From: a virus
DNA: 45,117 bases
Strand: one strand, 5' to 3'
Virus record (IMG/VR): IMGVR_UViG_3300010374_000221
Span: 1-45,117 of that record
The notes under the pieces are model-generated. The model was not told the DNA's origin. It was given only the letters and a program-made list of their open reading frames with translations, and did no database searches. Of the stretch, positions 1 through 45,117 are shown piece after piece; the stretch's first letter is position 1; each line of letters starts with the position of its first letter. The position numbers and the translations under genes are program-made.

Positions 1-278
1 CTCGAACCCAGCACGCTCATCACCCGTTCGGAGATATCGCCGTAGAGAGCATAGTTGGATGAGCAGACGGCAATGTCGTGCTCCTCGACCAGCTTGCGTA
101 TCTTGAACATGGGCGCGCCCATGGCGACGCCCAGCGCCTTCGCCTCGTTCGACCGGGCAATGACGCAGCCGTCGTTGTTGGACAGGACCACCACTGGCCG
201 TCCTCGCAGGCGGGGCTGGAACAGCCGCTCACAGGATGCATAGAAGTTGTTGCAGTCGACCAGCGCGAAGGTGGCCAT
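1..278 (-). CDS. umuC: UmuC-like translesion DNA polymerase V catalytic subunit (5' part only)
   Basis: Read on the minus strand from an ATG at 278, the frame stays open to the window edge and gives 92 N-terminal residues of a Y-family polymerase. The start VDCNNFYASCER carries the first catalytic aspartate, and SNNDGCVIARS and SNYALYGDISERV are typical UmuC finger and palm motifs. With cleaved UmuD it forms the error-prone polymerase that copies damaged DNA. Its ATG overlaps the umuD stop (TGATG), so the two genes are translationally coupled and share the SOS box at 724-738. The rest of the gene lies left of the window. Confidence 0.93.
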   Translation of the reverse strand, partial: MATFALVDCNNFYASCERLFQPRLRGRPVVVLSNNDGCVIARSNEAKALGVAMGAPMFKIRKLVEEHDIAVCSSNYALYGDISERVMSVLGS

Positions 279-697
279 CAGCGGCCACAGTGGCGCCGGA
301 TGCTATGGGTCACGACGCCCCATACCTCGCAGTCGCCTTCGACCAGCGGCAGTGATGGATAATCCTTGTTCTCCGCCGCGAGATGCCACTGCCCGCCCAC
401 CTTTTTGAGCCGTTTGACGGTGAGGTCGCCTTGCAGAATGGCGATCACGATGTCGTCTGGCTGTGGGGTAACGCCGCGGTCGATGATCAGCAGGTCGCCA
501 TCGAAGATCCCGGCATCGCGCATGGATTCCCCCGATGCGCGCACAAAGAACGTGGCCGCTGGCCGGCGCACGAGATGCTCGTTGAGGTCGAGCTTGCCCT
601 CGATGTGGTCATCCGCCGGGCTCGGGAATCCCGCCGGCACCTGGGCGCTGAACAGCGGTAGTTCGAGTTTGGGCGGGGAATCGGCAGGGCGCAGCAC
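278..697 (-). CDS. umuD: UmuD-like S24 autoprotease, polymerase V accessory subunit
   Basis: UmuD is self-cleaved on RecA-ssDNA filaments, and the cleaved form joins UmuC. Counted from GTG 697, the protein has 139 residues, the E. coli length. It shows PLFSAQVPAGFPSPADD with a putative cleavage bond Ala22-Gly23 (Cys24-Gly25 in E. coli), the catalytic Ser58 in ASGESM and Lys95 in TVKRLKK; the Ser-Lys spacing of 37 matches E. coli UmuD. The start is uncertain: an in-frame TTG at 712 would add five residues, neither start has a strong Shine-Dalgarno site, and codons further upstream overlap the SOS box. The stop overlaps the umuC start. Confidence 0.9.
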   Translation of the reverse strand: MLRPADSPPKLELPLFSAQVPAGFPSPADDHIEGKLDLNEHLVRRPAATFFVRASGESMRDAGIFDGDLLIIDRGVTPQPDDIVIAILQGDLTVKRLKKVGGQWHLAAENKDYPSLPLVEGDCEVWGVVTHSIRRHCGR

Positions 698-723
698 GGA
701 GATATGTTCCAAGGTAAAATTAG

Positions 724-738
724 GAACACACCAAGAAC
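724..738 (-). promoter_or_regulatory. LexA (SOS) box upstream of umuDC
   Basis: On the plus strand the site reads GAAC-N7-GAAC, which is GTTC-N7-GTTC toward umuD. This direct repeat is the LexA operator type described for Alphaproteobacteria. It lies 27 nt before the chosen umuD start, where it would block the promoter. The eight fixed bases are all present. About one such match per 45 kb is expected by chance, so placement in front of a classic SOS operon is what makes the call strong. Confidence 0.82.
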
Positions 739-755
739 ATTGTTGAGGTGATTCG

Positions 756-1253
756 TCAACGCCGGCGTCGTGCAGCCCGCCACTCCCACGGCATATCAAA
801 GGTGCCTGACCAGATATTGCGGCGGGACTGCGATGCCCGGTTTTCAGCCGAGACATAGTCCATGGAGTAACGGCGATATGCCAGGGCCCAGCCTTGCGCG
901 ACCATCCAGCCATTGAGATCCACCCCGCGGCTGCGGCAGACGGCGACCATCCTTCCATAGCGGTCAGTATCGCGGCCACGGCAGCTGACGGTCGCTCGGC
1001 CGATCCGGTCCGAGAGCGCCAGTGCCGCCTGCTGTCCGCAGCGCCAGCGTTCACCGCTCTCCCGGGTACAAAGCTGGCCGCTTTCCGGGGCATCGATACC
1101 GAACAGGCGGATCCGCGTCCCATGGATTTCGAGGGTGTCGCCATCAATCACCGAGGCAACCCCTGTCAGCGTTGCAGCATAGGCGGGCACACATGGCGCA
1201 AAGGCCAGCGCCGCGGCGGCAAGGCCGCGGAACATTGTCTGCAATCCGGTCAT
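756..1253 (-). CDS. Secreted thermonuclease-like (SNase, OB-fold) protein
   Basis: The 165-residue protein begins with a Sec-type signal sequence (about residues 1-26, hydrophobic core GLAAAALAFAPC, likely cleavage after AYA). A staphylococcal nuclease fold follows: VIDGDTLEIHGTRIRLFGIDAPE and DRYGRMVAVC hold the catalytic Arg, Glu and Arg of that family, and four cysteines suggest disulfides outside the cytoplasm. The family cleaves DNA or RNA with calcium. Its ATG overlaps the repressor stop (TGATG), so it is probably expressed in the lysogen. It may act as a lysogenic-conversion nuclease, but that role is inferred. Confidence 0.85.
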   Translation of the reverse strand: MTGLQTMFRGLAAAALAFAPCVPAYAATLTGVASVIDGDTLEIHGTRIRLFGIDAPESGQLCTRESGERWRCGQQAALALSDRIGRATVSCRGRDTDRYGRMVAVCRSRGVDLNGWMVAQGWALAYRRYSMDYVSAENRASQSRRNIWSGTFDMPWEWRAARRRR

Positions 1254-1921
1254 CAGATTTCCCGGGCGAACCAGCGAATGCGCCCCACGATGTTCACCTC
1301 TTCGGCCGTCCGCTCGTAGGCCGAATAGGTCTTGTTGTCGGAGATGATATTGACGACCGGCGGGTCGCTGTTGGGGATGTGCTCAAGGCGCTTGGCCACC
1401 AGGCCGAACCCGTCGTTGAGCACGAATACGCCCGGTGGGGTCGGCACGGCGCGGCCCATGTCGACCAGCACGATATCGCCATCCTTGAGCGTCGGCTCCA
1501 TGCTGTCACCCACCACATGCATGATCCGCAATTTGTTCGGGTCGGCCCGCAGGCCATGGGTGATCCAGCTTTTCTGGAAATGATAGGGGCGACCATGGTC
1601 AGGCTCGATCTCGACCGTCGCACCACCACCCATGGCAGGCTTGACCGCTGCATAGGGCACCGCGACATAGACATCATCGGGGTTGGCGATGAGGGGAGCG
1701 TCACCTTCCACATCACCGATGCCATCGCGCAGCCATTCCCGATCGACCTTGAGCACCTCTGCCAGACGATCAAGCTTCTCGAGATTGGGGTTTTCGGATC
1801 GGCCGCGCAGGATGTCGTAGACATAGGAGCGGTTGACGCCAGCCTTCTCCGCAAGCTGCGGTGGGTTCAGGCTCAACTGACGCAATCTGGCCTTGAGGCG
1901 CTCGGCAATGGTGGTTTGCAT
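1253..1921 (-). CDS. Prophage CI-type repressor (HTH_3 plus peptidase S24)
   Basis: The 222-residue protein has a Cro/C1-type helix-turn-helix at about residues 20-41 (PPQLAEKAGVNRSYVYDILRG). A C-terminal S24 domain has Ser120 in VVGDSMEPT and Lys157 in LVAKRLE, with the usual 37-residue spacing. It should keep the lytic genes to the right off and control its own promoter at 1949-1978. The linker (about residues 66-115) contains no Ala-Gly or Cys-Gly pair, the bond cut in LexA, lambda CI and UmuD, so classical self-cleavage is not evident. A weak AGGGA ribosome site precedes the ATG. Confidence 0.9.
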   Translation of the reverse strand: MQTTIAERLKARLRQLSLNPPQLAEKAGVNRSYVYDILRGRSENPNLEKLDRLAEVLKVDREWLRDGIGDVEGDAPLIANPDDVYVAVPYAAVKPAMGGGATVEIEPDHGRPYHFQKSWITHGLRADPNKLRIMHVVGDSMEPTLKDGDIVLVDMGRAVPTPPGVFVLNDGFGLVAKRLEHIPNSDPPVVNIISDNKTYSAYERTAEEVNIVGRIRWFAREI

Positions 1922-1948
1922 GGGTCACATTTCCCTGTGGATTGCGTG

Positions 1949-1978
1949 GATATAGTAGGAAACTATTGCCAGCGTCAA
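1949..1978 (-). promoter_or_regulatory. Repressor promoter with overlapping palindromic operator
   Basis: On the minus strand TTGACG (1978-1973) is followed after 18 nt by TATATC (1954-1949), a plausible sigma-70 promoter for the repressor-nuclease unit. Inside it lies a perfect inverted repeat ATAGT-N5-ACTAT (1952-1966), the right place for a phage repressor operator. No second copy of this palindrome was found in the divergent region. The call is by eye only. Confidence 0.5.
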
Positions 1979-1985
1979 ACCAAAA

Positions 1986-2000
1986 GAACATAAGCGGAAC
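1986..2000. promoter_or_regulatory. Second LexA-type SOS box in the divergent repressor/early control region
   Basis: The sequence GAAC-ATAAGCG-GAAC is a perfect GAAC-N7-GAAC direct repeat, the same type as the box in front of umuDC. It sits 8 bp upstream of the repressor -35 element and ends 26 bp before the first early gene (2027). LexA bound here could silence the early genes, or touch both promoters, giving direct SOS control. A chance match cannot be excluded, since about one per 45 kb is expected. Confidence 0.5.
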
Positions 2001-2026
2001 ACAGCGCGGAATCGGATGGTGCGGCA

Positions 2027-2713
2027 ATGAAGCTTATCGAGAAGGAATATTATACCCTGCAGGAAGTCACGGCCGCCTGGGAGATGCCGCGCCACGACGT
2101 TGCCTACCTTGCGGAGACCGGTCGCATGCGGCTGACAGTCAGGGTCTGCCGGCTGCATATCGAGCGCGGTGAGATCGAATCTCACCCTGATTGCGGCTGG
2201 CATACCATCCCCCATGAACAGGCGCGCTATACCGGTCTCCTGGATATAACCGCGCAGGATGCCCAGCTGATCATGCGCAACGGAAGCACTGAAATTCAGG
2301 CATTTCATGCACCTGACGAGCACTATTGTCATGTCATGGATCCGAGCGAGCCCGTTACCATCCACGAGGCAGACCTGCTCATTCGCGCAGAAGAGCGGGC
2401 CCGGTTGGAACAGGTCGGGGGCAAACCTGAGAAGGTGCATGCACCTGAACTGTTCAGCCATGACATCAGCTATCAGCACGTGACCTGTGGCGGCCGGCGC
2501 TACCGCTTCGGCAAGATCCAGGCGCGCATCATCCGCCAGCTGCACCAAGCCAGCATGACCAGCCAGCCTTGGTGCAAGGGCAGCGAGTTGATCGAGAAAT
2601 CCCAGTCGCGTTGCTACCGACTTGTGGACGTGTTCAAGTCCCAGCAGCATTGGCGTGAGCTCATCGAGTCCGATGGGCGCGGCAGCTACAAGCTGGCCAT
2701 CCCACCCCAATAA
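2027..2713 (+). CDS. First early gene, unknown conserved-type protein with possible winged-helix ends
   Basis: The 228-residue protein is the first rightward gene across from the repressor, the usual place of a cro- or activator-type gene. The N-terminus (EYYTLQEVTAAWEMPRHDVAYLAETGRM) looks like a small helix-turn-helix domain. The C-terminal third (FGKIQARIIRQLHQA to SYKLAIPP) reads as a winged-helix with a basic recognition stretch. The middle matches nothing I recognise. An inverted repeat that could be a terminator follows at 2740. Function is unknown; a transcription regulator is the best guess from position and composition. Confidence 0.7.
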   Translation: MKLIEKEYYTLQEVTAAWEMPRHDVAYLAETGRMRLTVRVCRLHIERGEIESHPDCGWHTIPHEQARYTGLLDITAQDAQLIMRNGSTEIQAFHAPDEHYCHVMDPSEPVTIHEADLLIRAEERARLEQVGGKPEKVHAPELFSHDISYQHVTCGGRRYRFGKIQARIIRQLHQASMTSQPWCKGSELIEKSQSRCYRLVDVFKSQQHWRELIESDGRGSYKLAIPPQ

Positions 2714-2739
2714 TCGCCCTTCAAAAGTCCAGCATTTCT

Positions 2740-2771
2740 GCCGCCGAATCCCTGATTCGTGCGGCATTTTG
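2740..2771 (+). terminator. Terminator-like hairpin after the first early gene
   Basis: A stem of GCCGC(C)GAATC against GATTCGTGCGGC, with a CCT loop and a one-base bulge, is followed by ATTTTG. The T-run is short, so it may only be a partial terminator separating the first early gene from the replication operon. Confidence 0.45.
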
Positions 2772-2782
2772 CTGTCCGGGCC

Positions 2783-2876
2783 ATCCCCCAGTCATCCCCC
2801 TGCTGGCTTGCGATATCCCATCCTCATCCCACGGGGGTGGGATGAATATCCCCCAACGATTTTCCCATATTATCCC
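2783..2876 (+). repeat. Helically phased ATCCC repeats with a 9-bp inverted repeat
   Basis: ATCCC occurs at 2783, 2794, 2815, 2826, 2848 and 2872, giving steps of 11, 21, 11, 22 and 24 bp, so the copies lie on nearly one face of the helix. Within it TCATCCCAC-GGGG-GTGGGATGA (2824-2845) is a perfect 9-bp inverted repeat. The block lies in a non-coding stretch (2714-2949) just before a small HTH gene. It looks like a protein-binding array, either an operator set or a secondary origin; which one is unknown. Confidence 0.5.
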
Positions 2877-2949
2877 ACCCCCAAGGTCACGCGCGGCCAG
2901 AAATTCCACGCCAGAGCTTGTCCATCAACGATGCCGATGGAGAAGCCAC

Positions 2950-3159
2950 ATGCACAAATTGTTTTTGCCCCAGCACGAACTGGCGAAGCGCTGGAGCCTG
3001 TCTCCGCGCACGCTCGAACGCTGGCGCTGGGCGCGTCGCGGCCCCGCTTTCATCAAGCTGGGTGGCCGGGTCCTCTACCGGATGGAGGACATAGAGGCGT
3101 TCGAAGCCGCCCAGGCCCGTCACAACACCGCCCGCGCTGATGCGCAGGCCGCGGCGTGA
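2950..3159 (+). CDS. Small HTH (AlpA/MerR-like, excisionase-type) DNA-binding protein
   Basis: The 69-residue protein starts at an ATG preceded by GGAGAA. An upstream in-frame ATG at 2842 has no ribosome site and lies inside the repeat block, so the short form was chosen. The pattern LPQHELAKRWSLSPRTLERW followed by FIKLGGRVLYRMEDIEAFE is the HTH_17/AlpA fold: a helix-turn-helix plus a wing that reads a short DNA site. Such proteins act as excisionases or regulators. The adjacent phased repeats are a natural target. No integrase is in view to support an excisionase role. Confidence 0.78.
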   Translation: MHKLFLPQHELAKRWSLSPRTLERWRWARRGPAFIKLGGRVLYRMEDIEAFEAAQARHNTARADAQAAA

Positions 3160-3170
3160 GGGCGGCCGAC

Positions 3171-3653
3171 ATGACCATTCCCAACCACATCAGCGTGGAC
3201 GATTTCGTTCACATGGCCGTCGGCGAGATCGTCGCCCTGCCGGCCGAGGTGCTCGCCCATCTCCAGCAGGAGATCGAGGAGCGCCTGCGTTTTGCCAAGA
3301 TGGCCAGCGACTGGCTCAATGGCGCGCTTGCCCTCAAATATGCCGATCGTGCTTCGCAGGCGCGCGGCGATGCCGGTAAGGATTTTGGCGCCGCGCGCTT
3401 CGCTGACGGTGACGTGACGATCGTCGCGGACCTGCCGAAAAAGGTCGACTGGGATCAGTTCGAACTGGCCCAGCTGGTCGAGCGCATCAAGGCCGACGGC
3501 GAAGACCCCCGCGAATATGTCGACATCAGCTTCAAGGTCTCCGAGCGCAAGTTCGCGGCCTGGCCCAGCCATATTCGCACCGCCTTCACTACCGCCCGCA
3601 CGGTGCGCAGCGGCTCCCCCAGCTTCAAGCTCAAGCTGGAGGGCGCAGCATGA
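3171..3653 (+). CDS. Unknown early phage protein
   Basis: The 160-residue protein starts at the ATG 3171 behind GAGGG; a GTG at 3156 in the same frame is also possible. No known motif is seen. The N-terminal half is helical (LPAEVLAHLQQEIEERLRFAKMAS), and the second half has VTIVADLPKKVDWDQFELAQLVERI and a charged, mildly basic end. It overlaps the downstream ATPase by 4 nt (ATGA), so it belongs to the same recombination and replication operon. It may serve the Sak4-like protein, but nothing in the sequence proves that. Confidence 0.7.
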   Translation: MTIPNHISVDDFVHMAVGEIVALPAEVLAHLQQEIEERLRFAKMASDWLNGALALKYADRASQARGDAGKDFGAARFADGDVTIVADLPKKVDWDQFELAQLVERIKADGEDPREYVDISFKVSERKFAAWPSHIRTAFTTARTVRSGSPSFKLKLEGAA

Positions 3654-4519
3654 CTCTCCCGATCATTTCGGCGGATCAGCGTCTCGCGGAAAACCGCGGC
3701 ATCAAGGGCGTGATCTTCGGCAAATCCGGCATCGGCAAGACCAGTCTGCTCTGGACGCTTCCTGCAACGACGACCCTGTTCTTCGACCTCGAGGCGGGTG
3801 ACCTCGCCATCGAAGGGTGGACCGGCGACAGCATCCGTCCCCGCACCTGGGAGGAATGCCGCGACTTCGCCGTGTTCATCGGCGGGCCGAACCCGGCGCT
3901 GCGCGACGATCAGGTCTACAGCCAGGCGCATTACAATGCGGTGTGCGCCCGGTTCGGCGATGCCGCGGCGATCGACCGGTACGAGACAGTCTTCATCGAC
4001 TCGATCACGGTTGCCGGGCGCCTGTGCTTCCAATGGTGCAAGGGGCAGCCCGAGGCATTTTCCGACAAGACCGGTAAGCCCGACATGCGCGGCGCCTATG
4101 GTCTGCACGGCCGGGAAATGATCGCCTGGCTCACTCACCTGCAGCACACCCGGACCAGGAATATCTGGTTCGTCGGCATCCTCGACGAGAAGCTGGACGA
4201 CTTCAATCGCAAGGTTTTCCAGCCGCAGATCGACGGTTCCAAGACTGGCCTCGAACTGCCTGGCATCGTCGATGAAGTCCTGACGATGGCCGAGGTGAAG
4301 GACGAGGCCGGAACCGCTTCGCGTGCCTTCATCTGCCAGACGATCAACCCCTGGTCCTACCCGGCAAAGGACCGGTCTGGCCGCCTCGCGCTGGTCGAGG
4401 AACCGCACCTGGGCCGGCTGATGGCCAAGATCCGTGGTCCCGTCACGCCCGCCAGCGACCGGCTCGAATTCGGCCTGCCCGACGTGTCGGTAGCCAACAC
4501 CCAATCCCCCCAAAACTGA
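3650..4519 (+). CDS. Sak4-like RecA-fold ATPase (phage recombination protein)
   Basis: The 289-residue protein has Walker A GKSGIGKT (residues 24-31) and Walker B VFIDS (114-118) in a compact RecA-like core, the form of phage AAA_24/Sak4 proteins that promote ssDNA annealing together with a phage ssDNA-binding protein. The following gene is an ssDNA-binding candidate and then a helicase, the order often seen with Sak4. It starts 4 nt inside the previous gene. A general ATP-binding role is certain from the motifs; annealing activity is inferred from context. Confidence 0.82.
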   Translation: MTLPIISADQRLAENRGIKGVIFGKSGIGKTSLLWTLPATTTLFFDLEAGDLAIEGWTGDSIRPRTWEECRDFAVFIGGPNPALRDDQVYSQAHYNAVCARFGDAAAIDRYETVFIDSITVAGRLCFQWCKGQPEAFSDKTGKPDMRGAYGLHGREMIAWLTHLQHTRTRNIWFVGILDEKLDDFNRKVFQPQIDGSKTGLELPGIVDEVLTMAEVKDEAGTASRAFICQTINPWSYPAKDRSGRLALVEEPHLGRLMAKIRGPVTPASDRLEFGLPDVSVANTQSPQN

Positions 4520-4539
4520 CCTGAAAAAGGAGACCCATC

Positions 4540-5115
4540 ATGGGTAGCTGGAACGATTTCAACGACGCCAAACAGACCTCTAACATCATCCCCAAGGGCA
4601 CTCTCGCCAAGGTCCGCATGACCATCCGGCCCGGCGGCCACGACGATCCCAGCCAGGGCTGGACTGGTGGCTATGCCACGCGCGGCACGACCGGATCGGT
4701 CTATCTGAACATCGAATACACGGTACTCGAAGGTCCCTTCGCCAAGCGCAAGGTGTTCGGCATGATCGGGCTCTACAGCCCGAAGGGTCCCGACTGGGCC
4801 AATATGGGGCGCGGCCTGGTGCGCTCGATGCTGAACTCGGCGCGCGGGATTTCCGACAAGGACAACAGCCCGCAGGCCCAGGCGGCACGCCGCATCAGCG
4901 GTTTTGGCGACCTCGACGGGCTGGAGTTCGTCGCCCGCATCGATGTCGGCACCGACAGCAATGGCGATGACAAGAATGACATTCGCGCCGCCGTTACCCC
5001 AGACCACCGCGAATATGCGGCGCTGATGGGATCGGTCGCGACCGCGCCGACGGCGGCATCGCCTCAGTTCTCCACGGCACCTGCAACCGGCGGTCGCCCC
5101 GCCTGGGCACAGTGA
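4540..5115 (+). CDS. Probable phage ssDNA-binding protein (DUF669-like)
   Basis: The 191-residue protein is preceded by AAGGAG. It has a beta-rich core (LAKVRMTIRPGG, SVYLNIEYTVLEGPFAKRKVFGMIGL), where a short ligand-binding strand is followed by an EGPFAKRKV turn as in DUF669-type proteins. The C-terminus is flexible and rich in Ala, Thr and Pro, as in SSBs, but lacks the acidic tip of bacterial SSB. Its place between a Sak4-like ATPase and a helicase supports ssDNA binding. The family name is given from memory. Confidence 0.6.
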   Translation: MGSWNDFNDAKQTSNIIPKGTLAKVRMTIRPGGHDDPSQGWTGGYATRGTTGSVYLNIEYTVLEGPFAKRKVFGMIGLYSPKGPDWANMGRGLVRSMLNSARGISDKDNSPQAQAARRISGFGDLDGLEFVARIDVGTDSNGDDKNDIRAAVTPDHREYAALMGSVATAPTAASPQFSTAPATGGRPAWAQ

Positions 5116-5125
5116 GGAGCACGCC

Positions 5126-6805
5126 ATGATCCTTCGTCCCCGACAGTCCCTTTTCGTCGAGCGCAGCCTGTCTGCGCTCGACACCCACGGCAACACGCTC
5201 GGTGTGGCTCCGACCGGCACAGGCAAAACGATCATCCTGTCTGCGGTGGCGGGCCAGATGATCGGCGACAGCCGCGCCAAGGCCTGTGTCCTGGCCCATC
5301 GCGATGAACTGACCGACCAGAACCGGGATAAGTTCTCCCGGGTCAATCCGGGCATGACCACCTCGGTTGTCGATGCTGGCACAAAGAACTGGAATGGCCA
5401 GGTCACCTTCGCGATGGTGCCGACCCTTTCCCGACCGGCGAATCTGGACGCAATGCCAGCGGTCGATCTGCTCGTGATCGACGAGGCGCATCATGCGGTC
5501 GCCGACAGCTACCGTCGCATCATTGATCGCGTCCTCCACCTTAATCCGATGGCGCGCATCTTCGGGGTCACAGCCACCCCCAATCGGGGAGATCGTAAGG
5601 GGCTGCGCGAGGTGTTCACCAACGTGGCGGATCAGATCCGCATGGGGGAGCTGATTGCCTCGGGCCATCTCGTGCGCCCGCGCACCTTCGTGATCGACGT
5701 CGGGGTTCGCGAAGATCTCGGCAAGGTGCGCAAGACGGTTGCCGATTTCGACATGGGTCAGGTCGACGCCATCATGAACAAGGCGCCCGTGACCGACCAG
5801 GTCATCGCGCATTGGCGGGAAAAAGCCGGCGACCGCCAGACCGTCGCGTTCTGCTCGACCGTCAGTCATGCCGAGAATGTTGCCGACGCCTTCAACGCAA
5901 AGGGCATTCCCGCAGCAGTCGTACATGGCGATCTGGATGACGCGACCCGTCGTGCCACCTTGGCCGCCTATGATGCCGGTGACATTCAGGTGGTCGTCAA
6001 TGTCGCTGTGTTGACCGAAGGCTGGGATCATCCCCCGACCTCCTGCGTCGTCCTGCTGCGCCCCAGCTCGTTCAAGTCGACCATGATCCAGATGATCGGT
6101 CGTGGCCTGCGCACGGTAAACCCGGAAGAATATCCCGGCATCGTCAAGACCGACTGCATCGTCCTCGACTTCGGGACGTCGACCTTGATCCATGGCTCGC
6201 TTGAGCAGGACGTCGATCTGGATGGCAAGCAGGCCAACGGTGATGCGCCGACCAAGGAATGTCCTGAATGCGGCGCTGTCGTGCCGGCCGCCGTGACCGA
6301 ATGCCCTCTGTGCGGCCATATTTGGGAAGGTAGCGGGCATGACCCAGCCGAACCGCTCGGCCAGTTCATCATGGCCGAAATCGACCTGTTCAAGCGGTCG
6401 AGCTTCGAATGGGTGGATCTGTTCGGGGACGATGCTGCGCTCGTCGCCAACGGTTTTCACGCCTGGGCCGGCGTCTTTTTCCTGAACGGTCGCTGGTACG
6501 GCATCGGCGGTCAGCCCAAAAAGTCCGCACATCTTTTGGCCATGGGTGAGCGCAGCATTTGCCTCGCTGCCGCAGACGACTGGCTCAACACCCATGAGAG
6601 CGACGAGTCCGCCCACAAGAGCCGTGGCTGGCTGCGGCAACCGCCGACCGACAAGCAGTTGGCCTTCCTGCCGCCGTCCTATCGGAGCGATTACGGCCTG
6701 ACGCGTTACCACGCCTCCGCGCTGCTCTCCTTCCGCTTCAACCAGTCAGCCATCCGCGGCCTCGTGATGGGCGCGGATCCGCAAGCTCTGCGGGAGGCGG
6801 CGTGA
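5126..6805 (+). CDS. Superfamily 2 DEAD/DEAH-box helicase with zinc ribbon
   Basis: The 559-residue protein has motif I APTGTGKT (residues 28-35), motif II DEAH (119-122), GVTATP (motif III) and the C-lobe motif QMIGRGLRT (about 320-328), the full set of a DNA translocase of the RecQ/RecG/type III helicase group. A zinc ribbon CPECG...CPLCG lies at about residues 378-398. The C-terminal 150 residues match nothing I know. It probably unwinds DNA for phage replication or recombination. A GAGGAG site precedes the start. Confidence 0.9.
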   Translation: MILRPRQSLFVERSLSALDTHGNTLGVAPTGTGKTIILSAVAGQMIGDSRAKACVLAHRDELTDQNRDKFSRVNPGMTTSVVDAGTKNWNGQVTFAMVPTLSRPANLDAMPAVDLLVIDEAHHAVADSYRRIIDRVLHLNPMARIFGVTATPNRGDRKGLREVFTNVADQIRMGELIASGHLVRPRTFVIDVGVREDLGKVRKTVADFDMGQVDAIMNKAPVTDQVIAHWREKAGDRQTVAFCSTVSHAENVADAFNAKGIPAAVVHGDLDDATRRATLAAYDAGDIQVVVNVAVLTEGWDHPPTSCVVLLRPSSFKSTMIQMIGRGLRTVNPEEYPGIVKTDCIVLDFGTSTLIHGSLEQDVDLDGKQANGDAPTKECPECGAVVPAAVTECPLCGHIWEGSGHDPAEPLGQFIMAEIDLFKRSSFEWVDLFGDDAALVANGFHAWAGVFFLNGRWYGIGGQPKKSAHLLAMGERSICLAAADDWLNTHESDESAHKSRGWLRQPPTDKQLAFLPPSYRSDYGLTRYHASALLSFRFNQSAIRGLVMGADPQALREAA

Positions 6806-6817
6806 TGGACACTACCC

Positions 6818-7222
6818 ATGGAAAAATCGCCCTCTGCCGAGAAGCGAATGCGCTGCTGGCATCCCCGCGGTTTGCTCTGCGCAGTCTGCCTTCGTCCGAC
6901 TTCTGGCTTCGGCTGGTCGCGCCCGCAACGCACGAAACGATCGGGGCCCTATGTGTGGTTCTGCTCAATCAGCTGCCAGCGCTTCTTCTGGCTGCGGGCG
7001 CGCAAGGTGCAGGACATGGTTGATCTGACCGCCCAGGAAGAGGCCGCGATCCGCGCCACGCTGCAACCTGTCGCAGCCCTGATCGACACGATCGGCTGGC
7101 AGTTCCCGCCATCCGCATGGTCGCAGGAGCAGATGCTCCAGCTGATCACCGTCGCCATCGATGGCTTCCAGACCGCGATGCATCAGGCAGCCGTGGACGA
7201 TCCCATGGAGGTGCCGTTCTGA
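6818..7222 (+). CDS. Small zinc-binding phage protein (DUF6511-like)
   Basis: The 134-residue protein has an N-terminal zinc-finger pattern, CAVCLRPTSGFGW...FCSISCQRFFW (about residues 21-57), then a helical domain and an acidic end. The motif resembles the DUF6511 family of phages and prophages, a name I give from memory. Another frame starts at ATG 6804 behind a better GGGAGG site but has no family features, so this frame was preferred. Its stop overlaps the next ATG (TGATG). Function is unknown. Confidence 0.7.
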   Translation: MEKSPSAEKRMRCWHPRGLLCAVCLRPTSGFGWSRPQRTKRSGPYVWFCSISCQRFFWLRARKVQDMVDLTAQEEAAIRATLQPVAALIDTIGWQFPPSAWSQEQMLQLITVAIDGFQTAMHQAAVDDPMEVPF

Positions 7223-7989
7223 TGTTGGACTTCAATCACCGTCCCGCATTTGGCGAACGTCTGAACGCCCTCGTCGATAGCCATCTCGTTGCAGACAACG
7301 CCGCGCGCAGCCCCCGGGATTATCTCGGCGGCTCGCGAGTGGGCGTTTCCTGCGAACGCGCCCTCCAGTTCGAATTCACGGCTACGCCCAAGGACGAAAA
7401 TGGGGAATTCTCAGGCCGAACCCTGCGGATTTTCGCGATGGGTCACGCCCTGGAAGATCTGGCCATTGCCTGGCTGCGCGGTGCCGGCCTCGATCTGTTC
7501 ACCCGCAAAGGCAATCGTCCGGACGGCGAGCAGTTCGGCTTCTCAGCCGCTGGTGGACGACTGCGCGGTCATGTCGACGGGATCATTGCCGGTGCCCCTG
7601 CAGCGCTTGGACTTCGTGTCCCCGCGCTCTGGGAATGCAAGACCATGAACGCGAAGAACTGGCGGGAGACAGCGTCGAAGGGCGTTGTGCTGTCGAAGCC
7701 GGTCTATGCCGCCCAGATCGCGCTCTACCAGGCCTATATGGAAGCCAGCGTGCCGGGCATCTCGGCCGCCCCAGCGCTGTTTACCGCGATCAACAAGGAC
7801 ACGGCCGAACTCCACCACGAACTGGTCCCGTTCGATGCAGACCTGGCCCAGCGCATGAGCGACAAGGCCGTGCGGATCCTGTCAGCCACCGATACCGGCG
7901 AATTGCTGCCGCGCTTCACCCGGACACGTGAGCATTTCGAGTGTCGCTTCTGCTCGTGGGCAACCCGTTGCTGGGAGATGCCCCAGTGA
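7222..7989 (+). CDS. PD-(D/E)XK nuclease (RecB/Cas4-like)
   Basis: The 255-residue protein shows RLRGHVDGIIAG followed by LWECKTMNAKNW, the D...ExK core of the RecB-type nuclease family, with GHALEDLAIAWL as the first helix motif. A C-terminal FECRFCSWATRCW cluster could hold a metal or an iron-sulfur site as in AddB and Cas4. Such nucleases process DNA ends for phage recombination beside the Sak4-like and helicase genes. The ATG overlaps the previous stop, and its own stop overlaps the primase-helicase start (GTGA). Confidence 0.83.
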   Translation: MLDFNHRPAFGERLNALVDSHLVADNAARSPRDYLGGSRVGVSCERALQFEFTATPKDENGEFSGRTLRIFAMGHALEDLAIAWLRGAGLDLFTRKGNRPDGEQFGFSAAGGRLRGHVDGIIAGAPAALGLRVPALWECKTMNAKNWRETASKGVVLSKPVYAAQIALYQAYMEASVPGISAAPALFTAINKDTAELHHELVPFDADLAQRMSDKAVRILSATDTGELLPRFTRTREHFECRFCSWATRCWEMPQ

Positions 7990-10292
7990 CCGAAGACAAC
8001 ATCGTTCACTTCAACCCCTGGCGGGATTTCAACGATGCCGCATCGCTGGAAGAGCTGCTCCTCGAGCCAGATCCAGCCCAGATCGCTGCCTTCTTCGATG
8101 TGGTTTTCGACTATTGCGATGGCCTGATCCCGGTCCGCAGCTTCATCGACAAGGGTCAGGGCATCGAGGGCAAGCCTCATAACATCTGGATCGATGCGGA
8201 TGCGTCCGCACCGGAAAAGCTCACGACCTTTGCCCATTGGGCAGGCCGTGAAGGCGCGGCAGTTTACGTGATCCCCGGCACGGTGGCGGAGAGTGGCCAG
8301 GCAAAGTCTGCCGACATCACGGCGATGCAGGCGATCGTCGTCGACATCGACACCGGCGATATCGGTGCCAAGCTCGCCCACCTGACCCGGCATCTGGGCG
8401 ACCCCACTCTGATTGTGGAAAGCGGCGGGCGAACGCATGAGGGTGCGCACAAGCTCCATGTCTGGTGGAAACTCTCGGAGCCTGCGACCGATGCCGACGT
8501 CGAGCAGGTCTGCGCTCTGCGCGGTGCCATCGCTGCCAAGGTGGCCGGCGACACCCATTTCCGCTCGGCGCACCAGCCGATCCGTGTACCGGGCACCATC
8601 TATCACAAGGGTGGCAGCCAGCGCATGGTGCAGATCCTGCAGCACGTCGCCAAACGTGAAGTGGACCTTACTGATTTTGCCGAAATGGTTGCGGCCATGC
8701 CGGCCATGCCCGGGATTGGCGCGGCTTCTACCTCATCGCCCGGAAAGCCCGCTCTCGCCGATGTGCTGACGACGCCGGTCCATGAAGGCGGGGTTGATGC
8801 CTGGTCGCGGTTCGAGGGCGCGAGCGCCGCCATCGGTCACTACATCCGCCAAGTCCACGATGGTCGCATCAGTCCGGACGAAGGCTGGGAAGCGATCTGC
8901 CAGTACAATGCCGCAATGCTGCGGCCGAGCTGGCCCCTCGATCGCCTGAAGGCGGAATCCGATCGGCTGTGGCGTTTGCATGTCGAACGAAATGGTCCGC
9001 CTCTCGTGCGTCTGGGCAGTGTCTCGCCGTTGCCAGCGGAGATGCCCGCATACACTCTGGGCGCACTGCTCGACGACACCAGTGCCATGCCGGCGGATAT
9101 CATCTCGCCGCGCGTGCTGACACCCGGCGGTCTGCTGGTGCTGGGCGGTGCCCCGAAGGTGGGCAAGAGCGACTTGCTGATTTCTTGGCTGGTCCACATG
9201 GCGGCCGGTCAGCCCTTTCTCGGGTTTGCGCCGCCGCGCCCGCTACGCATCTTCTACCAGCAGGCCGAGATCCAGTATCACTACCTGCGCGAACGCCTGC
9301 AGCAGATCGCACTGTCGGCAGAGTTGCTGGCTGCCGCGCGCGACAATCTGGTCGCCACTCCAAAGCTGAGCATGTTGCTCGATGCCGATGGCAGCGCCCG
9401 GGTTGCAGAGGCCATAATGCGCGCTTTTCCTGCCGATCCCGTTGACGTCATCTGCATCGATCCAATCCGCAACCTGTTTGACGGTGGGCCCGACGGCGGC
9501 GGCGAAAACGACAACGCGGCCATGATGTTTTTTCTGAAACACCGGGTCGAGGCCTTGCGCGATCACATCAACCCGGATTGCGGCGTGATTCTGGTACATC
9601 ACACCAAGAAGCTGTCGAAACAGCAGGTCAAGGATGATCCGTTCCTGGCATTGTCAGGGGCGAGCGCGCTGCGCGGCTTCTACACCTCTGGGCTGATCCT
9701 GCACCGGCCGGATGAGGAAAGCCCAGAGCGCCGCCTGGAAATCGAACTGCGCAACGGACCTGCTCTTCGGGCCAAGCTGGTCGACAAGGTCAAGGGGCAG
9801 TGGGTCGAGCTTAATCCCATGAACGAGCGGCTTACCCGCAAGGATGTAGGCGCCAAGCTCGATGCCGAACGGGTCCGCAAACATGATGTGATCCTTGGCA
9901 TCCTGCTCGATGAGGCGGTCGAGGGGCGCCTCTACACCGTCACCCAGTTCACGGAGAAATTCGAGAACAAGGGTGGTCTTGGCGGCAAGTTCACCATCCG
10001 CGACCGGATCAGCGTTCTTGCCACCAAAGGCTACGTCAAGTTCCTCCGGGACGGCTCGCTGTTTGGCTATCCGATGGTCCGTTCGCGGTACGGCTACCTG
10101 TGTGTCGAGGGCATGCAGTTCAGCCCGTCCAATGCCATCGATGAAGTGACCGGCGAGATCATCGCTGAGCCGCGAGCGGTGCTGCCCAGCCACTACAAAT
10201 GTCCGCACTCCGGGGTCTGTCTCGAGGTCGAGAACCCCTCGGTGTGGGTCTATCCGGAAGGGGGTGAAAGCGAACTCGGTCCTCAGGACTGA
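7986..10292 (+). CDS. Bifunctional DNA primase-helicase (RepB/AEP primase plus RepA-like ATPase)
   Basis: A GTG start at 7986 behind GGGAG was chosen; it overlaps the nuclease stop and gives 768 residues. The N-terminal half is an archaeo-eukaryotic-type primase: VDIDTG (about 119-124) gives the metal-binding acids, followed by LIVESGGR and HKLHVWWKL. The middle is a RecA-fold hexameric helicase with Walker A GGAPKVGKSD (about 385-395) and Walker B DVICIDPI (about 487-494). The C-terminus looks like a winged helix and ends with a CPHSGVC knuckle. This is the phage replication initiator and elongation engine; the iteron-like repeats at its 3' end fit an origin next to it. Confidence 0.88.
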   Translation: MTEDNIVHFNPWRDFNDAASLEELLLEPDPAQIAAFFDVVFDYCDGLIPVRSFIDKGQGIEGKPHNIWIDADASAPEKLTTFAHWAGREGAAVYVIPGTVAESGQAKSADITAMQAIVVDIDTGDIGAKLAHLTRHLGDPTLIVESGGRTHEGAHKLHVWWKLSEPATDADVEQVCALRGAIAAKVAGDTHFRSAHQPIRVPGTIYHKGGSQRMVQILQHVAKREVDLTDFAEMVAAMPAMPGIGAASTSSPGKPALADVLTTPVHEGGVDAWSRFEGASAAIGHYIRQVHDGRISPDEGWEAICQYNAAMLRPSWPLDRLKAESDRLWRLHVERNGPPLVRLGSVSPLPAEMPAYTLGALLDDTSAMPADIISPRVLTPGGLLVLGGAPKVGKSDLLISWLVHMAAGQPFLGFAPPRPLRIFYQQAEIQYHYLRERLQQIALSAELLAAARDNLVATPKLSMLLDADGSARVAEAIMRAFPADPVDVICIDPIRNLFDGGPDGGGENDNAAMMFFLKHRVEALRDHINPDCGVILVHHTKKLSKQQVKDDPFLALSGASALRGFYTSGLILHRPDEESPERRLEIELRNGPALRAKLVDKVKGQWVELNPMNERLTRKDVGAKLDAERVRKHDVILGILLDEAVEGRLYTVTQFTEKFENKGGLGGKFTIRDRISVLATKGYVKFLRDGSLFGYPMVRSRYGYLCVEGMQFSPSNAIDEVTGEIIAEPRAVLPSHYKCPHSGVCLEVENPSVWVYPEGGESELGPQD

Positions 10293-10389
10293 GTTCTCGG
10301 TCCTCAGTCCTCCCTCGGTCCTCATTCCAATACTTTCAGTCACTTAATTAAAAAGGAGGACTGAGGTCACTCGGTCCTCTCTCAGTCTT
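10275..10389 (+). repeat. Iteron-like CTC(G/A)GTCCT repeats, candidate replication origin
   Basis: The 9-mer CTCGGTCCT occurs at 10275, 10296, 10314 and 10370, the variant CTCAGTCCT at 10303, a degenerate copy CTCAGTCTT at 10381, and the inverted form AGGACTGAG at 10285 and 10357. Eight copies in 115 bp cross the end of the primase-helicase gene. AT-rich runs lie between and just after them (ACTTAATTAAAAA near 10342, and 10389-10430). Iterons next to an AT-rich stretch beside the initiator gene are the usual build of a replicon origin. That function is inferred. Confidence 0.6.
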
Positions 10390-10454
10390 CTAAAATCGGA
10401 TAAAATCTATGTTTATCAGCATTATAACCTCGCCAGAGGACTTAGAAGAGAAAA

Positions 10455-10516
10455 CCCCCTTACTACGTAAGGGGGCCCACCCTGTGGGTGTGGCCCCCGT
10501 GTCTTACGTAGCGGGG
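10455..10516 (+). other. Large stem-loop with competing hairpins in the 345-bp gap before the resolvase
   Basis: CCCCCTTAC-TAC-GTAAGGGGG (10455-10475) is a perfect hairpin. GGGGGCCCACCC-TGT-GGGTGTGGCCCCC (10471-10498) is a 12-bp hairpin with one bulge that uses the same G-run. CTACGTAAG (10463-10471) also pairs perfectly with CTTACGTAG (10503-10511), enclosing the second hairpin. A CCCCG/CGGGG stem (10495-10516) is a further option. The alternatives are partly exclusive, like an attenuator or a structured origin or leader RNA. No T-run follows. The rest of the gap (10293-10637) holds the repeats above and no gene. Confidence 0.6.
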
Positions 10517-10637
10517 TGTCCCGCGCGCGCCAGGTCACCCCCTTAGCCAGAACCCTGACCGGACGACGGCAGCCAGCACCGCCAAGCACCAGGCTGCCGC
10601 CGTCCGCACCACGACCAATCCCCATTGGAGAATCATC

Positions 10638-11177
10638 ATGGATATTCTGACTCTGCCTGCGCCGGTGCGCAGTGCAACCCCGCCGGCCGTTGTGCGGCCC
10701 ACAATCATGCGCGGCGCCTTGCTGGCGCTCGACCTCGGCACCAGCACCGGCTGGGCGCTGCGGACGGGCGACGACTTCATTTCGAGCGGCACCGTGTCGT
10801 TCAGGCACACCCGGTTCGATGGCGGTGGGATGCGGTTCCTGCGCTTCCGCCGCTGGCTCGAACAGCTCGATATCGATGCCGGACCGATTGAGGCCATCCA
10901 CTTCGAAGAAGTGCGCCGCCACATCGGCACCGACGCAGGCCATGTCTACGGCGGCCTGCTGGGCATGCTGACCGCCTGGTGCGAGGAGCACCTGGTTGCC
11001 TATCAAGGTGTACCGGTCGGGACGATCAAGCGGTTCATTGCCGGCAAGGGCAATGCGGACAAGGCGGCCGTCATCGACGCGGTGCGGCTGCGGGGCTTCG
11101 CGCCCGTCGATGACAACGAGGCCGATGCGATCGCCATCCTGCTCTGGGCCATCGAGACCCGTGGAGGTGTGCGATGA
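10638..11177 (+). CDS. RuvC-like Holliday junction resolvase
   Basis: The 179-residue protein has the RNase H-fold nuclease acids in order: ALDLGTSTGWAL (Asp), IHFEEVRRH (Glu), then GNADKAAV and the closing DDNEADAIAI (Asp). This is the RuvC-like endonuclease set used by phages to cut branched replication and packaging intermediates. The first 24 residues are disordered and Pro/Ala-rich, so a later start (MRGALLALDLG at about residue 24) is possible. TTGGAGAA precedes the chosen ATG. The gene overlaps the next by 4 nt. Confidence 0.85.
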   Translation: MDILTLPAPVRSATPPAVVRPTIMRGALLALDLGTSTGWALRTGDDFISSGTVSFRHTRFDGGGMRFLRFRRWLEQLDIDAGPIEAIHFEEVRRHIGTDAGHVYGGLLGMLTAWCEEHLVAYQGVPVGTIKRFIAGKGNADKAAVIDAVRLRGFAPVDDNEADAIAILLWAIETRGGVR

Positions 11178-11428
11178 CCAGCTGGTCCATTCTCGGCCAC
11201 ACCGCCAAGGTGCTGGAAGAACGCCGCGACGATTATGGCGATCCGGCCGAACAGTTCAGGGCCATTGCCGATCGCTGGTCGATCACGCTCGGGACACCGG
11301 TGACACCTGCCCAGGTCGCCCTGTGCATGATCGACCTCAAGCTCACCCGGCTGGCCTACGATCCGCGCCATGCCGACAGCGTGATCGATGTTATCGGCTA
11401 TGCCGCCCTCCTGCGGGAGATCGGCTGA
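11174..11428 (+). CDS. Small conserved phage protein (DUF6378-like)
   Basis: The 84-residue protein has the pattern ERRDDYGDPAEQFRAIADRW, then ALCMIDLKLTRLAYDPRHAD, then SVIDVIGYAALL, which resembles phage proteins of the DUF6378 group (name from memory). The helical arrangement with conserved Asp and His residues suggests a small nucleotide-handling (MazG-like) fold, but this is weak. GGAGG precedes the ATG. It sits in an overlapping run of four genes (ATGA and TGATG junctions) that ends the early operon. Confidence 0.75.
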   Translation: MTSWSILGHTAKVLEERRDDYGDPAEQFRAIADRWSITLGTPVTPAQVALCMIDLKLTRLAYDPRHADSVIDVIGYAALLREIG

Positions 11429-11616
11429 TGACCATGATCTCGAAAATCTACGGCCATGCCCGGCAACGCGACGGAGAAGAGCTCAAGCGCGATGGCTGGA
11501 AAGTTGGGATCCTCGCCGTCTCGGTCAGCGATCACCGCCTGAGCCATTCGGAACGCGAAGCGATCCGGGCGATCGGAGAACGGCTCTACGGAGGCGCCCA
11601 TGGCACGCGGTCGTAA
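11428..11616 (+). CDS. Unknown 62-residue protein
   Basis: The ATG at 11428 overlaps the previous stop and has GGGAGA eleven bases upstream. The product (ISKIYGHARQRDGEELKRDGWKVGILAV ... LSHSEREAIRAIGERLYGG) is small, charged and probably helical. No motif is recognised. Its 3' end overlaps the next gene by 17 nt, so it is translated with it. Gene order and ribosome site support it as real; function is unknown. Confidence 0.6.
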   Translation: MTMISKIYGHARQRDGEELKRDGWKVGILAVSVSDHRLSHSEREAIRAIGERLYGGAHGTRS

Positions 11617-12199
11617 GCGCAAGGCGGGCAAGCGCCATCCGTCCGGCAAGTTGGTGCAGCCCGGTGCTGCCGAGACCCAGCGCGAAGTGATGGCGACCGT
11701 GCTGGAAGCCCGCCAGCGTCAGTACGGGGTAACCGCCCGTCAGGCGAAGGACGACCGGTTGGGATCCGCGATTGGGCGGCTAGCTTTTGCTGGCAAAATC
11801 ACTGCCGAGCAACTGGCTGCAGCCGAGCTCTACGGTGATCTCATGGCCCGCAATCGCGCGGTCATGGGGCTGCCGCGGATCCACCCGCATTCCGCAGCAG
11901 GGTTGATGCTGGACGAAGGGATATTTGGTCAGAACACGAACGAGCATGAACCCGAGTTCGTGGAGAGGGTCCGGCGCCGGGCAGCGGCGGCAATCCTGAT
12001 GCTGCGGACTGCTGACCATGATGCCGTCGCCGCGACCGGCCGACCGCCGAGCAAGTTGGTCCATGCGGTGGTGTGTTACGAGGTAGATGCAGCAGGCTGG
12101 GGAGAAGCGGACCTGCGTAATCTGGCGCACGGGCTCGAAGCACTGGCCACTCTATTCGGGGTCAACAGGGACAGTTCGCTGGTGGTAGCGCCCGCCTAG
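11600..12199 (+). CDS. Unknown late-early phage protein with basic N-terminus
   Basis: The 199-residue protein starts at an ATG behind GGAGG. The first 15 residues are strongly basic (ARGRKRKAGKRHPSG), followed by helical stretches (TVLEARQRQYGV, LGSAIGRLAFAGKITAEQLAAAELYGDLMARN) with no known catalytic motif. A nucleic-acid-binding or transcription-control role at the early/late boundary is possible, because the HNH and packaging genes follow. The stop codon lies at the left arm of an AT-rich inverted repeat. Confidence 0.65.
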   Translation: MARGRKRKAGKRHPSGKLVQPGAAETQREVMATVLEARQRQYGVTARQAKDDRLGSAIGRLAFAGKITAEQLAAAELYGDLMARNRAVMGLPRIHPHSAAGLMLDEGIFGQNTNEHEPEFVERVRRRAAAAILMLRTADHDAVAATGRPPSKLVHAVVCYEVDAAGWGEADLRNLAHGLEALATLFGVNRDSSLVVAPA

Positions 12200-12237
12200 C
12201 ATTTTATATAACAAACTGTGATTAAACGATAAAATGC
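12199..12237. promoter_or_regulatory. AT-rich 9-bp inverted repeat at the early/late boundary
   Basis: GCATTTTAT (12199-12207) and ATAAAATGC (12229-12237) form a perfect inverted repeat with a 21-bp AT-rich loop, in an island of clearly lower GC than its surroundings. It could be an operator for late transcription or a weak hairpin. Nothing identifies a binding protein. Confidence 0.4.
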
Positions 12238-12247
12238 CAAAACAGGG

Positions 12248-12276
12248 TTGACGGAAACATTGCTGTCATGTAGATG
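12248..12276 (+). promoter_or_regulatory. Possible late promoter
   Basis: TTGACG (12248-12253) is followed after 17 nt by TAGATG (12271-12276). The -35 is good and the -10 weak. Its position right after the AT-rich repeat and before the HNH/packaging genes is what makes it worth listing. Confidence 0.3.
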
Positions 12277-12302
12277 CTTCCGAAATATAGAGATGCGAGT
12301 TG

Positions 12303-12336
12303 CGCCCGGGGCTGAAAGGCTTTCCGGGCGTTTCTC
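12303..12336 (+). terminator. Terminator-like hairpin upstream of the first HNH gene
   Basis: CGCCCGG (12303-12309) pairs with CCGGGCG (12324-12330) around a 14-nt loop and is followed by TTTCTC. It may end early transcription or act as a site where a late antiterminator works, because a gene starts only 23 nt further on. Confidence 0.45.
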
Positions 12337-12352
12337 GTTGCAGGCGTTGCGC

Positions 12353-12619
12353 ATGACTGAACGGCAGCGGGGACGTCGGGCAGTTGCGCAGCGTCTGCGA
12401 CGATTGCGGGCCGAACCGCTCTGCAGGGACTGCGCCGCCAAGGGCGTTGTTCGCGAGGCCACCGTGCCTGACCACATCGTTCCACTCGCTCATGGCGGAT
12501 CTGACGAGGACAGCAACATCCGCTGCCTCTGTGCCGACTGTCACCAGGTCCGGACGGCCGAACAATTCGGGCTGCGTCGGACCGTCGGCACCGGTCCGGA
12601 CGGCTGGCCGATCGGGTGA
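12353..12619 (+). CDS. HNH endonuclease (packaging-associated type)
   Basis: The 88-residue protein has CRDCAAKG, then VPDHIVPLAHGGSDEDSNI (the first His pair and Asn) and CLCADCHQVRT, a complete HNH metal finger with two CxxC knuckles. In HK97-like phages such a small HNH protein next to terminase helps the large subunit cut DNA. Here about 4.5 kb of accessory genes separate it from terminase. The start is unclear: the ATG 12353 lacks a strong ribosome site, and an in-frame ATG at 12293 would run through the hairpin above. Confidence 0.85.
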   Translation: MTERQRGRRAVAQRLRRLRAEPLCRDCAAKGVVREATVPDHIVPLAHGGSDEDSNIRCLCADCHQVRTAEQFGLRRTVGTGPDGWPIG

Positions 12620-12673
12620 GAATCCGCCGACGTTGAAGGCGGGATAAAATCTGAAACTGACTGGGAGGTCGCC

Positions 12674-13393
12674 ATGGCACAATTCGCCTCGGCGGGCGCC
12701 GCCCCTCTGTGCCAGATTTGTTCTCAGCCGATCACAAGACGAATCCGAAAATCACGCGACAGCGGCCGTTGCTGCTCGCGTGCCTGTGGCTTCGAGATGA
12801 TGCGGCGTGAGCGCTCTGCCTCGCGCGCTACCAGGCTGGCTCGCCTTGCCGAAGTCAGGAAGGCCAGCCGTCAACGCAAGTGCATTGAATGCGGCGGAGT
12901 GTTCGAAGGCCCGGTCAATGCAAAATTCTGTTCGCAGCAATGCCAGGTGCGCAGCAGGGCCCCCAAGAAGGTGCAATGTTCATGCCGCGAATGTGGCAGC
13001 ACATTCCTGCCAGCGTATGGAGACAAGAGGCGCGTCTTTTGCTCGGAAACTTGTTGCAAACGTCATCTCCATCGCGTTTCCAAAGGCGTGGAGAGGGCGC
13101 AAACTTACGGGGTCCGCGCAGATCCGGTTAATCCGATTGCTGTCCTGGAACGAGATGGATGGATTTGCCACATCTGTGGAGAGGAAGCGCCGCGTGAATT
13201 GCGCGGGACGATGCGGTGGAACGCTCCAGAGGTGGATCACATTATTCCCCTAGCGGCAGGCGGTACGCATACCTACGAAAATGTCGCCTGTGCCCACCGC
13301 GCCTGCAATCTGGAAAAGGGCGATGCGCTACCTCTCGGTTGGACCGACCCACAGCGCCTCTGGGTCCACCGGGGGTCGGGGGGCCTCGCATAG
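12674..13393 (+). CDS. HNH endonuclease with N-terminal zinc-finger array
   Basis: GGGAGG precedes the ATG of this 239-residue protein. About residues 13-135 hold several cysteine knuckles (CQIC...CCSRAC, CIECGGVF...FCSQQC, CRECGSTFLP...FCSETC), like three repeated zinc ribbons. A C-terminal HNH unit follows: CHICGEEAP, then EVDHIIPLAAGGTHTYENVACAHRACNLEKGD. The fingers probably target DNA and the HNH cuts it. It may be a mobile, self-spreading endonuclease rather than a packaging factor, since a minimal HNH gene lies just upstream. Its GC is a little lower than the structural genes. Confidence 0.85.
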   Translation: MAQFASAGAAPLCQICSQPITRRIRKSRDSGRCCSRACGFEMMRRERSASRATRLARLAEVRKASRQRKCIECGGVFEGPVNAKFCSQQCQVRSRAPKKVQCSCRECGSTFLPAYGDKRRVFCSETCCKRHLHRVSKGVERAQTYGVRADPVNPIAVLERDGWICHICGEEAPRELRGTMRWNAPEVDHIIPLAAGGTHTYENVACAHRACNLEKGDALPLGWTDPQRLWVHRGSGGLA

Positions 13394-13479
13394 TCTGGCA
13401 CCTGCGGGGCGGACACCGCGCTTGGCCCAAACTTTTCACGCCCGCGAGTTAGCGACCGGGGGTGGAAGGCTCGATCGTT

Positions 13480-13905
13480 TCAGCGTGCTTCGGTAACATG
13501 CCGCCTTGGCTTGGCTGTGTCAGCGGGCGGCAAGGTCCGGATGGTAGCCGCATATTCAGCGAACAAGACGAATACCCAGAACTCAGCTCCGACCCACTCG
13601 CCAGATGCGGCAGTCTTCACGAGCTCGAGGATCAAAAGCGCCAGGGCAAGCAGCCGGAAGAACATGAAACTGGCGGTCGGGCTGTCGGCTCGGCGCCCGG
13701 CAGTGAGCAACATGAAAATGCTCATCCCACCCCAGATGGCCTGACCCATCATCGTCTCGGCGCGGTACAGACCGTCCAGCGCCGCCGCGAACCAGAACAT
13801 CCGTGAGACTGCGAACTGGCTCTGACGTGTAAGATGGCAAAGTTTGATTATCGGGGGGACGAACAGCGTCTTGCCGATCCACAGGTCGATCTGGGTGAGG
13901 GTCAT
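13480..13905 (-). CDS. Antisense small membrane protein, unknown
   Basis: The 141-residue protein on the minus strand has about three hydrophobic spans (around GQAIWGGMSIFMLLTA, SFMFFRLLALALLILELV and AEFWVFVLFAEYAA) and a Lys/Arg-rich tail, so it is likely an inner-membrane protein. It faces the late genes and starts an accessory cassette between HNH and methyltransferase genes, the position of a 'moron' expressed from the lysogen, for example in exclusion of other phages. No promoter or ribosome site stands out, and no family was recognised. Confidence 0.6.
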   Translation of the reverse strand: MTLTQIDLWIGKTLFVPPIIKLCHLTRQSQFAVSRMFWFAAALDGLYRAETMMGQAIWGGMSIFMLLTAGRRADSPTASFMFFRLLALALLILELVKTAASGEWVGAEFWVFVLFAEYAATIRTLPPADTAKPRRHVTEAR

Positions 13906-14058
13906 TGTTGCTCGTTAGCTGCACGACCGCCTGTTGCCACCTGGTAATGCGTGTTTCTGGATTGAAGCTCTGCGCGTGCCGATTTGTGGGCTTCGCTCTC
14001 AAGATCGACGTAAAACCGTCTATTTGACTGGATAGTAGCTGCGAACAGAGCGTTAGTC

Positions 14059-14079
14059 GTCTCCGCCAACCACGGAGAC
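14059..14079 (+). promoter_or_regulatory. Hairpin that hides a ribosome-binding site
   Basis: GTCTCCG-CCAACCA-CGGAGAC is a perfect 7-bp stem whose right arm contains CGGAGA, the Shine-Dalgarno site of the gene starting at 14085. Translation of that gene may therefore depend on opening the stem. The upstream gap (13906-14058) has no other clear signal. Confidence 0.5.
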
Positions 14080-14084
14080 CCGCA

Positions 14085-14447
14085 ATGACCAACTCGACCC
14101 TTCCGACCCGCAACGAAGCCTGGGGGTTCTACGGCTCGACCGCCGGGTTCACGGACGCGGACGCAGCGTGGGGCATCGCCTGTCCGGCGGTTGCCAAAAC
14201 CACCGGCGCCACCGCCGAAGGGGTTCGGGACTTTCTCGACAGCCGCCACGGCCGCCACTTCGCCGACGACGTCTACAACGGGATCCACGCCGGGCTCGCC
14301 CTTGAGGCAGCGATCGACGCCGCCATCACCCGCTGGATGGGCTGGACCATCAGCCGCAACACCGCTCGCGAAACCGGCATTCCCAAGGGGCTGCCCTACC
14401 TGACCGGCTTTGTCGGCCTTTACGAGATGATGGCAGACGCGGAATGA
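14085..14447 (+). CDS. Unknown 120-residue protein of mobile-element type
   Basis: The ORF encodes NEAWGFYGSTAGFTDADAAWGIACPAVAKTT, then GVRDFLDSRHGRHFADDVYNG and LEAAIDAAITRWMGW. From memory, proteins of this kind occur in alphaproteobacterial plasmids and integrative elements as unnamed conserved proteins, so the gene may be borrowed from such an element. The fold looks mainly helical; no catalytic residues are obvious. It overlaps the next gene by 4 nt (ATGA) and is preceded by a hairpin-masked ribosome site. Confidence 0.7.
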   Translation: MTNSTLPTRNEAWGFYGSTAGFTDADAAWGIACPAVAKTTGATAEGVRDFLDSRHGRHFADDVYNGIHAGLALEAAIDAAITRWMGWTISRNTARETGIPKGLPYLTGFVGLYEMMADAE

Positions 14448-14668
14448 GCGCGGGAGTCTCCAGCACCATCCGCCTTGCGATCCGCACGCTGCCGGAGAAC
14501 TTCGACCGCAGCCGGATCGTCACGGTGATCGAGACGATCGAACAGGAACTTTATGACGGCGGCGTCTACGCCAGCGCGACCGCCGACAGCATTACGATCG
14601 AGATCACGGTCCAGACCGTCCAGTTGCTCGACGCCGCGAAAGTGCTGACTGAGCTCGAACTGATCTGA
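14444..14668 (+). CDS. Unknown 74-residue protein
   Basis: The small alpha/beta protein (TIRLAIRTLPENFDRSRIVTVIE, YASATADSITIEITVQTVQLLDAAKVLTELE) starts within the end of the preceding gene and ends one base before the antisense tRNA. The even beta-alpha-beta pattern suggests a ferredoxin-like fold. No function can be assigned; pairing with the 120-residue protein suggests they act together. Confidence 0.65.
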   Translation: MSAGVSSTIRLAIRTLPENFDRSRIVTVIETIEQELYDGGVYASATADSITIEITVQTVQLLDAAKVLTELELI

Positions 14669-14669
14669 T

Positions 14670-14746
14670 TGGTGGGCCCGGCAGGACTCGAACCCGCGAC
14701 CTAGCCGTTATGAGCGGCCAGCTCTAACCAACTGAGCTACAGGCCC
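14670..14746 (-). tRNA. tRNA with anticodon CAU, most like tRNA-Ile2 (lysidine type)
   Basis: The 77-nt minus-strand sequence folds as a full cloverleaf. The acceptor GGGCCTG pairs with CGGGCCC plus discriminator A and an encoded CCA; the D arm is GCTC...GAGC, the anticodon stem GGCCG/CGGCT with loop CTCATAA, the variable loop AGGTC, and the T arm GCGGG-TTCGAGT-CCTGC. The CAU anticodon allows Met or Ile2. The stem and loop lack the initiator features and look most like Ile2, where TilS changes C34 to lysidine so that AUA is read. It is a phage-borne tRNA, antisense to all neighbours. Confidence 0.9.
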
Positions 14747-14789
14747 CACCGCCAGCGCCCATAGCGGTTTCCCAACATTGCAAACAAGA

Positions 14790-14816
14790 GCCGCAAGCCC
14801 TCCGGGCTCCTGCGGC
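14790..14816. terminator. GC-rich hairpin between the tRNA and the methyltransferase genes
   Basis: GCCGCA-AGCCC pairs with GGGCT-CC-TGCGGC around a TCC loop. It lies upstream of the tRNA on its own strand and just before the ParB-methyltransferase gene on the other. No T-run follows on either strand, so a structural or attenuating role is as likely as termination. Confidence 0.35.
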
Positions 14817-14838
14817 CGAACCCGTTTCAAGGACATCT

Positions 14839-16080
14839 ATGGATCAGAACTGGCCGGCCCAGAACAGTGAGTTCTGGCCGATAGAGAAGATCACGCCCTA
14901 CGCGCGCAATTCTCGCACGCACTCCGACGAGCAGGTCGCACAGATCGCGGCCTCGATCCGCGAATGGGGCTGGACCAACCCGGTGCTGGTCGACGAGGAT
15001 GGCGGCCTGATCGCCGGTCACGGCCGGCTTTTGGCGGCACGCAAGCTGGGCCTGACGCAGATCCCGACTATGGTCGCCAAGGGCTGGAGCGAGGCCCAGA
15101 AGAAGGCCTACGTGATCGCCGACAACAAGCTGGCGCTGAACGCTGGCTGGGACGCGGAATTGCTGCGTGTCGAACTGACTGACTTGCAGGCCTTCGACTT
15201 CGACCTGGGGCTCACCGGCTTTTCCGATGACGAACTGGCTGCGCTGACCGCGGTGAAAACCGACGGGTTGACCGATCCCGACGAGGCTCCCAACCCTCCG
15301 GAAATTCCGGTGAGTTGCCTGGGCGACGTCTGGCTGCTGGGCAAGCACCGGCTGATGTGCGGCGACAGCACCAGTGTCGACGACATGGAAAAGCTGACCG
15401 CCGGGCAGATGGTGGACATGTGGCTCACCGATCCGCCGTACAATGTCGCCTATGAGGGCGGCACCAAGGACAAGCTGACCATCCAGAATGACAACATGGC
15501 GGACGACGATTTCCGCCAGTTCCTGCGCGATGCCTATGTCGCCGCCAGCACGGTGATGAAGCCGGGCGCGGTGTTCTATATCTGGCACGCCGACAGCGAG
15601 GGCTACAATTTCCGGGGCGCGGCGCGTGATGCCGGTTGGACAGTACGTCAGTGTCTGATCTGGAAGAAGTCGTCTCAGGTGATGGGGCGCCAGGACTATC
15701 ACTGGCGGCACGAGCCCTGCCTCTATGGCTGGAAGGACGGCGCCGGGCACCTGTGGGCGAGCGATCGCAAGCAGACGACCATTCTTGAATTCGACAAGCC
15801 GTCACGCAATGGCGAACACCCGACCATGAAGCCGGTCGCACTGTTCGAGTACCAGATGCTCAACAACACCAAGGGTGGCGACATCGTGCTCGACAGCTTC
15901 GGCGGATCAGGCACGACCCTGATTGCCGCCGAGAAGAATGGCCGCATCGCGCGGTTGATGGAACTCGACCCGCGCTACTGTGACGTGATCATCCGGCGCT
16001 GGCAGGACTTTACCGGCCATACCGCCACCCTCGAAGCCGACGGGCGAACCTTCGCTGACGTTAGCGAACAACCACGGTAA
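14839..16080 (+). CDS. ParB-domain fused DNA methyltransferase (beta-class N4/N6)
   Basis: In this 413-residue protein, residues 13-100 are a ParB/Srx-like domain (ITPYARNSRTHSDEQVAQIAASI, then GLIAGHGRLLAARKLG). A methyltransferase follows with the catalytic TDPPYN at about 196-201 ahead of the AdoMet site DSFGGSGTT at about 352-360, the order of beta-class N6-adenine or N4-cytosine enzymes. The DPPY motif favours adenine. ParB-methyltransferase fusions are common in alphaproteobacterial prophages and probably protect phage DNA or regulate genes. No cognate nuclease lies beside it, so it is an orphan enzyme, next to a second methyltransferase. Confidence 0.9.
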   Translation: MDQNWPAQNSEFWPIEKITPYARNSRTHSDEQVAQIAASIREWGWTNPVLVDEDGGLIAGHGRLLAARKLGLTQIPTMVAKGWSEAQKKAYVIADNKLALNAGWDAELLRVELTDLQAFDFDLGLTGFSDDELAALTAVKTDGLTDPDEAPNPPEIPVSCLGDVWLLGKHRLMCGDSTSVDDMEKLTAGQMVDMWLTDPPYNVAYEGGTKDKLTIQNDNMADDDFRQFLRDAYVAASTVMKPGAVFYIWHADSEGYNFRGAARDAGWTVRQCLIWKKSSQVMGRQDYHWRHEPCLYGWKDGAGHLWASDRKQTTILEFDKPSRNGEHPTMKPVALFEYQMLNNTKGGDIVLDSFGGSGTTLIAAEKNGRIARLMELDPRYCDVIIRRWQDFTGHTATLEADGRTFADVSEQPR

Positions 16081-16088
16081 CAACGTGC

Positions 16089-17114
16089 ATGACATGGCTC
16101 TATCTCCCCCCGGATACGCTCCAGGGCGCGATGACGCATGCCTGCACGGACTTTCCCTGTGCGCCGGTGCAGGCGGGCTCGACCTCGGCCTCCACATCGC
16201 CTGTCCCGGATACCGCACTGTGGGTTACGTCGAGCGGGAAGCCTTCGCAGCGGCCACTCTCGTGGCGCGGATGGAAGACAAAGCCCTGGATCCGGCGCCT
16301 GTCTGGGACGACCTTACAACCTTCGACGGCCGGCCATGGCGCGGCGTCGTGGATATCCTCACTGCGGGCTACCCGTGCCAGCCATTCTCGGTTGCCGGAC
16401 GGCGTCTCGGCGAGGCTGATCCGCGCCATCTCTGGCCCCATGTCGCCCGGATCATCCGCGAATGCGATCCTGGCCTCGTCTTCCTCGAAAATGTCGCCAA
16501 TCATCTGCGCCTCGGATTTCCCGAAGTCGCGCGAGAACTGGTCGGCATGGGCTACCGGCTTGCGGCAGGATTGTTTACAGCGGCGGAAGTCGGCGCGCCG
16601 CACCGGCGGGAACGCCTGTTCATCCTCGCCGTCCGAGAAAACGGCGATCTGGCCAACGCCAAAGGCGATCACGGGCGGGCCGAACTCGAAACGTGCGGAG
16701 CGCGGCGCGGGTGGACCGGACCTGCAGGAAGTGGCGGCCCAGTGGCCGACGCCGATGGCGAGCGACGGGAACAAGCCGAGTGCGGGCAACCGCAAGACGG
16801 CGGACCTGACCCATGCGGCCGGCATGTGGATGACCCCGACGGCCCGGGACTACAAGGATGGATCGACCAGTCTTGCCAATGTGCCGGTGAACGGCCTGCT
16901 TGGCCGCCAGGTCCTGACGACACCGCCGCGTGGGACCGATATCTCGGACACGCGCCGGACCTTGAACCCGCTGTTCGTCGAGGCGCTGATGGGCTGGCCC
17001 ACCGGGTGGACCGGCTTCGACTTTGCGGAAACGGAGTGGTCCCCCTGGTTGCGGCGCATGCGCTGCGAACTCTCGCGTCTCAGCTCGTCCGGCATCGGAG
17101 CAGCCAAGGTATGA
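16089..17114 (+). other. Overlapping +1-frame ORF with WPTP-type methyltransferase C-terminus
   Basis: This frame is open for 341 codons over the C5-methyltransferase. From about 16640 it encodes WPTP repeats (16650, 16743, WMTP at 16827) and ends LNPLFVEALMGWPTGWTGF ... EWSPWLRRMRCELSRL. That pattern is known to me as the C-terminus of many phage C5-methyltransferases. Its stop (17112-17114) lies 3 nt before the terminase start, a cleaner junction than the other frame gives. The N-terminal half of this frame has no family features. It may be a frameshift product, a relic of a frame exchange, or an accident of dual coding. Confidence 0.4.
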
Positions 17115-17164
17115 CGGATGAAGCCCGGAACGAAACCCAAACCAACCCATCTGAAGCTGATTGA
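16094..17164 (+). CDS. C5-cytosine DNA methyltransferase (Dcm-like)
   Basis: The 356-residue protein shows motif I LSLCAGAGGLDLGL (about residues 20-33), the catalytic PCQ in GYPCQPFSVAGRR (Cys95), motif VI ENV (132-134), motif VIII HRRERLFILAV and a C-terminal motif GNGVVPLVAAHAL (from 312). It transfers methyl to C5 of cytosine, presumably protecting phage DNA. GTG 16085 is another start. The end runs 47 nt into the terminase gene. The target-recognition part shows LANAKG and VADADG repeats. The +1 frame of the same region is also open and family-like; see the next feature. Confidence 0.85.
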   Translation: MALSPPGYAPGRDDACLHGLSLCAGAGGLDLGLHIACPGYRTVGYVEREAFAAATLVARMEDKALDPAPVWDDLTTFDGRPWRGVVDILTAGYPCQPFSVAGRRLGEADPRHLWPHVARIIRECDPGLVFLENVANHLRLGFPEVARELVGMGYRLAAGLFTAAEVGAPHRRERLFILAVRENGDLANAKGDHGRAELETCGARRGWTGPAGSGGPVADADGERREQAECGQPQDGGPDPCGRHVDDPDGPGLQGWIDQSCQCAGERPAWPPGPDDTAAWDRYLGHAPDLEPAVRRGADGLAHRVDRLRLCGNGVVPLVAAHALRTLASQLVRHRSSQGMTDEARNETQTNPSEAD

Positions 17165-17600
17165 GGGTAATCGCGGCAAGCGAGCCCTGAACCGCAAGGA
17201 GGCCAAGGCCAAGGCGGCCATTCCCGCACCGCCCCACCATCTGACCGCCGATGCGGTCGAGGAATGGAACCGGGTGGCAACCGAACTCTACAACCTCGGG
17301 ATCCTCTCCGAGATCGATCGAGCCGCGCTCGCCGCCTACACACAAGCCTATGGCCGCTGGGTCCAGGCCGAACGCGCGATCGCGAAAATGGCCGAGAAGG
17401 ACCAGCTGACCGGCGGCCTGATGATCAAGACCTCCAACGGCAACGCGATCCAGAACCCGCTGGTGGGCACCGCCAACAAAGCGGCAGCGGACATGATGCG
17501 TTACGCCGCAGAATTCGGGATGACGCCGAGTGCCAGGAGCAGGATCGCGGCCCAGCCGCCAGAAGAAGGCACGGACCCCGCCGACCGCTTCTTCGCCTGA
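17118..17600 (+). CDS. Terminase small subunit, P27 family
   Basis: The 160-residue protein has the P27 hallmark: GTKPKPTHLKLIEGNRGKR at the start, then PAPPHHLTADAVEEWNRV and LYNLGILSEIDRAALAAYTQAYGRW, with NPLVGTANKAAADMMRYAAEFGMTPSARSRI at the end. It binds the packaging site and brings in the large subunit. A clear cos or pac site could not be seen in the upstream sequence. The gene overlaps the start chosen for the large subunit. Confidence 0.92.
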   Translation: MKPGTKPKPTHLKLIEGNRGKRALNRKEAKAKAAIPAPPHHLTADAVEEWNRVATELYNLGILSEIDRAALAAYTQAYGRWVQAERAIAKMAEKDQLTGGLMIKTSNGNAIQNPLVGTANKAAADMMRYAAEFGMTPSARSRIAAQPPEEGTDPADRFFA

Positions 17601-19353
17601 CCGGACACTGGCCTATGCCAAGGCGGTGGTCTCGGGCGAGGTCGTCGCCGGACCGCATGTGCGCAATTCCTGTCGCAGGCACATTGCGGATCTCGCGCGC
17701 AAGGACGGTATCTGGTTCGACCACGAGGCCGCCAACCATGCCTTCGCCTTCTTCGAGGAGGTTCTGAAGCTTTCCGAGGGCCAGTTTGAGGGCGAACCCT
17801 TCGAGTTGCAGCCCAGCCAGGCGTTCATCGTTGGCTCGCTGTTCGGCTGGAAACGCCAGGATGGGCGTCGCCGTTTCCGCCGCGCCTATATCGAACAGGG
17901 CAAGGGTAACGGTAAATCACCGGTTGCAGGGGGCATCGGCATCTACGGGATGACGGCCTGCAAGGAAGCGGGCGCCCAGATCTATGCGGCGGCCGCCAAG
18001 AAGGAGCAGGCCAACATCCTGTTCCGCGACGCGGTGCGGATGGTCCGGCAATCGCCCGCGCTGGCCCGGCGGCTCGAGTTTTCCGGAGGCCCGGGACGCG
18101 AGTTCAACATCGCGCATCTGTCCTCGGCCAGTTTCTTCCGACCGGTGTCACGCGACACGGGCAAGACCGGCTCGGGGCCGCGGCCCTATTTTGTGCTGGC
18201 GGACGAGATCCACGAGCTTCCGGATCGCTCGATCATCGAGATGCTGGAGCGCGGCTTCAAATTCCGCCGCGATCCGCTCCTGTTCATGATCACGAACTCA
18301 GGCTCGGACCGCAATTCGGTCGCATGGGAGGAACACGAACACGCGATCCGGGTGGCGGCGGGCAATCCCGATGCGGGGACCGACCCGACATTCCTGGGCC
18401 AGGTCATCGACGACACTACGTTCAGCTATGTCTGTGCGCTGGACGAGGGCGACGACCCGCTGACCGACCCAAGCTGCTGGATCAAGGCCAACCCCCTGCT
18501 CGGCGTGACGATCACCGAGCAGTACCTCTCCGAGGTCGTGGCACAGGCCAAGGCCATTCCGGGCCAGCTGAACGGCATCCTGCGCCTGCATTTCTGCGTC
18601 TGGACCGATGCCGAGACCGCCTGGATGGCGCGCTCGACATTGGAACCCCTGCTGGCGGAGTTCGAACCCAAGGCCGGGCAACCTGTCTGGCTCGGGCTCG
18701 ACCTCAGCCAGAACAGGGATTTGACCGCACTCGCCGCTGTCCAGCGCAATGGCGAAAAGGACGGCAAACCCTGCTTTGATGCCTGGGTCGAGGTCTGGAC
18801 GCCGGGCGACACGCTGGCTGCCCGGGTGCTGCGAGACAAGCAGCCCTATGACCTCTGGGTCGCCGACGGATTTCTCAATGCACCGGCCGGCGAGAACATC
18901 AGCTTTCGTCATGTGGCGCAGGCACTCGCCGAGATGGCCTCGAACTTCCGGGTCGAGACCGTCGCCTATGACCGCTACGCCTTCCGGCGCTTCGAGGATG
19001 AGGTCGCCGAACTCGGCCTCGACCTTGCCTTTGTCGAGCACCCGCAGGGCGGCACCAAGCGGGCCAGGCCTGTGGATGGATCTGTGGAAGGCTTGTGGAT
19101 GCCGGGCTCGCTCCGACACCTCGAAGAACTGATCCTTGAGGGGCGCATCCGCCTCAAACGCAATCCGGTCCTGATTTCAGCAATGATGTCGGCGGTCACC
19201 GAGACCGACCGCTGGGACAACAAGTGGCTCTCCAAGCAGCGGGCCATCAACAAGATCGACGCAGCCGTTGCGCTGTGCATGGCAGTGGGGGCGGCAATGG
19301 CGGGCGATACCAGCGGCTCCATCGACGACTGGCTGAAGAGCCTGGCATCATGA
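17530..19353 (+). CDS. Terminase large subunit (packaging ATPase and nuclease)
   Basis: The ATPase half of this 607-residue protein has the Walker A-like GKGNGKS (about residues 124-130), Walker B VLADE (about 222-226) and the coupling motif FMITNSG. The nuclease half has LGLDLSQNRDLTAL (Asp near 391) and VAYDRYAF, fitting the RNase H-like nuclease of HK97-type terminases. It pumps DNA into the prohead and cuts it. The GTG start at 17530 overlaps the small subunit by 71 nt; homology should begin around TLAYAKAVVSGEVVAGPHV, so a shorter form is possible. The stop overlaps the portal ATG. Confidence 0.92.
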   Translation: MPGAGSRPSRQKKARTPPTASSPDRTLAYAKAVVSGEVVAGPHVRNSCRRHIADLARKDGIWFDHEAANHAFAFFEEVLKLSEGQFEGEPFELQPSQAFIVGSLFGWKRQDGRRRFRRAYIEQGKGNGKSPVAGGIGIYGMTACKEAGAQIYAAAAKKEQANILFRDAVRMVRQSPALARRLEFSGGPGREFNIAHLSSASFFRPVSRDTGKTGSGPRPYFVLADEIHELPDRSIIEMLERGFKFRRDPLLFMITNSGSDRNSVAWEEHEHAIRVAAGNPDAGTDPTFLGQVIDDTTFSYVCALDEGDDPLTDPSCWIKANPLLGVTITEQYLSEVVAQAKAIPGQLNGILRLHFCVWTDAETAWMARSTLEPLLAEFEPKAGQPVWLGLDLSQNRDLTALAAVQRNGEKDGKPCFDAWVEVWTPGDTLAARVLRDKQPYDLWVADGFLNAPAGENISFRHVAQALAEMASNFRVETVAYDRYAFRRFEDEVAELGLDLAFVEHPQGGTKRARPVDGSVEGLWMPGSLRHLEELILEGRIRLKRNPVLISAMMSAVTETDRWDNKWLSKQRAINKIDAAVALCMAVGAAMAGDTSGSIDDWLKSLAS

Positions 19354-20597
19354 ACCTGCTGCAAAAGGCGCTCGGCTACATCGCACGCTCTATCGGCCTG
19401 GCCGACCCACGGCTGGTGCAGGCGGCTGGTGGGCGCACGACCACGACCGGCGAAGTGGTCTCGACCAGCTCGGTGCTGGGGCTCGCCTCGGCCTGGGCTT
19501 GCGTCAACCTGCTGGCCGGTACGATCGCTTCGCTGCCGCTCATGGTCTACCGGACCCGGGGCGGCGCAAGGGCAGTCGCAACCGACCATCCGCTCTACCG
19601 GATCCTGCACGACAGCCCGAACGCCGATCAGACCGCAGTCGATTTCTGGGAGTTCATCTGCGCCTGCATTGAGCTGAACGGCAATGCCTATGCCGAGATC
19701 ATCCGGGGCAGCAACGGCCGGGTCGTAGCGCTGAGCGTTCCGATCGCGCCCGAACTCATGACCGTGCGCCGTCTGCGCGATGGCAGCCTGGAATACGAGT
19801 GGTCGGACAATGGCGTTCGATCCATCGTCAGTCAGGACAACATGCTCCACATCCGGGGCTTTGGCGGCAACCCGCTGGGCGGGCTTTCGACCCTCAGCTT
19901 CGGCCGCCAGACTTTCGGATTGGCGCAGGCCATCGAACGGGCCTCGGGCGACACCTTCCGCAACGGGGTAAGGCCCTCGGGGCTCCTAAAGACCGCTGAC
20001 AGCCTGACCCTCGAACAGCGCAAACAAGCCGAGGAGCTGTTGCAGGAGAAGTTCGCCGGCGCGATCAACGCCGGGCGGCCTATGCTGCTCGATCGCGGCA
20101 TGGACTGGGTCCAGCTCTCGATCAGCCCGGAAGACGCGCAAATGCTACAAAGTCGTGCCTTCTCGGTCGAGGAAGTCTGCCGCTTCTTCGGCGTGCCGCC
20201 GTTCATGGTCGGCCACACCGAGAAGACCACCAGCTGGGGCACCGGTCTCGAACAGCAGACGCTGGGGTTCCAGAAGTTCACGTTGCGCCGGCGTTTGAAG
20301 CGGATCGAACAGGCGCTCGCCAAGCAGCTCCTCTCGCCGGCCGATCGTCAGGCCGGCCTCGTCATTGAATTTAACCTCGAAGGCCTTCTGCGCGGTGACA
20401 GCGCGGCGCGTGCCTCCTTTTACCAGCAGATGCTCACCAACGGCGTGATGACCATCAACGAGGTCCGCGCGCTTGAAAACCTGCCGCCGGTCGAAGGCGG
20501 CGATGTCCCACGCATTCAGATGCAGAACGTGCCCATCAGTCAGGCAGGGTTGCTGCCGCCTGCGCAAGCGAATGCCCCATCGGAGCCCTTCACATGA
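19350..20597 (+). CDS. Portal protein, HK97 family
   Basis: The ATG at 19350 overlaps the terminase stop (ATGA) and gives 415 residues. LGLASAWACVNLLAGTIASLPLMVYR, HPLYRILHDSPN, FWEFICACIELNGNAYAEI and RFFGVPPFMVGHTEKTTSWGTGLEQQ are typical of HK97-type portals. Twelve copies form the ring for DNA entry and tail joining. The end (ALENLPPVEGGDVPRIQMQNVPI) is the usual disordered tail. It overlaps the protease start by 4 nt. Confidence 0.93.
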   Translation: MNLLQKALGYIARSIGLADPRLVQAAGGRTTTTGEVVSTSSVLGLASAWACVNLLAGTIASLPLMVYRTRGGARAVATDHPLYRILHDSPNADQTAVDFWEFICACIELNGNAYAEIIRGSNGRVVALSVPIAPELMTVRRLRDGSLEYEWSDNGVRSIVSQDNMLHIRGFGGNPLGGLSTLSFGRQTFGLAQAIERASGDTFRNGVRPSGLLKTADSLTLEQRKQAEELLQEKFAGAINAGRPMLLDRGMDWVQLSISPEDAQMLQSRAFSVEEVCRFFGVPPFMVGHTEKTTSWGTGLEQQTLGFQKFTLRRRLKRIEQALAKQLLSPADRQAGLVIEFNLEGLLRGDSAARASFYQQMLTNGVMTINEVRALENLPPVEGGDVPRIQMQNVPISQAGLLPPAQANAPSEPFT

Positions 20598-21253
20598 AAC
20601 ATCTCACCCTGACCCTCAAATCCAGTGACCTTCAGGACACCGGTCAGTTCGAGGGCTACGCTTCGACCTTCGGCAATGTCGACCAGGGCGGCGATCTCAT
20701 CGAGCCGGGCGCTTTCCGGGAGAGTGTCGCCAAGGCCCGCGCCGAAGGCTGGGGCATCCCGATGCTCTGGCAGCACGACCAGCGCGAACCCATCGGCGTC
20801 TGGCGCGACATCTTCGAAGATGACCGCGGCCTGTTCGTGCGCGGGCAGCTGATCCTGGACGGCGATCCGGTTGCCCAGCGTGCCTACGGCAAGCTGAAGC
20901 ACGGGGCGCTTGGCGGCCTCTCGATCGGATACACCATCCCCAAGGGCGGTGCGGCTCCCGACCCCTACAAGGCCGGCGTTCTGCGGCTCAAAAAGATCGA
21001 TCTTCGCGAAATCAGCCTCGTCACCATGCCCATGAACACTGAGGCGAAGGTGACGGCGGTCAAGACCGTCACCGACGGGCAGACGATGCCGTCGCTATCC
21101 GATTTTGAGAATTTCCTGCGCGAGGCAGGGTTCTCGAAAAGCCAGGCCACCGCAATCGCGGGGAAAGGCCTCAAATCGCTGCTCCGGAGTGAGTCCGGCA
21201 GTGAGTCCAACACCGACTTTCTGTCGGCTCTTGCCGCGCAAATCCGCGGCTGA
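20594..21253 (+). CDS. HK97-family prohead protease
   Basis: The 219-residue protein has EGYASTFGNVDQGGDLIEPGAF and WQHDQREPIGVW with the catalytic His61, GGLSIGYT with Ser110, and LREISLVTMPMN with Glu139, the serine protease triad region of the U35 family. It cuts the delta domain from the capsid protein during maturation. The C-terminal 70 residues are flexible, as in the family. It starts inside the portal gene end and lies before the capsid gene, as in HK97. Confidence 0.93.
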   Translation: MKHLTLTLKSSDLQDTGQFEGYASTFGNVDQGGDLIEPGAFRESVAKARAEGWGIPMLWQHDQREPIGVWRDIFEDDRGLFVRGQLILDGDPVAQRAYGKLKHGALGGLSIGYTIPKGGAAPDPYKAGVLRLKKIDLREISLVTMPMNTEAKVTAVKTVTDGQTMPSLSDFENFLREAGFSKSQATAIAGKGLKSLLRSESGSESNTDFLSALAAQIRG

Positions 21254-21277
21254 ACCCACCTCCCACGGAGCAATCCC

Positions 21278-22510
21278 ATGACCGAGACCAAGAGCGCCGA
21301 TCAGTTGGCGCAAGAAGTGAAGGCTGCGTTCGATACGCGCCATGACCAGGTAAAAGCCATAGCCGAAGAGGCGCTGGGCAAGGCTGCCAAGGGTGAAGAG
21401 CTCTCGGCCGCGACCAAGCAACTGGCCGACGAGGCGCTGACCGCGCTCAATGAAGCCAAGGCTCGCCTCGACGAGGTCGAGCAGAAGCTCGCCCGCAAGA
21501 AGCAGGACGACGAACGCTCCGACTATCGGACCATCGGTGAACGCGTCGTTTCGTCCGACACCATCAAGCCGTTCCTGAACAGCAAGACCGCCCGCGGCCG
21601 CGCCAGTGTCGAGGTCAAGGCGATCGTCTCTGCCCTCACGACCGATGCCAACGGCTCGGCCGGCGACCTCATCGTGCCCGATCGTCAGCCGGGGATCATC
21701 ACCCCTGGCCAGCGCCGCTTGACGGTCCGCGACCTGCTGACCCCGGGCCGCACCAACAGCAACGCCGTCCAGTATGTGAAGGAAACCGGCTTCACCAATG
21801 CAGCGGCCACCGTTTCGGAAACGGCCGGTGCCACCAAGCCGCAAACCGACATCAAGTTCGATGTCGTGACCAGCAGCGTCACCACGATCGCCCACTGGGT
21901 TCTGGCCACCCGCCAGATCCTGGACGATGTGCCCATGCTGCAGTCCTACATCGACGGCCGCCTGACCTATGGCCTGGCGCTGGTTGAAGAGAACCAGCTG
22001 CTGAACGGCGGCGGTACCGGCACCGATCTGCACGGCGTCTACACACAGGCTACCGCCTTTGCGCCGCCGATCACCATCCCGGCGCCTGTCACCCGCATCG
22101 ATGTCCTGCGCCTCGCCATGCTGCAGACGGCTCTTTCCGAGCTGATGTCGACGGGCGTCGTGCTGCACCCGTCGGACTGGGCGGCGATCGAACTGCTCAA
22201 GGACACGACCGGCCAGTTCATCATCGGCAATCCGCAGGGCAACCTGTCGCCGACCCTTTGGGGTCAGCCGGTGGTGGCAACGCAGTCGATGGCAACGAGC
22301 AAGTTCCTGACCGGCGCCTTCCAGCTGGGCGCGCAGATCTTCGACCGCATGGACGCCATGGTCGAGATCTCGACCGAGGACGACCAGAACTTCCGCAAGA
22401 ACCTGGTGACCGTCCTGGCCGAAGAGCGTCTCGCGCTGGCGGTCTACCGTCCGGAGGCTTTCGTGAAGGGCGACTTCGCTGCTGCTGCCACCGCGGCAAC
22501 GGCCGCCTGA
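21278..22510 (+). CDS. Major capsid protein, HK97 fold with fused scaffold domain
   Basis: The 410-residue protein is preceded by CACGGAG. Residues 1 to about 85 are a charged coiled coil (QLAQEVKAAFDTRHDQVKAIAEEA, LNEAKARLDEVEQKLARKK), the delta scaffold to be cut off by the protease. The rest is the HK97 shell fold (TVRDLLTPGRTNSNAVQYVKE, TIAHWVLATRQILDDVPMLQSYI, PTLWGQPVVATQSM, LGAQIFDRMDAMVEIS). Expression is probably high, with a hairpin right behind the gene. Confidence 0.95.
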   Translation: MTETKSADQLAQEVKAAFDTRHDQVKAIAEEALGKAAKGEELSAATKQLADEALTALNEAKARLDEVEQKLARKKQDDERSDYRTIGERVVSSDTIKPFLNSKTARGRASVEVKAIVSALTTDANGSAGDLIVPDRQPGIITPGQRRLTVRDLLTPGRTNSNAVQYVKETGFTNAAATVSETAGATKPQTDIKFDVVTSSVTTIAHWVLATRQILDDVPMLQSYIDGRLTYGLALVEENQLLNGGGTGTDLHGVYTQATAFAPPITIPAPVTRIDVLRLAMLQTALSELMSTGVVLHPSDWAAIELLKDTTGQFIIGNPQGNLSPTLWGQPVVATQSMATSKFLTGAFQLGAQIFDRMDAMVEISTEDDQNFRKNLVTVLAEERLALAVYRPEAFVKGDFAAAATAATAA

Positions 22511-22516
22511 TGATGC

Positions 22517-22540
22517 AGGGGCCGGTTCATTCCGGCCCCT
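22517..22540 (+). terminator. Perfect GC-rich hairpin after the capsid gene
   Basis: AGGGGCCGG-TTCATT-CCGGCCCCT is a perfect 9-bp stem seven bases after the capsid stop. There is no T-run, so it may protect the capsid mRNA from 3' decay or partly stop transcription to keep downstream connector genes lower. Confidence 0.55.
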
Positions 22541-22564
22541 CTCATCCAACGGAAGGGATAAGCC

Positions 22565-22765
22565 ATGATCCTCAAAGCCCTTGATACCCTGCACATCAGC
22601 TCTGTGAGCTCAAACAATCTGCTGGCCGGCCAGACCTTCGAGCTGGATGACCACTTTGGCCGCCAGCTGATCGAGCGGGGGCTGGCGGTGGAAGTGGTGC
22701 CCGACGAACCGGCGCCTGTGGTCACCCGCAAATCGGGATCCACGCACCGCACCAAGGCGGAATAA
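22565..22765 (+). CDS. Small head protein between capsid and connector, unknown
   Basis: The 66-residue protein (LDTLHISSVSSNNLLAGQTFELDDHFGRQLIERGLAVEV, then a Lys/Arg-rich end) follows a GGAAGGGATAA ribosome region. Short genes of this shape often sit between the HK97 capsid and the first head-tail connector; some are decoration or assembly factors. No domain is recognised. Its TAA overlaps the next ATG by one base. Confidence 0.7.
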   Translation: MILKALDTLHISSVSSNNLLAGQTFELDDHFGRQLIERGLAVEVVPDEPAPVVTRKSGSTHRTKAE

Positions 22766-23307
22766 TGTCCGAGATCGTCACGATCGCGCTACCCCAGGAA
22801 CGTCCTGTGACGCTCGAAGAAGCGCGCCAGCAGCTGCGTCTCGACGCGCATGACGAGGACATGCTGCTGGCTGTCCACCTCGATGCCGCCCAGGCTGAGC
22901 TCGAGCGGCTCGCCGATCTGCGGCTCTGCGAGCAGACCCTCGCCATGGTGCTGGAGGCGTGGGCCGATGAAATCACCGTGCCGGTCCGGCCGGTGACGAT
23001 TGCGGCCATCACCTACACTGCAACCGGCGGTGCGACGGTCACCTTGCCCGAGGCCGATTATGTTGCCCGGGCGCGACACGGATTCATGCGGATCCGGCCA
23101 GCTGCCGGCACATCATGGCCCCCGCTGGCGCTTGATGGGAAGATCACCATCACCCTGTCTGCCGGTTTTGCCGAGGGGCACCCGGACTTGGCGATCGCCC
23201 GGGCCGCGATCCTCGTGAAGACCGCCTCCCTGTTCGAAAATCGCGAAGGTGCAGGCTGTCTGGCCTTCGACACCCTTGTCAACCAGCTGGCCGCGCGATG
23301 GGTCTAG
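22765..23307 (+). CDS. Head-tail connector protein (HK97 gp6-like)
   Basis: The 180-residue protein begins PVTLEEARQQLRLDAHDEDMLLAVHLDAAQAELERL, the helical hairpin of the gp6 family. A beta segment and KITITLSAGFAEGHPDLAIARAAILVKTASLFENRE, the closing helices typical of the family, follow. It forms the ring below the portal that binds the head-completion proteins. The gene overlaps the next by 10 nt. Confidence 0.9.
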   Translation: MSEIVTIALPQERPVTLEEARQQLRLDAHDEDMLLAVHLDAAQAELERLADLRLCEQTLAMVLEAWADEITVPVRPVTIAAITYTATGGATVTLPEADYVARARHGFMRIRPAAGTSWPPLALDGKITITLSAGFAEGHPDLAIARAAILVKTASLFENREGAGCLAFDTLVNQLAARWV

Positions 23308-23645
23308 CATCCCGGCTCGACACCCGGATCCGGATCGAGCGCAAATCCGTCACCCCTGATCCCCTCTATGGAACGGAAACCGTCACCTGGACCGAGTTCG
23401 CCACGGTTTGGGCCGAGGTACAGGACGTCCTGCCAAGCCGGGCCGAGCGCCTGGCCGACAGCATTGTCATCGCCAACCGGCCTGCGCGAATCCGGATGCG
23501 CCATCTCGCCGGGATCACCCCGGACATGCGGGTGATCATCGGCGGTCGGATCCTGCAGATCGTGTCCGGTCCCGCCGAAATCGGCCGTCGGGAAGGCATC
23601 GAACTCATTGTCGAACAGCACAGCAGCGAAGGAGTCGGGCCATGA
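23298..23645 (+). CDS. Head closure / head-tail adaptor protein (SPP1 gp16-like)
   Basis: The 115-residue all-beta protein LDTRIRIERKSVTPDPLYGTETVTWTEFATVWAEVQDV, then RIRMRHLAGITPDMRVIIGGRILQIVSGPAE, is the usual head closure pattern, with the WAEV strand and the GITPxMRV hairpin. It seals the connector after packaging. It overlaps both neighbours, in the conserved connector - closure - gp10-like - completion order. Confidence 0.9.
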   Translation: MGLASRLDTRIRIERKSVTPDPLYGTETVTWTEFATVWAEVQDVLPSRAERLADSIVIANRPARIRMRHLAGITPDMRVIIGGRILQIVSGPAEIGRREGIELIVEQHSSEGVGP

Positions 23646-24205
23646 CGATCCGGCTCAAGGGCGGTCCCGAACTGCTGCGCCTGCTCGACGAACTGCCCAA
23701 AAACCTCGAGCGCAACGTCATCCGCGGCGGCCTGCGCGCCGGGGCCAAGGTCATCCAGCAGCAGGCCAAGGCCAATGTCCCGGTCCGCACCGGCCAGCTC
23801 AAGAAGGCGATCGGCATCGGCACGCGCACCGCCGGCAGCAGGCTCAGTTCCTACGTCAAGCTGCGCGGCTCCGGCTCCTATCTTGGCCTGTTCATTGAAT
23901 ATGGCGTCGCGCCGCACCTGATCTCGGTCGCCGAGGCGGACAAGCCCATGCGCAACACCCGTCGCGGGCCCCGCAAGGCCAGCATCGGCACGATCAACAA
24001 GATGGTGAAGCGCGGCAGCCTGAAGATTGGCGAACATTTCGTCGGCCCCATGGTCATGCATCCCGGCCATGCGGCCAAGCCGTTCCTGCGCCCGGCGCTT
24101 GACCAGAAGGCCGAGGAAGCCGTCAACGCCATGGGCGCTTACATCGCTCACCGGGTCCAGATCGGGAACCTGAAGGCGCCCAGCCTCGAGGTCGATGACG
24201 AATGA
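23642..24205 (+). CDS. HK97 gp10-family tail-joining protein
   Basis: The 187-residue protein has GGPELLRLLDELPKNLERNVIRGGLRAGAKVIQQQAKANVPVRTGQLKKAIGI, the clear HK97 gp10 domain, and the family end HPGHAAKPFLRPALDQKAEEAV. The basic middle segment (TRRGPRKASIGTINKMVKRG) is longer than in HK97 itself. Its product joins heads to tails. The ATG overlaps the previous stop (ATGA). Confidence 0.9.
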   Translation: MTIRLKGGPELLRLLDELPKNLERNVIRGGLRAGAKVIQQQAKANVPVRTGQLKKAIGIGTRTAGSRLSSYVKLRGSGSYLGLFIEYGVAPHLISVAEADKPMRNTRRGPRKASIGTINKMVKRGSLKIGEHFVGPMVMHPGHAAKPFLRPALDQKAEEAVNAMGAYIAHRVQIGNLKAPSLEVDDE

Positions 24206-24606
24206 ACGGGGTGATTGTGGTCCGTATCCTCCTGGTGGCTGACACCGGCGTGACGGCACTCGTCCCTGCGGTGCGGATTGTCGCTGGAATGCTGCCGCAG
24301 GGCACCTTGCTCCCGGCGATCTCGCTCATGTCGGTCAGCGGCACCGACCGCAATATCCCCGCGCCCGGCCCGAAACGCAGGGTGACCGAGCGGGTGCAGG
24401 TGACGGTGCTCGCCGCCAGCTATCCGGCTGCCAAGGCCGTTATGCGCGCGGTCCGGGCGGCAGCGGCCGACCGCATGCCCGCAATCGACGGGCTCACCGA
24501 TGTGACCGTCCACACCGACTCCGCCGGACCAGACTTCCTCGACGAGGAGACCGGCATCCACATGCAGACGCAGGATTTCCGCGTCTCATTCAACGAGGCG
24601 CGCTGA
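24202..24606 (+). CDS. Tail completion protein (DUF3168-like)
   Basis: The 134-residue protein has the DUF3168 design: a short N-terminal helix followed by strands (LLPAISLMSVSGTDRNIP, RVTERVQVTVLAASYPAAKAVMRAVRAA) and a final strand pair GIHMQTQDFRVSFNEA. It caps the tail tube where it meets the head. It overlaps the gp10-like gene by 4 nt and is followed by the tail tube gene, the expected order. Confidence 0.85.
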   Translation: MNGVIVVRILLVADTGVTALVPAVRIVAGMLPQGTLLPAISLMSVSGTDRNIPAPGPKRRVTERVQVTVLAASYPAAKAVMRAVRAAAADRMPAIDGLTDVTVHTDSAGPDFLDEETGIHMQTQDFRVSFNEAR

Positions 24607-24635
24607 GGCCTCACCTTCAATAAGGAACCACTGCC

Positions 24636-25097
24636 ATGACCGTTCGGACTTCCGCCGGCACCACGTTGAAGGTGTCGGCCTCTACCCCCGCGACCTTCGA
24701 TCCCACCGGCTACAATGCGCTGACCATGACGCTGGTCGGCGAGGTGTCGGACCTCGGTGAGTTCGGCCGGGAGTACAACCTCGTCACCTTCAATCCGGTC
24801 GGCAGCCGCGGCGTCGTCAAGAAGAAGGGCAGCTTCAACCAGGGGACGATGACCATCCAGCTGGGTCTCGATACCGACGATGCTGGCCAGATCCTGCTGA
24901 AATCCGCTTCCACCTCGGACAGCGATCACAGCTTCCTCGTGACCACCCAGAACGGCGACAAGTACTATTTCCAGGCGCAGGTCATGAGTTTCAAGGTGAA
25001 CGTCGGCTCGGTCGACCAGATCACCACCGCCAGCGTGACGCTGGAGCTGACCACGAACTCGGCCGGTGTCGGTGTGGTTGAAGTTCTCGCGCCGTAA
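24636..25097 (+). CDS. Major tail tube protein
   Basis: The 153-residue beta-rich protein begins TVRTSAGTTLKVSAS, has LVGEVSDLGEFGREYNLVTFNPVG and FLVTTQNGDKYYFQAQVMSFKVNVGSVDQITTASVTLELTT, typical of siphovirus tail tube proteins with a long loop and paired strands. Hexamers stack to form the tail tube. AAGGAAC precedes the ATG. Two minus-strand genes follow before the tail chaperone gene. Confidence 0.88.
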   Translation: MTVRTSAGTTLKVSASTPATFDPTGYNALTMTLVGEVSDLGEFGREYNLVTFNPVGSRGVVKKKGSFNQGTMTIQLGLDTDDAGQILLKSASTSDSDHSFLVTTQNGDKYYFQAQVMSFKVNVGSVDQITTASVTLELTTNSAGVGVVEVLAP

Positions 25098-25127
25098 TCG
25101 CTGGAGCAGGCCCGCGTGACGGCAATG

Positions 25128-25580
25128 TTACCTGATGATGGAGAGCATGCTCCTGTCAGCGTCCTGCAAGCTGCGCGGCGGCTGCTGGTTTGATGTCTCG
25201 GCAGGCGGCGCAGTGTCGGGTCCGCCGGCGTTGCCCGGCTGTTGGGGGGGCGCGTTGACCCTTTCGCCGAAGGTCGCCTGCTGGGTCTGTTTCGGGACAG
25301 TGTTGCTGGCAGCGCTTTGACCATCCGTCGGCTGAACAGATCCGCCAGGCTCAGCCACCCCGGCAGCCAAATCTGACTGGGCCTGGTAGTGGTCATAACC
25401 CTTTCTGCCCGCCCGCTGCTCCTCGCCGCTGCCGACCGCAGGGCCAGTGTCTCCGGCGGGGGCAGCGACGGTGCTCTTGTTGGATCGGGCTGTATTGTGA
25501 TTGGCCTGTGCGGTCGCAACGACTGGCATTGCACCAATCAGCAGGGCGCAAATCGCAGCCGCCGAATGAAATTTACGCAT
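25128..25580 (-). CDS. Antisense secreted protein, unknown (moron)
   Basis: The 150-residue minus-strand protein has a clear signal peptide (KFHSAAAICALLIGAMPVVATAQA, cut near residue 26). A low-complexity mature part rich in Gln, Pro, Ala, Gly and Thr follows (for example PKQTQQATFGERVNAPPQQPGN). GAGAGGA lies just before the ATG. It is transcribed against the tail operon, so it is a cargo gene expressed apart from late genes, probably in the lysogen. An extracytoplasmic role is likely; nothing more specific can be said. Confidence 0.7.
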   Translation of the reverse strand: MRKFHSAAAICALLIGAMPVVATAQANHNTARSNKSTVAAPAGDTGPAVGSGEEQRAGRKGYDHYQAQSDLAAGVAEPGGSVQPTDGQSAASNTVPKQTQQATFGERVNAPPQQPGNAGGPDTAPPAETSNQQPPRSLQDADRSMLSIIR

Positions 25581-25658
25581 TTGTCCTCTCCCGCCTGCTC
25601 AGGGTCACGATGGTCACCCCATCGCCGTGAACAAATAATGAATTGTGACCGGGTGCCA

Positions 25659-26009
25659 TCATGCCTGGCCAGGACGAAACTCGCCGCACCAATCCACCCC
25701 GCTGGTCATCGGCCAACCCTCGTATGAGGGCGGATTACGGCGGCACAGCCCGAGCTCGTGGCCATCCTGGTCCGGCACGGCCTCCCAGAAATGACACTTC
25801 GCACATCGCGGTAACGGCACCGTTGCCGCCAGTGCGCCGAGCAGTTCCGTTCGGGCGGCCGTCACAGCGTCCGGGTTCGGCCGGTCAACATGCGCAAAGG
25901 CAATATCGCGAAAACGCCAGGCCACCTGCGCGGCCCGGTGCACCACCGGCCAGTCTGCCGGCGATCCAGCATCTGCGGGCTCTTGCCCCTGTTCTTCTTC
26001 AATCACCAT
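25659..26009 (-). CDS. Antisense cysteine-rich zinc-binding-like protein (moron)
   Basis: The minus-strand frame encodes a C-terminus CAKCHFWEAVPDQDGHELGLCRRNPPSYEGWPMTSGVDWCGEF, the CxxCxFW...GLCRR...DWCGEF pattern of a small cysteine-rich, probably zinc-binding family that I know only as conserved proteins of phages and bacteria. The N-terminal half is helical. The start is unclear: ATG 26009 was chosen, while 26030 and 26069 are in frame but run into the divergent tail chaperone gene. With the gene at 25128-25580 it forms a two-gene antisense insert. Confidence 0.68.
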   Translation of the reverse strand: MVIEEEQGQEPADAGSPADWPVVHRAAQVAWRFRDIAFAHVDRPNPDAVTAARTELLGALAATVPLPRCAKCHFWEAVPDQDGHELGLCRRNPPSYEGWPMTSGVDWCGEFRPGQA

Positions 26010-26028
26010 CAGCCAAGGAATAGCTTCC

Positions 26029-26445
26029 ATGTTCGACATTACCAAGCTTGCCGCGACCGAAACCTCCACCGTCGAACTGGTCGGCGGCGATGACGCCCCG
26101 CTTTACGACGACAAGGGCCAGCGCCTCTCGATCACGGTCTATGGCCCGGGCACCCGGATCTACCAGCGCGCCCAGTCGCGCCAGCAGAACCTGCTGGTCG
26201 ACAAGATCAAGAAGCGCGGGAAGATGGACCAGACGGCCGAGGAAAAGCTCGCCGAACAGGCCGAGTTCCTCGCGGCCTGCACGGTCAGCTTCAACCACTT
26301 CACCTATCCGCCGGCCGAAGGGCTGGAAGGCGCTGCCCTGTTCCGCAAGGCCTACGAGGATCCCTCGATCGGCTTCATCGCCGCCCAGGTTGCCGCCCAC
26401 ATCAATGACTGGGCAAATTTTACGACGAGCTCGGCCGCGAGCTGA
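26029..26445 (+). CDS. Tail assembly chaperone, short form (gpG-like)
   Basis: The 138-residue protein (ETSTVELVGGDDAPLYDDKGQRLSITVYGP, AEEKLAEQAEFLAACTVSFNHF, RKAYEDPSIGFIAAQVAAHINDWANF) resembles lambda gpG-type chaperones. It coats the tape measure before tube polymerisation. AAGGAA precedes the ATG. A slippery heptamer at 26415-26421, 24 nt before the stop codon's last base, should send a fraction of ribosomes into the -1 frame. Confidence 0.88.
   Translation: MFDITKLAATETSTVELVGGDDAPLYDDKGQRLSITVYGPGTRIYQRAQSRQQNLLVDKIKKRGKMDQTAEEKLAEQAEFLAACTVSFNHFTYPPAEGLEGAALFRKAYEDPSIGFIAAQVAAHINDWANFTTSSAAS
26415..26421 (+). promoter_or_regulatory. -1 ribosomal frameshift site (slippery heptamer)
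   Basis: A-AAT-TTT in the gpG frame is a perfect X-XXY-YYZ heptamer. A -1 slip re-pairs AAT-TTT as AAA-TTT and continues YDELGRELSLYVRQL in a frame that is open to 26900 and has no start of its own near here. This is the classic G/GT device of siphovirus tail genes. The GC-rich sequence right after could form the stimulating structure. Confidence 0.88.
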
Positions 26446-26900
26446 GCCTCTACGTCCGGCAGCTGGCCTGGCTCGGCACCGCGCCCAAGCCGCGCCAGTC
26501 TGCCGGCAAGGCAACGGAAGAGCCTGACCCGCAGACACGCCTCCAGCGCATGACGGCGGACGGCATCGTTCCCGACATGCCGCCGATCCGGGCTCCATGG
26601 ATCATCGATACCCTGATGGACATTGGTGCATCCGAACCCGGCGCCATGGGACCGGTGCCGCTGTCCTGGGGCACCATCGCCCAGTGGCAGTCCTGCATGG
26701 GGCTTGAACTGGCACCGTGGATCTGCCGACTGCTCCGCCGGCTCTCTGTCGAGTTCGTCGCCGAAAGCCAGAATGCGCGCGAACCCGATTGCCCGGCGCC
26801 CTGGACGACCACGTCCGTCCTCAACCGCGATGAAGTCTCCCGGAAAGTGTCGAACGCCTTCCGGGCGCTGATGATGTCGAAGGAGCCCAGCCATGGCTGA
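26421..26900 (+). CDS. Tail assembly chaperone, frameshift extension (gpT-like part of gpGT)
   Basis: This part is read only after the -1 slip, giving a fusion of 131 gpG residues and 159 more. It contains LGRELSLYVRQLAWLGTAPKPRQ, then RMTADGIVPDMPPIRAPWIIDTLM and SWGTIAQWQSCMGLELAPWICRLLRR, and ends just inside the homing endonuclease gene. An ATG at 26550 could also give a short separate product. The long form binds the tape measure and recruits tube protein in lambda; here that role is by analogy. Confidence 0.82.
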   Translation, partial: YDELGRELSLYVRQLAWLGTAPKPRQSAGKATEEPDPQTRLQRMTADGIVPDMPPIRAPWIIDTLMDIGASEPGAMGPVPLSWGTIAQWQSCMGLELAPWICRLLRRLSVEFVAESQNAREPDCPAPWTTTSVLNRDEVSRKVSNAFRALMMSKEPSHG

Positions 26901-27456
26901 TCAGCCTGAACATTGGCTTCCGGTGACGGGATGGGCTGACCTCTACGAGGTCTCTTCCTATGGCCGGGTCCGGTCCCTGGACCGTATCTCGACCTATCTT
27001 CGGCACGATGGACTCGAAGTGACACGGCGGTTGCGCGGGAAGATTCTGCGTCAGAGCTACCATTCACAGCGTGGGGGATATCCCAGCGTTGGCCTCCACA
27101 GGGACGGCGTCCAGATCACCGTCTTTGTTCATCGCCTGGTATGCGAGGCCTTTCATGGTGCCGATCCAGGCGGAATGGATGTAGCCCATTGTGACGGCAA
27201 TCCCCGCAACAACCGTGCCGATAATCTGCGGTGGGCAACCCGTCGGCAAAACATGGGCGACACCATTGTGCATGGGACTCGCGCATGGGGCGAGCGGCAT
27301 GGCAGCGCCAAGCTTACTCTCCAACAAGTCCTGCAAATCCGGGCATCACAGAATGTATCGCAGCAGGAATTGGCTGAGCGTTTTGGCGTCTATCAGAGCT
27401 GCATTTCCAACATTCGCGCCGGTCGGCGGTGGGCTCATGCCGGAGGACTGCAGTAA
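26893..27456 (+). CDS. Free-standing homing endonuclease (NUMOD4-HNH with C-terminal HTH)
   Basis: The N-terminus of this 187-residue protein, HWLPVTGWADLYEVSSYGRVRSLDR, is a NUMOD4 motif. VFVHRLVCEAFHG...VAHCDGNPRNNRADNLRWATRRQN is the HNH site, and LTLQQVLQIRASQNVSQQELAERFGVYQSCISNI is a helix-turn-helix. It should cut a related allele in phages lacking the insert and so spread. It sits exactly between the chaperone and the tape measure, overlapping both by 8 and 1 nt. It thus behaves as a selfish insert that leaves late translation coupled. Confidence 0.9.
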   Translation: MADQPEHWLPVTGWADLYEVSSYGRVRSLDRISTYLRHDGLEVTRRLRGKILRQSYHSQRGGYPSVGLHRDGVQITVFVHRLVCEAFHGADPGGMDVAHCDGNPRNNRADNLRWATRRQNMGDTIVHGTRAWGERHGSAKLTLQQVLQIRASQNVSQQELAERFGVYQSCISNIRAGRRWAHAGGLQ

Positions 27457-30400
27457 TGCGCGCCGGCACCCTCGAGATCGAGATGATCACCAATGTTGCC
27501 CGTCTCCAGAAGGAGATGGCCGACATGAAGCGGACCGTGGGCGGCACGATGAATGATATCGCCGCGACCGCCGGGCGTGCCGACCGGGCCATCGAGGCAG
27601 TCGGTACGCGCGGCATCACCCGGATGGGCGGTTCGGCAAAGCTTGCCGGTCACCAGATGCAGAACCTCGTCTACCAGCTGAATGACGTGGTGGTGAGCCT
27701 CGCCTCGGGCCAGAAGCCCATGACCGTTTTCATGCAGCAGGGCTCGCAGATCGGGCAGATCGCGATGCAGGCTGGTGTCGGCATCGGCGGTATGGCCCGG
27801 GCGGTGTTGGGACTCGCCGCCAGTTCAGCGGCTGCCGCGCTCACCAATCCCTATCTGCTGGCAGCAGCAGCCGCTGCCGGGATCGCCTTCGGCGCATTCA
27901 AGCTGTTCCAGTCGAGCGTCAAGCAGTCGGGCGAACTCGACCGCTATGCTCAGAGCCTTGGCCTCACCGCCAAGGAGATGGAGAAGCTGGGCCCGGTCGG
28001 AATCACGGCCGGCGACGTCATGCGCGGGCTGTGGCGCACGATCAGCGACGGGCTCAACCTCGGCGCGGTCTTTTCCAGCCTCAAGGACTGGGCGGTCTGG
28101 GCATTCCAGAAGGTGCTCGAGGTCGGCAAGATCAGCATCGCGGTGATCTATGCTGGCTGGGTCGGCGGTTTCAGTGCGATCCGCACCGTCTGGCAGGCGC
28201 TGCCCGGCGTGATCGGCGAGGCGGCCGTTGGCGCCGCCAATCTGGCCATCAGCGGGATCGAGTATCTCGCCAACAAGGCCATCGCCGCGCTCAACTGGCT
28301 GGCCAGCTGGGTCAACCCGGTGCTCGATCGGGTCGGCCTCGCCACCATCAGCCAGATCGAAACGGTTGCCCTGCCGCGAATGGAGAACAGCTTTGCCGGC
28401 TCGACCGCCCGCATGGGCGCGACGGTGCGCGACGAGTTCACCTCAGCTTTTGGCGACGCCATGGGCATGATGGATGCCTTCTCCGCCCAGTGGCGCGAGA
28501 ACACCCTGCAGGCGGCCCGCGATCGGCTCGCCGCTGACGCTGCCGGGATCCGGGCAGATCGTTCAGACCGGGCGGGCCGTGCTGGGTCCGGCCGGAACAG
28601 CCGCGAGGAGAGCGAAGCCGAGCGCGCCCTGCAGGCAGCGCAGGAATTCGCCGCTGCTCTCGCCATGGAAACCGCGAAGATCGGCAAGACCCCGATCGAG
28701 ATCAAGCGGATGGAAGTCGCCATGGCGGCGCTGAAAGCCCCGACCGACGCCGCGCGCATCGCGATCCTGGAAGCGGGCGAAGCCTGGGAACAGGCCACCC
28801 GCGCGTTCGCCACCTCGGAGTTCCTGCGCCATACCGTCGCTCCGCTCGAACTGCAGGTCTCGCTGCTGGGCCAGTCGGCCCGGGCACAGGCGCTGGCCAA
28901 CCTCGAGGCCGAGCGCGAACAGATCGTGCTGGAACGCGGGGTTGAGGCCTGGGAACGCTATCGCGCCGCGCGCAGCCAGCTGATTGAGCATAATTTTGGC
29001 CTCAAGGAGCAGGAGCAGTATCTCGATACGCTGCAGGAAATGGCGGACCGGACCCAGACTGCCGCGCAAGGGATGGCCGAAGCCTTCGGCAGCGTGGGCG
29101 GTGCGATCGGGGCAGTTGCGGCCGAATTCGCCCGCTATGCCGCCGACCAGGAGGCCGCCACCCGGCGCATTGCCGAGGCCGAGCGCGAATATGGTCGGTC
29201 TTCGTTCCAGTATGCTGCCGCGCGCACGGCGCAGGCAGCCGCCGAGATCAACCACTATGGCAATCTTGCCAGCGCCGCGAAGGGCTTCTTCAAGGCAGGG
29301 TCCAAGGGATTCCAGGCACTGGAAGCGGCCGAAAAGGCCTTCCGGGCCTATGAGCTGGCGGTCGCGATCAAGAACGCTGCGGTGAAGATCGGCCTGATCG
29401 GCGCACAGACGACCGCCAAGGTTGCCTCCGACACTGCCATGGCTGCGTCCGATACGGCGCGGGCCGGTGTCGAACAGGGCAACTCGATCATCACCACCGG
29501 CATCAAGGCAGTCGAGGCTGTCGTGAACGCGATCCGCTCGCTGCCATTCCCGCTCAACATCGCGGCCGGCGCGGTTACAGCCGGGGTTATCGCCTCGCTC
29601 GGTGTCGCGATCGGCGGGGCCTTTGGCGGCGGCGGGCCCAAGCTGGATCCAGCTAATGAAGGCACCGGCACGGTGTTCGGTGATGCGGAAGCCAAGTCCG
29701 AGAGCATCGCCAAAGCCATCGATCACCTCCGCGAGGTCGATACGCTGACCATGCGTTATTCGGCGGCCATGCTGGCGTCGCTGCGCAGTATCGAGGCCAA
29801 TATCGGCGGGCTCACCAACCTCATCATCCGCACCAATGGGGCCGAGGATCTCGCTGCCGGTGTGCAGACCGGGTTCAAGCCGACCGGCGTCACCGCCATC
29901 CTGGGCGGGGCCATGCAGAAGGTGGGCTCAGTCCTCGACAAGATCCCGGTGATCGGTGGCATTCTGGGTGGTGTCGTGGGCGCGATCGGCAAGCTGATCG
30001 GATCGCTGTTCGGCACCAAGACCAGCGTCGTCGGCCAGGGCATTTATGGCGGTGCCCAGTCGCTCGGCGGCATCATGGCTGGTGGGTTCGAGGGCCAGTA
30101 TTACACCGACATCCAGAAAAAGAAGAAGTTCCTCGGGATCACGACCAGCACCCGCTACAGCACGCAATATTCCGAGGCGAGCGCCGAGCTCGAGCGTCAG
30201 TTCAGCCTGATCTTCACCGGCTTCTACGACGCCATCTCGGCCGCTGCCGGACCGCTGGGTATGTCGCTGGACGAGGTGCAGGCGCGGCTCGACAGCTTCA
30301 TCATCAACATCGGCAAGATCGACCTCAAGGGCCTGACCGGCGCGCAGATCCAGGAGAAGCTGGCGGCCGTGTTCGGCGCTGCGGCCGACAATCTGGCCCG

Positions 30401-31598
30401 CTACGCCATTGCCGGCCTCGACCAGTTCCAGAAGGTCGGCGAAGGCTATTTCGAGACGCTGATCCGCGTTGCCTCCAGCGTCGAGGCGGTCACCAGCGCC
30501 ATGACCATGCTCGGCCGGTCCACCAACCTGACGATCGCCGCGTCCATGAACCTCGTCGAGCTGTTCGGCTCGGTCAGCGACATGACGGCGGCGACCGGGG
30601 AGTATTTTGCGCTCTATTACACCGGCACCGAACAGGCCGCCGCGCGCACGGCGCAGATGACCGCTGGGCTGGCGAGCATGGGGCTTGCCATGCCCGACAG
30701 CATCGCGGGCTTCCGGGCGCTGGTCGAAGCCCAGGACCTCACCACCGAGGCCGGCCGTGCCGCCTATGTCGCCCTGATCCAGCTGGCCCCGGCCTTCGCG
30801 GACTTGGTGGGTGCAGCCCAGGATGCGGCCAGTGCGGCAGCCATTGCCGACGAACGCGCCTCGCTCGAACGTCGCCTGCTCGAATTGCAGGGCGATACGG
30901 CAGCACTGCGGGCGCTCGATCTTGCCCAGCTTGATGCCAGCAACCGCGCACTGCAGCAGCAGATCTGGGTGCTCGAAGATCAGCGGCAGGCGGCCGAAGC
31001 GGCAGCCAGTGCCGCCGAAAAGCTGCGCGCGGCCTGGGCAGCGATCACCGACGCCCTGATTGCCGAGATCGAGCGGATCCGGGGCGTGATGGGCACGAAG
31101 GCTGGCAGTTATGCCGAGGCGCTGGCGAAGTTCAACAATGCCTCCATGCTGGCTCGCGGCGGTGACCAGGAGGCAGCCAAGGCGCTGCCGGGTCTGAGCC
31201 AGGCGCTGCTGTCGCAGGCTGCCGAAACCGCCCGGTCGTCGGAAGATCTGGCCCGACTTCAGGGCCTGACGGCCGCCAGCCTCGAGCAGACGCTGGCGAT
31301 CATCACTCAGGCTGCCGGCAGCGGCGCGGCCACCGATGCGGCTGCCACCAGCAATCCGGATCCGAGCTGGTGGGAGCAGTTTGCGGCCAGCCAGATCGGC
31401 ACGGCGACCATTCCGGTCAATGATGACCAGTCGGCGCTGCTCGATGAGCTGCGGGCACTGCGGCAGGAAGTGGCGGACCTGCGCGGTGAACAGCGGATTG
31501 CTTCGGCCGCCATTGCCTCGGGCACTACCAAGACCGCCCGGATCCTCGAGCGGGTGACTCCGGACGGCGACGCCCTGTCGACGAGGAATGCGGCATGA
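27456..31598 (+). CDS. Tail tape measure protein
   Basis: The ATG at 27456, behind GGAGG, gives 1380 residues, the longest phage gene. It starts TLEIEMITNVARLQKEMADMKRTVGGTM, with hydrophobic stretches at about 100-160 and 250-290 and a glycine-rich core, and has long coiled coils near the end (ERASLERRLLELQGDTAALRALDLAQLD). This is the tail-length tape measure build (lambda gpH type). By the usual 0.15 nm per residue the tail would be about 200 nm; this is an estimate only. A 4-nt overlap joins it to the next gene. Confidence 0.93.
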   Translation: MRAGTLEIEMITNVARLQKEMADMKRTVGGTMNDIAATAGRADRAIEAVGTRGITRMGGSAKLAGHQMQNLVYQLNDVVVSLASGQKPMTVFMQQGSQIGQIAMQAGVGIGGMARAVLGLAASSAAAALTNPYLLAAAAAAGIAFGAFKLFQSSVKQSGELDRYAQSLGLTAKEMEKLGPVGITAGDVMRGLWRTISDGLNLGAVFSSLKDWAVWAFQKVLEVGKISIAVIYAGWVGGFSAIRTVWQALPGVIGEAAVGAANLAISGIEYLANKAIAALNWLASWVNPVLDRVGLATISQIETVALPRMENSFAGSTARMGATVRDEFTSAFGDAMGMMDAFSAQWRENTLQAARDRLAADAAGIRADRSDRAGRAGSGRNSREESEAERALQAAQEFAAALAMETAKIGKTPIEIKRMEVAMAALKAPTDAARIAILEAGEAWEQATRAFATSEFLRHTVAPLELQVSLLGQSARAQALANLEAEREQIVLERGVEAWERYRAARSQLIEHNFGLKEQEQYLDTLQEMADRTQTAAQGMAEAFGSVGGAIGAVAAEFARYAADQEAATRRIAEAEREYGRSSFQYAAARTAQAAAEINHYGNLASAAKGFFKAGSKGFQALEAAEKAFRAYELAVAIKNAAVKIGLIGAQTTAKVASDTAMAASDTARAGVEQGNSIITTGIKAVEAVVNAIRSLPFPLNIAAGAVTAGVIASLGVAIGGAFGGGGPKLDPANEGTGTVFGDAEAKSESIAKAIDHLREVDTLTMRYSAAMLASLRSIEANIGGLTNLIIRTNGAEDLAAGVQTGFKPTGVTAILGGAMQKVGSVLDKIPVIGGILGGVVGAIGKLIGSLFGTKTSVVGQGIYGGAQSLGGIMAGGFEGQYYTDIQKKKKFLGITTSTRYSTQYSEASAELERQFSLIFTGFYDAISAAAGPLGMSLDEVQARLDSFIINIGKIDLKGLTGAQIQEKLAAVFGAAADNLARYAIAGLDQFQKVGEGYFETLIRVASSVEAVTSAMTMLGRSTNLTIAASMNLVELFGSVSDMTAATGEYFALYYTGTEQAAARTAQMTAGLASMGLAMPDSIAGFRALVEAQDLTTEAGRAAYVALIQLAPAFADLVGAAQDAASAAAIADERASLERRLLELQGDTAALRALDLAQLDASNRALQQQIWVLEDQRQAAEAAASAAEKLRAAWAAITDALIAEIERIRGVMGTKAGSYAEALAKFNNASMLARGGDQEAAKALPGLSQALLSQAAETARSSEDLARLQGLTAASLEQTLAIITQAAGSGAATDAAATSNPDPSWWEQFAASQIGTATIPVNDDQSALLDELRALRQEVADLRGEQRIASAAIASGTTKTARILERVTPDGDALSTRNAA

Positions 31599-32488
31599 AA
31601 CTGCTGCGGCCCGTCACGATCACCGACGCCATGCTGACCAGCAGCACCGTGCCCGAAAATGACCATCCGACCTGGAGTGCCGGCACGGCCTATGTGACCG
31701 GTAACCGGGTGATCCTTGCATCAACCCACCGGCGCTACGAGGCGCTGGCGGCCTCCACCGGGGTCAACCCGGCGACCGATCCGACGAAGTGGCTGGACCT
31801 TGGTCCCACCAACCGTTGGGCGATGTTCGATGCGCGGGTCGGCACGGCCAGCACCCGGGCGGCGTCACTCCAGGCCGTGCTGGCGCCGGGCGCGGTCGAT
31901 GCCGTGGCGCTGATCGACACCGATGCCGAAAGCGCCACCGTCACGCTGACCGTCGATGGGGTCACGAACTACACCAGCACGCAGAGCTTTAACCTCGGCG
32001 GCAATGCCATCGACAACTGGTTCTCCTGGTTCTTCGAGCCGATCGGCCGCAAGTCGACGCTGCTGTTCCTCGATGTTCCGGTCTACGCCAATGGCGTCGT
32101 TACCGTCACCATCGCCCGCGATAATCCGGCCGACATGGTGTCGTGCGGGTCGCTGCTGCTGGGACGTCAGCTCTCGCTGGGCGACACCGAGCACGGCGTC
32201 GACATCGGCATCATCGATTACAGCCGCAAGGAAGCCGACCAGTTCGGCGTCATCTCCGTGGTCGAGCGGGCCTTTGCCAAGCGCATGACCGCAAGGGTCG
32301 TCATGCCGACCGATGCGGTCGACGACATCCATCGCAACCTTGCCGCGCTGCGCGCCACCCCGGTCCTCTGGATCGGCTCCGAGACCTTCGAAAGCCTGAC
32401 TGTCTACGGCTTCTACAAGGAGTTCTCGATCGACCTTGCCTACCCGACGGTCAGCTACTGCAGCCTGACCATCGAGGGGCTCACCTGA
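31595..32488 (+). CDS. Tail tip protein with chitin-binding-like N-terminal module
   Basis: The 297-residue protein has near residues 27-70 a short aromatic pattern, WSAGTAYVTGNRVILASTHRRYEA...WLDLG, like small carbohydrate-binding modules (CBM5/12 type) common in tail proteins. The remainder is beta-rich (SATVTLTVDGVTNYTSTQSF, YGFYKEFSIDLAYPTVSYCSLTIEGL), resembling distal tail or adsorption proteins. It directly follows the tape measure, where the distal tail protein normally lies. The exact family is not recognised. Confidence 0.65.
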   Translation: MKLLRPVTITDAMLTSSTVPENDHPTWSAGTAYVTGNRVILASTHRRYEALAASTGVNPATDPTKWLDLGPTNRWAMFDARVGTASTRAASLQAVLAPGAVDAVALIDTDAESATVTLTVDGVTNYTSTQSFNLGGNAIDNWFSWFFEPIGRKSTLLFLDVPVYANGVVTVTIARDNPADMVSCGSLLLGRQLSLGDTEHGVDIGIIDYSRKEADQFGVISVVERAFAKRMTARVVMPTDAVDDIHRNLAALRATPVLWIGSETFESLTVYGFYKEFSIDLAYPTVSYCSLTIEGLT

Positions 32489-32522
32489 TTTTTCTGGCCT
32501 AAACCCTCCCGAGGGAGCTCCC

Positions 32523-33623
32523 ATGCCCATCACAGATCTGCCGACGCCGCCGTCCCGGACGGACGCGGCGAACTTCAACGTGCGCGCCGAAGCCTTTCTG
32601 GGCGCGCTGCCGACGTTCGTCACCCAGGCCAATGCGCTGGCCACCGAGACCAATGGCTATGCCGCGAGCGCCGCTGCCAGTGCTGCCACCGCCATCAACG
32701 CGCCCGGCACCAATGCCACCAGCACGACCAGCCTCGCGATTGGCACCGGCTCGAAGTCGCTGACGGTCCAGACCGGCAAGGCCTTTGTCGTCGGCCAGTG
32801 GGTGACGATCACCAGCACGGCATCGCCAGCCAACTGGATGCACGGCCAGATCACGGCCTACACCAGCGGCACCGGTGCGCTCGTCGTCAATGTCGGCATG
32901 ACCGGCGGCAGCGGCACGATCGCGGCCTGGACGGTGGCGCTGGCCGCGCCTTCGCAAGGCACCAATGCACTGCTGGCCACCGGCAGCTATGCCGATCCTG
33001 CGTGGATCACCTCGCTCTCTGCCGCCAAGCTTACCGGTTCCATCGGCATCGCCAATGGCGGGACTGGCGCAACGGATGCAGCCACGGCGCGGACCAACCT
33101 CGGCCTAGTCATTGGCACGAACGTGCAGGCCTTCAATGCCACCCTGACCTCCTGGGCAGGCAAGGCCGTGCCATCGGGCGTGGTGGTCGGCACCACCGAC
33201 AGCCAGACGCTCAGCAACAAGACGCTGACCAGTCCCGCTATCAACGGCGGGGTGCTTGATGCCGCGTCGACCGTCAGCGACAGCGGCACGATTGCGACTG
33301 GCAGCGTCGGCTTCCGGGGCGTTCCCCAGAACAGCAGGACCGCTGCCTATACCCTGGCGCTGACCGACAATGGCAAGCACATCAGCATCACCACCGGCGG
33401 GATCGTCATCCCGGCCAATGCCTCGGTCGCGTTCCCGCTCGGTGCAACCATCGTCATCTACAATGACAGCGCCACGGCCCAGACCATCTCGATCACCACC
33501 GACACCCTGCGCCAAGCTGGCACCGCGAATACCGGCAGCCGGACGCTCGACGGCTACGGGCTGGCAACGCTGGTCAAGGTCGCCGCCACCACCTGGGTGA
33601 TCACCGGGGCGGGCCTCAACTGA
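32523..33623 (+). CDS. Tail fibre protein
   Basis: The 366-residue protein is preceded by GAGGGAG. It is low-complexity and rich in Ala, Thr, Gly and Ser. GGTGATDAATARTNLGL and GTTDSQTLSNKTLTSPAINGG are well-known tail-fibre repeat motifs, and the N-terminus (LPTPPSRTDAANFNVRAEAFLGALPTFVTQANALA) is the usual fibre-base sequence of prophages. The C-terminus ends in strands (TDTLRQAGTANTGSRTLDGYGLATLVKV) like a trimeric head. It should contact the cell surface. Confidence 0.88.
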   Translation: MPITDLPTPPSRTDAANFNVRAEAFLGALPTFVTQANALATETNGYAASAAASAATAINAPGTNATSTTSLAIGTGSKSLTVQTGKAFVVGQWVTITSTASPANWMHGQITAYTSGTGALVVNVGMTGGSGTIAAWTVALAAPSQGTNALLATGSYADPAWITSLSAAKLTGSIGIANGGTGATDAATARTNLGLVIGTNVQAFNATLTSWAGKAVPSGVVVGTTDSQTLSNKTLTSPAINGGVLDAASTVSDSGTIATGSVGFRGVPQNSRTAAYTLALTDNGKHISITTGGIVIPANASVAFPLGATIVIYNDSATAQTISITTDTLRQAGTANTGSRTLDGYGLATLVKVAATTWVITGAGLN

Positions 33624-34531
33624 TGGCCGGGGTACTCATGACCCTGCTGGGCAGCGGCAACAGCGGCCTGCAGGTCGCGCTGCCGGTCAGCTATTATGCG
33701 TGGGGCGACAAGTACAGCGCGGGGGAGCAGTACGGTGCCGATGGCGGCTACTTCAGCTACCTTTCCGGCGGCAACTTCACGCCCGCCACCTGGCAGGGCC
33801 GCACCATCCGCGCGCTGGTTCACAGCTACGACTTCTACGCCAGCACATCGACCACGCTGATCGGCATCGACGGCTACAATGCGACGCCCGCTCCGCAGCG
33901 CCTGCGCATCAACGGCACCAACTTCACCCTGGGTGCGGGCTCGGTTTCCTGGCTCACCAACGTCACCGGGATCACCTTCAGCCCGTCGCCGACCAACAAC
34001 ATCAACTGGACCTCGCACGGACTGGCCGTGGGCGATCCGGTCCAGTTCTATTGCACCGGCGGTATGCCCACCGGGATCACCGCGTTCACGATATACTTTG
34101 TGCAGTCGGTGGTGAGCGCGAGCGCGTTCAAGATTGCAGCCACCCCGGGCGGGGCGGCGATCAGCTTCACCGGTTCCGGGTCAGGCACCCGCTATGGCTA
34201 CAAGAACCCGATCACGTCCTATCAGGCGAGCGGTGCACTAAGCGGCAACCCGTTTGGCAGCATGCTTCCCCGCGCTGCCACCATCACCATTGCCAGTCCC
34301 GCGACCGTCACCGCGACGGGTCACGGGCTCACCAACGGCAAGCGGGTTCAGTTCACGACCACCGGCGTGCTGCCGACCGGGATCCTCGCCAACACCACCT
34401 ATTTCGTCATCAACGCCGCGACCGACACCTTCAACCTCTCCGCCACGCAGGGTGGCGCCGCGATCGGCACCTCGGGCGTCCAGTCGGGCTCCCATGTCGT
34501 GCGTGAGGTGGTCTCGGTCACGGTCAGCTAG
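33623..34531 (+). CDS. Beta-repeat tail or receptor-binding protein
   Basis: The 302-residue protein holds two related repeats: HGLAVGDPVQFYCTGGMPTGI...YFVQSVV...AATPGGAAISFTGSGSG, and HGLTNGKRVQFTTTGVLPTGI...YFVINAA...SATQGGAAIGTSGVQSG. Each is about 65 residues and resembles the beta module seen in many tail fibres. The N-terminus is Gly/Tyr/Ser-rich. The ATG overlaps the fibre stop (TGATG). It probably forms the distal fibre tip; the exact receptor is unknown. Confidence 0.75.
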   Translation: MAGVLMTLLGSGNSGLQVALPVSYYAWGDKYSAGEQYGADGGYFSYLSGGNFTPATWQGRTIRALVHSYDFYASTSTTLIGIDGYNATPAPQRLRINGTNFTLGAGSVSWLTNVTGITFSPSPTNNINWTSHGLAVGDPVQFYCTGGMPTGITAFTIYFVQSVVSASAFKIAATPGGAAISFTGSGSGTRYGYKNPITSYQASGALSGNPFGSMLPRAATITIASPATVTATGHGLTNGKRVQFTTTGVLPTGILANTTYFVINAATDTFNLSATQGGAAIGTSGVQSGSHVVREVVSVTVS

Positions 34532-34544
34532 AAGGAAAACAGCG

Positions 34545-35126
34545 ATGCAGGCAGATCGCCGGCCGACGGTCACCGACGAGGTGATCGCCATCAACGACGA
34601 CCTCGACATCAACTACGGGGTATTCAAAAACGGGCTCACCTTCCGCCGGGCCGCCAACTCCTGGCGGCTCTGGCCGATGCTGGAGTTCGTGGCCCCGAAG
34701 CTGAACCCCACCATCGCCGAGATGTACGATGCCGGTGTCGAATGGACCCTGTGCGAGCATGTATCGGTCTGCATAAATGGGTGGGCCGATTACGTGTTCG
34801 AAGGGCCCAAAGGCCCGATCACGCAGCGCTGGACGCCCGGGTTCCACAATGTCGAGAACGGTGGCGGGTACCTGCCGGCCGGCGAGTTCACCCGGCGCTT
34901 CCATGACGATTTCACGCTGTGCTGCGTGGTGCAGAAGTTCCGGCGGACGCTCGGTGTGCAGTACCACTTCGAGGTGCTGACCGGCCCAGCTGTTCTCGAT
35001 CGCAAGGCACTGTTCGTCCATTACGCCACCGGTGCGCGACAGCGGCAGACGGACTTCGATTTGTCAGCCGGGCACGCCCTCGATGCGGCCCCGGGCGATA
35101 TCGCCATCATCGGGAGGCTGCGCTGA
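34545..35126 (+). CDS. Unknown late protein after the fibre genes
   Basis: The ATG at 34545, behind AAGGA, gives 193 residues. Longer upstream reading in this frame overlaps the fibre gene and lacks such a site. Features: VIAINDDLDINYGVFKNGLTFRRAANSWRLWPMLEFV, CEHVSVCINGWADYVFEGP and FTLCCVVQKFRRTLGVQYHFEVLTG; four cysteines and many aromatics. No family recognised. It may be a virion or fibre-assembly factor by position. It overlaps the next gene by one base. Confidence 0.68.
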   Translation: MQADRRPTVTDEVIAINDDLDINYGVFKNGLTFRRAANSWRLWPMLEFVAPKLNPTIAEMYDAGVEWTLCEHVSVCINGWADYVFEGPKGPITQRWTPGFHNVENGGGYLPAGEFTRRFHDDFTLCCVVQKFRRTLGVQYHFEVLTGPAVLDRKALFVHYATGARQRQTDFDLSAGHALDAAPGDIAIIGRLR

Positions 35127-35350
35127 TGGCAGACAATCCTGATCGAGATCCAGCCGTCGAGATCGCCCTGATCCGGGCTGACCTCGAGGCCATGCAGGAA
35201 GACCTGAAGGCCGTCCGCAAGGAGCTTAAAGACCTGCTCGAGGCCTGGAATACCGCGACCGGCATGGTCCGGTTCGTCAAGTGGCTGTCGACCTTCGCGA
35301 CGGCGCTCGCCGTCCTCTACGCCACCATCAAAGGCCTGTCCGGCCGCTAA
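35126..35350 (+). CDS. Membrane-anchored coiled-coil protein, XhlA-like lysis factor
   Basis: The 74-residue protein has a charged coiled coil (ALIRADLEAMQEDLKAVRKELKDLLEAW) and then one C-terminal membrane span (FVKWLSTFATALAVLYATIKGL). This is the plan of XhlA/haemolysin-type holin partners. The endolysin follows 17 nt later, and a second small membrane protein lies behind that, so a two-protein holin system is likely. The exact role is inferred from build and place. Confidence 0.7.
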   Translation: MADNPDRDPAVEIALIRADLEAMQEDLKAVRKELKDLLEAWNTATGMVRFVKWLSTFATALAVLYATIKGLSGR

Positions 35351-35367
35351 CTTCCCGGGAGACATCC

Positions 35368-35904
35368 ATGACACCGCTGCCACCGGCCTATGGCTGGATT
35401 GATGACCTGCGTCCGCTGCCCAGGATGCTGGAAGAAGCCCGCAAGCTCTACGGCACCTTCGAGGTCGCCGGGCCTGGCAATAACGCAGCCATCATGGGCT
35501 GGGCCAAGGAGACGGGCCTCACGAAGACCTTCACCGCCGACAGCATCCCCTGGTGCGGGCTGTTTATGGCCGTGGTCGCAAAGCGTGCGGGCAGGCCGGT
35601 GGTGGAAGGCCCGCTCTGGGCGCGCAACTGGGCGAAGTTCGGGATACCAGCCGACCGGGCTCAATTGGGCGATATCCTGGTGTTCCGCCGCGCGCAGGGT
35701 TCTGGCCATGTCGGGCTCTATGTTGGCGAGGACTACGGTGCCTTCCACGTGCTCGGCGGCAACCAGTCCGACGGCGTGACCATCACCCGGATCGCCCGGG
35801 ATCGCTGCATTGCCAGTCGCCGGCCTGCGTACCGCAAGGCGCCTGCGACCGCAAAGCCGGTCCAGCTCGCGGCCAACGGCGTGCTGTCCACTAACGAAGC
35901 CTGA
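35368..35904 (+). CDS. Endolysin, TIGR02594/CHAP-like cysteine peptidase or amidase
   Basis: The 178-residue protein (ATG behind CGGGAG) has the catalytic Cys63 in SIPWCGLFMAVVAKRAG, His114 in GSGHVGLYVGEDYGAFHVLGG and N-terminal LEEARKLYGTFEVAGPGNNAAIMGWAKE, the papain-like pattern of the TIGR02594 family. There is no signal peptide, so a holin is needed for export, which agrees with the small membrane proteins on both sides. It degrades peptidoglycan at the end of infection. Confidence 0.88.
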   Translation: MTPLPPAYGWIDDLRPLPRMLEEARKLYGTFEVAGPGNNAAIMGWAKETGLTKTFTADSIPWCGLFMAVVAKRAGRPVVEGPLWARNWAKFGIPADRAQLGDILVFRRAQGSGHVGLYVGEDYGAFHVLGGNQSDGVTITRIARDRCIASRRPAYRKAPATAKPVQLAANGVLSTNEA

Positions 35905-35930
35905 CCGGCCGTCATCATCACCAACCGTCC

Positions 35931-35955
35931 GCCCGCAATTCCTGCGGGCTTTATT
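35931..35955 (+). terminator. Rho-independent terminator after the endolysin
   Basis: GCCCGCA-ATTCC-TGCGGGC is a perfect 7-bp hairpin followed by TTTATT. It lies 27 nt after the endolysin stop and just before the ribosome site of the next small membrane gene, so readthrough or a separate promoter must express that gene. Confidence 0.7.
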
Positions 35956-35968
35956 GTGGAGAAATGAC

Positions 35969-36163
35969 ATGGAAGAATTGAAACCCTGGTGGGCATCCAA
36001 GGCCATCTGGACCGGTGTCATCGGTAGCCTGTGGGGCGTGGCCGCGGCGCTCGGGATCTTGCCCGAGGGGCTGACGCAGGCGGACGTCCTGACCGTCGTA
36101 CTCGCGCTGACCGGTATCGGCAGCGTCGTGTTCCGGAAGACCGCGAAGGCGCGGATCGAGTGA
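35969..36163 (+). CDS. Small two-span membrane protein, holin candidate
   Basis: The 64-residue protein is preceded by GGAGAAA. It has two hydrophobic helices: AIWTGVIGSLWGVAAALGIL and DVLTVVLALTGIGSVVF, split by LPEGLTQA, with a charged end FRKTAKARIE. This is the plan of class II holins. It follows the endolysin and a terminator. With the XhlA-like protein it could open the membrane. No family signature beyond topology. Confidence 0.75.
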   Translation: MEELKPWWASKAIWTGVIGSLWGVAAALGILPEGLTQADVLTVVLALTGIGSVVFRKTAKARIE

Positions 36164-36174
36164 GGAATGCAGCC

Positions 36175-36202
36175 TTGTGTTCATGGCTATTTTGGCCATA
36201 AC
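36175..36202 (+). promoter_or_regulatory. Promoter with overlapping palindrome in front of the antitoxin-RM operon
   Basis: TTGTGT (36175-36180) and CATAAC (36197-36202), 16 nt apart, bracket a perfect inverted repeat ATGGC-N7-GCCAT (36183-36199). The palindrome covers the spacer and reaches into the -10 element, the place where a Phd-type antitoxin would autorepress. The promoter match is fair and the palindrome clear. The last phage gene ends at 36163, so this is the start of a separate unit. Confidence 0.5.
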
Positions 36203-36228
36203 TGGGAGCCCTCAGGGAGCGGCCTCCA

Positions 36229-36388
36229 ATGCAGACATTTTCGGCCAAGGAAGCGAAGTATCACTTCGGCAGGCTTATCGACACGGCACGGGCGGAGCCG
36301 GTCACGGTCGAGAAGCATGGTCGGGCTGTCGTCGTCGTGCTGGCCGTGGAAGAGTATGAGCGACTGAGAAACGCGAAGGCAGGAAAGA

Positions 36389-36396
<8 letters not shown>
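36229..36396 (+). CDS. Phd/YefM-family antitoxin-like protein
   Basis: The 55-residue [23 protein letters not shown], then [24 protein letters not shown], is a clear Phd/YefM DNA-binding domain, with the usual start in which Ala and Lys residues precede the F-x-R-L core. The protein ends soon after the domain, so the toxin-binding tail is very short. No Doc or RelE partner follows; instead it overlaps hsdM by 8 nt. It may repress the whole restriction operon from the palindrome at 36183-36199, and may pair with the PIN protein at 40666. Confidence 0.85.
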
Positions 36397-38201
<1,805 letters not shown>

Positions 38202-38209
<8 letters not shown>

Positions 38210-39515
38210 ATTCCCGCTTTCCCCAATCGGTGAAGTGGCCACGGTGCGCTCCGGCTATGCCTTTAAAAGCAGCGACTGGAAGGGTTCCGGTACGCCAGTT
38301 GTGAAGATCGCAAACGTAAAATCCGGCCGCCTTAACATGGATGGTTGCTCGTTCGTCGACGACGCTGTGGCGAGAGATGCGCACGAGTTTCGACTCGCGA
38401 AAGGCGACATACTTATCGCTATGACTGGGTATATCGGGGAGGTTGCAGTTGTTCGGGATTCCGATCTTCCAGCCTTGTTGAATCAGAGAGTAGGTCGTTT
38501 TTCAATTCGAGATGCAGGTCGACTTGATCGACGATTCCTCTATTACGTGATCACATCTCCCAATATTCGTCAGGAGATTGAGGGGCTTGGCTATGGCTCT
38601 GCACAGCCCAATGTGAGTCCTTCGCTAATCCAGAGTGTCAAGGTTCCAATTCCAGCGATTCAATGTCAGCGCGCTATCGCCTCCGTTCTCGGCGCGCTGG
38701 ATGACAAGATTGAGTTGAACCGGCAGATGAACGAGACGCTGGAGGCGACGGCTCGGGCGATCTTCAAGGACTGGTTCGTCGATTTCGGCCCGACCCGCGC
38801 CAAGATGGCCATGCGGGGCGAAGACCCGCAAAAGGAAGGGGTCGCCCGCGCGCCTTACCTCGCGATGGATATCTGGTCCCTCTTCCCCGACCGCCTCGAT
38901 GACGAAGGCAAGCCGGAGGGGTGGCGTCTTGGAACTCTGGGTGACGTCGCGCAGCAGGTAGGTGAGTCGGTTAAGCCCGAAGCGCTTGATCCAGGCACAC
39001 CCTACATCGGACTTGAGCATATGCCGCGCAAGTCGATCGCTCTTTCTGATTGGGACGGTGCCGATAAGGTATCGAGTGGAAAGCTCGCTTTCCGCAAGGG
39101 TGATTTTCTGTTTGGGAAGCTCAGGCCCTACTTCCACAAAGTGGGCATAGCACCGGTCGATGGGATCTGTTCTACCGACATCGTCGTTCTCAACTCCCGC
39201 AAGCGGGAAGCAGCTGCATTTGTGCTGGCTTGTATATCGCAAGATGAGTTCGTCGCCTTCACCGACAGAACGTCGGATGGGACAAAGATGCCTCGCACCA
39301 GTTGGGGCCGGATGGAGCGTTACTCGCTATGCATTCCAAATCAGACGGTCCTTAAATCCTTCAATGAGTGCATTGAGCCGATGCTTGAGCGCATTGTTGC
39401 TAACATTCACGAGTCCCGCACCCTCGCCGCATTGCGCGATTGCCTCCTGCCCAAGCTCATGTCCGGCGAAATCCGTGTCAGGGACGCAGAAAAGCACGTC
39501 GAGAGGGCTACATGA
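38202..39515 (+). CDS. hsdS: Type I restriction specificity subunit
   Basis: The 437-residue protein has two target-recognition domains (about 1-165 and 245-395), each ending in a helix: [48 protein letters not shown] and [39 protein letters not shown]. It reads the bipartite DNA site for the complex. GC falls in the two recognition domains compared with hsdM, the usual mosaic pattern from exchange of specificity. The ends are conserved. The stop overlaps the next ATG (ATGA). Confidence 0.93.
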
Positions 39516-40669
39516 CCCGCGCGCCTGTCCGTCCCGAACTCATTCGCTGGGCGCGGGAGCGGGCCGGCATTCATGATACTGACGACCTTATGGGCCGCTT
39601 CCCGAAGCTGGACGAATGGGAAACCGGTGAGACCCAGCCTACACTGAAGCAGCTGGAGGCCTTCGCGCAGGCCGTGCATGTGCCCATCGGCTATCTGTTC
39701 CTGCCCGAGCCGCCGCAAGAACCGCTGCCGATCCCGGATTTCCGCACCCATGACGGACGCGGCGTGGGGCGCGCCAGCCCCGATCTGCTCGACATGATCT
39801 ATGCCTGCCAGGAACGGCAGGGCTGGTATCGCGACTTCGCGGCTGTGGTGCGCATGCCTGAGGCGGACTTTGTCGGCAGCGCCAGTCTGGATGACCGGCC
39901 GCAGGACGTGGCGGCGCGCATGGCCGAAACGCTCGGCTTCGATGTGGCCCATCGCGCCGCCTGCCGCACCTGGGAAGAGGCGCTGCGCCTGTTCATCGCC
40001 CAGGCCGATGCGGCAGGCGTCCTGGTGATGGTGAGCGGCGTTGTCCTGTCGAACAACCGCCGTGCCCTTGACCCGGAGGAGTTCCGCGGCTTCGCGCTGG
40101 CTGACAGGCGGGCGCCGCTGGTGTTCATCAACGGCGCGGACACGAAATCCGGCCAGATGTTCACGTTGGCGCACGAACTGGCGCATCTCTGGCTCGGGTC
40201 CTCGGCGGTGTCGGATGCGAGCGCTGCGCCACTCCACGGCCACCGACGCGAGGAAGTCTGGTGCAATGCGGTGGCGGCCGAACTTCTCGTGCCGCTCGAT
40301 GCCTTGCGGCCGACGATCCAACAGGGCGAGCCGCTGGATGATGCGATGCAGCGCCTGGCACGGCAATTCAAGGTCAGCACGCTCGTCATTCTGCGCCGGC
40401 TGCTCGATGCAGGCGCGCTCGACCGGCCAGCCTTCGATAGCGCCTGGGCAGAGGAACGGGCGCGCCTGCGGGAACTGGCCCGGTCCGGCGCTGGTGGCGG
40501 AGACTTCTACCGAACCACCTTGTCGCGCGTCAGTCGCCGTTTTGCCCGGGCACTTGTCGAAAGCACGCTGGAAGGACAGACCCTCTACCGCGATGCCTTC
40601 CGGATGCTGGGCGTCAAGAAGACGGAGACGTTCCACAACATCGGGCGGGAAGTGGGGGTCATGGGATGA
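39512..40669 (+). CDS. Xre-family HTH plus ImmA/IrrE metallopeptidase protein
   Basis: The 385-residue protein (COG2856 type) has an N-terminal Xre-like region (PELIRWARERAGIHDTDDLM...WETGETQPTLKQLEAFAQAVHVPIGYLFL) and a zinc protease motif HELAHLW, with His221, Glu222 and His225, followed by NAVAAELLVPLDAL. ImmA-type peptidases cleave repressors or antitoxins. It overlaps the DUF4411 PIN gene by 4 nt. This pair is known from TA-like modules and is often found inside type I restriction operons. Here it likely regulates or counters the PIN protein. Confidence 0.9.
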   Translation: MTRAPVRPELIRWARERAGIHDTDDLMGRFPKLDEWETGETQPTLKQLEAFAQAVHVPIGYLFLPEPPQEPLPIPDFRTHDGRGVGRASPDLLDMIYACQERQGWYRDFAAVVRMPEADFVGSASLDDRPQDVAARMAETLGFDVAHRAACRTWEEALRLFIAQADAAGVLVMVSGVVLSNNRRALDPEEFRGFALADRRAPLVFINGADTKSGQMFTLAHELAHLWLGSSAVSDASAAPLHGHRREEVWCNAVAAELLVPLDALRPTIQQGEPLDDAMQRLARQFKVSTLVILRRLLDAGALDRPAFDSAWAEERARLRELARSGAGGGDFYRTTLSRVSRRFARALVESTLEGQTLYRDAFRMLGVKKTETFHNIGREVGVMG

Positions 40670-41172
40670 CCCGTTACCTTCTCGACACGAACATTTTCAT
40701 TCAGGCGAAGAACCTGCACTACGGTTTCGATTTCTGCCCGGCGTTCTGGGAATGGCTGATCAATGAGAACGGCGCCGGCCGCGTCGCCAGCATCGATAAG
40801 GTCGGGGATGAATTGCAGTCCGGAGGCGACGATCTGTCCGACTGGGCCACCGCACGCGGGCGTGAATTCTTCCTGCCGCCGGATGATCCCGTCGTCCCGG
40901 CCCTTGGGCGCGTCAGCGCCTGGGCAACGGGCCAGAACTATGAGACGGCAGCAATCGCTACCTTTCTGCAGGTGGCCGACTACTGGCTGGTCGCGCACGC
41001 GCTGGCCCATGAATTTGTCGTCGTCACGCACGAGGTGCCTTCGGATTCAACGCGCAAGATCAAGATTCCCAATGCCTGTATCGGGCTGGGCCTGACCTGC
41101 ATCAGCCCCTATGAAATGCTCCGGCGGGAACGCGCCCGGTTCGTTCTTGGGCCAGCGCCGAGGGCCGCATGA
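40666..41172 (+). CDS. DUF4411 PIN-domain protein (putative toxin nuclease)
   Basis: The 168-residue protein starts RYLLDTNIFIQAKNLHYGFDFCPAFWEWL, with the PIN acid Asp6, and continues ASIDKVGDEL, ADYWLVAHALAHEFVVVTHE and IKIPNACIGLGLTCISPYEML, the typical DUF4411 sequence. PIN domains cut RNA. Linked to the Xre-ImmA gene, it fits a toxin-antitoxin-like module within the restriction operon. If active, it could kill or stall the host when the operon is lost or the phage intervenes. This role is inferred. Confidence 0.88.
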   Translation: MTRYLLDTNIFIQAKNLHYGFDFCPAFWEWLINENGAGRVASIDKVGDELQSGGDDLSDWATARGREFFLPPDDPVVPALGRVSAWATGQNYETAAIATFLQVADYWLVAHALAHEFVVVTHEVPSDSTRKIKIPNACIGLGLTCISPYEMLRRERARFVLGPAPRAA

Positions 41173-41906
41173 GCGCAGACTGGTATCCCGGCATTCGCGC
41201 CTTCTGCACGCACTGGAAGCATGCGCCGATGCTCCAGCAGACCTTCGCGACGCTGGAGCGGGAGTTTGCCGACGAGAACGACGCCTGCATCGATGCTGCC
41301 AAGGGCCTTGTCGAATGCGCCTGCCGTGTCTTGATTGAAGAGCTCGATGATCCGCTGGCGCCCCTCAAGCCGGAAGCAGCTGATACGCCACTAGGCCACC
41401 TCGTCGGCGTGGCCACGCGTCTGCTCGATCTGGGCGCAATCCGCCACCGTGCCTTTGCGGACCTCATCAAGCAGCACAACAAGCTCACAGAAACGCTGCG
41501 GGTCTTGCGAAACGAGGCCGGAACAGTGAGTCATGGCAAGGACGGCTTCATCGCCAAGCTGTCCGCTCATCATCGCCGCTCGGCCATTTTGGCGGCAGAT
41601 GCGATCATCACATTTCTGCACGAGGCCTATCTGGAGCGCGAGCCGGACCCGGTGCGAACCCTTGAACCCTACGAGCGGTTCGAAGCTTCCAATGCAATCA
41701 TTGATGAACTGGCCTCGCTTCGGGGGGCAACCGATGACGAGGGCTTTCTCCAGGTGATCGTCAGCCTTCCCGGCGGTGAAGAGTTGCCGCTCGCAATCGA
41801 GCCCTCGCGTCTGCTGTTCGGTGTGGATCGGGAAGCCTACAAACTCGTACTCAATGCATGTCGTGAGGCCAAGGCCTCTGCGCCTCAAGATGCGGAGGTT
41901 GCCTGA
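41169..41906 (+). CDS. Abortive-infection-family (Abi_C-like) protein
   Basis: The 245-residue protein contains [29 protein letters not shown], then [29 protein letters not shown] and [17 protein letters not shown], the helical layout of 'abortive infection' proteins with an RN...HG motif like HEPN RNases. The Arg to His distance is 7 residues, slightly longer than the canonical HEPN spacing. The C-terminal 70 residues are unknown. It overlaps the PIN gene and the hsdR start, so it is part of the same operon and probably a backup defence. Confidence 0.82.
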
Positions 41907-44900
41907 TGGCCTATCTTTCCGAAGCGGCCGTTGAACAGGTCGTGCTCGATCAACTCGCCACACTTGGTTACTCGATAGCCACCGATGCCGACATCGGACC
42001 GGATGGCAAGGCGCCGGAACGCGAAGCCTATGCTGATGTGGTGTTGATCAAACGCCTGACAGCAGCCATCGATCGGCTCAATCCCACTATTCCTGCAGAA
42101 GCCCGCGCCGATGCCGTGCGCAAGGTTCTGGCGACCGAGAAGCCGTCACTTGTGGAAGAAAACCGGCGTCTGCACAAATTGATGGTCGAGGGCGTCGATG
42201 TCGAATTCTACAGTGACGATGGCACGATCCGCGGCGACAAGGTTCATCTGATCGATTTTACCGACCAAGACAGGAACGACTGGCTGGCGACCAGCCAGTT
42301 CACGGTCATCGAAGGCAGCATCAACCGACGACCGGATGTCGTGGTGTTCGTCAATGGCCTGCCTCTCGGCGTGATCGAGCTCAAGGCCCCTGGCGGAGAG
42401 AACGCGACGCTTGCCGGGGCGTTCAATCAGCTACAGACCTACAAGTCGCAAATCCCCTCGCTCTTTCGAACGAACACTGTCCTCGTCACTTCGGATGGCA
42501 TCACCGCGCGCGTGGGTTCGCTGACCGCCGATCAGGAGCGCTTCATGCCCTGGCGCACGACGGACGGCAAAATCATCGCAGCCAAAGGGCAGCCCGAACT
42601 CGGCGTGCTGATCGAGGGCATCTTCGAGCGACGCCGTCTCCTCGATTTGCTGCACGATTTCACTGTCTTCGGTGAGACGGGGTCGGGCCTCGCGAAGATC
42701 ATCGCGGGTTATCACCAGTTTCACGCCGTCCGGCACGCCGTGGAGAAAACCGTCGAGGCATCTTCTCCTGAGGGCGACAGGAAGGTGGGCGTGATCTGGC
42801 ACACCCAGGGATCGGGCAAGAGCCTGCTGATGGCCTTTTATGCCGGACAGCTGGTGCGGCGCCCTGAGCTTGAGAACCCGACTATTGTCGTCATTACCGA
42901 CCGCAACGACCTGGACGATCAGCTCTTCGCGACCTTCTCCATGTGCCGGGATCTGATCAGACAGACGCCTGTTCAGGCTGAAAGCCGGGAGGACCTGCAA
43001 TCTGCGCTGAGCCGGGCCGCTGGCGGCGTCATCTTCACGACCATCCAGAAGTTCTCACCTCCGGCGGGTGAGGCTAGCTATCCAACGCTGTCAGACCGCC
43101 GCAACATCGTCGTCATTGCCGACGAAGCGCATCGCAGCCAGTATGGCTTTAAGGCGCGGATTGAACAAAAGACCGGCGAAATTGCTTACGGTTTTGCAAA
43201 ATATCTGCGTGATGCACTGCCGAACGCCTCCTTCATCGGGTTTACTGGAACGCCCATCGAGAAGGACGACGTGAACACGCCGGCCGTGTTTGGCGAATAC
43301 ATCGACGTTTACGACATCAGCCGGGCGGTAGAGGACGGTGCAACGGTCCCGATCTACTACGAGAGCCGCCTTGCACGCATAGAGCTTCCCGAAGACGAGA
43401 AGCCAAAGATCGATGCCGAAATCGAGGAGCTGACCGAAGACGAAGCGACCACTGAACAGGAGAAAATCAAGCGGAAATGGGCCACTGTTGAGGCCCTGGT
43501 GGGCTCCGAGAAACGGCTTGCGATGGTGGCGGCCGATCTTGTGCAACACTTCGAGGACCGCGTCGCCGCAATGGACGGCAAGGCCATGGTGGTCTGCATG
43601 AGCCGTCGAATCTGCGTCGCGCTATATAACCAGATCATCGCGCTTCGGCCCGATTGGCACAACGATGACGACGCCTCGGGTCTCGTCAAGATCGTCATGA
43701 CCGGTTCTGCATCGGATCCTCAGGACTGGCAGCCGCACATCGGGACCAAGGCGCGGCGCGATCTCCTGGCGAAGCGCGCGAAAGACCCGAAGGATCCTCT
43801 AAAGCTCGTCATCGTCCGAGACATGTGGTTGACGGGCTTCGACGCACCTTCGATGCATACCATGTATATCGACAAGCCAATGAAGGGGCACGGCCTCATG
43901 CAGGCGATCGCCCGGGTGAACCGCGTTTTCCGTGATAAGCCTGCCGGCCTCGTCGTTGACTACATCGGTATCGCTCAGAACCTCAAGAATGCCCTGGGCC
44001 AGTATTCGGGTTCAGACCAGCGCCAGGTCGGGATCGACGAGTCCGAAGCGATCGCCATTCTGCTTGAGAAGTACGAAGTCGTGAAGGCGATGTTCCACGG
44101 CTTCGACTATGAGCACGGTTTGGCTGGGACGCCCCATGAGCGCTTAGTCGTGCTCGCCGAGGCCATCGAATGGATCCTTGCCCGCCAGCAAGAAGCTGCA
44201 GCGAAAGAAACGAGCGAAGACGCGAAGCGTCGGGAAAATCGACGCTATCAGGATGCCGTGCTTGCGCTGTCCAAGGCTTTCGCCTTGGCTTCCGCTACTG
44301 ACGAGGCCCGCGAAATCCGGGATGAAGTCGGTTTCTTCCAGACGGTTCGGGCTGCGCTGGTAAAATCCTTGGACGGCGGCGGTGGGAGCGCTGCTGATAG
44401 GGAATTTGCCATTCAACAAATTCTGAATCGTGCGGTCGTTTCAACCGGGATCGTGGATATTCTTGCAGCCGCAGGGATCGCAACGCCCGATATCTCGATC
44501 CTTTCTGATGAATTCCTCGCGGAAATTCAACAACTCGAGAAAAAGAATCTGGCCCTTGAGGCTCTTCGTAAGCTTCTGAACGATGAAATTCGCTCACGCA
44601 GCAAGACGAACGTGGTTGAAACGAAGCGCTTTTCCGAGCGCCTCGAAGCCGCCATTGCTCGCTATCACACGAATGCGATCAGCACGGTCGAAGTACTTCA
44701 GGAATTGATCGAGCTCGCGAAAGAGGTGCGCGCCGCCCAACGGCGAGGCGAAGATGAAGGCCTGTCGCAAGACGAGATCGCCTTCTATGACGCGCTTGCT
44801 GAGAACGAAAGCGCTGTCGAGCTGATGGGCAATGACTCCCTCAAGGTGATCGCGCACGAGCTTCTCGTCAGCCTAAAAGGCAGCGTTACGGTTGATTGGT

Positions 44901-45046
44901 CACACCGTGAAAGTGCCCGTGCGCGCATGCGTGTGCTGGTGAAGCGGATATTGCGCAAGCATGGATATCCGCCTGACCTTCAGGACGCTGCCGTGCAGAC
45001 AGTACTTCGGCAAGCGGAAACACTCTCTGCCGAATGGATGCATTGA
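41906..45046 (+). CDS. hsdR: Type I restriction endonuclease subunit
   Basis: The 1046-residue protein has an N-terminal PD-(D/E)XK nuclease ([22 protein letters not shown], Asp and ExK at about 133-152). The translocase has Walker A TQGSGKSL (about 300-308), DEAHRSQYG (about 405-413), [11 protein letters not shown] and [22 protein letters not shown], and a C-terminal HsdM-binding helical part follows. It pulls DNA and cuts at collision when sites are unmethylated. GC is lower in the last 900 bases. Its ATG overlaps the Abi-like stop by one base; no gene follows within the window. Confidence 0.94.
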
Positions 45047-45117
45047 ATTTACGGGTTTTCCCTTGTGAATCAGAGAAATTCAGAGCGAGTTCGTTCGCAG
45101 AATCACTCCCACCGCCA
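45047..45117. other. Right edge, no gene seen
   Basis: The last 71 bases contain no ORF with a start and no clear terminator. The final bases resemble the 3' end of a tRNA-like sequence only loosely and do not form a T arm. Confidence 0.6.

Follow-up and report, generated by a model that had tools for sequence, protein, structure and literature searches.

A Phage C5-Cytosine Methyltransferase Gene Read in Two Frames Likely Encodes a Catalytic and a Specificity Subunit

Introduction

Just ahead of the terminase genes of the virus record IMGVR_UViG_3300010374_000221 (IMG/VR; the window is the whole 45,117-nt stretch analyzed), the same bases can be read as a C5-cytosine DNA methyltransferase in one frame and as a protein with WPTP modules in the next. 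This raises the question of whether both frames are genes and, if so, what two products of one stretch of DNA would do. A preliminary description had proposed two proteins with different target domains produced through frameshifting, or a record of frame exchange between families.

The small-subunit gene of M.EcoHK31I, a C5 methyltransferase recognizing YGGCCR, lies within the large-subunit gene but in a different reading frame. Motifs I–VIII and X of this enzyme are on the large polypeptide and only motif IX is on the small one, with the predicted target recognition domain (TRD) placed in the large subunit (PMC3404938), and it has served as a naturally split methyltransferase (PMC3439449). 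In M.AquI the break falls within the variable region, and motifs IX and X are on the small subunit (PMC3404938).

Layout of the Overlapping Genes

Two complete overlapping genes were found at the locus, P0 in frame 0 and P1 in the +1 frame, with the following arrangement:

14839–16080, + strand: N6/N4 methyltransferase with a ParB-like N-terminal domain (context, and control gene for the selection analysis)
16085–16092, + strand: dual start GTGCATGA, with the P0 GTG at 16085 and the P1 ATG at 16089, the starts being 4 nt apart
16085–17164, + strand: P0 (alpha-like), C5-cytosine methyltransferase of 359 aa, frame 0, motifs I–VIII and X
16089–17114, + strand: P1 (beta-like), 341 aa, frame +1, with N-terminus MTWLYLPP, WPTP modules and a motif IX-like end
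17118–17600, + strand: terminase small subunit (context; PF05119, E 7.2e-29)

The +1 frame is open from the ATG at 16089 to the TGA ending at 17114, so that the dual coding covers almost the whole length of the gene rather than the C-terminal half to which the preliminary description had limited it. Within the overlap, frame 0 reads LANAKG, VADADG, and GNGVVPLVAAHAL, and the +1 frame reads WPTP, WPTP, and WMTP, then LNPLFVEALMGWPTGW and EWSPWLRRM. The +1 stop (17112–17114) is 3 nt ahead of the terminase start at 17118, and frame 0 overlaps the terminase gene by 47 nt (17118–17164); the open frames, motifs and terminase distances given in the preliminary description were thus borne out. It was also correct that the same DNA encodes both motifs, as TGGCCGACGCCGATGG is read as (V)ADADG in one frame and as WPTPMA in the other. 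The LANAKG/VADADG and WPTP elements had been called repeats, but they are divergent modules, and a tandem-repeat origin of the WPTP modules was rejected because a tandem-repeat search found none there. Elsewhere in the window, a short tandem repeat with a 15-base unit in 2.3 copies is present at 30851–30884. Two methyltransferase loci lie just ahead of the terminase genes, the N6/N4 gene being directly upstream of P0/P1.

Division of Methyltransferase Motifs Between P0 and P1

Residues 23–188 of P0 matched Pfam PF00145 in a profile search (E 1.6e-31), and matches to phrog_363 (E 1.7e-60) and phrog_116 in PHROG span most of the protein. P0 has the catalytic part of PF00145, comprising motifs I, IV (PCQ), VI (ENV), VIII, and X, of which the following were located by sequence and by conservation in alignment A3:

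16373–16390, + strand: motif IV PCQPFS with the catalytic Cys; P97, C98, and Q99 invariant
16487–16495, + strand: ENV motif; E135 invariant and N136 nearly invariant
16601–16630, + strand: motif VIII region HRRERLFILA; H173, R175, and R177 invariant
17027–17044, + strand: motif X GNGVVP; G315 and N316 invariant

In the AlphaFold (AF2) model of P0, pLDDT exceeds 90 for the core (residues 21–185) and for the motif X helix (320–341). The best PDB match of the core is M.HhaI, over about 170 residues, and the catalytic core fold is that of the monomeric M.HhaI and M.HaeIII. In those enzymes a single chain also includes the TRD and motif IX. P0 differs: motif IX is absent, and residues 189–267, which are the frame-0 reading of the TRD, have pLDDT below 50 and are predicted to be unfolded.

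The corresponding elements of P1 are as follows:

16650–16661, + strand: first WPTP, the same bases being LANA in P0
16650–16961, + strand: recognition-domain region, mainly +1-coded (ratio 0.08 in the +1 frame and 0.43 in frame 0)
16743–16754, + strand: second WPTP, the same bases being VADADG in P0
16827–16838, + strand: start of the third module, WMTP, identified by sequence
16962–17009, + strand: motif IX-like LNPLFVEALMGWPTGW, identified by hhalign matches to motif IX

The conserved end of P1, LNPLFVEALMGWPTGW, matched the region around motif IX in mycobacteriophage enzymes whose motifs IX and X share a frame (hhalign E 6e-5) and aligned with RRLTPLECERLMGFPDEHT of a conventional viral C5 methyltransferase (hhalign E 2.5e-4), both matches being short but specific. 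P1 had no family match in Pfam or NCBIfam and no meaningful match in a PDB profile search, and AF2 of P1 alone gave no fold at useful confidence (mean pLDDT 52.8). It did match phrog_1008 (E 2.6e-16) and phrog_27243 (E 4e-17). These two and phrog_31772, which P1 also matched, are PHROG families of WPTP proteins listed as DNA methyltransferase or of unknown function, with no overlapping partner mentioned in their entries, and they appear to be the annotated +1 frames of such dual-coded genes. The number and kind of WPTP modules differ among relatives.

Neither chain alone has the full motif set, so the locus does not encode two complete methyltransferases, and for the same reason P0 and P1 should act as a heterodimer.

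Distribution Among Phages

Related loci (L001–L104 and L110–L269) were collected by scans with P0, the +1 C-terminus, and an N-terminal alignment, and come mainly from Alphaproteobacteria prophages. Motif X in frame 0 together with WPTP and motif IX (LMGWPxGW) in the +1 frame was found in 185 of 210 unique loci. The same layout occurs in phages of Synechococcus, Lacticaseibacillus, Microcystis, Vibrio, Klebsiella, and Acidovorax and in E. coli phage N15, and, with no recognizable motif X, in phages of Komagataeibacter. In three further scans, which covered three distant groups, it was present in 39 of 58 R9.1-type, 56 of 61 Microcystis-type, and all 5 N15-type unique loci, and the N15 P1 alone matched 197 phage records. 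Both frames therefore have many homologs, as had been anticipated, and the two "families" of the preliminary description are the same DNA in two frames. In Acidovorax Alfacinha3 gp46 (L270) and Klebsiella PIN1_0040 (L273), the CDS deposited as a methyltransferase corresponds to the +1 protein, and no CDS is annotated in the frame that holds the catalytic motifs.

Several loci depart from the common arrangement. L247 (3001–4600) has several frame-0 stops between motifs VIII and X beside a long, intact +1 WPTP array, and full-length P0 is therefore not universal. Apparent register changes in L016/L028 and L027 were set aside as probable sequencing errors (Ns, single indels). L265 (~3700–4200) and L412 (~2250–2700), which are unrelated, each carry an inserted HNH endonuclease sequence at one shared position between motif IX of P1 and motif X of P0, suggestive of a homing hotspot in dual-coding DNA. 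Inserts of ~1.1–1.2 kb interrupt the N-terminal half of P0 at different codons in L038, L043, L056, L061, and L101, for which an Rfam search returned no intron family matches, and a partial repeat of the N-terminal part of P0 takes the place of the insert in L054, L067, and L090. The mycobacteriophages A1SD1 (L271) and Papez (L277) have motifs IX and X in frame 0, with a single LLPTP module persisting in the +1 frame before a stop, possibly as an intermediate or relic of the split arrangement. Among Lactobacillus-type P1 proteins, 14 of 22 contain QLxLF, which resembles the bacterial sliding-clamp-binding motif (0.2 expected); it was seen at the P1 N-terminus in L284–L296, L311, L324, and L325 and at the C-terminus in L106, L246, and L247.

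Selection in Both Frames

Stop codons are depleted in each frame. Over the stretch from WPTP to motif IX in 185 loci, frame 0 contained about 2 stops vs. 494 expected under +1 coding alone, and the +1 frame contained 2 vs. 37 expected under frame-0 coding alone, a deficit much greater than chance would give. The three distant groups had no stops in either frame (expected 80, 179, and 8.6 in frame 0 and 41, 57, and 2 in +1). In the N half there were 13 +1 stops vs. 154 expected, and 96% of loci were open vs. 52% expected; this depletion is partly compositional, because the +2 frame was also somewhat depleted (281 vs. 633).

Variation among codon positions shifts along the gene. The most variable position is the third of frame 0 in the N half and the first of frame 0 (the third of +1) at 16660–16870, and the frame-0 pattern comes back around motif X. 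The dominant frame is thus 0, then +1, then 0, as would be expected if two successive frameshifts, from 0 to +1 after motif VIII and back after motif IX, produced one enzyme with motifs I–X, and the occurrence of motifs IX and X in one frame in mycobacteriophage enzymes also fits such an enzyme. However, it would require neither a stop-free frame 0 across the WPTP stretch, where about 2 stops stand against 494 expected and 0 against 179, nor an open +1 frame in the N half, which is nevertheless kept open. We therefore judge this route to be very improbable.

Overlap-aware ratios from 79 independent sequence pairs were 0.08 in frame 0 and 0.38 in +1 for the N half, and 0.41 and 0.08, respectively, for the TRD half, where dNS was 0.20 and dSN 0.039, +1-synonymous changes being five times commoner than frame-0-synonymous ones. 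To remove the ascertainment bias of picking loci by +1 similarity, we repeated the test with loci that only the N-terminal P0 query had retrieved; the frame-0 and +1 ratios were then 0.08 and 0.43 for the catalytic half and 0.43 and 0.08 for the "TRD" half. The control, the non-overlapped upstream N6 methyltransferase gene of the same loci, had a frame-0 ratio of 0.05 and a +1 ratio of 1.06 (0.90–1.25); a terminase-large control was left out as it had one usable pair. Relative to the control, constraint on the +1 frame therefore extends over the entire gene. In the TRD half it equals in strength the frame-0 constraint on the catalytic domain, and frame 0 itself stays constrained in that half as well. 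From this mirror-image selection in the two halves we infer that both frames are translated and that the recognition region is mainly +1-coded.

These results bear on whether only P0 is functional, with +1 conservation a mere shadow cast by the conservation of P0 and by a codon usage rich in GC. Most +1 similarity in the N half is indeed a shadow of the catalytic sequence, and +1 ORFs open easily in GC-rich genes (probability of an open frame about 0.84 for the TRD stretch). Such a shadow is at odds with the excess of dNS over dSN in the TRD half and with the control gene, which lacks +1 constraint in the same loci, and phages with a GC content of about 46% show the same pattern. The overlap-aware rates and the control already refute this explanation unless alignment artifacts account for the codon-phase switch in three groups, and we give it almost no credence. 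Both frames are conserved and under purifying selection, as the preliminary description had suspected. This excludes a frame exchange after which one of the frames lost its function, while an ancient origin by exchange is possible.

Independent Start of P1

Almost every alphaproteobacterial relative has the dual start in the form ATGCATGA, GTGCATGA, GTGAATGA, or a similar sequence, together with a conserved P1 N-terminus, M[TSA]WLY[LIVF]PP. Codons 2–12 give a ratio of 1.20 for frame 0 and 0.28 for +1, so only the +1 frame is constrained at this 5′ end; P1 therefore starts on its own, and the frameshifting invoked earlier to yield two proteins with different target domains is not needed, being possible as a minor route. 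For N15-type loci, the probable P1 start lies within P0, downstream of the strong ribosome-binding sequence GGGAGGAAAATTTGATG. Shine-Dalgarno (SD)-like sequences precede internal P1 starts of the N15 and Lactobacillus types in 8 of 23 cases vs. an 18% background, a modest enrichment in which the signal is strong in N15-type loci only. For the K1ind3 and PhiXhv-18 phage records, the depositors annotated P0 and P1 as nested CDSs, with P1 in the +1 frame.

A programmed +1 frameshift after motif VIII, giving fusions of the P0 N-terminal domain to the WPTP modules beside full-length P0, would account for the sharp switch in constraint between frames just after that motif, and for those groups that lack a P1 start at the 5′ end, translation of the upstream +1 part is hard to prove. 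Programmed frameshifting leads into a downstream frame without its own initiation site, whereas P1 has a conserved start and an N-terminus, MxWLYxPP, constrained in +1 only. The +1 frame is also open through the N half, with a ratio of 0.43 vs. 1.06 in the control gene, no conserved slippery site was noticed on inspection by eye, and a strong SD-like sequence stands ahead of the internal P1 ATG in N15-type loci. A programmed frameshift is, in our assessment, improbable, and separate initiation of P1 is the reading we retain.

A Proposed Two-Subunit Methyltransferase

The dual coding, the division of motifs and the independent start of P1 are direct observations. On this basis we consider it likely that the locus encodes a dual-coded, heterodimeric C5-cytosine DNA methyltransferase, the two subunits being translated from a single stretch of DNA in different frames. 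P0, with motifs I–VIII and X, would be the catalytic subunit, and P1, starting 4 nt downstream in the +1 frame, would be the specificity subunit. The WPTP modules of P1 are likely recognition elements that would form or contribute to the target recognition region, and its LNPxFVExLMGWPxGW segment would supply motif IX, docking recognition onto catalysis. The two chains would associate physically as a heterodimer, as the M.EcoHK31I subunits do. The position between the N6 methyltransferase and terminase genes fits modification of phage DNA before packaging, and a protective role of this kind for the phage is probable.

The motif division is the same as in M.EcoHK31I, P0 having motifs I–VIII and X without IX and P1 having motif IX, and at the P0/P1 locus too the gene of the small subunit lies in an alternative frame of that of the large one. 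Several features set the locus apart from M.EcoHK31I. The two genes overlap virtually completely and start within 4 nt of each other (in N15 and R9.1 types the P1 start is inside P0); P1 carries arrays of WPTP modules under strong selection while the frame-0 TRD of P0 is predicted to be unfolded; and the gene pair adjoins terminase in a prophage-like genome. The TRD of M.EcoHK31I is predicted in the large subunit whereas selection here points to the small one, a difference that counts against the model. M.AquI is likewise a C5 methyltransferase split into two polypeptides, but at our locus motif X stays on the catalytic subunit P0 and the parts overlap.

P1 might instead be a genuine protein unrelated to methyltransferase function that overprints the gene, e.g., an independent anti-restriction or replication-linked protein, and its lack of a Pfam match and the clamp-binding-like QLxLF motifs of some P1s would be compatible with this. 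Nevertheless, a motif IX-like segment closes P1 at the very position of the motif missing from P0, every P1 seen among loci fetched mainly by P0 queries came with a P0 core, and M.EcoHK31I offers a precedent by analogy for a subunit of this kind. We regard a non-subunit role as unlikely, and favor P1 as the specificity subunit.

Significance

M.EcoHK31I already provides an example of a C5 methyltransferase in two chains, the smaller of which holds motif IX. In the open-licence literature searched we found no description of total overlap with starts 4 nt apart and deep, phage-wide conservation, nor of calibrated two-frame selection evidence that assigns the recognition region to the +1 frame, and as far as that literature goes, phage-wide total overlap appears to be undescribed. 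We also lean, with less assurance than for the heterodimer itself, toward a broader view in which a very common class of phage C5 methyltransferase genes, represented in alpha- and gammaproteobacterial, cyanobacterial, and lactobacillus phages, is an ancient gene pair with complete dual coding, catalysis being specified by one frame and modular DNA recognition by the other. Specificity could then shift as WPTP modules are gained, lost, or exchanged, with the catalytic frame running through this region as an unstructured linker.

If correct, this would rank among the best-supported examples of extended dual coding with ancient conservation in dsDNA phages (about 1 kb, with calibrated purifying selection on both frames). 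It would account for the many "WPTP" proteins that carry annotations as hypothetical proteins or methyltransferases, as well as phage records that annotate the wrong frame or only one. The model predicts that the frame-0 ORF expressed alone would give an inactive or non-specific enzyme and that the specificity of these orphan phage methyltransferases is to be sought in the +1 protein. M.EcoHK31I would thereby turn from a single biochemical curiosity into an example of a general, testable architecture.
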